The notes below the pieces were generated by a model, which saw nothing but the letters and a program-made list of their open reading frames with translations, did no database searches and was not told where the DNA came from. Below, in pieces: positions 1-38,259 of a DNA stretch of 38,259 bases. The stretch spans positions 1 through 38,259 of the forward strand of contig JAUWMR010000038.1 in NCBI GenBank assembly GCA_030613055.1. The letters are read 5' to 3'. Position numbers and translations under genes: made by a program. The DNA comes from Desulfobacteraceae bacterium (lineage in GTDB: Bacteria; Desulfobacterota; DSM-4660; Desulfatiglandales; Desulfatiglandaceae). Numbering within the stretch: position 1 is the stretch's first letter; each line of letters begins with the position of its first letter.

Positions 1-2
1 CA

Positions 3-235
3 TACGAACTCTGTTTAGAGATATATGGAATAACAGCAAAATTTCCAAAGGAAGAAAGACAACCATGGATTACATTAGGATGCTTTATATATCTTATGGT
101 TCTGTTTGAGAATTGGAAACACGGATATTATTAGCAGGGGATTTTGACTTAATTGCAAAAGGTGAATCGGGTACACCAGACAAAGACATAGCGGAAATCG
201 AAAGAATGTTGAAATCGCTGATAAAGTCTTTATAA
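3..235 (+). pseudogene. Degraded four-helix-bundle protein (23S rRNA IVS / S23 type) gene, 5' truncated
   Basis: Remains of a small four-helix-bundle protein of the family first seen in 23S rRNA intervening sequences. In frame from base 3 one reads a helix ending in the family signature FPKEER. From about base 83, in a different frame, one reads LYISYGSV, a TGA stop at 107-109, then ELETRILLAGDF and EIERMLKSLIKSL up to the TAA at 233-235. These match the second half of the family (GS-ELET motif, then a C-terminal EIxxMLxxLI helix). The central NIAEG segment is missing, so the gene has an internal deletion, a frame change and an in-frame stop. The 5' end lies outside the window. Function of the intact family is poorly known. 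Confidence 0.7.
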
Positions 236-277
236 AACAAACCCTTGAATCCTTGACCCCTCGAATCCCGGACCATT

Positions 278-299
278 TTCTCCCAACTAATTGGGAGAA
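278..299. terminator. Small perfect hairpin between convergent genes
   Basis: TTCTCCCAA (278-286) and TTGGGAGAA (291-299) form a perfect 9-bp stem with a 4-nt loop. A short T run follows at about 304-308 on the plus strand. It sits between the plus-strand pseudogene and the end of the minus-strand operon, so it may act as a terminator for either, but the T run is displaced. Confidence 0.35.
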
Positions 300-310
300 G
301 AACCTTTTTA

Positions 311-571
311 TTAAAGTTCCCCGTTTAGTTCATAAATAAAAACAAGGACTTCAGCAACTGCACGGTACAATTCCGGCGGAATTTCAAAATCCAGATCAAG
401 GGCATCCAATACCTGGACAAGATTCCTGTCGGGATAAATAGGCACATTATTTTCTTTCGCGATCTCGATTATTCTCTCAGCTATGTAATCCCTTCCCTTT
501 GCAACCAATTTCGGAGCATCGTCCTTGTCTTTATTGTATTTTATGGCCACTGCTTTTTTTGAATCATCCAT
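311..571 (-). CDS. FlhB C-terminal-domain-like protein (EscU/YscU/HrcU-type, soluble)
   Basis: An 86-residue soluble protein resembling the cytoplasmic C-terminal domain of the flagellar/type III export switch FlhB. It starts in the conserved strand KKAVAIKYNKDKDDAPKLVA and continues through helix RIIEIAKENNVPIY to the terminal IPPELYRAVAEVLVFIYEL helix. The membrane domain and the NPTH autocleavage loop are absent. Such stand-alone copies are known in many bacteria (YlqH in Bacillus), usually next to a FliK-like gene, exactly as here: the upstream FliK-like gene ends 2 nt before this start. It is the last gene of the rfaE1-gmk operon. No other flagellar gene is in the window. The exact role of stand-alone copies is not established. 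Confidence 0.8.
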   Translation of the reverse strand: MDDSKKAVAIKYNKDKDDAPKLVAKGRDYIAERIIEIAKENNVPIYPDRNLVQVLDALDLDFEIPPELYRAVAEVLVFIYELNGEL

Positions 572-573
572 TT

Positions 574-1752
574 TTAGACCTTCAGATCCACCAGGCCGGA
601 GCTTACCACCCCTAAATCCTCGATTTCGAATTTCTCGATTTCTTTCTTAGAAACAATAACATTCAACACAAGATTTTTAAAATGATTGCTTAGCGATCTC
701 ACAACCTTTTCGGAATTATAATCGACATATTCTTTAATCCTGGAATCATTTACGAAAAAGGTTATATTTAGATCCTTATCCATAAGAAAGAAATCAGTTC
801 TGATTTGGCCGATTTTATCCATTACAAGCAGGAGAGAGATCCTGAAACCCTCTTCTGACTTACCCCTTTTCTTCTTAGAATAATAAACCTTCAATTTGGC
901 CTTTTGGTTGCCCTCTTCCCCGGGGAGTACGTAAGTCAAGACCTGCACGGACTCCGGTTTGCCCTGTCTTGCAATAGTATCGTCCTGTTGAGCAACGACT
1001 TCCGATAGGAGTCTCTCAACTGTATTTCTAATGGCTTCCAGATTCTTCAAACCAAAGGCCTTGAGTATAAGCTCTTTTCTGTCAAAGAAGTCTTTTAGCA
1101 TTAAGATGTTGGGCTTTAGATCTTGATTCAGGATATTCTTTATTTCAGGAAATTGGCTCAATCTTCTTGTGGATATCTTTTCATTTGCTTCAAATATTTT
1201 TATGAGCGCGTTTTCAATCTTTTTCTCAAAAAAAATCCCTGAGTTTTCCACATATGCTTTCAGTTGAGAGCTCAATTCCGAGATGCTCTTGCCGATAAGC
1301 ATCGGTTCAAAATGAGCCGCAACTCTTGCAATAATATTCTTCACCTCTTGTGAAATCACTCTTGACTTTACAATGCCCTGGTTCTGATCAAGGACCTTTT
1401 TTATTTCCGATTGGAGGTTTTCCAATGTATTTTTAGATGGAAATTCAATCAGGCTGAGTATCTTCTTGGCCTGTGGAGAGATCTCTTGCCCTGAATTATT
1501 CAACCCGAGCCTGAGTGGCATCCCTTTTTCAAGCACTTTAACGTTTATCACGTCACCTTCTGTAATCGGGAATTGAACTTTGGCCAAGGCACGAAATTTC
1601 CCAAAGTCAATCAGCGCTTTTCCATTATTCTTAATCTCAAGCACTCTCCCCACTAATTTATCACCAACTCTTAGGGCATCCTTGCCTGAAGAAGATCTTT
1701 GGAAAACGGAATCAATGATGGATCTGATAATGGGGGAGATATTTATTCGCAT
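574..1752 (-). CDS. FliK-like (flagellar hook-length control C-terminal domain-like) protein
   Basis: About 392 residues. The N-terminal 80 residues look like a small beta domain (RVGDKLVGRVLEIKNNGKALIDFG). The middle is mostly amphipathic helix and Lys/Glu/Ile-rich. The last ~120 residues (VYYSKKKRGKSEEGFRIS onward) have the alternating pattern of the FliK C-terminal domain, which binds the FlhB C-terminal domain. The next gene encodes just such a domain, which supports the assignment; the same pairing occurs as ylqG-ylqH in Bacillus. Neither possible start has a clear ribosome site: ATG at 1752 is used here, with an in-frame TTG four codons upstream at 1764. The function is inferred from the pairing; a general non-flagellar role is possible. 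Confidence 0.6.
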   Translation of the reverse strand: MRINISPIIRSIIDSVFQRSSSGKDALRVGDKLVGRVLEIKNNGKALIDFGKFRALAKVQFPITEGDVINVKVLEKGMPLRLGLNNSGQEISPQAKKILSLIEFPSKNTLENLQSEIKKVLDQNQGIVKSRVISQEVKNIIARVAAHFEPMLIGKSISELSSQLKAYVENSGIFFEKKIENALIKIFEANEKISTRRLSQFPEIKNILNQDLKPNILMLKDFFDRKELILKAFGLKNLEAIRNTVERLLSEVVAQQDDTIARQGKPESVQVLTYVLPGEEGNQKAKLKVYYSKKKRGKSEEGFRISLLLVMDKIGQIRTDFFLMDKDLNITFFVNDSRIKEYVDYNSEKVVRSLSNHFKNLVLNVIVSKKEIEKFEIEDLGVVSSGLVDLKV

Positions 1753-1851
1753 CACAGGTGCCAAAATAATCCGGAGAGGGGATGAAGTTTGAAAAAAAAT
1801 ACGGATGTGGCATTCTTAGCAGGCGTACGAAACAGATCCGAACAGCCCCGG

Positions 1852-1938
1852 TCATTTTCGCTGGTTAATTTCATTCCATATCTCGACCGGCTTATCAAAA
1901 ACAATGTTATATGTGGTTTTTAAAAAAGAGATCCCCAT
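1852..1938 (-). CDS. Possible 28-residue small ORF downstream of gmk
   Basis: The 189-bp gap between gmk and the FliK-like gene holds an ATG-initiated 28-codon frame whose product contains YNIVFDKPVEIWNEINQRK before a TGA. The composition is protein-like, but there is no clear ribosome site and I do not recognise it. In related genomes gmk is often followed by rpoZ (omega subunit), but this frame does not look like omega. It is listed as a weak candidate only. Confidence 0.2.
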   Translation of the reverse strand: MGISFLKTTYNIVFDKPVEIWNEINQRK

Positions 1939-1953
1939 GTCCCGGTACTGTTT

Positions 1954-2568
1954 TCAAAGGGCAAAACTATTACCAAAAAGCTTTTTTATGGTTGGCTTTC
2001 TTCTAATGGTCCGGCACCGCTCAGCCGAGACAATGGCCTGTGCCTCTTCTATGGACCTTTCCAGTTCATCATTGATAATGATATAATTATACCACAGGCA
2101 GTTTTTAATTTCCCTGGATGCCTTTTCCAGCCTCATCCTTACAACGCTATCTGAATTCGTTCCCCGCGCCTTGAGCCTGCTTTCGAGTATCTCCAGAGAT
2201 GGTGGCAGCACGTAGATGAGCACGGTATCTGCGAAATGATCCTTTAAATTTCTTGCGCCCTGGACATCAACATCAAGAAGAACATCGAGCCCCGAATCGG
2301 TCTGTTCATTAATGGACGCAAATGATGTGCCGTAATAGTCATCATATACCTTAGCCCATTCCACAAAGGCCCCTGAATCAATCATATCCTCGAACGTCTT
2401 TCTGTCCACAAAGTGATAGTCTATGCCCTTCTTTTCCATACCTCTGGGCCTGCGGCTGGTATGGGATATAGAATACCATAAGCCGTCGACCTTTTCTCTT
2501 AAGGCACTTACAATAGTCGATTTCCCCGTCCCTGATGGTCCGGAGAATACGAAAAGCTGACCTGACAT
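1954..2568 (-). CDS. gmk: Guanylate kinase
   Basis: Phosphorylates GMP to GDP with ATP in the cytoplasm, feeding GTP and (p)ppGpp pools. The 204-residue length is normal. The P-loop FSGPSGTGKST is at residues 8-18. The GMP-binding region carries HTSRRPRGMEKKGIDYHFV (about 35-53), with the Ser-Arg-x-x-Arg and Tyr residues that hold the guanine nucleotide. The DVDVQGARNLK segment (about 98-108) and the lid Arg residues are present. It starts 2 nt after the remA stop, so the two are translated in tandem, in the order yicC-remA-gmk that is common in Desulfobacterota and Firmicutes. Confident. Confidence 0.97.
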   Translation of the reverse strand: MSGQLFVFSGPSGTGKSTIVSALREKVDGLWYSISHTSRRPRGMEKKGIDYHFVDRKTFEDMIDSGAFVEWAKVYDDYYGTSFASINEQTDSGLDVLLDVDVQGARNLKDHFADTVLIYVLPPSLEILESRLKARGTNSDSVVRMRLEKASREIKNCLWYNYIIINDELERSIEEAQAIVSAERCRTIRRKPTIKKLFGNSFAL

Positions 2569-2570
2569 AC

Positions 2571-2843
2571 CTATTCTTCCATCTCTTCCTTGCTTATTGT
2601 GCCCTCTGGGCTGAACCTCTGCGCAATGGTTTCAGATTGTATGGCAGATAGAACAATATGATTGCTGTCGGTAATAATTATCGATCTGGTACGCCTGCCC
2701 TGGGTTGCATCTATCAGCCTTTTTTCTTCCCGGGCCTCGTCACGAAGTCGTTTGATGGGCGCGGCATTGGGAGAAATAATAGCGATAACCCTTCTGGATA
2801 CGACTGAATTGCCAAAACCGATATTAACAAGCCTGGTACTCAT
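2571..2843 (-). CDS. remA: RemA-like DNA-binding regulator (DUF370)
   Basis: A 90-residue protein starting [19 protein letters not shown], the hallmark of the DUF370/RemA family. It also has the conserved [39 protein letters not shown] core. In Bacillus RemA is a ring-forming DNA-binding activator of matrix genes; in Desulfobacterota its targets are unknown. An AAGGAG site 8 nt upstream of ATG 2843 fixes the start; an in-frame ATG five codons further upstream would overlap the yicC stop and lacks such a site. It sits between yicC and gmk, a conserved position. The C-terminal tail (residues 70-90) is Glu-rich and less conserved. Confidence 0.93.
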
Positions 2844-2857
2844 GGACTGATCTCCTT

Positions 2858-3739
2858 TCATTCCACATTCTGAACCTGTTCTCTTAATTTCTCCAATTCC
2901 GACTTTATTTCCACTACGATTTTGGAAATCAGGGAATCAGATGCCTTTGAGCCGAGCGTATTCACCTCCCTGTTCATTTCCTGAAGCAAAAAGTCCAGCC
3001 TCCTTCCGATGGCATCGTCTAAGGAAAGATACTCCCTGAATTGACTAATGTGGCTCCTAAACCGTACAATTTCTTCAGTAATATCCGACTTTTCGGCAAA
3101 AAAAGCCACCTCCTGGGCAAGCCGTCCCTCGTCAACAACACCATCCTTCATTATCCGTTTGATATTGTCTTCAAGCCTTATCCGGTATTCTTCCACCAGC
3201 AGGGGAGTGCGTTCATCGACATCATTGACATAGCCTTCCAGCAACTTAAGCCTTTTAATAAAATCGGCCTCGATCGCCTCCCCCTCCTTAATCCTCATCA
3301 TATCAAGGGAATCGAGCGCGGCAGTTAAGACCTGCTGGAAACCCGGCTTCACTTTCTCAACGTCCACTGACTCAGGTCTAACAAGGATCACATCGTTCAT
3401 CTTGCAAAGAGTCTCAAGACTGATTTCTTGCTCAATGCCAAATTGTTCGTTCAATTGATCAAAGACCTTGAGATAGGAATTTACAAGGGGCACATTGAGT
3501 TCAAGGTCATAAGGACCTTGCTCTGCATTGTTTTCCATTTGAATGAACGCCTCAATGCGACCCCGTCTAATCCTTGAGGATATTACTGTCCTGAGGTCCT
3601 TATCAAGGATTTGAAAATTTTTCGGAAACCGCAGGATAATATCCCGGTAACGGTTGTTGACCGACTTGATCTCCGCAATAAATATAATATCCCCCTGCTG
3701 GACCTCACCCCTCCCGTAGGCAGTCATGCTCTTAATCAA
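2858..3739 (-). CDS. yicC: YicC family endoribonuclease
   Basis: A 293-residue protein beginning [12 protein letters not shown], the family N-terminal signature. It ends in the conserved block [37 protein letters not shown]. The [21 protein letters not shown] segment (about 210-230) is the other strong motif. E. coli YicC and B. subtilis YloC are reported as endoribonucleases acting in RNA turnover; the fold is a ring-forming multimer. Its start overlaps the DUF4416 stop by 8 nt and its stop overlaps the remA ribosome-site region, so it is translationally embedded in this operon. Confidence 0.95.
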
Positions 3740-4289
3740 CGCGTTTTGTCTCCCTTATTTGTTCCATGTATTGCTTTCTAACCCCGTTAAAAAAATCAAT
3801 AATCCCGGAATCTGCATAATCCGGATATGTCCATTCGAGCGACGTAAAGCTGCCCCGTTTAAAAATCAGCGTCAGATCAGCATAAATCCCTCCGGATAGA
3901 TACACCCGATGTATATAGTTTTTTCCCGTGGCCAGAATCAACCTCTCAGGGGATATGTAACCGGGATCGATATTGGCCGTCCTGTTTCCATCACGGAGAT
4001 ACTGCTGCTCAATCTCATTGGTTTTGAGCTTTATCTCTGCAAGACCGTCAGGAGAAACAAGCTCGGAAAAGGAAATAAATCTCCGGTGGAGTGGCCATCC
4101 CATTTCTTTAGCATAATATTTAGTGCGATCAAAGATGAGTTCGGGACTGCTGCAATCAACGGGACCATAGATGTCTGAAAGCCGCCCGATAATCTCAGCA
4201 ATGAGCCCCTTCTCAGGCGAGAACAGGCTTGAAATCAGCTTAACGGGACCGGGCTCTTGTGGATGGCTCATGGTTGTCGCTTCGCTCAT
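3732..4289 (-). CDS. DUF4416 family protein
   Basis: A 185-residue protein of unknown function. Recognisable family features are PVKLISSLFSP near the N-terminus, FDRTKYYAKEMGWPLHRRFISF (about 49-70), NIDPGYISPERLILATGKNYIHRVYLSGGIYADL (about 100-134) and TYPDYADSGIIDFFNGVRKQY near the end. The family sits beside yicC/remA/gmk in many Desulfobacterota. The start is uncertain: ATG 4289 directly abuts a (TTGACTA)n tandem repeat at 4291-4323 and has no ribosome site; an internal ATG at 4271 is equally possible. The repeat may have replaced the original leader. Nothing in the sequence defines an active site. Confidence 0.85.
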   Translation of the reverse strand: MSEATTMSHPQEPGPVKLISSLFSPEKGLIAEIIGRLSDIYGPVDCSSPELIFDRTKYYAKEMGWPLHRRFISFSELVSPDGLAEIKLKTNEIEQQYLRDGNRTANIDPGYISPERLILATGKNYIHRVYLSGGIYADLTLIFKRGSFTSLEWTYPDYADSGIIDFFNGVRKQYMEQIRETKRVD

Positions 4290-4290
4290 G

Positions 4291-4323
4291 ATTGACTATT
4301 GACTATTGACTATTGTCTATTGG
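4291..4323. repeat. Tandem heptamer ATTGACT/ACTATTG array
   Basis: ATTGACT is repeated three times with a degenerate fourth copy, immediately before the DUF4416 start codon. The same unit recurs at 5623-5641 and, inverted and degenerate, inside the start of the phosphatase gene at 15191-15224. Confidence 0.85.
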
Positions 4324-4386
4324 CGCTCTGCGGAAATACATTTATTGATTGACGATTTTCTACTTTCAATCGTGAATCCTCAATCC

Positions 4387-5397
4387 TCAACCCCCTATTG
4401 CCTTTTTCAAATCATCCGCGCTTACAGTGGAAGTCCCCACCTCGCCGACTACAATACCTGCTGAGAAGTTTGACAGGATTGCAGCAGACTTCAGATCCAG
4501 CCCTGATGCTAATCCCAGGGAAAAGGTGCTGATGACCGTATCACCCGCGCCCGTCACATCAAAGACCTTTTTAGCAACTGTGGGAATATGGGTTATCTCC
4601 GCATTGTTCTCAAAGAGCGTCATCCCGTCTCTGCCCTGGGTAATCAACGCTGACCGGCAGTTCAGCTCATTGAGTATCTGCTTTCCCGCCTGGTGCAGGG
4701 TTTTTTCATCCACGATCTCGAAACCACAGAAGGCTCCCGCTTCATGATGGTTGGGCGTAATCACATCCACCCCTTTATAGTGCTCGAAATTACAGATCTT
4801 GGGATCAACGGCAATGCTTACAGACCCAACTGTGGTGGACCGGACTAATCCCCTCAAATCCTTCATCAGGGATGCCGAAATAACGCCCTTTCCATAATCG
4901 GAGACCACGATGGCATCAAGATTATTCAGGTTCTTTTCGATAAACTCTACGAGTCCCTGCATGCTTTCAGGCCTGATATTTTTCTGGCTTTCCCTGTCAA
5001 AACGAACTACTTGCTGGCTGTGCGCAACAATCCTTGTCTTTATGCTGGTTGGCCTGTCCTGCTCAATGACAATGCCATCCGTTGTCAAACCCATTGTTGT
5101 GATATCCTTCAGAATTGCCTCGCCGGTGGAATCCTCCCCAATTACACCGCAAAGAACGGGCTTTGCCCCGAGAGATGCCATATTATTAATAACATTAGCT
5201 GCCCCTCCAAGCATTTTAGTTTCGTGTTTAACCTTTACCACAGGGACCGGGGCTTCAGGGGAAATTCTGGAAACTTCGCCCCAGATGTACTCGTCCATAA
5301 TAATATCGCCAATGACAAGAATTCTCGCATCCGGAAACCTGTCTACGTACTGTTTCAGCTGCTTTCCCCTATTACGGTCCACAATTGGCTCTATCAT
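4387..5397 (-). CDS. rfaE1: D-glycero-beta-D-manno-heptose-7-phosphate kinase (HldE N-terminal domain / RfaE1)
   Basis: Cytoplasmic PfkB/ribokinase-family enzyme that phosphorylates heptose-7-phosphate to the 1,7-bisphosphate in ADP-heptose synthesis for LPS inner core. Seen: ILVIGDIIMDEYIWGEVSRISPEAPVPVV (about 25-53), typical of RfaE1; KMLGGAANVINNMASLGA (about 60-77, sugar-binding GG); the IVVSDYGKGV segment; ITPNHHEA; and the catalytic DVTGAGDTVIS (about 278-288, anion hole GAGD). The 336-residue length fits a kinase-only protein; the nucleotidyltransferase half (RfaE2) is not fused and not in the window. First gene of the minus-strand operon, about 56 nt downstream of the start site predicted for the promoter at 5460-5488. 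It implies a Gram-negative envelope. Confidence 0.95.
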   Translation of the reverse strand: MIEPIVDRNRGKQLKQYVDRFPDARILVIGDIIMDEYIWGEVSRISPEAPVPVVKVKHETKMLGGAANVINNMASLGAKPVLCGVIGEDSTGEAILKDITTMGLTTDGIVIEQDRPTSIKTRIVAHSQQVVRFDRESQKNIRPESMQGLVEFIEKNLNNLDAIVVSDYGKGVISASLMKDLRGLVRSTTVGSVSIAVDPKICNFEHYKGVDVITPNHHEAGAFCGFEIVDEKTLHQAGKQILNELNCRSALITQGRDGMTLFENNAEITHIPTVAKKVFDVTGAGDTVISTFSLGLASGLDLKSAAILSNFSAGIVVGEVGTSTVSADDLKKAIGG

Positions 5398-5414
5398 CTA
5401 CTTATTACAAACCT

Positions 5415-5450
5415 CGTTAAGTGGTTGATTTGTTGAGTGGTTAAGTTGGT
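5415..5450. repeat. Degenerate GTTAAGTG/GTTGAGTG tandem motif
   Basis: Repeated GTTRAGTGGTT-like units lie just upstream of rfaE1, between its promoter and start codon. Similar units recur at 28984-29022 and, inverted, at 29118-29158. Low complexity; no function seen. Confidence 0.6.
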
Positions 5451-5459
5451 TGTTACAAT

Positions 5460-5488
5460 TTTATATCATTGTGCTTATCTGTTGTCCA
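5460..5488 (-). promoter_or_regulatory. Predicted sigma70 promoter for the rfaE1 operon
   Basis: On the minus strand, TGGACA (5488-5483), a 17-bp spacer and TATAAA (5465-5460). This places transcription start near 5453, about 56 nt before the rfaE1 start codon. It also places the structured element at 5522-5611 upstream of this transcript. Confidence 0.6.
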
Positions 5489-5521
5489 TACAATATAACC
5501 CCAATTGAGGGCAAGGTAATA

Positions 5522-5611
5522 GCTCAATATTTAGGGGTGGCATAAAAGGCTTACGCCTAAAGTCCTTACCCGGAGTTTACCTGTAAGGGTTTTATCCCCG
5601 AGTTATTGAGC
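5522..5611 (+). ncRNA. Candidate structured RNA leader (three-way junction) upstream of trkA
   Basis: All stems are Watson-Crick. The outer stem is GCTCAATA (5522-5529) with TATTGAGC (5604-5611). It continues as GGGG (5534-5537) with CCCC (5596-5599) and ATAAAA (5542-5547) with TTTTAT (5590-5595). Inside are two hairpins: GGC-TTAC-GCC (5548-5557) and CCTTAC/GTAAGG (5564-5569 / 5583-5588) with a 13-nt loop. It ends 121 nt before trkA. The plus strand is preferred because the rfaE1 promoter starts downstream of it on the other strand, but strand is not proven. It does not match the c-di-AMP (ydaO) consensus I know. A mobile palindrome is the main alternative. Confidence 0.4.
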
Positions 5612-5622
5612 AAATACATTAA

Positions 5623-5641
5623 TATTGACTATTGACTATTG
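5623..5641. repeat. Tandem heptamer (TTGACTA)n, short copy
   Basis: Two and a half ATTGACT units, the same as the array at 4291-4323. It lies between the structured element and trkA. Confidence 0.7.
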
Positions 5642-5732
5642 AAGATTTATGGGTAATGTTCGTTTCCTTTTGATTGTTAATTTTTAATCGAAAATCGCCA
5701 ATTCCGAAACGCTGTTTTAAAGGAAGTTATCA

Positions 5733-7091
5733 GTGAAAATCATCATTGTTGGGGCGGGAGAAGTGGGGTTTAACATCGCCCAGCGACTTTCTGAAGAAAG
5801 CCACGATGTGGTCCTCATTGACAAGGACCCGCAAAAGATAAAAAGGATTACCGAAGACCTTGATGTCCAGGTATTTTTAGGCTCGGGAACGAGTCCCCGT
5901 CTCCTCAAAGAATCGGGGGTTGAGAATGCGGACATGCTGGTTGCCGCCACGGACAGTGACGAGGTAAATCTTATCGCCTGCCTGTTAGCCCGAAATCTCA
6001 ACCAGTATATGCTAAAAGTCGCACGAGTCAGAAACCAGGAGTATTTACAGGAAAAGGAACTCTTTAGCCAGCAGTCCTTAGGTATTGACCACATCATTAA
6101 TCCTCAATCAGTGATGGTAGACAGTATCCTGAATCTGATGGAAGTCCCGGGTGCTTCCGAGGTAATTGATTTTGTTGAGGGCAGGGTCAAGCTGATCGGT
6201 TTTACGGTAAAGAAAGATTCTCCCTTCTCTGGTCGCCGTCTAAATTCCTTCAAAGGCATTGAAGAGAAGCTGCTTTTAGGAGCAATTGTTAGGGAAAATC
6301 AGGTGGTTATCCCGCACGGTAGCGACGCTATCCAAACAGATGACCTGATTTACATTGTAGTGAGAAATAATGAACTGAATCATGTGCTTGAACTATTTGA
6401 TATCAAGGAAGAAGTCTTAAGAAGAGTAATAATCATCGGCGCTGGACAAACGGGAACGGCCTTAGCTATGGCCCTGGACCGGAGTAAGGTTAACGCGAAA
6501 ATAATAGACAAAGACAGCGACAGGTGTGCCAGCTTAGCCGAAAAGTTAGAACGGGTGATTGTGATTAAGGGTGATGGCGCTGATAGAAATCTCCTCAGGG
6601 AAGAAAATATTGGGGACGCCGATTTTTTGGTTGCCATTACCGGGGATGAAGAAAGCAATATCCTCATCTCGCTCCTTGCAAAGGGACTCGGGGCAAAGAG
6701 GACCATCACTCGTGTCAGCAAGTTGAGTTATATTCCTCTTGTATCAGCCATTGGAATTGATACTGTTGTAAGCCCGAGAATGTCTGCAGTCCGCGCCATC
6801 CTTCAATACATAAGGCGGGGAAAAATTATCTCAGTGGCCCCACTCAAAGGAGAACGAGCCGAAGTGATTGAGGCTGAGGCATTGGAAACCTCCGACATTG
6901 TTAACATACCCTTATCCAAGGTAAAATTTCCGAAAGGGGCCATCGTAGGGGCTATCGTCAGGGGTGAACAAATTATAATACCCCGGGGTGATAGTATTAT
7001 CAGGCCAAAAGATCACCTCATCATCTTCGCCCTTGAACAGGTTGTCCCCAAACTGGAAAAACTGCTCACTGTCAAACTGGAATATTTTTAA
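5733..7091 (+). CDS. trkA: Trk potassium transport regulatory NAD-binding subunit
   Basis: Peripheral cytoplasmic gating subunit of the Trk K+ channel; binds NAD(H) and other nucleotides and controls TrkH. The 452-residue protein has the usual duplicated RCK arrangement. Each half has a Rossmann domain (KIIIVGAGEVGFNIA at the start; RVIIIGAGQTGTALA at about 229) with acidic strand ends, and each is followed by a TrkA-C domain (about 140-220 and 370-450). The GTG start at 5733 is chosen because AAGGAAG lies 7-8 nt upstream and the Rossmann strand begins at once. Its TAA overlaps the trkH ATG by one base, so the two are translationally coupled. Confidence 0.97.
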   Translation: MKIIIVGAGEVGFNIAQRLSEESHDVVLIDKDPQKIKRITEDLDVQVFLGSGTSPRLLKESGVENADMLVAATDSDEVNLIACLLARNLNQYMLKVARVRNQEYLQEKELFSQQSLGIDHIINPQSVMVDSILNLMEVPGASEVIDFVEGRVKLIGFTVKKDSPFSGRRLNSFKGIEEKLLLGAIVRENQVVIPHGSDAIQTDDLIYIVVRNNELNHVLELFDIKEEVLRRVIIIGAGQTGTALAMALDRSKVNAKIIDKDSDRCASLAEKLERVIVIKGDGADRNLLREENIGDADFLVAITGDEESNILISLLAKGLGAKRTITRVSKLSYIPLVSAIGIDTVVSPRMSAVRAILQYIRRGKIISVAPLKGERAEVIEAEALETSDIVNIPLSKVKFPKGAIVGAIVRGEQIIIPRGDSIIRPKDHLIIFALEQVVPKLEKLLTVKLEYF

Positions 7092-8539
7092 TGCAATTCC
7101 GGATCATTACACGGTTTATTGCGACACTGATTTTTTTCTTAGGCATTTCCATGGCAGTGCCCCTGCTTGTCTCCTTTATTTATGAGGATGGCACCACCCG
7201 GGCACTGTTTTTTTCCATGCTCATCACATCTTTCGTCGGGCTTATCCTGTTTATCTGTACCAAAACCAAGGATAATACCAATCTGACCCACCGTGACGGC
7301 GTTTCCGTAGTGACATTTGGCTGGATAATGGCCGGTTTGTTCGGGACCTTGCCCTATATTTTTTCAGGGGTTATCCCCGATTTCACAAACGCCTATTTTG
7401 AATCCATATCCGGCTTTACAACCACTGGTGCATCCATATTGACAGATATTGAGCGTCTCCCCAAGGGCATCCTGCTCTGGAGAAGCCAGACCCAATGGCT
7501 TGGCGGAATGGGAATTATTGTCCTTTCCATTGCCATCCTGCCATTTTTGGGAGTCGGTGGCATGCAGCTTTACAGGGCAGAAATACCCAGTCCGGTAGTG
7601 GATAAACTAAAGCCAAGGATATCTGAGACAGCAAAAACCCTGTGGAAGGTTTACCTTTTAGTCACTGTACTTGAAATCGTGTTGCTGTTTGCAGGTGGAA
7701 TGTCCATTTTCGATTCAATATGCCATGCCTTCTGCACCATGCCAACAGGCGGATTTTCAACGAAAAACAATAGCATTGCCTATTTTAACAGTGCGTATTT
7801 TGATGGTGTCTTTATCCTGTTCATGCTCCTTGCAGGCATCAACTTCTCACTTCATTATAAAATGATCAAAGGAGACGTCGGGATATTCGGAAGGGATCCG
7901 GAATGCAGGGTTTTCCTTCTTCTTTTAGCCATGGCCACGCTGATTGTCACGTTCAATACATATGGTTCCGTATACGATTCTCTTCTCAGGGCCTTTCGGG
8001 CCGCAGCATTCCAGGTATCATCCATCCTTACAACTACGGGCTTCGTTACTGCAGATTATGAAAAATGGCCTTCCTTATCCAAGCAAATCCTCCTGGGTTG
8101 CATGTTTTTGGGTGGTATGGCCGGGTCAACAGGAGGCGGCATGAAAACCATGCGTATCATGCTGCTAATCAGGCACGGCTATCAGGAAATATTCCGCATT
8201 ATCCATCCTCACGCCATCACAACGGTCAAGCTCGGTGGTAAACCTGTGCCGCCTGATATACTCAGCAGCATTTGGGGTTTTTTTATCCTATATATAGGTC
8301 TCTTTATCCTTGCCAGCCTGATTATGGCATCCTTAGGACTTGATATGATTTCCGCTCTGGCTTCTGTTGCCGCATCTATCGGTAATGTTGGCCCTGGCCT
8401 TGGCATTGTTGGGCCGGTGAAAAACTACCTCTTAATACCGGTATTCGGGAAATGGGTCCTGATATTCTGCATGCTTTTGGGGCGTTTGGAAATTTATACT
8501 GTAATTGTCCTGTTAGTGCCTGAATTTTGGCGAAAATAA
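7091..8539 (+). CDS. trkH: Trk potassium channel/transporter membrane subunit
   Basis: Inner-membrane pore subunit for K+ uptake, partner of TrkA just upstream. The 482-residue length matches TrkH. Selectivity-filter-like loops are visible: SGFTTTGASIL (about 109-119), CTMPTGGFSTKN (about 216-227), LTTTGFVTADY (about 313-323), and SIGNVGPGLG in the last repeat. This is the four-fold MPM arrangement with a filter Gly in each repeat. GSTGGGMKTMRI (about 349-360) is the conserved segment before the last repeat. Hydrophobic throughout, about ten membrane spans. Starts on the TrkA stop (TAATG). No clear terminator follows. Confidence 0.97.
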   Translation: MQFRIITRFIATLIFFLGISMAVPLLVSFIYEDGTTRALFFSMLITSFVGLILFICTKTKDNTNLTHRDGVSVVTFGWIMAGLFGTLPYIFSGVIPDFTNAYFESISGFTTTGASILTDIERLPKGILLWRSQTQWLGGMGIIVLSIAILPFLGVGGMQLYRAEIPSPVVDKLKPRISETAKTLWKVYLLVTVLEIVLLFAGGMSIFDSICHAFCTMPTGGFSTKNNSIAYFNSAYFDGVFILFMLLAGINFSLHYKMIKGDVGIFGRDPECRVFLLLLAMATLIVTFNTYGSVYDSLLRAFRAAAFQVSSILTTTGFVTADYEKWPSLSKQILLGCMFLGGMAGSTGGGMKTMRIMLLIRHGYQEIFRIIHPHAITTVKLGGKPVPPDILSSIWGFFILYIGLFILASLIMASLGLDMISALASVAASIGNVGPGLGIVGPVKNYLLIPVFGKWVLIFCMLLGRLEIYTVIVLLVPEFWRK

Positions 8540-8631
8540 CCCCGCCTCAAATTTACGTCTGTACAGCGTATCTTCATAAATAGGGACTTTCTGTCCATAG
8601 CAATGCCCTATGTAAAATGAAAGGAAATTAA

Positions 8632-8652
8632 TCACCACGAAGGTCACGAAGA
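8632..8652. repeat. CACGAAGG-type repeat, left copy
   Basis: A short run of CACGAAGGTCACGAAGAAA units. It is inverted relative to the copy at 8970-9000, so the pair flanks the palindromic element between trkH and the next gene. Confidence 0.6.
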
Positions 8653-8673
8653 AATGTGGATGCGACCGTAAAA

Positions 8674-8808
8674 TCAATGTCATTAACTTAAAGGGCCCGA
8701 ACCGACGCAGGCATCTTCTAATGTAGCGCAGGGCTTCAGCCCTGCCGTATTGCGCGGGTTCGCGGCCGGGCTGAAGCCCTGCGCTACGCTTTAAGTTAAT
8801 GACATTGA
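8674..8808. repeat. Nested palindromic MITE-like element, 135 bp
   Basis: Terminal perfect 20-bp inverted repeats TCAATGTCATTAACTTAAAG (8674-8693) and its complement (8789-8808). An inner perfect 20-bp pair GTAGCGCAGGGCTTCAGCCC (8723-8742) and complement (8768-8787). The bases flanking it, CCGTAAAA on the left and CCGTGAGA on the right, are near-identical direct repeats and may be a target-site duplication. Non-coding; a 111-codon frame across it is a by-product of the palindrome. Confidence 0.8.
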
Positions 8809-8969
8809 CCGTGAGATAATATCCAGTACCCGCCTGCCCGCTATCCATAGTATTACGGCGGACGGGCCGTCAGGCGGCCAGATCGAATAATAAATTTCCA
8901 TCTTTAAGTGTTTTTCATTGGACATTGGTTATTGATAATTGGAAATTGGATATTTTTGTGCTCTGTCTC

Positions 8970-9000
8970 TTCGTGCCCTTCGTGTCCTTCGTGGTAAAAA
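8970..9000. repeat. CTTCGTG-type repeat, right copy
   Basis: CTTCGTGCCCTTCGTGTCC and following bases, the inverted counterpart of 8632-8652. Just after it, CCCGAAATATTGAG (9007-9020) resembles the arm of the structured element at 5522-5611. Confidence 0.6.
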
Positions 9001-9101
9001 TTATATCCCGAAATATTGAGACGTTACAATACAGCTTACAATACAGTAAATTGGAGGTAATAAACGAGTGTATTTAAAAGAAAATTTACAAAATATTTGT
9101 A

Positions 9102-9129
9102 TTGACATTAGTGTTTTTTTGAGTATAGT
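9102..9129 (+). promoter_or_regulatory. Predicted sigma70 promoter
   Basis: TTGACA (9102-9107), 16-bp spacer, TATAGT (9124-9129). Near-consensus and the best plus-strand promoter ahead of the membrane-protein cluster. Transcription would start near 9136, only about 20 nt before the hairpin at 9157-9179. Confidence 0.6.
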
Positions 9130-9156
9130 GCGTGCATAAAATAAAATGTTCCCAAA

Positions 9157-9179
9157 ACCCGAAGTAACGGGTTTTTTTG
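9157..9179 (+). terminator. Terminator-like hairpin in the leader (possible attenuator)
   Basis: AACCCG-AAGTAA-CGGGTT followed by a run of T: a short intrinsic-terminator shape. It comes about 20-40 nt after the predicted start site and about 100 nt before the first gene of the cluster. It could attenuate that transcript or end a very short RNA. Confidence 0.5.
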
Positions 9180-9281
9180 AGTAATTTTACGATTCGTGTC
9201 CTTTTCGGGGGCACAAACACATTCAACTTTAAGTAAATGGACAGAATTTGCGACCTGACAACCGGTTTTTTAAGAGGTTAC

Positions 9282-9698
9282 ATGACAAAAGCGGAAGATT
9301 TTGTCAGGAATAGATTACATCTGTCAGGGAAATTCGCCTATTCTATCTTTGCAGGTGTATTTGGCACCATCCTCATCACCCTTTTCTTAACTACCTTTCT
9401 ATATCATGATGAAATTGTAAGGATTATTCCGTGGCTTATAGGACTTAATACTGCAATAACAGGATATTCGCTATTAGATAAAACCAGAAATTTATTAAAA
9501 CACAAACAGGCATTTTGTATCAGCGCCGGAGTAGTAAATGTTATCATTACATACGGGATACTTACTCTCCTGTTTTTCTATTCTGAAGGTGAATATCCGT
9601 TCAATAGCCTGGATTTTATGCTTTACCTGATCATTGGTATCGTATGCAGTGAATTAGGTGCAATACTGGCAATTAAATATTTCAAGTTGACAAAGTAA
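9282..9698 (+). CDS. Small integral membrane protein, unknown function
   Basis: About 138 residues with four predicted membrane helices: GKFAYSIFAGVFGTILITLFLTTF-type first helix, IIPWLIGLNTAITGYSLL, FCISAGVVNVIITYGILTLLFF and LDFMLYLIIGIVCSELGAILAI. A short amphipathic N-terminus precedes them and a Lys-rich tail follows. I do not recognise a family. ATG 9282 is chosen because AAGAGG lies just upstream; an in-frame ATG at 9237 has no ribosome site. It lies 79 nt before the TauE-like gene, and a weak hairpin (9717-9733) separates them. Its position between a strong promoter and the exporter suggests co-expression, but nothing shows its job. Confidence 0.7.
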   Translation: MTKAEDFVRNRLHLSGKFAYSIFAGVFGTILITLFLTTFLYHDEIVRIIPWLIGLNTAITGYSLLDKTRNLLKHKQAFCISAGVVNVIITYGILTLLFFYSEGEYPFNSLDFMLYLIIGIVCSELGAILAIKYFKLTK

Positions 9699-9716
9699 TA
9701 TTTAGTTATGTTAAGG

Positions 9717-9733
9717 AAGGGGGGCCTTTTTTT
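9717..9733 (+). terminator. Weak terminator-like hairpin
   Basis: AAGG-GGGG-CCTT followed by T5. The stem is only 4 bp, so termination would be partial at best. Confidence 0.25.
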
Positions 9734-9777
9734 AGAAAAAAGGAGTTTATTAATCACAACATTTTAAGGAGGAAAAG

Positions 9778-11463
9778 ATGAAAAAAATATGGCCTGTATT
9801 ACTAATTTTCGCGTTTGCCATTTTCATGGCAGTCCCCAACGCCACTTTTGCGGCGGCAAAGCTATCTGCGACCGAATATGAGGCTGGGGATACTGTAACA
9901 ATTGAGGGTAACATCTTGCCCGGGCAAGACCTTTATATTGCCGTTGCCTCTCAAACCACATTTGCCCCAAAAGACACAACAGGTCCTCATGAGATAAAAA
10001 GGTTTAAAAAGGAGGGCAAAAAAAGTGGTTTTAAAAATGACACGAGCGTGCCTGTTCTTTACTACATGTTGACTACCAATCCGGGTAATTTTGGCAAAAA
10101 GGTTAATAAAAAATTTGGTGGGCCATCTTTTCTACCAGGAATCTATAATACAACCATGTTCAAGCTGAAAAAGTTTGACAAGCTTGATGATCAAACCAAA
10201 AGCATGGCAGTCGGCGTGAACACTAAAGCACAGTGGAATTTCTTTAAATTCCTGCATGAATCAACATACGGTATCAATACTGTTACCAAAGAAAGGACAA
10301 AGAGAGGTAAAATCGTAATCTTTGCACGTAGTGTTCTGGGGGATTACGGCAAGACCGAAAACTACTGGGATGAAGGCACATCAATCGAATTAGACAAGAA
10401 GACAGGGAAATTTACAGCATATTTTGAAACCTTCCGTCACTCCCCGCCCAATTCAAAGTTTGACGTCTCCGTAAACGGTAAAAAAATCGGGACTTATAAT
10501 GTGAAAGGCAAAGGCTTTTGGCTGACCAGGGGTGGACGTTATATGAATCCCCTCTGGATTATAATCGGTGCCATTATTGTTGGTACGTGGTTCGCTATGA
10601 TGGGTGCTGGTGGCGGGATGCTCATGGCAGCCTACCAGGTCATGGTCGTAAATACCATGGGACCTGTCGGCATCAACGCCGCCAACGTACTTCGTTCATC
10701 GAACGTGGGTTTGACCCTGTTTGCTCCATTTGGTTCATTCTACAGGTATGCTGTTGTTGAAAGGCGTGTCGCGTGGCCTATTGGGCTTTCCTTTGGTGTA
10801 GGTATCTTGATAGGTTCAATATGGCTGGGAAAATATGCAACCCAGTATCTTCCCATGAAGGCTTATAAGGAATGGCTGGCAGTTCTGGTTGTGCTTATGG
10901 GGATTAGGCTCATCTTTGAGCTTAGACCAAAGATCATGGAAAAGAGGAAGGCCATCAAGGCCATGGTGAAAAAGTTTAATGACGAGGTCGCAAAGGCCAA
11001 GGAGGAAGGACGTTCTGCTGAAATGGGTAAGATTGAACCTGTCAAGTCAGGTATTACCGATTATCGCTTCAAGTTCTGGGGTGAAGAATTCACAATTAAC
11101 CCATTACTTTTCGGTATTATTGGCCTGGCAGTCGGAGTAGTTGCCAGATCATTTGGTATTGGTGGGGGCTTTCTGTTAGTTCCCATCATGACTACACTGG
11201 CCGCTCTTCCCATGTATGTGGCTGTGCCTATTGCCCTTATTGGTACATGCTTCAGCAGTATCGGTTCTTTTATCGGCTACGCCATGAATAGTTATTGGCC
11301 AGATCTATGGATCTTTATTGCTATTATCATCGGCGGTTTTGTCGGGGGAATGATCGGCGGTCGCTTACAGAAGTTTTTCAGCGAGAAGACCCTGAAGCTG
11401 GCATTGGCAATTCTCCTATTCTTCCTGTTCTTCCGCTTCTTCAAGATCGAGATCTGGATATAG
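9778..11463 (+). CDS. TSUP (TauE/SafE) family exporter with large extracytoplasmic N-terminal domain
   Basis: Inner-membrane transporter of the TauE/SafE superfamily, whose members move sulfite, sulfoacetate or other sulfur-containing or organic anions. The 561 residues divide into a Sec signal peptide (1-25, ending NATFA), a Lys-rich soluble domain of about 225 residues, and the TSUP membrane domain from about 256. The two diagnostic Gly-rich motifs are both present: FAMMGAGGGMLM (about 272-283) and ARSFGIGGGFLLVP (about 457-470). They are separated by a charged cytoplasmic loop (EKRKAIKAMVKK...). Ordinary TSUP proteins are ~250 residues without the N-terminal domain. AAGGAGG 5 nt upstream sets the start. 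The substrate is not deducible; sulfite is a guess from the likely lifestyle. Confidence 0.85.
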   Translation: MKKIWPVLLIFAFAIFMAVPNATFAAAKLSATEYEAGDTVTIEGNILPGQDLYIAVASQTTFAPKDTTGPHEIKRFKKEGKKSGFKNDTSVPVLYYMLTTNPGNFGKKVNKKFGGPSFLPGIYNTTMFKLKKFDKLDDQTKSMAVGVNTKAQWNFFKFLHESTYGINTVTKERTKRGKIVIFARSVLGDYGKTENYWDEGTSIELDKKTGKFTAYFETFRHSPPNSKFDVSVNGKKIGTYNVKGKGFWLTRGGRYMNPLWIIIGAIIVGTWFAMMGAGGGMLMAAYQVMVVNTMGPVGINAANVLRSSNVGLTLFAPFGSFYRYAVVERRVAWPIGLSFGVGILIGSIWLGKYATQYLPMKAYKEWLAVLVVLMGIRLIFELRPKIMEKRKAIKAMVKKFNDEVAKAKEEGRSAEMGKIEPVKSGITDYRFKFWGEEFTINPLLFGIIGLAVGVVARSFGIGGGFLLVPIMTTLAALPMYVAVPIALIGTCFSSIGSFIGYAMNSYWPDLWIFIAIIIGGFVGGMIGGRLQKFFSEKTLKLALAILLFFLFFRFFKIEIWI

Positions 11464-11486
11464 GACATAAGAGTTAACTTGAATCA

Positions 11487-11520
11487 GGGGAAGGGAACAA
11501 TCAATTTCCTTCCCCTTTTA
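11487..11520 (+). terminator. Strong intrinsic terminator after the TSUP gene
   Basis: GGGGAAGGGAA (11487-11497) pairs with TTTCCTTCCCC (11505-11515), an 11-bp stem with one G-T pair and a 7-nt loop, followed by TTTTA. It lies 24 nt after the TSUP stop and ends about 25 nt before the next start codon. The downstream gene therefore depends on read-through or a promoter not recognised here. Confidence 0.8.
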
Positions 11521-11544
11521 AATATTAGACAGGGTTCATTGAAC

Positions 11545-12189
11545 ATGGAAGACTTTTTAGATGCCCTATGGTTTAAGATAGTAGATTTAATTAATTATAT
11601 TCAAAGTCTTCTTGATGTTATTTTTACCCCACTTAATTTTTTTGGCCCAGCCATTGCCATATCAACGATTGCCTTTATCACGGTTATAATAACAAAAATT
11701 TTAACGAAGACATTCAAGACAAAGCGATACAAAGAATTGGAGAAGGAGTTTCAATATTGGTATAATGTCCGTCAAGAGGCCCTAAAATGTGAAGACCCTA
11801 AGAAAGGTAAACTCCTTGCTAAAAATATAGACCAGGTAGAACTTAATCAGGTTTATTATAACTATTTTATTGAAGGTTTTTTCATGAGTCTTGCAACCAA
11901 ATGTCTGCCTATTATAGCCTTTTTGGCCTATGTTAACGAGGCCTACAACCCAAACAACCTTTTAAAATTATTTGGGCGAGAATACATATTAAGATTTACG
12001 ACCTTCAACGGAGAAATTATTCTTATCGGAGCAGCTTTTTGGTTTGTAATTTCAGTCCTGCTGATTTATTTAGGCTGGTTTATTGTCGGAAGAATCTTTT
12101 CAAAACACGTCGCTGAGAAAAAGGCAGAGCCTGATATAAGCATTGTTCAGCATAATGTTAGTGCCTTAGGCGAAGACCCACCGGATTAA
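11545..12189 (+). CDS. Three-span membrane protein resembling DUF106/EMC3 (Oxa1 superfamily)
   Basis: 214 residues. An N-terminal amphipathic segment is followed by a first membrane helix (about 33-52, GPAIAISTIAFITVIITKIL). Next comes a charged helical hairpin (about 58-100, KRYKELEKEFQYWYNVRQEALKCEDPKK and onward), then two more membrane helices (about 110-128 and 158-182) and a polar tail. A basic coiled-coil between helices 1 and 2, with a Pro in helix 2 (KCLPIIAFL), is the layout of DUF106/EMC3/TMCO1 insertases, related to YidC. That is a topology-level match, not a clear sequence match. ATG 11545 is preferred to the in-frame TTG at 11479, which would put the terminator hairpin inside the gene. 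A link to the TSUP protein upstream is only positional. Confidence 0.6.
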   Translation: MEDFLDALWFKIVDLINYIQSLLDVIFTPLNFFGPAIAISTIAFITVIITKILTKTFKTKRYKELEKEFQYWYNVRQEALKCEDPKKGKLLAKNIDQVELNQVYYNYFIEGFFMSLATKCLPIIAFLAYVNEAYNPNNLLKLFGREYILRFTTFNGEIILIGAAFWFVISVLLIYLGWFIVGRIFSKHVAEKKAEPDISIVQHNVSALGEDPPD

Positions 12190-12322
12190 ACAGCTCGAAC
12201 TCGTCTTCCATTCAGACCAACATCCCCATAATCGCTCCCCAATCAATGGGAAGGACCTGCACTGAGACCCGGCAGACCACTCCCAGTCCAACCATGGTCA
12301 GGATAAAATGTCTATAGTGTCC

Positions 12323-12363
12323 TTGGCAAAAGTAAGTCCTTGCCAAATAAGTTGGATTTTTTT
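12323..12363 (+). terminator. Possible terminator upstream of the PEP-synthase-like gene
   Basis: TTGGCAA (12323-12329) pairs with TTGCCAA (12340-12346); a T7 run follows at 12357-12363 after a 10-nt gap. The remaining 225-bp gap shows only a 6-bp inverted GCATG/CATGC pair just before the next gene. Confidence 0.4.
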
Positions 12364-12414
12364 CGCATGATGAGTTAAATTTGTCAAAAAAAACATGCGC
12401 CAAGGGGTGTCATC

Positions 12415-14976
12415 ATGCTTATAACCAACCTATTCAAGCATTGGACCTATCAGGTATTTTCACCGGGAACAGTTCACAGGGAAAAATATGAGGCATTTAA
12501 ATCCCTGTTATACCACGACAAGCGGGCTCATGAATTGATGGCAGAATTGGAGGAGATATATCATAACCGGACTAAAGTTGACTTTAAGGTAATCGAGGAT
12601 AAATATGACGAGTTCTCCGGTTGTGTTTCCGGCATTGTAGAAGAACTTGCCAAGATGTGCCCCACCCGTTACTTCGATCTGAAAGACTATTTCAAGAAAT
12701 TCAACTTCTATGTGAGATTCATGTTGGCTCCGCCGGAGTATAATTTCTCTCCCCCCTTTATCATTCCTCTAAACGAGATTCCCTCAGAGAGCCACACTTT
12801 GGTTGGTGGTAAGGCCCTGAACCTGGTTAAAATTGAAAGGGAACTCCAGCTTCCCATTCCAAACGGATTTGTGATTACAACCAACGCCTTTTATTACTTT
12901 ATTGAATTTAATGACCTCAGAAAATCCATTGATGAAATACTCGTCAAGCTCGATATCAATTCTACTGCCTCTCTGGATGCTGCCTCCAATGAGTTAGTAG
13001 ATATAATCATGAATGCTCAAATTCCCCCGGACATCGAAGAGGCTATCTTTCAAACATTCAGGTCATTTAAATGGGATAAAGACAAGGATGTGAGAATAGC
13101 CCTGAGAAGTAGCGCAGTTGCCGAGGATGCAAAATCATCATTCGCAGGACAGTACCGGACAGTTCTGAATGTGAAGGAGGATAGGATACTTGAAGCATAT
13201 AAAGAGGTCCTTGCAAGTAAATATGCCTCAAGGGCCCTATTTTACAGGATCAGCTATGGACTTTCGGACATGGAAACCCCAATGGCCGTTTTGGCCCTTG
13301 AAATGATAGATGCAGAGTCAAGCGGGATCATGTACACCAATGACCTTGAAGACCCAGATTCAAAAAGCTTGAATATCCATTCCATTTGGGGCCTTGGAGA
13401 GTTGTTGGTGGGTGGAGAGTTGTCACCAGACATTATTAGTATTGAAAAAGGTGAAAGGCTAAGGGTTACCCGGAAAATCGCAGGAGTCAAGCCAAAGCAG
13501 ATGGTCTTTTCGCAGAACAACACCACAGAAATTATTCCTGTCTACGATGAAAAAAAAGGTTTGCCTTCACTTGACGATGAGTCTGCGCTGGTTCTGGCCG
13601 GATGGGGAATGCAACTCGAAGGGTTTTTCAAGGAACCACAGGATATTGAATGGTGTATGGATAGAGAGAGGCGCCTTTTTATCCTTCAATCGCGACCCCT
13701 TAAGGCAGAAGAGGTTCGTTCCGAGGCTATAGAATGTGGGTTTGAAGACGTGGAGAATGCTGTGCTTGTTTCAGGTGGCGAAATGGCTTGTTCTGGAATT
13801 GGGGCAGGGAAAGTCTTTAGGACTGACCGGGAATCCGACCTTGAAAACCTTCCGGAAGGCGCCGTGCTGGTGGCCAGAAATACTTCGCCCCATTACGTCA
13901 AGGTTATAGACAAATTAAACGCGGTAGTAACCGACATTGGCAGTAAGGCCGGGCATTTTTCATCTGTTGCCCGTGAATTTGGTGTCCCGACCCTGGTGAA
14001 TACAGGCGTTGCAACGGCCAATTTACCGGAAGGTAGAGAAGTTACCGTTTATGCTGACGGCAAGGTGGTCTATGACGGGATTGTTCAATCTATGCTGGTG
14101 AGCCCCTGCGCCAGAAGAGACCTCATGGAAGACAGCCCGTTTGTGCGCAAGCTTAGATATGTCATGAGTTTTATTTCACCGTTGAAGCTCCTCGACCCAC
14201 AGGATGCATCTTTTGTCCCGCATGGGGTCAGGTCGCATCATGATATCATAAGGTTTGCCCATGAAAAGGCCGTGCAGGAAATGTTCCACATTGGCGAAAG
14301 GCGGATAAGGAAGATAGGGGGCGCTAAAAAGCTCCTTTCAGAGATACCTATGCTATTTTATGTAGTAGATGTAGGTGACGGCTTAAGGCAAGAACTGGAA
14401 GATAAAAAAACAGTTATGATCGATGATATATTGAGCATCCCCATGAGAGCAGTATTTAGGGGCCTGAACCACCCTGAAATTCACTGGCCCCAGTTTACCC
14501 ACTTTGACTGGGCAGAGTATGACAAAATTGTTATGAGCGGCGGGATTATAAGCGCAGAATCAGCAATGTTTGCAAGTTATGCAGTCCTGTCACACGACTA
14601 TCTAAATCTTAATCTGCGTTTTGGTTATCATTTCGTTATTCTTGACGTAATCTGCGGTGACAAACCAGAGGACAATTATATCCTGTTCAGGTTTTCCGGG
14701 GGAGGGGCTGACATCTCTAAGAGAATGTTAAGGGCCGATTTTCTGAATGGTATTCTGGACCGCCTCGGATTTAAAGTCGATATGAAAAATGATCTTGTAG
14801 ACGGCGAGCTCAAAGGGGACGAAAAAAAATCAATTGAACACAAATTGGACATAATTGGTCGTCTTCTTGGTGCCACAAGGTTGATGGACATGTATCTCAG
14901 AGACAGCTCAATGGTCGAAAGATATGTCGATGAGTTTATGAACGGACGGTATTATTTCGCTACAGTTGAAGAGTGA
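12415..14976 (+). CDS. PEP synthase/pyruvate phosphate dikinase-like protein with atypical C-terminus
   Basis: 853 residues. A helical N-terminal extension (1-115) is followed by the ATP-grasp nucleotide domain: VGGKALNLVKIERELQLPIPNGFVITT (about 130-156), RSSAVAEDAKSSFAGQY (about 231-247), and IEWCMDRERRLFILQSRPL (about 411-429). Next is the phosphohistidine swivelling domain with TDIGSKAGHFSSVAREFGVP, whose His514 aligns with the catalytic phospho-His. The C-terminal PEP/pyruvate-binding TIM barrel of true PpsA/PPDK is not recognisable. Residues ~565-853 are a different domain (RSHHDIIRFAHEKAVQEMF, later a DUF-like globular part). The acceptor substrate is therefore unknown; water, pyruvate or another small molecule is possible. 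AAGGGG lies 7 nt before the start. Followed by a phosphatase gene on the same strand. Confidence 0.8.
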   Translation: MLITNLFKHWTYQVFSPGTVHREKYEAFKSLLYHDKRAHELMAELEEIYHNRTKVDFKVIEDKYDEFSGCVSGIVEELAKMCPTRYFDLKDYFKKFNFYVRFMLAPPEYNFSPPFIIPLNEIPSESHTLVGGKALNLVKIERELQLPIPNGFVITTNAFYYFIEFNDLRKSIDEILVKLDINSTASLDAASNELVDIIMNAQIPPDIEEAIFQTFRSFKWDKDKDVRIALRSSAVAEDAKSSFAGQYRTVLNVKEDRILEAYKEVLASKYASRALFYRISYGLSDMETPMAVLALEMIDAESSGIMYTNDLEDPDSKSLNIHSIWGLGELLVGGELSPDIISIEKGERLRVTRKIAGVKPKQMVFSQNNTTEIIPVYDEKKGLPSLDDESALVLAGWGMQLEGFFKEPQDIEWCMDRERRLFILQSRPLKAEEVRSEAIECGFEDVENAVLVSGGEMACSGIGAGKVFRTDRESDLENLPEGAVLVARNTSPHYVKVIDKLNAVVTDIGSKAGHFSSVAREFGVPTLVNTGVATANLPEGREVTVYADGKVVYDGIVQSMLVSPCARRDLMEDSPFVRKLRYVMSFISPLKLLDPQDASFVPHGVRSHHDIIRFAHEKAVQEMFHIGERRIRKIGGAKKLLSEIPMLFYVVDVGDGLRQELEDKKTVMIDDILSIPMRAVFRGLNHPEIHWPQFTHFDWAEYDKIVMSGGIISAESAMFASYAVLSHDYLNLNLRFGYHFVILDVICGDKPEDNYILFRFSGGGADISKRMLRADFLNGILDRLGFKVDMKNDLVDGELKGDEKKSIEHKLDIIGRLLGATRLMDMYLRDSSMVERYVDEFMNGRYYFATVEE

Positions 14977-14983
14977 TGGTTTT

Positions 14984-15098
14984 GTAAAAAGTCCCAAAGT
15001 TCGTCACTCCGGCGAAAGCCGGAGTCCAGAACCTATTTGAAAGACTGGATTCCGGCTTTCGCCGGAATGACGCCAAAAGGGAATTCTTGACTTTTTAC
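14984..15098. repeat. REP/MITE-like palindromic element, 115 bp
   Basis: Outer perfect inverted repeats GTAAAAAGTC (14984-14993) and GACTTTTTAC (15089-15098) enclose two 28-bp arms (15002-15029 and 15045-15072). The arms carry CTCCGGC-GAAA-GCCGGAG and TTCCGGC-TTTC-GCCGGAA, each itself a palindrome. The same core type is present at 32034-32112. It fills the gap between the PEP-synthase-like gene and the phosphatase. Confidence 0.85.
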
Positions 15099-15139
15099 GA
15101 GGGTGTCAAGAGTGATTATCGAAAAGTGGAGAATGAAGC

Positions 15140-16321
15140 ATGAAGGTCGAATCAGGACTAAGATTTTTTAAAAAGTGCTTAAAAGCCCTAAATATTCAAT
15201 CGTCAATCGCCAATAGTCAATCAAAAAAGGATTCCGCATACCAGCTTATATGGATAACAGATTATCTGGCCGTTGGCTATGCACCTATGTCGTATGTTGA
15301 ACTCGATTCAATAAGAGAACAGGGAATCAACGCTATTGTCAACCTTTGTGCCGAGTTCTGCGATTTACATGAGATCGAGGAGAAGTCAGGCTTTGAAGTT
15401 TATTATCTCCCGATCCCGGACGAGAACGCACCAGATATGGAGGAAATGGAAAAGGCCCTTGAATGGTTAGATGAAGCTATCTATTTAGGCAAAAAGATCC
15501 TGGTTCACTGCCGCCACGGGATCGGGAGGACAGGCACGTTTGTGACCTCTTATCTGCTTAGGAGAGGGCTTGCCCTGAAGGTTGCTTCCAAGAAGTTGAA
15601 GTACACTCGTGCAACTCCGGCCAATTATAGACAGTGGAAACTCTTGAGAAAATATCACAAGAAATCAGGTGTCTTAAAGATAAGAGAGCCATCCCTTGAA
15701 TCAAGAAACGTTGTCGATTTGGGCTTGTATTTTGCTGACTATGAGGCCCTTGTTCAAAAAATAGATGAAGACATAAAAAAGGCGAACAACACTACCAGTA
15801 AAATCCAGAGCTGCGGACTTGAAACTTCAGAGTGCTGCTACCAGTATATTGATCTCCAGTTGATAGAGGTCATTCACCTGAGCAATATGATGAATCGCAC
15901 CGTAAAAAGTGAATTAAGAACAGAAGTCATCCGCAGAGCCGTGGAGGTATGTAAAAAGATAAGGGGCATAAAAGCTCGGTTGGACGAAAAAGGATATGAT
16001 CCTGACAAAGATAAAAAGGCTCTTATTAAAACCTATGCAAAAGAAAAAATCTTATGTCCATTAAATATAGAATCAAGATGCTGTCTCTATGACGATAGAC
16101 CCATAAGATGCAGGTTGTATGGTATTTCTGAAGACTCCGTTGATTCTGAACTGATTAATAATACACTTTTTGACATCTCCAGAAACGTCTTCTTTGCGTT
16201 TTCAGGGTCTTTTCTTAAAGGAAAGCCCCTGTCCTTTTCTTTGGCCGATACTGTTTCAGGCAGGTTTGTCCAGAAGTATTTTTACCATTTAGCCGCTTTG
16301 ACAACCGATTCAAATCATTAG
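15140..16321 (+). CDS. Dual-specificity protein phosphatase fused to a Cys-rich YkgJ-like domain
   Basis: 393 residues. Residues ~35-175 are a Cys-based phosphatase domain: the WITDYLAVGYAP start typical of DSPs, general-acid Asp in PIPDENAPD (about 94), and the P-loop HCRHGIGRTG with Cys124 and Arg130. Residues ~185-390 carry a second module with CGLETSECC (225-233) and CPLNIESRCCLYDDRPIRC (306-324). This is the spacing of YkgJ/zinc-or-iron-chelating cluster proteins (CC pairs and the Y-x-x-RP-x-x-C motif). Protein or phospholipid/nucleotide phosphoester substrates are all possible. The first ~25 codons lie partly over a degenerate TCAATAG-type repeat (15191-15224), so the N-terminus may be repeat-derived. 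It lies downstream of the PEP-synthase-like gene and converges on the response regulator. Confidence 0.8.
   Translation: MKVESGLRFFKKCLKALNIQSSIANSQSKKDSAYQLIWITDYLAVGYAPMSYVELDSIREQGINAIVNLCAEFCDLHEIEEKSGFEVYYLPIPDENAPDMEEMEKALEWLDEAIYLGKKILVHCRHGIGRTGTFVTSYLLRRGLALKVASKKLKYTRATPANYRQWKLLRKYHKKSGVLKIREPSLESRNVVDLGLYFADYEALVQKIDEDIKKANNTTSKIQSCGLETSECCYQYIDLQLIEVIHLSNMMNRTVKSELRTEVIRRAVEVCKKIRGIKARLDEKGYDPDKDKKALIKTYAKEKILCPLNIESRCCLYDDRPIRCRLYGISEDSVDSELINNTLFDISRNVFFAFSGSFLKGKPLSFSLADTVSGRFVQKYFYHLAALTTDSNH
15191..15224. repeat. Degenerate TCAATAG/TCAATCG tandem repeat inside the phosphatase 5' end
   Basis: Units ATTCAATCG, TCAATCGCC and AATAGTCAATC are the inverted form of the array at 4291-4323. 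Here they are translated as part of the phosphatase N-terminus (NIQSSIANSQS). Confidence 0.6.
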
Positions 16322-16677
16322 CCTTTTAATACGCTTGCCACTTTCTCCTCCAGCTCTTCCTTGTCTATGGGCTTAACACAGTATTCTTTTGCTCCCAGCT
16401 TTAAAGATTCCCGGGCAGTCTCTAAGGTGGGATAACCGGTGAGCATAATGGCATGCATTGAGGGATCTATCTTTTTGAGTTCCTCCAATACTTCTACACC
16501 ACTCATCTTTTTCAATTTGATATCCAGAATCGCCAGGTCCACATCATTGGATCGAGCATAATCCAGGGCATCTTCCTCTTCAGTAAAGGTAAACACCTCG
16601 TGACCTTTTTTTTGCAAAATCTTTTTAATGAGAATCACTGCATCCAGCACATCATCCAACACTAATATTTTCGCCAT
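16318..16677 (-). CDS. Stand-alone response regulator receiver protein
   Basis: 119 residues, a single CheY-like receiver with no output domain. It has the acidic pair DD (8-9), phospho-acceptor Asp52 in LAILDIKL, the Thr in MLTGYPT (about 80) and Lys102 in CVKP. It overlaps the end of the histidine-kinase gene by 26 nt and has its own GGAG-rich ribosome site inside that gene, so it is very probably phosphorylated by that kinase. Output must be through protein contact, since no DNA-binding or enzymatic domain is present. Its stop overlaps the end of the convergent phosphatase gene by 4 nt. Confidence 0.93.
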   Translation of the reverse strand: MAKILVLDDVLDAVILIKKILQKKGHEVFTFTEEEDALDYARSNDVDLAILDIKLKKMSGVEVLEELKKIDPSMHAIMLTGYPTLETARESLKLGAKEYCVKPIDKEELEEKVASVLKG

Positions 16678-18715
16678 CTCCTGTCTCCTCTATCTCCTCT
16701 TTAGGTGCTCTATCTTTGGACATGGGTAAGTGTATCGTGAAAACTGTACCACGGACATCTTCTCCCTCACCCCCTCTTGCAGACAACGGTGGGCTCTTGA
16801 CATCTATTCTTCCCCCATGCTCCTGAATAATTCCAAAAGTGACCGACAACCCGAGACCGGTCCCTTTGCCAACCGACTTGGTAGTAAAAAAGGGGTCGAA
16901 GATCCTGTCTATCTGCTCTGGCGGAATGCCCCTGCCCGTATCAGCCACAGAAATAACCAGCTCATTATTTTCCTGGTCAAAACTGGTTGTGATGCTGATG
17001 GTGCCGTCAGTGTTAATAGCATCATAGGCATTATTAAGCAAGTTAACAAAAACCTGTTTGAGTTTTTCTCTGTCTCCCTTAATAGGAGGCAAGTTTGAAT
17101 GATAATCCCTTTCAATCTCAACCCTGTCCAATTTGAAGGTGTGTTCCACAATAGACACCACTTCCTCGATGGATTGATCCAGGTCGAGCGAGGTCAAAGT
17201 ACTTTCCGTGTGTCGGGAAAACCTCAAAAGGTCGGCTGCAATCTTGCGGCATATTTTGCTATGTTTTTCAACGATCTGAAGGTCTTGATAGACAGGGCTG
17301 TCCTCTTCGAAATCCTCCTTCAGCAGTTGGGTATAGCCTAAGATGATCCCTAAAGGAGTGTTAATTTCATGGGCAATACCAGCGGCCAACTGTCCGATGG
17401 ATTCCATCTTCTGAGATTGAACCAATCGAGACTGAATCTGTTTAAGTTCAGTAATATCCCTTCCACTCCAAAGAATACCGGTTACATTTCCATCGGGGTC
17501 ATATATGGGTATCTTGACCACATGCAACCACCTCTTACCCCCGGCAGTCTTAACTTCCTCCTGCTTTTCAAACGATTTACCGGTCTCCATAATCCCCATA
17601 TTCTCCTGACGATTCTTTTCGGCCATATCTTTAGAAAAAAAATCGAAATCGGTTTTGCCAATAATATCATCTTCTTCTTTAGAGACAAATTGGCAGAATG
17701 CCTTGTTAACGGCCTTGTATGCCAATTCCCGGTCCTGGAGTCCAACAATGTCAGGCGTCGCATCGAGGATGGTCTGAAGAAGCTGACCTTGCTGCCTTAA
17801 TCTTTCTTTCGTCTCCTCTAAGCCGGAAATGTGTTCTTTGAGCGTATAGGCCATGACATCAAAGGTTTCGGCAAGATGCTGAATCTCATCCCCTGCATTC
17901 TTCCTGTATACCTTACATTCTCGACAGGCCTCAATCTTCTGTGCATAGTCCCCTTCCACACAGGTTAAACACATTGTCCCGGCAAGATACCAGCAGCGAC
18001 GGCGGGTATCGCCATAAGCAGGACACTGGTTCTTTCCGCACGACATGATTTCCCAACAGTTTTGTTTCAACACGGGGGCTGTTTGAACGTCCAGATTTCC
18101 CTTTACAGCCTCTTCTGATGAACGACGGAGGATATTGATCCTTTGGGTGATCGTATGTGCAAAGAACGTTTCCACAAAGCCTGCTATGATGACAATAAAC
18201 ACAGTAGCCAAAAAGATCGTCTGTAAAAGTCTATTGATTGTTTCTTGTATTTTTGTTCTTGAAATGCCTATGCGTATCACTCCAAATCGATCACCGTCAA
18301 TAAAAACAGGAACAGCAAAATCATAAATGAACTCCTTGCCTGTATCCAATAATTGCATGTTATATTTCTGGGCATCTGAAACGGCATTTGCTGTTTTCAA
18401 TTCTACCGGGAAACCTCCCTTAAAGGTATGGACAAGGGTTTGTCCCCTGGCATCCAGGACAAAGGTGTAGGAAATGTCATCACTTAACCGAACAGTTTCA
18501 TCGATAAGGGCCTTCATTCTAAAAAAATCCATGGCCAGAACGGGCTCAGCCACGCGGGCCGCAAGATTGATGCCCATGGAAATTCCGCGATTCCGGTTTT
18601 CTTCCAGTAGGGCCTCTTTGATGATTATGGTGACCACAAAGAAAATGACTATTCCGAGCATCAGAATCAGAGGAAGCATTCCAAGGTAAATCTTGCTGCG
18701 AAATCCCAATTTCAT
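16652..18715 (-). CDS. Membrane sensor histidine kinase with Cys-rich HAMP insert and PAS domain
   Basis: 687 residues. TM1 at about 10-32, periplasmic sensor (33-165), TM2 (about 167-186). The HAMP region is split by an insert bearing eight Cys (220, 226, 231, 241, 249, 252, 264, 267) in the pattern [28 protein letters not shown] domain (about 313-425) follows. The HisKA motif is [10 protein letters not shown] with phospho-His449; the HATPase_c has N-box [11 protein letters not shown]1 DTGRGIP and G2 GTGLGLS. The Cys cluster probably binds Fe-S or zinc and could make the kinase redox- or metal-sensitive (inference). It follows a PhnD-like lipoprotein by 15 nt and overlaps the receiver gene, so sensor lipoprotein, kinase and receiver form one signalling operon. 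Confidence 0.93.
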
Positions 18716-18730
18716 TGGATTAAAACCTCT

Positions 18731-19657
18731 TTATCTTTCCAGGCTAACGCCCAGCCTTTCAGCCAAGTCTCTAACCGGGTCAAAATCTCGATCTTCAGAA
18801 GGTATAATGCCTGTGATGTCGGCCGCCTTCAATATCCGCATGTACTCGCTTTGGTTATAGTCGAGTCTTAAAAAGGCTTTTTTTATCTTTTCCACGATCC
18901 CGGGTTTTAGGTCCGCCCTGGCCGCATAGACCCAGCCGGGGTACCAGTGGGTGTTGGCGATTACCCTGATTTCATTGATATCTATTCTATCCGCAACCAC
19001 GTTCAGGGTCCCTTCCCGGATGGTGCCCACATCGTATTTCTCTGCGTAAACGGCCAGAACTACCTTCTCTTGCTGGGCCCCGGGTCCGGGGGCAAAGTCC
19101 ACCACGCTGAAATCCGATTTCTTCAGGCCATGGGCAATAAAATGCCCCAAAGCATAAAGATAACCTGCGGCGGAATATGGAGATACAGCTATCCACCGTT
19201 TACCCCGACAATCGGCAATGCCGTGTATAAGCCGGTTGTCAGCACGACAAATGATCTGGCCCCGGAAGTTTTCCCGGCCATAACTTTCGACAACTCGGGC
19301 AAAAGCTCGCGCGCCATAACGGTGGGCAATCTTTACATAGAAAAAAGGGTTGGAATAGGAGATATCAATCTTCCCCTGGCCGACCATTTTCATGTGTTTG
19401 TCAAAGGTTTCCGGGAATACCTGCCTTATGTTCAGCCCCGTTTCCTTGCGCAAATACTCTACCAGCAAATGATGCCGCTTATAGGATACAGTATGGGAGT
19501 ACTGGGGAAGGTAAACATAGGTAATGACATTTGCCTCTTCTCTTAGGCTGACCTGTTCTTTTTTGTCCAGGTCAATTTTTGTGGCTGGTTCCTCCTGGCC
19601 ACACCCAATGGCCAAGAGAAGGCAGAGCAATATAGCACTCCAAAGTCTTTTCTGCAT
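18731..19657 (-). CDS. PhnD-like phosphate/phosphonate-type substrate-binding lipoprotein
   Basis: 308 residues. A lipoprotein signal peptide with lipobox LLAIGC (Cys at about 19) anchors it. The mature protein is a type-2 periplasmic binding protein of the PhnD / ABC-type phosphate-phosphonate family: YSHTVSYKRHHLLVEYLRKETG, GKIDISYSNPFFYVKI (about 115-130), IAVSPYSAAGYLYALGHF (about 165-182), and AVYAEKYDVGTIREGTL (about 203-219). No permease or ATPase gene is nearby. It is followed directly by a histidine kinase, so it more likely feeds a ligand signal to that kinase than a transporter. Orphan PhnD-like proteins beside kinases are a known arrangement. The ligand is unknown. Confidence 0.88.
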   Translation of the reverse strand: MQKRLWSAILLCLLLAIGCGQEEPATKIDLDKKEQVSLREEANVITYVYLPQYSHTVSYKRHHLLVEYLRKETGLNIRQVFPETFDKHMKMVGQGKIDISYSNPFFYVKIAHRYGARAFARVVESYGRENFRGQIICRADNRLIHGIADCRGKRWIAVSPYSAAGYLYALGHFIAHGLKKSDFSVVDFAPGPGAQQEKVVLAVYAEKYDVGTIREGTLNVVADRIDINEIRVIANTHWYPGWVYAARADLKPGIVEKIKKAFLRLDYNQSEYMRILKAADITGIIPSEDRDFDPVRDLAERLGVSLER

Positions 19658-19704
19658 TACTGGACCCTCACCCTTTTAATCTCCACATTTAGTTTTCAAT
19701 TAAT

Positions 19705-19732
19705 ATTTTACATATCCACTCTCGCTTTTCAA
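19705..19732 (-). promoter_or_regulatory. Predicted promoter for the PhnD-like/kinase/receiver operon
   Basis: On the minus strand TTGAAA (19732-19727), a 16-bp spacer and TAAAAT (19710-19705), about 50 nt before the lipoprotein start codon. The hexamers are only moderately close to consensus. Confidence 0.4.
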
Positions 19733-19876
19733 GCTTCATTTTCATAGTCCACCGTTGATACACCTTTTGCCTCTCACCCTCGCAGTGGTGGAATAAAATG
19801 TGCAATCTCAATCCTGCTGATCTACTTGCCATGGCATATCATCGGAAGTATTTACTCGAAATACATACTAAGGGGA

Positions 19877-20026
19877 GCACAAAATAGATTGCCTAATAAC
19901 TGTCATTGTGAGGATCGTTAGCGACGAAGCAATCTCTGAAATCAGTTTAAACATGAAATTGCTTCGCTCCCTTCAGTCGCTCGCAATGACCATAGGTAAC
20001 GTCATTAGATGTAAACTATTTTGTGC
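19877..20026. repeat. Nested inverted-repeat element, 150 bp
   Basis: Outer perfect 11-bp arms GCACAAAATAG (19877-19887) and CTATTTTGTGC (20016-20026). Inner arms start TGTCATTG (19901-19908) and end CAATGAC (19984-19990), with imperfect pairing of the GAAGCAAT/ATTGCTTC segments. It occupies the otherwise gene-free 461-bp gap between the PhnD-like gene and the M48 protease; the rest of that gap holds only the promoter at 19705-19732. Confidence 0.75.
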
Positions 20027-20118
20027 CCTCAGTAGCAACTAAAAACGAACCTTGATGTAAAAGTCACTTCGGACTGTCATTAGTGCAATAAACAACGTGG
20101 TTGGATATACATTTCACC

Positions 20119-21942
20119 TCATAAATTCCTGGAAGACAAAAACTTCTTCAACTGCTTTTCATAATACTCCCTGTTCTCGGTTGCCAGGGCAATCGCCTCT
20201 TTTATTGTTTTGACAGCCTCCCTGTTGAGTCCGTTTCTATAATATGCCTCTGCTAAGGTATCAAGAAATACGGAGGATCGCTCAAGCGCCACCGCCTTCT
20301 TGGCCAGATCAAGCCCACGGTTTAAATCTCTCAGGTCTTGATCAGGAGCCGTGACCAAAATCCAGGCCAGATTATTAAGGGATGTTGCATGGTTTGGCTT
20401 TAAACCAATAATTTTCTCATAGGCATGGATAGCCTGTTCATAATCCTCAAGATACTGGCTAACCTCTGCCAGGCTTAAATAGAGATTGATGTTGTCAGGT
20501 TCCTTTAGGAGTTGCTGCTTTAAGGCCTTCCCCACGAGGGTATAGGCCATGTTCTGTTTTACGGGGCTGAAATTCACAAAATATCCAAGGCCGCCCAATA
20601 AAATAAGATAAACTATAAAGGAAATCGCCACAAACCGGTTATGCCGTTTTATCAGACCCCCATCTGCCAGGCTTCGCAATAGGCACTCCGCCCTTTCCCT
20701 GATACTGAAGTGATGCCAACTTGGCAAGTCTCTGCTCTTTCCACTGAGGTAAGCTATCTTTTCAAGTGCACTGATAGCGGGTTCGGGGGTTCCCATGGTC
20801 GTGGCCGAATAGAGATCGGCCTGACGTTCAAAGTTACGCATGAAAAAACCAACAACAAAGCGAAAATAGACAACTATGGTAATCAACATGGGAAGAGATA
20901 GAATTAGATTGAAAAAGTTGACAGCGCGGGAGTCCTCACCGGATAACATTTCCATAAAACCCGGGTGTGCCATGAATAAATAATAGAAAAGCTCAAACAA
21001 CCCGAATGAGATCACCATAAAGCCTACAAAAAGAACAATGTATAAAAGAAGATGACGGTATCTGGCATGTCCCATTTCATGTGCCAGCACCGCCTTTAGT
21101 TCTTCCATAGAGAGGGCTTCTAAAAGCGAATCGGTAATGAGAAGGTATCTGTACCTGGGAAGGATGCCCATGATCCCGGCAGTCATCATCTTTCCCTCAA
21201 AGATCGGCCAGTTTAAAAGATGACGGTATTTAAAGCCTTTTTTCTTTAAAAATATCTCTAATTGCCGCCCTTTTTCCGATGTATTGATTGGCTTGCATCC
21301 CCACCAGTACTGGATTACCGCAGGCATAAAAATCATCAAAATAAAAATAAAACCAGCAAAGAAGACAAGCTGACCGCCGATATTGTCTAAAAGCCAATCT
21401 TTTCCGGGCCAACGGATAATAGCAACAAGGTCATATACCAGGGAGAGAAAGAACCAGGGAAAGAGGATAGGGATATTGAATCTTAAATTCGACGTTATAT
21501 AGGATCGTCTCGTTATTTCGACACGGAAAACAGCCTCGTATACGGGATACGCAAAATACCAGACCGTACTCAGATAAAATATAAACATTGACAGGGCAAG
21601 GAGCCCTTGCAGTACGGAGAATTGTTCAACTCCCGGGATCAATTGAAGCCAGTATTTCAGGTCTAAAAAATAAACGGCTAATGCAAACAGGAATATGGCC
21701 ATGACTGAAAGCCTGACAATAAGCCGCTGGTATTGCGCTGTCAGGCCTCCAGCATCAATTGCGTCCTGATTTAGCCTTTTCTGAATATCACGAAATCCCC
21801 AGCAGCAAAATCCCGCGAAGATCAACCAGGTAAGCAAGAGCATGGTAAGGAAAAAAAGGAGGGAATTTGCTTGTGACTTGTCAGGGTAGTTGAGGCCAAA
21901 AATGAGGAGGACAATAATGAAATATATAATGTTGTTGAACAT
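20119..21942 (-). CDS. M48 family membrane metalloprotease with C-terminal TPR repeats
   Basis: 607 residues. Several N-terminal membrane helices (first ~215 residues) are followed by the protease domain. The zinc site is HEMGH (288-292), and the third ligand Glu lies in NFERQADLYS (about 373-382). Two further hydrophobic helices sit between the zinc motifs, as in HtpX/Ste24 proteins. After another membrane helix (about 436-455), residues ~465-600 carry TPR-like repeats (NINLYLSLAEVSQYLEDYEQAIHAYEKI; NHATSLNNLAWIL; VFLDTLAEAYYRNG). Likely an envelope quality-control protease whose TPRs select partners. It starts 6 nt after the RNase G gene ends, so the two are co-transcribed. Confidence 0.92.
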   Translation of the reverse strand: MFNNIIYFIIVLLIFGLNYPDKSQANSLLFFLTMLLLTWLIFAGFCCWGFRDIQKRLNQDAIDAGGLTAQYQRLIVRLSVMAIFLFALAVYFLDLKYWLQLIPGVEQFSVLQGLLALSMFIFYLSTVWYFAYPVYEAVFRVEITRRSYITSNLRFNIPILFPWFFLSLVYDLVAIIRWPGKDWLLDNIGGQLVFFAGFIFILMIFMPAVIQYWWGCKPINTSEKGRQLEIFLKKKGFKYRHLLNWPIFEGKMMTAGIMGILPRYRYLLITDSLLEALSMEELKAVLAHEMGHARYRHLLLYIVLFVGFMVISFGLFELFYYLFMAHPGFMEMLSGEDSRAVNFFNLILSLPMLITIVVYFRFVVGFFMRNFERQADLYSATTMGTPEPAISALEKIAYLSGKSRDLPSWHHFSIRERAECLLRSLADGGLIKRHNRFVAISFIVYLILLGGLGYFVNFSPVKQNMAYTLVGKALKQQLLKEPDNINLYLSLAEVSQYLEDYEQAIHAYEKIIGLKPNHATSLNNLAWILVTAPDQDLRDLNRGLDLAKKAVALERSSVFLDTLAEAYYRNGLNREAVKTIKEAIALATENREYYEKQLKKFLSSRNL

Positions 21943-21948
21943 AAATTC

Positions 21949-23439
21949 TCACGCGCTATCTTCTTTCAGGAACTCCAGTTTTCCGTTTCCAGGGGAAAGA
22001 TCCGGGTCGCCCTGTAAAACGATATCCACCCCATATCGAGATTCAAGTTCGGCCAACTCCTTTCTCTTTTTATTCTGAAGATAGGTCGCAACCTCAACCG
22101 GTATCATCCCCTTAACCAGTGCAATCCCTTTTCTTGAGACGCCCATGCCGATCTGTCGCAAAAATGAAACCGCAGCGGATTCAACCGATAGAACAAGCCC
22201 TCGTCCCTGGCAATACCGGCATGTCTGGTAACTCCTTGATTCTATGGAAGGCCTCAGTCTCTGTCTCGAGAGTTCGAGCAGCCCGAATTTTGAAATGTGA
22301 GAAATGTCAATTTTGGCGCGGTCTTTTCGTGTCTCTTCGCGCGTCAGTTTCTCGACTTCCCTGGAATGCTTACGGCTTTTCATATCAATGAAATCAATGA
22401 CTACAAGGCCACCCATATCCCTCAAGCGAAGTTGTCTGGCAATTTCCGTTGCGGCCTCAAGGTTGGTATTAAATGCGGTGCTCTCGATGTCTTTTCCTGC
22501 CTTACCCCGTCCGGAATTCACGTCAATGGCAATAAGGGCCTCAGTAGGGTCAATGACAATATAACCACCTGATTTCAAACGTACTTCATTGCCGTAAATG
22601 GTCTCGATCTGTTTTTCGATCTTATAATGTGCAAAAATGGGATGTTTTTCTTTATACAGCTTCACAACCCTCTGGTGCCTGGGGGATATGACCTTCATGT
22701 AATCCTTCACCTCGGAGAAGGTCTCTAAGTCGTCCACAAGCACTTCGGTGACCTCGCCGGTAAAATAGTCACGAAGAGTGCGAAGGCAGATATCCTGTTC
22801 CTTATGAATTAAGGAGAGTGGAGAGGCCTTACTTGCCCTTCTTTTGATCTCTTTCCACATCCTCAAAAGCCGGTTAAGGTCCCCTGAGAGAACCCTTTTG
22901 TTCTGCTTCAGGGCAGCAGTTCTTACAATATATCCAAGTCCTTCAGGGAACTTAAACTTATTCATTATGGACTTTAGCCGGAGTCGTTCTTCCTCCTCCT
23001 CTATCTTTTTGGAAATCCCACCTGTAGTCTTTCCCGGTGTCAACACGAGGTAACGGCTGGCTAAAGATAGATACGTGGTCAATTGTGCCCCCTTACGTCC
23101 CGGCATTTCCTTTGTCACCTGAACAAGGAGTTCCTGCCCTTTTTTCACGATTTTTTCAATAGCAGGAGACAAATCATCCTTTTGCGTCTCATTGCTGTCC
23201 ATATAATATTCCGGGTGAATATCACTTGACTGTAAAAAACCGTTCCTGCCGCTGCCGAAGTTGACAAAACAGGCCTGTAAACTGGGCTCCATCCGCTCAA
23301 TTATCCCCTTGTAGATGTTACCTGTTTTTTGTTCTGCCGTGGCAGTTTCGACATAAAACCCGTCTAACAAACCATCTTTTATGATAGCAACCCGGAACTC
23401 TTCTGCCTCCACAGCGTTAATGAGCATTTTTGTTGTCAT
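21949..23439 (-). CDS. rng: Ribonuclease G/E family endoribonuclease
   Basis: Endoribonuclease for rRNA and mRNA processing, cytoplasmic. About 496 residues, the short RNase G form without the degradosome tail. An S1-like domain spans ~35-120 (GNIYKGIIERMEPSLQACFVNFG). The catalytic acidic residues lie in ALIAIDVNSGRGKAG (Mg2+-binding Asp) and VVIDFIDM. The zinc-link motif CRYCQGRG is near residue 400. ATG 23439 (MTTKMLINA) is chosen: GGAGAGG lies just upstream, and residues further upstream would be encoded by a GGACACGGAT-type intergenic repeat. Followed by the M48 protease gene at 6 nt. Confidence 0.94.
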   Translation of the reverse strand: MTTKMLINAVEAEEFRVAIIKDGLLDGFYVETATAEQKTGNIYKGIIERMEPSLQACFVNFGSGRNGFLQSSDIHPEYYMDSNETQKDDLSPAIEKIVKKGQELLVQVTKEMPGRKGAQLTTYLSLASRYLVLTPGKTTGGISKKIEEEEERLRLKSIMNKFKFPEGLGYIVRTAALKQNKRVLSGDLNRLLRMWKEIKRRASKASPLSLIHKEQDICLRTLRDYFTGEVTEVLVDDLETFSEVKDYMKVISPRHQRVVKLYKEKHPIFAHYKIEKQIETIYGNEVRLKSGGYIVIDPTEALIAIDVNSGRGKAGKDIESTAFNTNLEAATEIARQLRLRDMGGLVVIDFIDMKSRKHSREVEKLTREETRKDRAKIDISHISKFGLLELSRQRLRPSIESRSYQTCRYCQGRGLVLSVESAAVSFLRQIGMGVSRKGIALVKGMIPVEVATYLQNKKRKELAELESRYGVDIVLQGDPDLSPGNGKLEFLKEDSA

Positions 23440-23452
23440 AAGCCTCTCCATA

Positions 23453-23552
23453 GGACACGGATCTTCATTAATGTACACAGATGACTAAAGATAATTTCCT
23501 CAATTAAGGCCTTACACTTATAATCCTGATAATCCGTGTTCATCAGTGTCCA
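23453..23552. repeat. ACACGGAT-type repeat between activase and RNase G genes
   Basis: GGACACGGAT with TGTACACAGATG on the left and ATCCGTGTTCATCAGTGTCC on the right form a degenerate inverted pair. The right part supplies the stop codon and last codons of the 454-residue activase-related gene (LSGH). Confidence 0.55.
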
Positions 23553-24907
23553 GATAAGTTTTTCCTCCCGTTTCTTTTCAAATGCTGGTGGGCCTGGTAC
23601 ATAAACGTCCGTATAGCTGCCTCCCTTCCGGGCTGGAAACTTGAATCATACGGTGTATCCAAGTATGGAATTCTGAGCTTGTTCATTAAGGGCATTGCAA
23701 TGGCCGAAGTCATTGTGCTGGGCATGCAGGTAAAGGGATAAACGTTCACCACCCCGTTGTACCCATCTCTGGCGTATTCAACGATCCCGGGAATACTCAA
23801 GCATGCCTCCGTACCCGCATCAAAACTATACAGGTCCTGCTCCTTTAGTGTGTCTTCAAGGTGGGCCACCTTATGATCTTCTGCCAGATCGATGAGCGAC
23901 CTCACACGCTTATAGACCTGCTTCTGTTTGGACTGCTGGTATAAAAGCTCTACCCCGAAATTTACGACTTTTTTCAGATGTTCCATCATAGGTCTTACAC
24001 GAAATTGTTTCAGGTTCAAGCGAAGTCCTATTTTGGCATCTCTTAATCTATCATATGTCGTGTAATTCACCCATTCGGAAATGGAGGCATTTACTACCTC
24101 AGCACCATATCTTTCAAGCACCCTGATCACGTCTTGATTTGCTTGTATATGTGTCCTTAAATAGATCTCGCCAACCATCCCGATCAGGGGTTTAGGAGAA
24201 ATAGCGGGATCAATAATTGCCTTCCCTTCCCGGACGATATCTTCCAGCTTATCTAAGACCTTATTAAATTCCTTACCAGAGCTGCATTCCGCGAACGTGT
24301 TTCCCATTACATGCATGGAATTCTCAATAAAGTCATCCGCCATGCCCGGTTCTTTTTCATAAGGTCTGACTCTCCAGAGCAGCCTGTCAAGGATATCTGC
24401 CACTACCACAGAAAAATAGGCGGCCTTCCTTAGATCCCTGACATGTTCCTCTTCAATCAGACCTGCCAGGGAGTAACCGTCATCAGTGCTTAAAGAACCG
24501 ATTTTCAACCTGTCAAGTTTATTGAAAGAATCAAGGACAATCCGCTGGTACTTGTTGTACATGCCGAAACGGCAGGGTCCGTCAGCCTCAGGCATGAAAT
24601 AGATATAGCTTTCCGGATTAAAGGATTCGCCTAATCTCTCCTCTTCTTTTTTCATAAAATACAGGATATCACCCATGGTTATCTGGCATGGAAAACACTC
24701 TTTGCCACTTGTGTGTTCCAGGCCAAGATCAAGTCCTTTATGGGTTTCCATAACCTTCGCATCAATTCCAAACCCCCTGAAAGTCTCTGCAAGAAGATGG
24801 CTCCCTATTCTGTTCATCTGAGGGATCAGAAATGTCTTGTTCCTCAAATTGAATCTGCCAACATTTTGAGAAAGCGATTGAAAACTCACAACTTTATTTG
24901 ATTCCAT
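23543..24907 (-). CDS. Acyl-CoA dehydratase activase-related protein (DUF2229 / HgdB-like half)
   Basis: 454 residues, matching the C-terminal part of the very large (~1400-residue) BadF/BadG/HgdC-type proteins. Seen: KTFLIPQMNRIGSHLLAETFRGFGI (about 25-49), the Cys pair in GKECFPCQITMGDILYFM (about 69-86), EADGPCRFGMYNK, IGMVGEIYLRTHIQANQDVI (about 243-262), and YPFTCMPSTMTSAIAMPLM (about 398-416). The conserved Cys suggest a [4Fe-4S] cluster as in 2-hydroxyacyl-CoA dehydratase subunits. It begins 4 nt after the 1026-residue activase stops, so the pair looks like one functional protein in two pieces. The physiological substrate is unknown. The C-terminus (LSGH) is repeat-derived. Confidence 0.85.
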   Translation of the reverse strand: MESNKVVSFQSLSQNVGRFNLRNKTFLIPQMNRIGSHLLAETFRGFGIDAKVMETHKGLDLGLEHTSGKECFPCQITMGDILYFMKKEEERLGESFNPESYIYFMPEADGPCRFGMYNKYQRIVLDSFNKLDRLKIGSLSTDDGYSLAGLIEEEHVRDLRKAAYFSVVVADILDRLLWRVRPYEKEPGMADDFIENSMHVMGNTFAECSSGKEFNKVLDKLEDIVREGKAIIDPAISPKPLIGMVGEIYLRTHIQANQDVIRVLERYGAEVVNASISEWVNYTTYDRLRDAKIGLRLNLKQFRVRPMMEHLKKVVNFGVELLYQQSKQKQVYKRVRSLIDLAEDHKVAHLEDTLKEQDLYSFDAGTEACLSIPGIVEYARDGYNGVVNVYPFTCMPSTMTSAIAMPLMNKLRIPYLDTPYDSSFQPGREAAIRTFMYQAHQHLKRNGRKNLSGH

Positions 24908-24911
24908 TTTA

Positions 24912-27900
24912 CTAATTCGCTATTTTCAAGTCTATCTTGAGGTCAGAGTGCATCTTTTGCATCGTGTTCTCCACGACGTTTTTATATGCCTCTAATCTGG
25001 TCATTACACCGGCCACGCCGCTGTGCTCGTCCAATTCAAGAATCAGGTATGCCTTATCTCCCATGATATGCCTGTAGAAATGTTCGATAAACGAGTCAGC
25101 GCCACAGCTAAAATTTGTCAAATGAAGGCCGAAATAGTTAGGAAAATCCATAATAAATTTCGCGGTCCTTAATATCTGGGCACCAAGCCCCCAGTACATG
25201 GACGGGAAATCTGAAAGATCCACTCGAGATACATCAACAAAATCCATTGGCAGGGCGGTTACTCCTATCTTGGCCATATTCCGGCCTAATCTCAAATTCA
25301 ACCTTTCATCATACAGGTTATAGGGCCGGCCAGTAACAATCACAACAGGGACCGCAGGGTTTTGTTCTTTAAGGATTTCCCTTCCCCGTTTATACATCTC
25401 CTTCTCAAAACGATTCTGCCTGTCAAGGGCAAAATAAATGGCCTTTGTTATCTCAGCCCTTGTTACGCCAAGCTTGGTTTGTATTTGTTCTGATATCTCC
25501 AGGGCAATGGTATCGGGATCATACTTTAAATGCACTACAGGGCTCAAAATTGAAGCCTGATCTATGTCAAGGGCCATACGGACCATATATGTATTGCCCT
25601 GGACCATTGGACAATAAAATCCGGCTTCAGAAGACTCAGGCGTGGGCATTGTGATTATGCTGGGAAGGAACAGATATTTTGTCTTTCCAATCAACTCTTT
25701 AACATGGCCGTGGGATACCTTCACGGGATAGCATGTCTCCGCCGTCATTGCCTCTATCCCGACCTTTGAGATACGAGTATTGGTAGGCGGCGTCAGTACA
25801 AGCCGGAACCCGAGCTGATCAAAAAAATGGGCCCACAGGATATCGGTTTGGTAGCCGTAAAGTGCCCTTTGCATACCAACAGTAGGACGATTGTCCACTG
25901 CCATAAGGGGTTCGCCCCTAATCTCTTCATATACTCCGGCTATATGTTTGTGCCAGATTTTTTGCCTCAATTCAAAGTAATTCTCTTTTTTTGAACCCCT
26001 TGTTTTAGCCAGCTCATAACGTCCGCACTCCCCTCCCCAGGTGCTGCGCCTTCCGTCAAAATCATAGATCTTGAGTTTACACTGGTTGTGACAGTTGGGA
26101 TCCGCATGACAGACCTTTTCCGTATATTTCATCGTGTCATTAACAGCACTGTCAAAACCCCTGAATGTGCTTTTGCTCAGGTTTTCCAGGCGCATTTTCT
26201 CCCTAACGCTTATGGCAGCTCCATATGCCCCCAATACTTCTCTGTGACGTGGGACTATAAGTCCACGTCCAAGGACATTCTCAAAGGCGGAAACGACTCC
26301 TTTGTTCAAAGAAGGCCCTCCCAAAAACATGACCCTTTGGCCTATCTTGCGTTTTTCCACTACCCTGTTTAGATAATTATGAACAATGGCATAACACAAC
26401 CCTGCTATTAGATCCTTTTGATTTACGCCTTTTTGGTGGTAAGATACAAGATCCGATTCCATAAATACGGTGCATCTTTCTGCCAATTTGACCGGCGATT
26501 TTGACGAAAGCGCAATCTCCTCGAACTCACCCACAATACCGATCCCGTATTTATTGGCTAATTCATGAAGAAAACTCCCTGTGCCCGCAGCGCAGACCTT
26601 GTTCATATCAAAATCAAGAGGATAAGTATTGGCAATATAGATGTATTTGGAGTCCTGCCCCCCTATCTCAAAAATGGTGTCAACTTCCGGATCTATGTCA
26701 ACAGCCCCTCTCGCGTGAGCCGTTATCTCATCAATAATCAGATCAACATTCAAAAAGTCACCCACAACATTTCTGCCCGAACCGGTAGTAGCAGTGCCTG
26801 CCAGCTCAATATTGTTTCCCACATCATCTCTGATAGTCTTCAAAAGCCCCTGGGTGACCTCAATTGGTTTACCCTGGGTCATTACATAGCACTTATGAAT
26901 AATCTCGCCTTTTTCATTGATAAGTGCGTATTTCGTGGTCGTGGATCCAATATCGATACCTAAGTATGCCCGGGCCTTTTTTGACCATGATCTTTTCTCA
27001 AGTTCATTCGTCACCGGAAAGACCGTCTGTTTCAATTCCAGCCTCGGCGCAATGGGAACCGGCACATCACTGTCTAACCCATTTATGTTAAGCGTCTTCA
27101 GGTCTAAACGGTCTTCCCTCTTCAATTCAAGAGACTGCAATGCCACGCCTAATGCACCTATGGACGTATTATAAGGGGGCACTATCAAACCCGGGAAATA
27201 ATTCTTAAAGGCATTCACCTGGAGTTCGTTTAGTGAAAGCCCGCCGATAAAAACAACGGGTTCTTCCATAACACGGCTGCAAACAATGGTGCTTATATAA
27301 TTTCTGGCGTTTCCAATATGAAGACCGTGAATAATGTCCTCTAACCTTTCTCCCTTGTTCTGCAGGTGAATCATGTCGGACTTTGTAAACACGGTGCAAC
27401 GGCATGCCACATTTGCGGGCTTCCGGCTCCTTAAACCAAGTTTGATAAAATCGGCCAATATCCCGTCAATATGCTTTTGAGACGCGTCCGTCTCTCTGGT
27501 ATACAGGGCGGTGGCCAGTCTCTGGGCCTGCTGCTCAATAAAAGACCCGGTGCCGGATGCGCACGGGCCATTGGTGTTGAAGTATTCCAGGTCCCAACCG
27601 CCATCATAATGATTGATTTGTAACAAGGCGGTGTCCTGCCCCCCCATGCTGATGATGGATTTGACATCGGGCTTGATAAAAACAGCTCCTAAGACCTGGC
27701 TAATGGTCTCGAATTCGTAAAATGTCCCTAATTGCTCGCTGAGTTTTTTCCCGTGATTTCCTGTAAAGGAAACAGACTTGATCGTCTCTTCCCCGAATTT
27801 GTTGTACAGATCCTCAAGAAGGGTAAAAAGCCTCTCTTCTACTTTTCCCATATGACGATCATAGGGAGATTCATAGACAATCTCCCTTTTATCATTGATG

Positions 27901-27992
27901 ACAATACAATTCAGGCTTACCGATCCAGCATCAATACCAATATAGTACCTGTCAGGTCCCCGGAGATGTTTTTGTTCTTTTTTGTTAACCAT
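24912..27992 (-). CDS. Large acyl-CoA dehydratase activase-like protein (tandem BadF/BadG/BcrA/BcrD ATPase)
   Basis: 1026 residues. It contains two ASKHA ATPase modules in tandem, each like HgdC, which uses ATP to push electrons into 2-hydroxyacyl-CoA dehydratases and benzoyl-CoA reductase. Module 1 (~15-290): YYIGIDAGSVSLNCIV, SMGGQDTALLQ, CASGTGSF and CRCTVFTKSDMI. Module 2 (~335-600): YLGIDIGSTTTKYALI, EIGGQDSKYIYI, CAAGTGSF and RCTVFMESDLVS. Each module keeps the two Cys that hold the dimer-bridging [4Fe-4S] cluster. The remaining ~400 residues start a DUF2229/HgdB-like domain (TCYPVKVSHGHVKELIG; FYCPMVQGNTYMVR) completed by the next gene. The specific partner enzyme is not in the window. 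Confidence 0.9.
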   Translation of the reverse strand: MVNKKEQKHLRGPDRYYIGIDAGSVSLNCIVINDKREIVYESPYDRHMGKVEERLFTLLEDLYNKFGEETIKSVSFTGNHGKKLSEQLGTFYEFETISQVLGAVFIKPDVKSIISMGGQDTALLQINHYDGGWDLEYFNTNGPCASGTGSFIEQQAQRLATALYTRETDASQKHIDGILADFIKLGLRSRKPANVACRCTVFTKSDMIHLQNKGERLEDIIHGLHIGNARNYISTIVCSRVMEEPVVFIGGLSLNELQVNAFKNYFPGLIVPPYNTSIGALGVALQSLELKREDRLDLKTLNINGLDSDVPVPIAPRLELKQTVFPVTNELEKRSWSKKARAYLGIDIGSTTTKYALINEKGEIIHKCYVMTQGKPIEVTQGLLKTIRDDVGNNIELAGTATTGSGRNVVGDFLNVDLIIDEITAHARGAVDIDPEVDTIFEIGGQDSKYIYIANTYPLDFDMNKVCAAGTGSFLHELANKYGIGIVGEFEEIALSSKSPVKLAERCTVFMESDLVSYHQKGVNQKDLIAGLCYAIVHNYLNRVVEKRKIGQRVMFLGGPSLNKGVVSAFENVLGRGLIVPRHREVLGAYGAAISVREKMRLENLSKSTFRGFDSAVNDTMKYTEKVCHADPNCHNQCKLKIYDFDGRRSTWGGECGRYELAKTRGSKKENYFELRQKIWHKHIAGVYEEIRGEPLMAVDNRPTVGMQRALYGYQTDILWAHFFDQLGFRLVLTPPTNTRISKVGIEAMTAETCYPVKVSHGHVKELIGKTKYLFLPSIITMPTPESSEAGFYCPMVQGNTYMVRMALDIDQASILSPVVHLKYDPDTIALEISEQIQTKLGVTRAEITKAIYFALDRQNRFEKEMYKRGREILKEQNPAVPVVIVTGRPYNLYDERLNLRLGRNMAKIGVTALPMDFVDVSRVDLSDFPSMYWGLGAQILRTAKFIMDFPNYFGLHLTNFSCGADSFIEHFYRHIMGDKAYLILELDEHSGVAGVMTRLEAYKNVVENTMQKMHSDLKIDLKIAN

Positions 27993-28018
27993 ATTTCTTT
28001 ACTCGTTTAAACTAAGAT

Positions 28019-28050
28019 CAGCATTCAGCTGACCGCTGATCGCTGATTGC
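28019..28050. repeat. CAGCTGACCGCTGATCGCTGATT-type tandem motif
   Basis: Degenerate GCTGATC/GCTGATT units. They encode the last residues (NQRSAVS) and stop codon of the radical SAM gene on the minus strand. Confidence 0.55.
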
Positions 28051-28960
28051 TTATGTAATAGATTTCTCCCGAATATTCCTGTTTACGTATATAGCCCTTT
28101 ATGAGCAATCCCCTGACCAGATCCTCAACTTCCTCCATGGATAACGCTAACGTATTTGAGATATCAACCGGCTTAAGTGGTCTCCTTCTTATCATATCCA
28201 GAAGACCACCCGCCAGGGAATCTTTATTTTTCCCCTTTCCCGTAACAGGGTCACCGGCCACAATCTCTGCCTTATCGCCGAAAAATATCCTTATATCTTC
28301 TAACCTTCTTCTGTCAAGTGGTATGGCCGTAGAGTCTGCTGGAGGGCGCACGACGGTATTGAGTTGTATTTTATCCGGAGAAATCCGGCCTGCTAACACT
28401 TTAAGCCCTTCCACCTCTTCTTCGGAGTCATTGATCCCGGCAACCAGGACAACCTCTAAGAACAGTTGTCCCTTGTATTCCTGCCGCAGGGTCTTTAGGC
28501 CGTTAACAATCATGCCAAGATCGAGTTTGGGGTGGGGCCTGTGGATTTTCCTGAAGGTGTTTTCAAAGGCGCTTGTCAGGGTCGGCATGATAACATCCGC
28601 ATTCAGGGCACGCCTCCTGATCTCTTCTCGCCAGAAAAGTGAGCCGTTTGTCAAAAGGACAACCCTTGTTTCGGTAATTTCTTTGACACCGTTAATAATC
28701 TGGTCGAATTCGGAATAAAGCGTAGGCTCACCCGAACCAGCTAAAGTGACGGCATCCGGCTTACTTTTGGCAATTTTTTTTTCTATCTCCGCAATAACTT
28801 CCCTGGCGGGTACAAATGGAGCCGCTTTTATTGTCCTGGATGTAGTTCTCCCTACCTGACAGTATAAACAGTCGTAGGTACAGGTCTTCGGCGGGATCAG
28901 ATCAACCCCTAATGACAGGCCAAGCCGCCTTGAAGGTACCGGCCCGAAAACGTAAGACAT
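28025..28960 (-). CDS. Radical SAM protein (COG0731-like) with C-terminal winged-helix domain
   Basis: 311 residues. The N-terminus MSYVFGPVPSRRLGLSLGVDLIP leads into the radical SAM cluster motif CTYDCLYC (CX3CX2C; residues ~27-34). SAM-binding and barrel segments follow (AVTLAGSGEPTLYSEFDQII; VVLLTNGSLFW). These are features of the stand-alone COG0731-type radical SAM proteins, some related to wyosine-forming enzymes. Residues ~240-305 read as a winged helix (LLDMIRRRPLKPVDISNTLALSMEEVEDLVRGLLIKGYI), which suggests nucleic-acid contact or regulation. GGAG lies 9 nt upstream. The reaction is unknown. The last codons are repeat-derived. Confidence 0.88.
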   Translation of the reverse strand: MSYVFGPVPSRRLGLSLGVDLIPPKTCTYDCLYCQVGRTTSRTIKAAPFVPAREVIAEIEKKIAKSKPDAVTLAGSGEPTLYSEFDQIINGVKEITETRVVLLTNGSLFWREEIRRRALNADVIMPTLTSAFENTFRKIHRPHPKLDLGMIVNGLKTLRQEYKGQLFLEVVLVAGINDSEEEVEGLKVLAGRISPDKIQLNTVVRPPADSTAIPLDRRRLEDIRIFFGDKAEIVAGDPVTGKGKNKDSLAGGLLDMIRRRPLKPVDISNTLALSMEEVEDLVRGLLIKGYIRKQEYSGEIYYISNQRSAVS

Positions 28961-28983
28961 TTAGTCAAACTCCGTTTGCGAAC

Positions 28984-29158
28984 TTGGTTAAGTGGTTAAA
29001 TAGTTGAGTAGTTGAGTCGTGAAACAAGGAATTTTTTGGCAATCAGCTTCGTTTCCGTTATCCTTCTCTCTGGTCAATTTTTTATCCTATTGCTTAACCC
29101 TACAAACCAAGCAAACATCATGGCCAACTATTCAACTACTCGACTACTCGACTTTTTA
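28984..29158. repeat. Inverted pair of AGTTGAGT/ACTCGACT tandem motifs
   Basis: GTTAAGTGGTT and AGTTGAGTAGTTGAGTCG (to about 29018) face TTCAACTACTCGACTACTCG (within 29118-29158), separated by about 100 nt. Imperfect. The 222-bp gap between polA and the radical SAM gene holds nothing else. Confidence 0.55.
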
Positions 29159-29182
29159 TAAACTTTAGGCACTTCAGTCACT

Positions 29183-31864
29183 CTAATGTGCTTCATCCCA
29201 ATTCCTACCTTTATTAATATCCACCTTCAGAGGCACTCTCAAGGGATAAACATCTTCCATTTCCTCTTTAATCATAGGCATAACAGCATCCAGTTCTCCC
29301 TCCGGTACCTCAAACACAAGTTCATCATGGACCTGGAGTAACATCTTTGATTTAAATCCTTCCTTGCCCAATCGGTTATGGATATTGATCATGGCCTTTT
29401 TTATCAAATCCGCTGCTGTGCCCTGGATGGGCGTATTGATGGCCATTCTCTCTGCTTCGGCACGAAACCTCTGTTCACTATGATTGATATTCGGTAAATA
29501 TCTCCGCCTGTTAAAAAGCGTCGTAACATATCCGTTTTTCCTGGCACGCTCAATCATCTCATCCCTGTATCTTGCAACACCCTGATACCTGTCATAGTAG
29601 GCCGCGATATAGTCTTTGGCTGTTTTATGATCAATGCCCAACTCCTCACTCAGCTTTCTCGGGCCCATCCCGTATATAATACCGAAGTTAATGGCCTTTG
29701 CAATCCGTCTCATTTCAGGTGTAACAACATGGTCTTCCCTGCTAATAATTTCAGAGGCCGTCCTGGAGTGAATATCCTCATCCCGATTAAAGGCATCAAT
29801 AAATGCCTCATCACCGGAATAATGTGCAAAGACCCTTAATTCCACCTGGCTGTAATCTGCTGATACCAGGAAATGCCCCGAATCCGTCACAAAGCCCTTC
29901 CTTATTTCCCGCCCCTCCTCACCGCGAATGGGGATATTTTGCAAGTTTGGATTACTGCTGCTCAGCCGTCCTGTCGCAGCGACTGTCTGGTTGTAGGATG
30001 TATGAATCCTTCCCGTTGTTGTATCCACTATCTTTACCAGGGCGTCAAGGTAGGTGGACTTGAGTTTTGAAAGGGTCCTGTAACGCAGCATCAGTTTAGG
30101 TGTTTTATGAGGAAAAGCACAAAGTTTTTTTAGGACTTTCACATCCGTGGAATACCTCTTACTCTTGGCAGTCTTTTTCTGGACCGGAAGCTTCAGTTTT
30201 TCAAAAAGCACCTCTCCCAACTGCTGGGGAGAATTTATATTAAATTCCATGCCCGCCTCGTCAAAGATTTCTTTTTCTATTTCCTTCAGTTGCCCTGCAA
30301 ACAGGGCGGACATCTGTTGAAAAAAAACTGAGTCAATTTTTATACCAATCATCTCCATGTCCATGAGCACTGGTAGGAGCTTCATCTCAAGGTCATAAAA
30401 AAGGGCCTCGTTTTTGTCCGATTTGAGCCTCTCATCTAAAATTTGCCACAATCTCAGGGCAATGTCTGCATCTTCACAGGAATATTCCTTAGCCTTTTCC
30501 ACCTCTACCTCTGAAAAATTGTGTGCATTTTTGCCCTTTCCCAAAACTTCACTAAAACTGATCATTTTGTAATTCAGGTAATGTTGCGCGAGATAGTCAA
30601 GGTTATGCTGTCTGAAACCCGGATTAATGACATAGGATGCAATCATGGTATCAAAATAGATCCCTTTAAGGTCAATCCCGTGCAGTTTCAGCACCTCTGC
30701 ATCATATTTAATATTCTGGCCGACTTTCTTGATCTGATCATCCTCCAGAACATCCTTTATGATTTCAAGCACTTCTTGCCATCCGAGTTGAGACGGAACT
30801 CCTAAATACAGGTGGGCAATAGGCAGATAGTATGCCTTTTTTTCTTCGCAGGAAAAGGAGATGCCCACTAATTTTGCCTCAAGAGGATCCTGGCTCGTGG
30901 TCTCCGTATCAATTGAGACCACACCTGTTTCCTTTATCTTCTTTACTATACCCCTCAACGTATCTTCTGAAAGACAGAGCCTGTAATCCTTGTTGTCATC
31001 TTTTTTTGAGGCAAACTGCACCCATAATCCCTTAAACTCAAGCTCCCTGAAGATCCTGGCCAATTCATCTCTATTGGGCTTGCCTGCCTTTAGTTGCTCA
31101 ATATCCACATTCAGGGGAACAAACCGCTCGATAGTAACCAGCCTTTTGCTCAGGATGGCGTTATCCTGGAAATTTAGTAGGTTTTCTTTCAGCTTTTTTT
31201 TCTTTATCTCCTCCACATGATCAAATACATTTTCAAAGGAGCCAAACTCCTGTATCAAGCCAATGGCCGTCTTTTCCCCCACACCTGGTACGCCGGGAAT
31301 ATTATCGCTGCTGTCTCCTGAAAGGCCCATGACATCAATGAACTTTTCCGGCTCAAATCCGCAGGCCCCTTTTAAAGATTCGTAATCAGTGATCGTATCC
31401 TTCATCGTGTCCCACATGCATGTATCAGGTGTCACGACCTGCCTGAAATCCTTGTCCCCCGTAATCATGACAACCCTGAACCCCTTATCTTCGCACATCC
31501 TGGCTAAGGTTCCTATGATATCATCCGCCTCATATCCCTTTTTTTCAATCATCTCAATGTCCAAATTCTTCACGATTGATTTAATGACAGGGATTTGTAC
31601 GGCCATATCATCGGGCATCGGAGGCCGGTTTGCCTTATAGTCTTCATAGATATCGTGTCTGAAGGTGGGACCTTTTGCATCTAATACAATGGCAAGATAT
31701 TTTGGTTTCTTGTCTGCCAGGAGTTTCTGGACCATTTTGGTGAATCCGAAGGCGGCGTTTGTGGGAAAACCCTTAGAATTGGAAAGGTTTTTTATTGCAT
31801 GGTAGGCACGATGGATATATGAACTGCCATCTACCAGATAGACTGTTTCTTTCTCTTTTGACAT
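29183..31864 (-). CDS. polA: DNA polymerase I
   Basis: About 893 residues, full length. A 5'-3' exonuclease domain spans ~1-290 (YLVDGSSYIHRAYHA; EADDIIGTLA; GLSGDSSDNIPGVPGVGEKTA). The 3'-5' exonuclease appears active: DTET (exo I), NIKYDAEV (exo II) and YSCEDAD (exo III) all keep their metal-binding acids. Polymerase motif A is DYSQVELRVFAHYSGD, motif B RRIAKAINFGIIYGMG (Phe in O-helix, so dideoxynucleotide-discriminating type), motif C VHDELVFE. ATG 31864 (MSKEKETVYLVDG) is chosen over an in-frame TTG six codons upstream. Monocistronic as far as visible. Confidence 0.97.
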   Translation of the reverse strand: MSKEKETVYLVDGSSYIHRAYHAIKNLSNSKGFPTNAAFGFTKMVQKLLADKKPKYLAIVLDAKGPTFRHDIYEDYKANRPPMPDDMAVQIPVIKSIVKNLDIEMIEKKGYEADDIIGTLARMCEDKGFRVVMITGDKDFRQVVTPDTCMWDTMKDTITDYESLKGACGFEPEKFIDVMGLSGDSSDNIPGVPGVGEKTAIGLIQEFGSFENVFDHVEEIKKKKLKENLLNFQDNAILSKRLVTIERFVPLNVDIEQLKAGKPNRDELARIFRELEFKGLWVQFASKKDDNKDYRLCLSEDTLRGIVKKIKETGVVSIDTETTSQDPLEAKLVGISFSCEEKKAYYLPIAHLYLGVPSQLGWQEVLEIIKDVLEDDQIKKVGQNIKYDAEVLKLHGIDLKGIYFDTMIASYVINPGFRQHNLDYLAQHYLNYKMISFSEVLGKGKNAHNFSEVEVEKAKEYSCEDADIALRLWQILDERLKSDKNEALFYDLEMKLLPVLMDMEMIGIKIDSVFFQQMSALFAGQLKEIEKEIFDEAGMEFNINSPQQLGEVLFEKLKLPVQKKTAKSKRYSTDVKVLKKLCAFPHKTPKLMLRYRTLSKLKSTYLDALVKIVDTTTGRIHTSYNQTVAATGRLSSSNPNLQNIPIRGEEGREIRKGFVTDSGHFLVSADYSQVELRVFAHYSGDEAFIDAFNRDEDIHSRTASEIISREDHVVTPEMRRIAKAINFGIIYGMGPRKLSEELGIDHKTAKDYIAAYYDRYQGVARYRDEMIERARKNGYVTTLFNRRRYLPNINHSEQRFRAEAERMAINTPIQGTAADLIKKAMINIHNRLGKEGFKSKMLLQVHDELVFEVPEGELDAVMPMIKEEMEDVYPLRVPLKVDINKGRNWDEAH

Positions 31865-32033
31865 ATAGCAATAATACTTCAACGAATCAAAAACCGGAAG
31901 AAATATTTGCAGAAATCTAATTTACTTATATATTATTGGAAGAAACAGTTGACATCAATCCAAAAATGGGAAATTTTTAAACGTCGCTTGCTATACTACT
32001 GTCATGTCATCTAAGTAATGTCGTAAAAATGGC

Positions 32034-32112
32034 TGTCATTCCCGCGTAAGCGGGAATCCAGAAGCACTGAAGTAGCCCAAAATACTGGATTCCCGCCTTC
32101 GCGGGAATGACG
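32034..32112. repeat. REP-like palindromic element, second copy
   Basis: Arms 32034-32061 and 32085-32112 carry TCATTCCCGC-GTAA-GCGGGAATCC and its near-complement. Same family as the core of 14984-15098 (TCATTCC...GGAATCCAG arms). It lies in the 432-bp gap between polA and the MoaD-like gene; the rest of that gap shows nothing I can name. Confidence 0.85.
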
Positions 32113-32296
32113 AGTGCCTGATACGATATTTCACGCATGACACGATACTACGATAAATGCATTACATCCCACGTATGATTCTATGATGGGCTAATACTCG
32201 ATCTCGGCATTTTTGTTAAGATGGAAAAATATCTAAATTTTGTGTAACTACTCAGGTTATTTAGGCTGTAATCAGTTGATGGGAAAGGAGTGAGAG

Positions 32297-32569
32297 TTGG
32301 GTATCAGAGTACATATTCACAAGACTCATCGTCAATACACAAACGGCATGGAAGCGGTCGAGGTTGAGGGAAATAATGTCGGTGATTGTCTTAAACACCT
32401 GGTGAGGCAGTTTCCGGGTATTGAGAAAGAGGTGTTTGATAAGAAAGGTAATCTGCGAAATATTATTGAAATATATCTTAACTTAGAGAGCGCATACCCC
32501 GATGAATTGGCCAAACCGGTCAGGGATGGGGATGAAATTCATATAACGCTTATGCTTGCCGGGGGATAG
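32297..32569 (+). CDS. MoaD/ThiS family ubiquitin-like sulfur carrier
   Basis: 90 residues of ubiquitin fold ending in LMLAGG, with the Gly-Gly at the very C-terminus that is adenylated and thiocarboxylated. Seen: MGIRVHIHKTHRQYTNG at the start, VEGNNVGDCLKHLVRQFPGIEKEVF in the middle, and DELAKPVRDGDEIHITLMLAGG at the end. The TTG start at 32297 is supported by AAAGGAG 6 nt upstream and by the strand starting at residue 3. It lies convergent to an aldehyde:ferredoxin oxidoreductase operon, and MoaD-like proteins are common beside such tungsten enzymes, so a role in W-pterin cofactor sulfur supply is likely. A ThiS role cannot be excluded. Confidence 0.88.
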   Translation: MGIRVHIHKTHRQYTNGMEAVEVEGNNVGDCLKHLVRQFPGIEKEVFDKKGNLRNIIEIYLNLESAYPDELAKPVRDGDEIHITLMLAGG

Positions 32570-32603
32570 GGATGAGGAAGAGAATAAAAGTAAGCAGTAA
32601 GGA

Positions 32604-32654
32604 GTAGGCAGTAAGGACCAGGACATAATATCGTGCCTGCTGCTTACTGCCTAC
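32604..32654. repeat. Inverted repeat between convergent MoaD-like and ferredoxin genes
   Basis: GTAGGCAGTAAG (32604-32615) and CTTACTGCCTAC (32643-32654), a perfect 12-bp stem with a 27-nt loop. The left arm is part of a degenerate AGTAAGC/AGTAAGG tandem. It could stop both convergent transcripts, but no T run follows. Confidence 0.5.
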
Positions 32655-32723
32655 TATGTTGATGGAATGATTGCTAAAAACAGTATTTTATTAGTTAAGT
32701 TACAGGAATACTAATATCAATTA

Positions 32724-33230
32724 TTATACTGCCGCCTGCAGGACCGCGGCCTCTTTTCCCGCGATGGATATTCTCTCCGCCGCGTTTTTCTGCTTTAAAA
32801 TGCTGACATCGTTGGCATCAATATATTCTATTGCGTTTACCTCACAGAATCGGACACATTGAGGGTCGCCATCACAGAGGTCGCATTTGAACACCTTCTT
32901 GTCTATGGTGTTAAAACTCATAGCGCCGAAGGGACATACGGCTACACACGAGCGGCAACCGATACACACATCATAGTCAACTACTACCCGGCCAAGCTCC
33001 TCATCACGGGAGATGGCCTTAACCGGGCATACATTCATACACGGGGCGTCCTGACATTGCTGACAAGACATCGGGATATAAAGGCCCTCCGACTCCCATT
33101 TCATCACCTTTATCCTGCTCCGGGTAGGGTTAGAAATGCCATCGTGCATTACCGCACAGACGAGTTCACACAGCCGACATCCCGTGCATTTCTCGTAATT
33201 TATTACCAGAACTTTACCCATTGGTTCCAT
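32724..33230 (-). CDS. Four-cluster ferredoxin subunit of the aldehyde oxidoreductase (AorA/HycB-like)
   Basis: 168 residues with 16 Cys in four binding motifs: CTGCRLCELVC, CQQCQDAPCMNVC, CIGCRSCVAVC and CDLCDGDPQCVRFC. This predicts four [4Fe-4S] clusters, as in the DmsB/HycB type electron-transfer subunits and in AorA of the multi-subunit aldehyde oxidoreductase of Aromatoleum. Each motif is CX2CX2-5CX3C. It lies directly downstream of the tungsten-enzyme gene, with AAAGGAG 7 nt before the start. It should take electrons from the oxidoreductase to an outside partner. A FAD-binding AorC-like third subunit is not in the window. The C-terminal ~20 residues are free of Cys. Confidence 0.92.
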   Translation of the reverse strand: MEPMGKVLVINYEKCTGCRLCELVCAVMHDGISNPTRSRIKVMKWESEGLYIPMSCQQCQDAPCMNVCPVKAISRDEELGRVVVDYDVCIGCRSCVAVCPFGAMSFNTIDKKVFKCDLCDGDPQCVRFCEVNAIEYIDANDVSILKQKNAAERISIAGKEAAVLQAAV

Positions 33231-33251
33231 TAATTTGCTCCTTTCAAATAA

Positions 33252-35192
33252 TCACAATAAGTGGGAAGGCTCTTTATTCAGGCCGAGTTTTTTTAATCTC
33301 TCCGGTGTGGGGACACCGTTTTTATCGAGACCCTTGTGCTCGTAGAATTCATCAATCATCTTAATGAACTTTTCCTTATCAATCTTTTTACCGACGACAT
33401 CTATGGCTCCCCGTCTGCAGGGCTCATCAAAATAGCGATGGTTCAACATATCGCCTTTCTTGAGATCGTCTCTTGTCAGCCCTTCTCTCAGGTTGAAGAG
33501 TCTTTCAATCATATTACACCTTACGGCTACGTCCCAGATTTCCTCAGGGGTCATTTCCAGACCGGTATTGTAATAAATTACTTTTGACCAATCCTCGAAA
33601 TTAGGAAGTGTCGCGCCTAAGAAAGTTGTATGGTATTTGCAGATCCCGAGGCAATCTACCCCCATGTAACAGTTCTCCTGCCAGAAGACCTGCCAGGGTT
33701 TACCGATATATTCCGTATGCTCAGAGCTTAACGGCCCATCGTAGGGAACAGGGTTGCTGTATATCTTTCTCAGAACCGGCTCCGGCAAGTGATAAAGGTC
33801 GATTGCAGGGCGGCTCCTCAGATGATCGGAACCCCTGGAACCAGTGGCAATATTAAGTGCCAATCCGGGCGTAGCCCTCTCATCCGAGTGGAGATTGCTC
33901 ATCCCTTTGACCTGGATAAGATAATCAAAGGAATTCTTACCTATCTTTTCCGAGGCTGGAATACCTCCTTCTGCCAGTGTGTCTCCTAACCAGCCCTTTC
34001 GGAAAGCGATACGGTCGATCATTTCTATAACGGCCTCGTCATTTCCAAATCTCAGATCCAATCCATCAGTTTCTTTGCTGGTGATGATACCCAGTTCATA
34101 AAGCTCCATGGCCCAGGAGATGAGGCTCCCTGTCTCGAGATTATCCATGCCGTATTTGTCGACCAGGTGATTACCGGTAAGTACTGTGATTGCCCTGGGT
34201 GTATCCGTTTCCCCGCCAAATGCACCCTGGGAGGTGTATTCCGGTCCTTCATCATATACGCCCGCATAGGGGCCTTCCGGTATCTTATATTGTGCCCTGC
34301 AATGAACCTGGCATCCGAAACAGCCGGTCATATGGTAGGGCCCCATGGTCTCCTCGCAGATTTCATCGATACGTTCGGGTTCGATGTCATCCGCATACTC
34401 ACACTGGTTATATTGAAAATTCCTGCACCTGATGCCTCCCCAGGAATTGGTAGCTCCCCAGATAAAAGGTGTCCCCAGGGCTCCCTGGGTCTGATTTACC
34501 TTGGCGCTTACTATTTGATCTATGAAACGCTTATTGTATTCCAGGGCTTCTTTTGGCCGGGCAATCTTTATATCCATGGTTCCGCGGACCGACACGGCCT
34601 TAAGATTCTTGGAGCCCAAAACGCATCCCATCCCCGATCTGCCGCCGGAATTTTTAATGCCTGTCATCACATTGGCAAACCTGACCAGATTCTCGCCGGC
34701 AGGACCACAAACGAGGCTTTTGACCTCCTGATCACCCAGGTCTTCCCTGAGTGCCCACTGTGAGTCTGTTACGGATTTGCCCCAAATGTCGCGGGCGTCC
34801 CGAATCTCGATTTCACCGTTGTGGATGTAGATATAGACAGGGTGTTTAGCCTTGCCTTTAATGACAAGGTGATGAAAGCCTGCCCAGGCCATTTCAGGTG
34901 CGAAAAAACCTCCCATGTTCGCGCTTCCTAACAAACCGGTCAGGGGTGATTTGGCCATGACATGAGTCCTGGCGGTTGCTGAAGCACATGTCGCTGTCAA
35001 GATACCCCCGCTTACCATAAGGGTATTATTAGGACCTATGGGGTCACACCCTTTTTTTGTATGGTTATAAAGCAGATATGCATCCAGCCCCCTGCCGCCT
35101 AAAAATTTCTTCCTTACATCAAGCGGGATAGGTTTTGTCTGGATATCACCTGTGGTGAGATCAATATATGCTATCTTTCTGTCTAACGGCAT
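33252..35192 (-). CDS. Aldehyde:ferredoxin oxidoreductase (tungsten-bispterin enzyme)
   Basis: 646 residues, the normal AOR length. Oxidises aldehydes to carboxylic acids (or reduces acids) at a tungsten-bispterin centre. The N-terminus has KKFLGGRGLDAYLLYN. The pterin-binding segments include ARTHVMAKSPLTGLLGSANMGG (~74-95) and GGRSGMGCVLGSKNLKAV (~183-200). The [4Fe-4S] ligands are C291, C294 and C298 in CFGCQVHC, with C518 of DCLGIC closing the set. The SDERATPGLALNIATGSRGSDHLRS block (~436-460) matches the family. It starts 1 nt after the zinc-ribbon gene stops and is followed by the ferredoxin gene. Substrate not deducible; acetaldehyde is plausible from the EutA-like neighbour, aromatic aldehydes from the AorA-like partner. 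Confidence 0.95.
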   Translation of the reverse strand: MPLDRKIAYIDLTTGDIQTKPIPLDVRKKFLGGRGLDAYLLYNHTKKGCDPIGPNNTLMVSGGILTATCASATARTHVMAKSPLTGLLGSANMGGFFAPEMAWAGFHHLVIKGKAKHPVYIYIHNGEIEIRDARDIWGKSVTDSQWALREDLGDQEVKSLVCGPAGENLVRFANVMTGIKNSGGRSGMGCVLGSKNLKAVSVRGTMDIKIARPKEALEYNKRFIDQIVSAKVNQTQGALGTPFIWGATNSWGGIRCRNFQYNQCEYADDIEPERIDEICEETMGPYHMTGCFGCQVHCRAQYKIPEGPYAGVYDEGPEYTSQGAFGGETDTPRAITVLTGNHLVDKYGMDNLETGSLISWAMELYELGIITSKETDGLDLRFGNDEAVIEMIDRIAFRKGWLGDTLAEGGIPASEKIGKNSFDYLIQVKGMSNLHSDERATPGLALNIATGSRGSDHLRSRPAIDLYHLPEPVLRKIYSNPVPYDGPLSSEHTEYIGKPWQVFWQENCYMGVDCLGICKYHTTFLGATLPNFEDWSKVIYYNTGLEMTPEEIWDVAVRCNMIERLFNLREGLTRDDLKKGDMLNHRYFDEPCRRGAIDVVGKKIDKEKFIKMIDEFYEHKGLDKNGVPTPERLKKLGLNKEPSHLL

Positions 35193-35193
35193 A

Positions 35194-35454
35194 TTATGTT
35201 ACCCCCAGTTCTTTTAATTTTGCTTCTGCCAATTTTCTGTTTACATCCCATACCGGTCCCCTGATACGGGGCAGTTTGGGATTAACCCAGTGGACCCGGT
35301 ATTCCATTCCGCATGTCGGGCATTTAGCGGTCTTTTTTCCCTTCTCCGGCTGAATCCTTTCCATGCACGTAGGATTGTGGCACCTAAACTTACCATAGGT
35401 CCTGGTTTTTCGCAGACTTTCAGCCGTTGACAGCCCTTCCTTTTCTATTGTCAT
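35194..35454 (-). CDS. Small zinc-ribbon protein of the AOR operon
   Basis: 86 residues. A central ribbon carries CHNPTC (CX4C) and CPTC (CX2C), typical of a rubredoxin/rubrerythrin-like knuckle or zinc ribbon, flanked by charged segments. The C-terminal KLPRIRGPVWDVNRKLAEAKLKELGVT looks helical. I know no named function. AAAGGAGAG lies 6-9 nt before the start. It is the first gene of the operon, and the AOR start comes 1 nt after its stop. Being first and tightly coupled, it could be a small electron carrier or a maturation/assembly factor for the tungsten enzyme. Zinc versus iron binding cannot be told from sequence. Confidence 0.8.
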   Translation of the reverse strand: MTIEKEGLSTAESLRKTRTYGKFRCHNPTCMERIQPEKGKKTAKCPTCGMEYRVHWVNPKLPRIRGPVWDVNRKLAEAKLKELGVT

Positions 35455-35618
35455 AATACTCTCCTTTCCGTCTTAAAGCATAATTTTTCGTTGGCAATTA
35501 TAAAAGCTGACCGGCCAACAAAGCCTTTTTCCTGAATGTCATTAATTTTTAAGACCATGTTTTTTTCAAGAGGAGTTACAGGTTAGGTTATTAAAATAAT
35601 TCTTTGGCTTCAAGCATA

Positions 35619-35634
35619 GTTCATTATCGTGAAC
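35619..35634. promoter_or_regulatory. Palindromic operator, AOR side
   Basis: GTTCATTATCGTGAAC: half-sites GTTCA/TGAAC with a 6-bp spacer (18 bp if the flanking A/T pair is counted). It lies about +8 to +24 of the predicted minus-strand transcript (start near 35642), a repressor position. An almost identical copy is at 35839-35854. Confidence 0.6.
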
Positions 35635-35648
35635 TCATAAGGAAAAAA

Positions 35649-35676
35649 ATTCTACCATAGTTATCTTTTTTGTCAA
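35649..35676 (-). promoter_or_regulatory. Predicted sigma70 promoter for the AOR operon
   Basis: On the minus strand TTGACA (35676-35671), 16-bp spacer and TAGAAT (35654-35649). Transcription would begin near 35642, giving a leader of about 190 nt before the zinc-ribbon gene. An operator-like palindrome follows at once. Confidence 0.6.
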
Positions 35677-35800
35677 GGGAAAATATATTTTTTGTGTAAT
35701 ATTTCCGAAAAGATGTTATGTCATTATTGATATAAAGCGATATTTATACGTGCTTGTCTTCTTTATATATGTCATATCTAAATATAACTTAAAATGTATG

Positions 35801-35828
35801 TTGACAAACAATGTCACAAGATTATAAA
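35801..35828 (+). promoter_or_regulatory. Predicted sigma70 promoter for the EutA-like gene
   Basis: TTGACA (35801-35806), 16-bp spacer and TATAAA (35823-35828). Start expected near 35835, just before the second palindrome, giving a leader of about 200 nt. Confidence 0.6.
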
Positions 35829-35838
35829 GTATAAAAAG

Positions 35839-35854
35839 GTTCATTATGGTGAAC
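35839..35854. promoter_or_regulatory. Palindromic operator, EutA side
   Basis: GTTCATTATGGTGAAC, differing from the AOR-side copy at one base. Position about +5 to +20 of the predicted plus-strand transcript. The two operator centres are 220 bp apart (about 21 helical turns). Confidence 0.6.
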
Positions 35855-35864
35855 ATACAGTAAA

Positions 35865-36006
35865 ATGGATTGGGAAGCGTTGGGAAAATAGGCTATGCTG
35901 TTGATGATAGGGATTGAAATTGTTAGAGGCTGAAGGCCTTTATCAAGGTAACCAAAAAAGCGGCAGAGGCCATCAGGCGTGGGATTAAAGAACAACCCGT
36001 AAATTG
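35865..36006 (+). other. Leader of the EutA-like gene with broken short coding traces
   Basis: An ATG at 35865 opens an 8-codon frame (MDWEALGK, then TAG). In another frame, just after a TAG, a 25-codon stretch reads LKAFIKVTKKAAEAIRRGIKEQPVN before TGA at 36004-36006. Together they look like remnants of a small decayed gene, or chance. I recognise no family. Confidence 0.25.
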
Positions 36007-36034
36007 AGTTGAGAATAGAGTTCGAGAAATAATA

Positions 36035-37465
36035 ATGGAAATAAACGAAATTGAAATACTTTCAGTTGGTGTAGATGTAGGAACTTCAACCAGTCATTTA
36101 GTTTTTTCAAATCTGGTACTAATAAGAGATGAGCGGTCTGAATCTCGTCGTTTTCAGATTCAGGAAAGAAATATAATTTATGAGGGAAGAATAATAAATA
36201 CACCTTTATTGGATAATGATACAATTGATATCGATAAATTAACTGATTTTTTGAAAGATGAATATAAACAAGCAGGAATTGATCCAGCAGATATTCAAAC
36301 AGGTGCAGTTGTTGTAACAGGAGAAATAGCCAAGAAACATAATGCAAGGCAAATAGTTGAAGCCCTTTCCAATGATGCAGGAAAATTTGTCGCGGCAACA
36401 GCAGGACCAAATTTCGAAAGCTTAATCGCTGCAATGGGTTCAGGTGCAACAAATAGATCAAAAGATTACAATAAAACAATATTATCTTGTGACATTGGTG
36501 GGGGAACCTCTAACATTGCCATATCAAAAAATGGAGAGATTATATCTACAAGTTGTATATCTGTAGGGGCTATTTTGTTTGGCGTAAATTCTGAAGGAAA
36601 AATTTGGAGGATTGACGAACCTGCAATGAAAGTTATGGAACATATTGGATTGAATTATAAAATTGGGGATCAAATCCCAAAGAAGGATATAGAAAGAATA
36701 GCAACAAAGTTTGCCGAAGTATTAATTGAGGTAATCACCGGTCCTGCAAGATCCTCTTTAGCAAAGCAGTTAATGGTGACTAATGATCTGGATTTTACAG
36801 AAAGAATTGATGAATACTTATTTTCGGGGGGTGTAGCTGAGTTGATATATGGGCGTAATGGCAATTACGACGATATAGGGCAAATCCTGGCCGATAAAAT
36901 AAATTCTCTGACATTTAAGCTGGCTTCTCCGGTAATAGAGCCGGTGAATAAAATTAGAGCAACCGTCATTGGTGCAGGTGCCTATTCGCTGTCAATTTCA
37001 GGTTCTTCCGGGTTTATGGATGACAAACTTTCATTTCCGATAAAAAATGTTCCCGTAATCAAGGTAGATGTCGAAAGGTCAAAATTAAGCGTTGAACACG
37101 TTGTATCACAGATAAATATCTCATTTCAAAGATTTGATATAAACGAAGGTGAAGAAATTGTAGCATTATACTTCAAGGACCCGGTTAGGGCTTCTTACTC
37201 CAAATTAGAATTATTTGCAAAATCTATTGAAGCTGCTCTTACCAATTCAATAGAAAATAAAATACCAATTATTTTAATCTTTGAAAAAGATATCGCATGC
37301 AGTGTGGGAAACGTAATCCGCAGGGAAACTGGTTTGAAAACTAATCTTCTGTCATTAGATGAATTAATTCTGGAAGAAGGGGATTGGATTGATATCGGTG
37401 AACCGTTAGTTGCTGGTCAAGTATTTCCAGTTACCGTAAAATCCCTTGTTTTCAATAGGAATTAA
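36035..37465 (+). CDS. EutA-like ASKHA ATPase (ethanolamine ammonia-lyase reactivase family)
   Basis: 476 residues matching EutA (PF06277) end to end. EutA exchanges inactivated cobamide out of ethanolamine ammonia-lyase using ATP. Seen: LSVGVDVGTSTSHLVFSNL (phosphate-1, ~9-27), GAVVVTGEIAKKHNARQIVEALS (~90-112), FVAATAGPNFESLIAAMGSGA (~118-138), CDIGGGTSNIAI (phosphate-2, ~151-162), FSGGVAEL (~269-276) and ATVIGAGAYSLSISGS (~309-324). No eutBC, microcompartment or transporter gene is near, so it is an orphan. It reads more AT-rich than its neighbours, which may indicate transfer. No clear ribosome site precedes ATG 36035. Divergent from the AOR operon and sharing its operator. Confidence 0.88.
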   Translation: MEINEIEILSVGVDVGTSTSHLVFSNLVLIRDERSESRRFQIQERNIIYEGRIINTPLLDNDTIDIDKLTDFLKDEYKQAGIDPADIQTGAVVVTGEIAKKHNARQIVEALSNDAGKFVAATAGPNFESLIAAMGSGATNRSKDYNKTILSCDIGGGTSNIAISKNGEIISTSCISVGAILFGVNSEGKIWRIDEPAMKVMEHIGLNYKIGDQIPKKDIERIATKFAEVLIEVITGPARSSLAKQLMVTNDLDFTERIDEYLFSGGVAELIYGRNGNYDDIGQILADKINSLTFKLASPVIEPVNKIRATVIGAGAYSLSISGSSGFMDDKLSFPIKNVPVIKVDVERSKLSVEHVVSQINISFQRFDINEGEEIVALYFKDPVRASYSKLELFAKSIEAALTNSIENKIPIILIFEKDIACSVGNVIRRETGLKTNLLSLDELILEEGDWIDIGEPLVAGQVFPVTVKSLVFNRN

Positions 37466-37490
37466 GTTGCTGCGTTGTTTTATAAATAGC

Positions 37491-37581
37491 ACGCCGAAGG
37501 CGTACAACAACTTTAGGTTTATCCGCCTGAGGCGGGCACTTTAAACTTTAGTCCCGCTTCGGCGGGATTAGGCACTTTTTT
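37491..37581. repeat. Three successive short GC-rich hairpins; the last is terminator-like
   Basis: ACGCC-GAA-GGCGT (37491-37503), CCGCC-TGA-GGCGG (37523-37535) and TCCCGC-TTCG-GCGGGA (37552-37567, UUCG-type tetraloop). The last has a T run at 37575-37581. It may end the EutA-like transcript. Confidence 0.5.
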
Positions 37582-37629
37582 CTTCATAGTTTTTGAGCAT
37601 TTTTATCCGCCTGTTCTGTGGAGGATCAC

Positions 37630-37664
37630 TTGAATCCTTGAATCCTTGGCCCCTTGATTCCTCT
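37630..37664. repeat. CTTGAATC tandem motif
   Basis: CTTGAATCCTTGAATCCTTG and degenerate continuation, the same kind of motif as at 242-262 near the other end of the window. The rest of the 412-bp gap before the cold-shock gene holds the hairpins at 37491-37581 and a CCCGC/GCGGG hairpin near 37768-37790. Confidence 0.55.
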
Positions 37665-37877
37665 CAGAATCACCAACCAATTTGGAGATGATCCATATTT
37701 TTAAAAAAAAATAAATATTTAGCTTGCTATTACGTATAAAGATGCTTAGAATGTGCCATCAATTAAGTCCCGCTGTAAATTGGCGGGAGGGTTTCTTTCT
37801 GTGGGAATTATCCGTTTGTTAAACGCTATCATCCTTCAGTTTGTAACGTTGAAATTTTTCGAAAGGAGGATGATATT

Positions 37878-38078
37878 ATGACAGATGGAACTGTTAAGTG
37901 GTTTAATGACCACAAAGGTTTTGGATTCATCGAACAGGAAAACGGACCGGATGTATTCGTGCATCATAGTGCAATCAATGCGACCGGTTTTAAATCCCTC
38001 AGTGAAGGTGCGAGCGTGACCTTTGACATCGAGCAAGGGCCAAAAGGTCCGGCTGCTGCCAATGTGACCGTTGTCTAA
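37878..38078 (+). CDS. csp: Cold-shock protein, CspA family
   Basis: 66 residues: a single OB-fold RNA/DNA-binding domain that melts RNA structure. Has both ribonucleoprotein motifs, [14 protein letters not shown] (RNP1) and DVFVHHSAI (RNP2), and the usual C-terminal [18 protein letters not shown] lies 8 nt before ATG 37878. A strong terminator follows 17 nt after the stop. The long leader (over 300 nt from the previous hairpins) is typical of cold-shock genes, but no cold-box can be claimed. Confidence 0.97.
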
Positions 38079-38094
38079 CCTTTTTAAGGCAATT

Positions 38095-38130
38095 AAAGGC
38101 ATCTCCTGTGAAACGGGGGATGCCTTTTTT
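38095..38130 (+). terminator. Intrinsic terminator after the cold-shock gene
   Basis: AAAGGCATC (38095-38103) pairs with GATGCCTTT (38119-38127); the inner pairing of TCC with GGG extends the stem. A T6 run ends at 38130. Confidence 0.85.
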
Positions 38131-38229
38131 AATGATCGCTTGCATCAAACCACAATTATGCCGGCTGAGATTCTTTTCCCTGTTATCAGCGATCTTATCG
38201 ATCCGGCAACCGACCAGAAAGGAAACGCC

Positions 38230-38259
38230 ATGGCAAAATCTCATTACCAGTTCAAGAAA
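38230..38259 (+). CDS. Start of a small basic protein, cut by the window end
   Basis: ATG 38230 preceded by AAAGGA 7 nt upstream; the visible product is MAKSHYQFKK. Proteins starting MAKSxYQFKKRQKE, short and very Lys/Arg-rich, are commonly found beside cold-shock genes in Proteobacteria and Desulfobacterota, and this is probably one. Only 10 residues are visible, so the call rests on that start and the neighbour. Confidence 0.5.
   Translation, partial: MAKSHYQFKK

Follow-up and report, generated by a model that had tools for sequence, protein, structure and literature searches.

A predicted IclR regulon linking a putative tungsten aldehyde oxidoreductase operon to a EutA-like gene in uncultured Desulfobacterota

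Results

Genes of the locus

The window analyzed here is a 38,259-nucleotide stretch of DNA from a sulfate-reducer-like Desulfobacteraceae bacterium and corresponds to contig C97 of a 4.26-Mb genome assembled in 97 contigs. Three minus-strand genes make up an operon headed by p86 (35194–35454), which encodes an 86-residue protein with two CxxxC/CxxC-type cysteine pairs and no Pfam hit. It is followed by the large subunit of an aldehyde:ferredoxin oxidoreductase family enzyme (AOR; 646 residues; 33252–35192) and, as the third gene, by a polyferredoxin-like small subunit of the Fer4 type (FeS subunit; 168 residues; 32724–33230). On the plus strand, eutA (36035–37465) codes for a 476-residue EutA-like ATPase with an ASKHA fold that spans the full length of PF06277 (positions 2–475 of 475, E = 1e-140). 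The Pfam matches, AFOR_N and AFOR_C for AOR and PF06277 for the EutA-like protein, confirm the family assignments of an earlier sequence-only reading of this DNA. AOR combines the AFOR N and C domains with an FeS small subunit, as is typical of the class II tungsten AOR family (WOR), and is predicted to be a tungsten enzyme oxidizing aldehydes, in a family that also includes non-aldehyde enzymes. The arrangement of a large and a polyferredoxin-like small subunit in one operon is shared with the class II tungsten oxidoreductases WorL and WorS (PMC13328260), but p86, the EutA-like partner and the IclR operators described below are additional here. Elsewhere in the window, positions 24912–27992 encode a further ASKHA ATPase, a 1026-residue BcrAD_BadFG/DUF2229 activase-type protein.

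Paired operators on divergent promoters

Two palindromes without strand assignment occupy the region between p86 and eutA: O1 (GTTCATTATCGTGAAC; 35619–35634), facing the p86-AOR-FeS operon, and O2 (GTTCATTATGGTGAAC; 35839–35854), facing eutA. Their centres are 220 bp apart, as earlier stated. Each had been claimed to lie just 3' of an outward-facing TTGACA-16-TAnAAn element, and we located both predicted sigma-70-type promoters by consensus match. The promoter of the AOR operon occupies 35649–35676 on the minus strand (TTGACA 35676–35671, 16-bp spacer, TAGAAT 35654–35649), and that of eutA, ancestrally of iclR-eutA, 35801–35828 on the plus strand (TTGACA 35801–35806, 16-bp spacer, TATAAA 35823–35828). 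Counted from the first base of TTGACA, O1 begins after 42 bp and O2 after 38 bp, in each case 3' of the –10 box. The same geometry recurs among 104 outward operators taken from paired sites, 81 of which have an exact TTGACA upstream (median 42 bp; 1.2 expected in shuffles).

The sequence-only reading had the coordinates right, and its claim that the palindromes are confined to this spot held up: O1 and O2 are the only instances of GTTCA-N6-TGAAC in the window even with one mismatch allowed, a rarity that is weak at one mismatch (shuffle mean 1.34). At the genome scale, scanned by IUPAC pattern matching, there are just seven exact GTTCA-N6-TGAAC sites, so that finding O1 and O2 a mere 220 bp apart is most unlikely to be a chance outcome. 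The fuller pattern GTTCAYHATDRTGAAC is also rare in the genome; with up to one mismatch it is found in five places, namely O1, O2, two positions on contig C95 (25196 and 25365) that flank an iclR gene, and one in a gltD-like ORF. The reversed control pattern gave no match in the genome at this threshold, and with two mismatches the counts are 35 for the pattern versus 15 for the control. The near-match inside the gltD-like gene, on contig C34, was taken as chance, as was a GTTCA-N6-TGAAC on contig C88 positioned 139 bp before an AOR paralogue, which lies within an ORF and has a non-matching centre. A search of a plasmid collection with the intergenic region returned no match.

Decay of the local iclR

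In five relatives (G060, G012, G048, G039 and G019) the gene order is FeS-AOR-p86, operators, iclR, eutA, with m337 additionally inserted at the locus in G012 and G019 and the G039 locus ending at a contig edge; the sequence of O2 abuts the iclR start in G060, G012, G019 and G039. The window DNA from O2 to eutA aligns with iclR in order, as an operator and start region, a 37-bp block and a 110-bp block. We assign positions 35877–36007 (plus strand) to an iclR relic, which retains the codons for KIGYAVDD (35877–35913; 37 bp, 89% to G060, E = 2e-9) and a C-terminus ending in KAFIKVTKKAAEAIRRGIKEQPVN and a stop codon (about 35931–36007), the rest being deleted. The 110-bp block, which encodes the terminal FIKVTKKAAEAIRRGIKEQPVN, the stop codon and the eutA leader, is 83% identical to G060 (E = 8e-30). 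Because of this relic, the eutA operator O2 would be the old autoregulatory operator of iclR. G050 has the same layout as the window with an independent and different iclR scar and perfect operators, and no IclR homologue was found in this genome (80% complete); operators can thus outlast a detectable regulator.

An intact IclR on contig C95

The two C95 sites lie between an IclR-family gene, whose start codon is abutted by one of them, and m337, which codes for a 337-residue protein that carries a 4Fe-4S domain and resembles the membrane anchors TmcC and HmcE in sequence family. The iclR product contains HTH_IclR (PF09339, 1e-10) and IclR_C (PF01614, 6e-39) domains. The regulator gene had been said to be missing from the window, which is correct insofar as the intact homologue is on C95, but a decayed copy is present in the window. 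The sequence-only reading had proposed to look for further sites at eutBC, pduCDE or a nearby IclR/GntR/TetR gene. Two sites do flank an IclR gene, but the organism's own genome encodes neither EutB nor the diol dehydratase large subunit.

Orthologues of C95 IclR (>50% identity) occur in about half of 60 relatives. C95 IclR is 67–71% identical to the local-type IclR proteins and branches outside them, the latter being 80–92% identical among sister lineages; the recognition helix is near-identical between the two. Since the local regulator has decayed and C95 IclR carries this helix, it is the best candidate to act in trans on both operator sets. The assembly is fragmented, with an estimated contamination of 4%, and C95 could in principle stem from another organism, but its composition (GC 0.449 on C95 and 0.437 in the window; tetranucleotide r 0.95) and the match of m337 to G019 (87%) argue otherwise.

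We considered whether O1 and O2 are themselves relics, unbound since the local iclR was lost, with AOR and eutA expressed constitutively or under another regulator. Such a reading would fit the decayed gene in the window and the perfect operators of G050; it appears unlikely given that both palindromes are intact though most of iclR is gone, and that C95 supplies an intact IclR with a near-identical recognition helix and matching operators.

Conservation and class of the operators

Across related Desulfobacterota metagenome-assembled genomes, we scored genes with a site at most 350 bp upstream and at most two mismatches. The palindromes are conserved in relatives: upstream sites were found for 39/44 non-redundant iclR orthologues (0.1 expected after shuffling), 33/45 p86 genes, where they correspond to O1, and 12/18 m337 genes, compared with 2/42 for the FeS-subunit gene, a negative control inside the operon; the operator-bearing loci are related by descent, and these counts are not independent events. 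For eutA the figure is only 4/35 when sites immediately upstream are counted, as the gene mostly follows AOR or iclR. Most conserved paired sites face the p86-AOR-FeS operon, m337 or the iclR gene, and operators are retained next to IclR proteins as diverged as 52% identity. The earlier claim that paired sites of one regulator connect the AOR operon with the EutA-like gene gains support in that the sites are conserved, rare and tied to iclR, with eutA often in the AOR operon or behind iclR.

Single-contig genomes G058 (C1:1242300–1245212) and G052 (C1:1023730–1026638) contain a 63%-identical AOR adjoining a distant IclR (38%), hinting at an older AOR–IclR pairing.

The base counts of the 104 operators fit the group-1 IclR consensus GKTYCRYW3-4RYGRAMC (PMC8222616), and an IclR-type regulator is supported. 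The closest parallel is NpdR of Rhodococcus opacus, an HTH_IclR plus IclR_C regulator with a near-identical 16-bp palindrome, GTTCMRYATMRTGAWS (PMC8222616); unlike in NpdR and other group-1 systems, the predicted targets here are a putative tungsten AOR, the EutA-like protein and the TmcC-like membrane protein with its Fe-S domain. IclR systems commonly have tandem sites 18–22 bp apart, whereas here two sites occur on divergent promoters, mostly separated by 150–185 bp.

This spacing bears on the suggestion that a single IclR tetramer joins O1 to O2 in a DNA loop, the 220 bp being tuned to 21 helical turns. The distance does give 220/10.5 = 20.95 turns, and tetrameric binding is known for IclR proteins (PMC8222616), but the distances in 57 operator pairs extend from 62 to 309 bp, most of them at 150–185 bp with a mode near 164–171 bp, and lack helical phasing. 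In a Rayleigh test at 10.5 bp (P of about 0.07, relatedness ignored), the mean phase misses a whole turn by about 4 bp, close to half a turn and the opposite of the prediction. Furthermore, G050 has the same layout at 238 bp (22.7 turns), and with a promoter of its own at each operator a loop is not needed. We regard looping as very improbable, and the near-integral spacing in the window is probably a coincidence.

Some IclR-family proteins, such as PcaU, PobR and MhpR, are activators, which raises the question of whether IclR activates the AOR and eutA promoters. The sites begin 38–42 bp past the TTGACA start, on the transcribed side of the –10 box, and reach up to the iclR start codon; this position would block rather than recruit RNA polymerase, and makes an activating role improbable.

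The EutA-like protein and its possible client

Of 61 genomes compared, the organism's own and 60 relatives, 22 have a member of the EutA-like clade (full-length PF06277), and 21 of these also encode an AOR 79–100% identical to that of the window, compared with 10 of the 39 genomes without EutA-like protein (Fisher P = 8e-8, phylogeny not corrected). The AOR in these 10 genomes implies that EutA is not strictly needed for AOR. The eutA gene is usually directly 3' of AOR and the FeS subunit (order AOR-FeS-eutA in G036, G025, G004, G020, G005, G026, G053, G051 and others) or adjoins iclR.

The sequence-only reading took the protein for a cobamide-enzyme reactivase, a role that has become doubtful. 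EutB (PF06751) was absent from all 61 genomes, with the E. coli positive control detected, and the diol dehydratase large subunit was found in one of the 61. In a broader sampling of the phylum, 30 of 345 genomes do encode EutB, and the EutA proteins that share a contig with EutB (G217 and G387) are about 26–33% identical to the window clade. Thus, the protein resembles EutA, the ethanolamine ammonia-lyase reactivase, in its full-length PF06277 domain and ASKHA fold, but differs in its linkage to AOR, in the lack of EutB in its own genome and 60 relatives, and in falling below the NCBIfam EutA equivalog cut-offs (best 406 bits versus 598). Its predicted structure (mean pLDDT 81) has an ASKHA fold, and a fold search with the model returned PPX/GppA, FtsA, MreB and CoA-dehydratase activators, which reflects the general fold and indicates no client.

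Two roles would fit the EutA-like protein: it may be an accessory factor of AOR, or it may reactivate an unrecognized partner enzyme that works alongside AOR. More specifically, we tentatively entertain the possibility that it is a dedicated ATP-driven partner of the predicted tungsten AOR (a reactivase, maturase or cofactor-exchange factor), and that a EutA-family member here serves a cobamide-free enzyme.

EutA-like proteins 52–60% identical to that of the window are encoded in Asgard archaea, in Thorarchaeota (L192:5548–9434, L193, L195 and L203), commonly in tandem pairs extended at the N-terminus, and in Heimdallarchaeota (L191), with no AOR of the window type nearby. More distant EutA-like genes lie beside cupin genes with no EutB nearby (L225:294–6625 and L224:6275–10129), L225 additionally having a class II aldolase and a UbiD decarboxylase. 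At L205 (G304), a EutA-like gene of the window clade is located beside a truncated AOR (residues 1–109 match), and EutB is encoded elsewhere in the genome.

Discussion

We propose, with considerable confidence, that one IclR controls both the AOR operon and eutA through O1 and O2, and that its regulon comprises AOR (p86, large and FeS subunits), the EutA-like protein, m337 and iclR itself. O1 and O2 would be IclR binding sites of the group-1 motif located immediately beyond the –10 elements of the two divergent promoters, of which the minus-strand promoter would drive p86, AOR and the FeS subunit, and the other eutA. In the ancestor, the second promoter presumably drove an autoregulated iclR-eutA unit; with the local iclR now reduced to a 130-bp relic, promoter and operator would drive eutA directly, and the regulator would most likely be the intact C95 IclR with its own operator pair between iclR and m337. 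Repression and autoregulation are suggested by operators that follow the –10 box and lie right next to the start codon of iclR. IclR would most likely repress by covering the start region, and may dissociate from the DNA once it has bound a small ligand, which is probably the substrate of AOR or else a carboxylate related to it; that the inducer is the product or substrate of AOR is a reasonable guess.

The co-regulated membrane Fe-S protein suggests that electrons from AOR may go to the membrane. Given the presence of m337 in the predicted regulon, and of HdrA/HdrC-like and MetF/MetV genes near AOR in some relatives, AOR electrons may enter membrane or bifurcating electron-transfer systems. 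At L099 (9770–13394), genes for an HdrA-like flavoprotein and an HdrC-like protein separate iclR from the AOR operon and are located downstream of the operators; this position suggests that the regulon of this lineage includes them. Genes for an Fe-S protein and a MetV-like (DUF5981) protein, or for MetF and a MetV-like protein, are found upstream of eutA at L155 and L187, and upstream of p86 at L103 and L104.

The main text of a survey of tungsten oxidoreductases (PMC13328260) contains no mention of eut, ethanolamine or a regulator, and the open-access literature searched held no paper on EutA together with aldehyde ferredoxin oxidoreductase. For IclR together with this enzyme family, a single match emerged, concerning aromatics in Geobacter (PMC1924859). 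The regulator and its operator class are already known, and the predicted regulon is undescribed in that literature. In uncultured Desulfobacterota that lack EutB, the regulon would connect an AOR predicted to contain tungsten with an ATPase of the EutA family and with an Fe-S protein for electron transfer at the membrane. The window captures a regulator gene in the process of being lost, its operators persisting and a diverged homologue elsewhere probably taking over. The automatic annotation "EutA" is misleading in these bacteria, and the locus offers a concrete lead on the function of the EutA family outside ethanolamine metabolism. We know of no ASKHA-type helper yet assigned to an AOR-family aldehyde oxidoreductase; if the EutA-like protein is indeed a partner of AOR, it would be the first.
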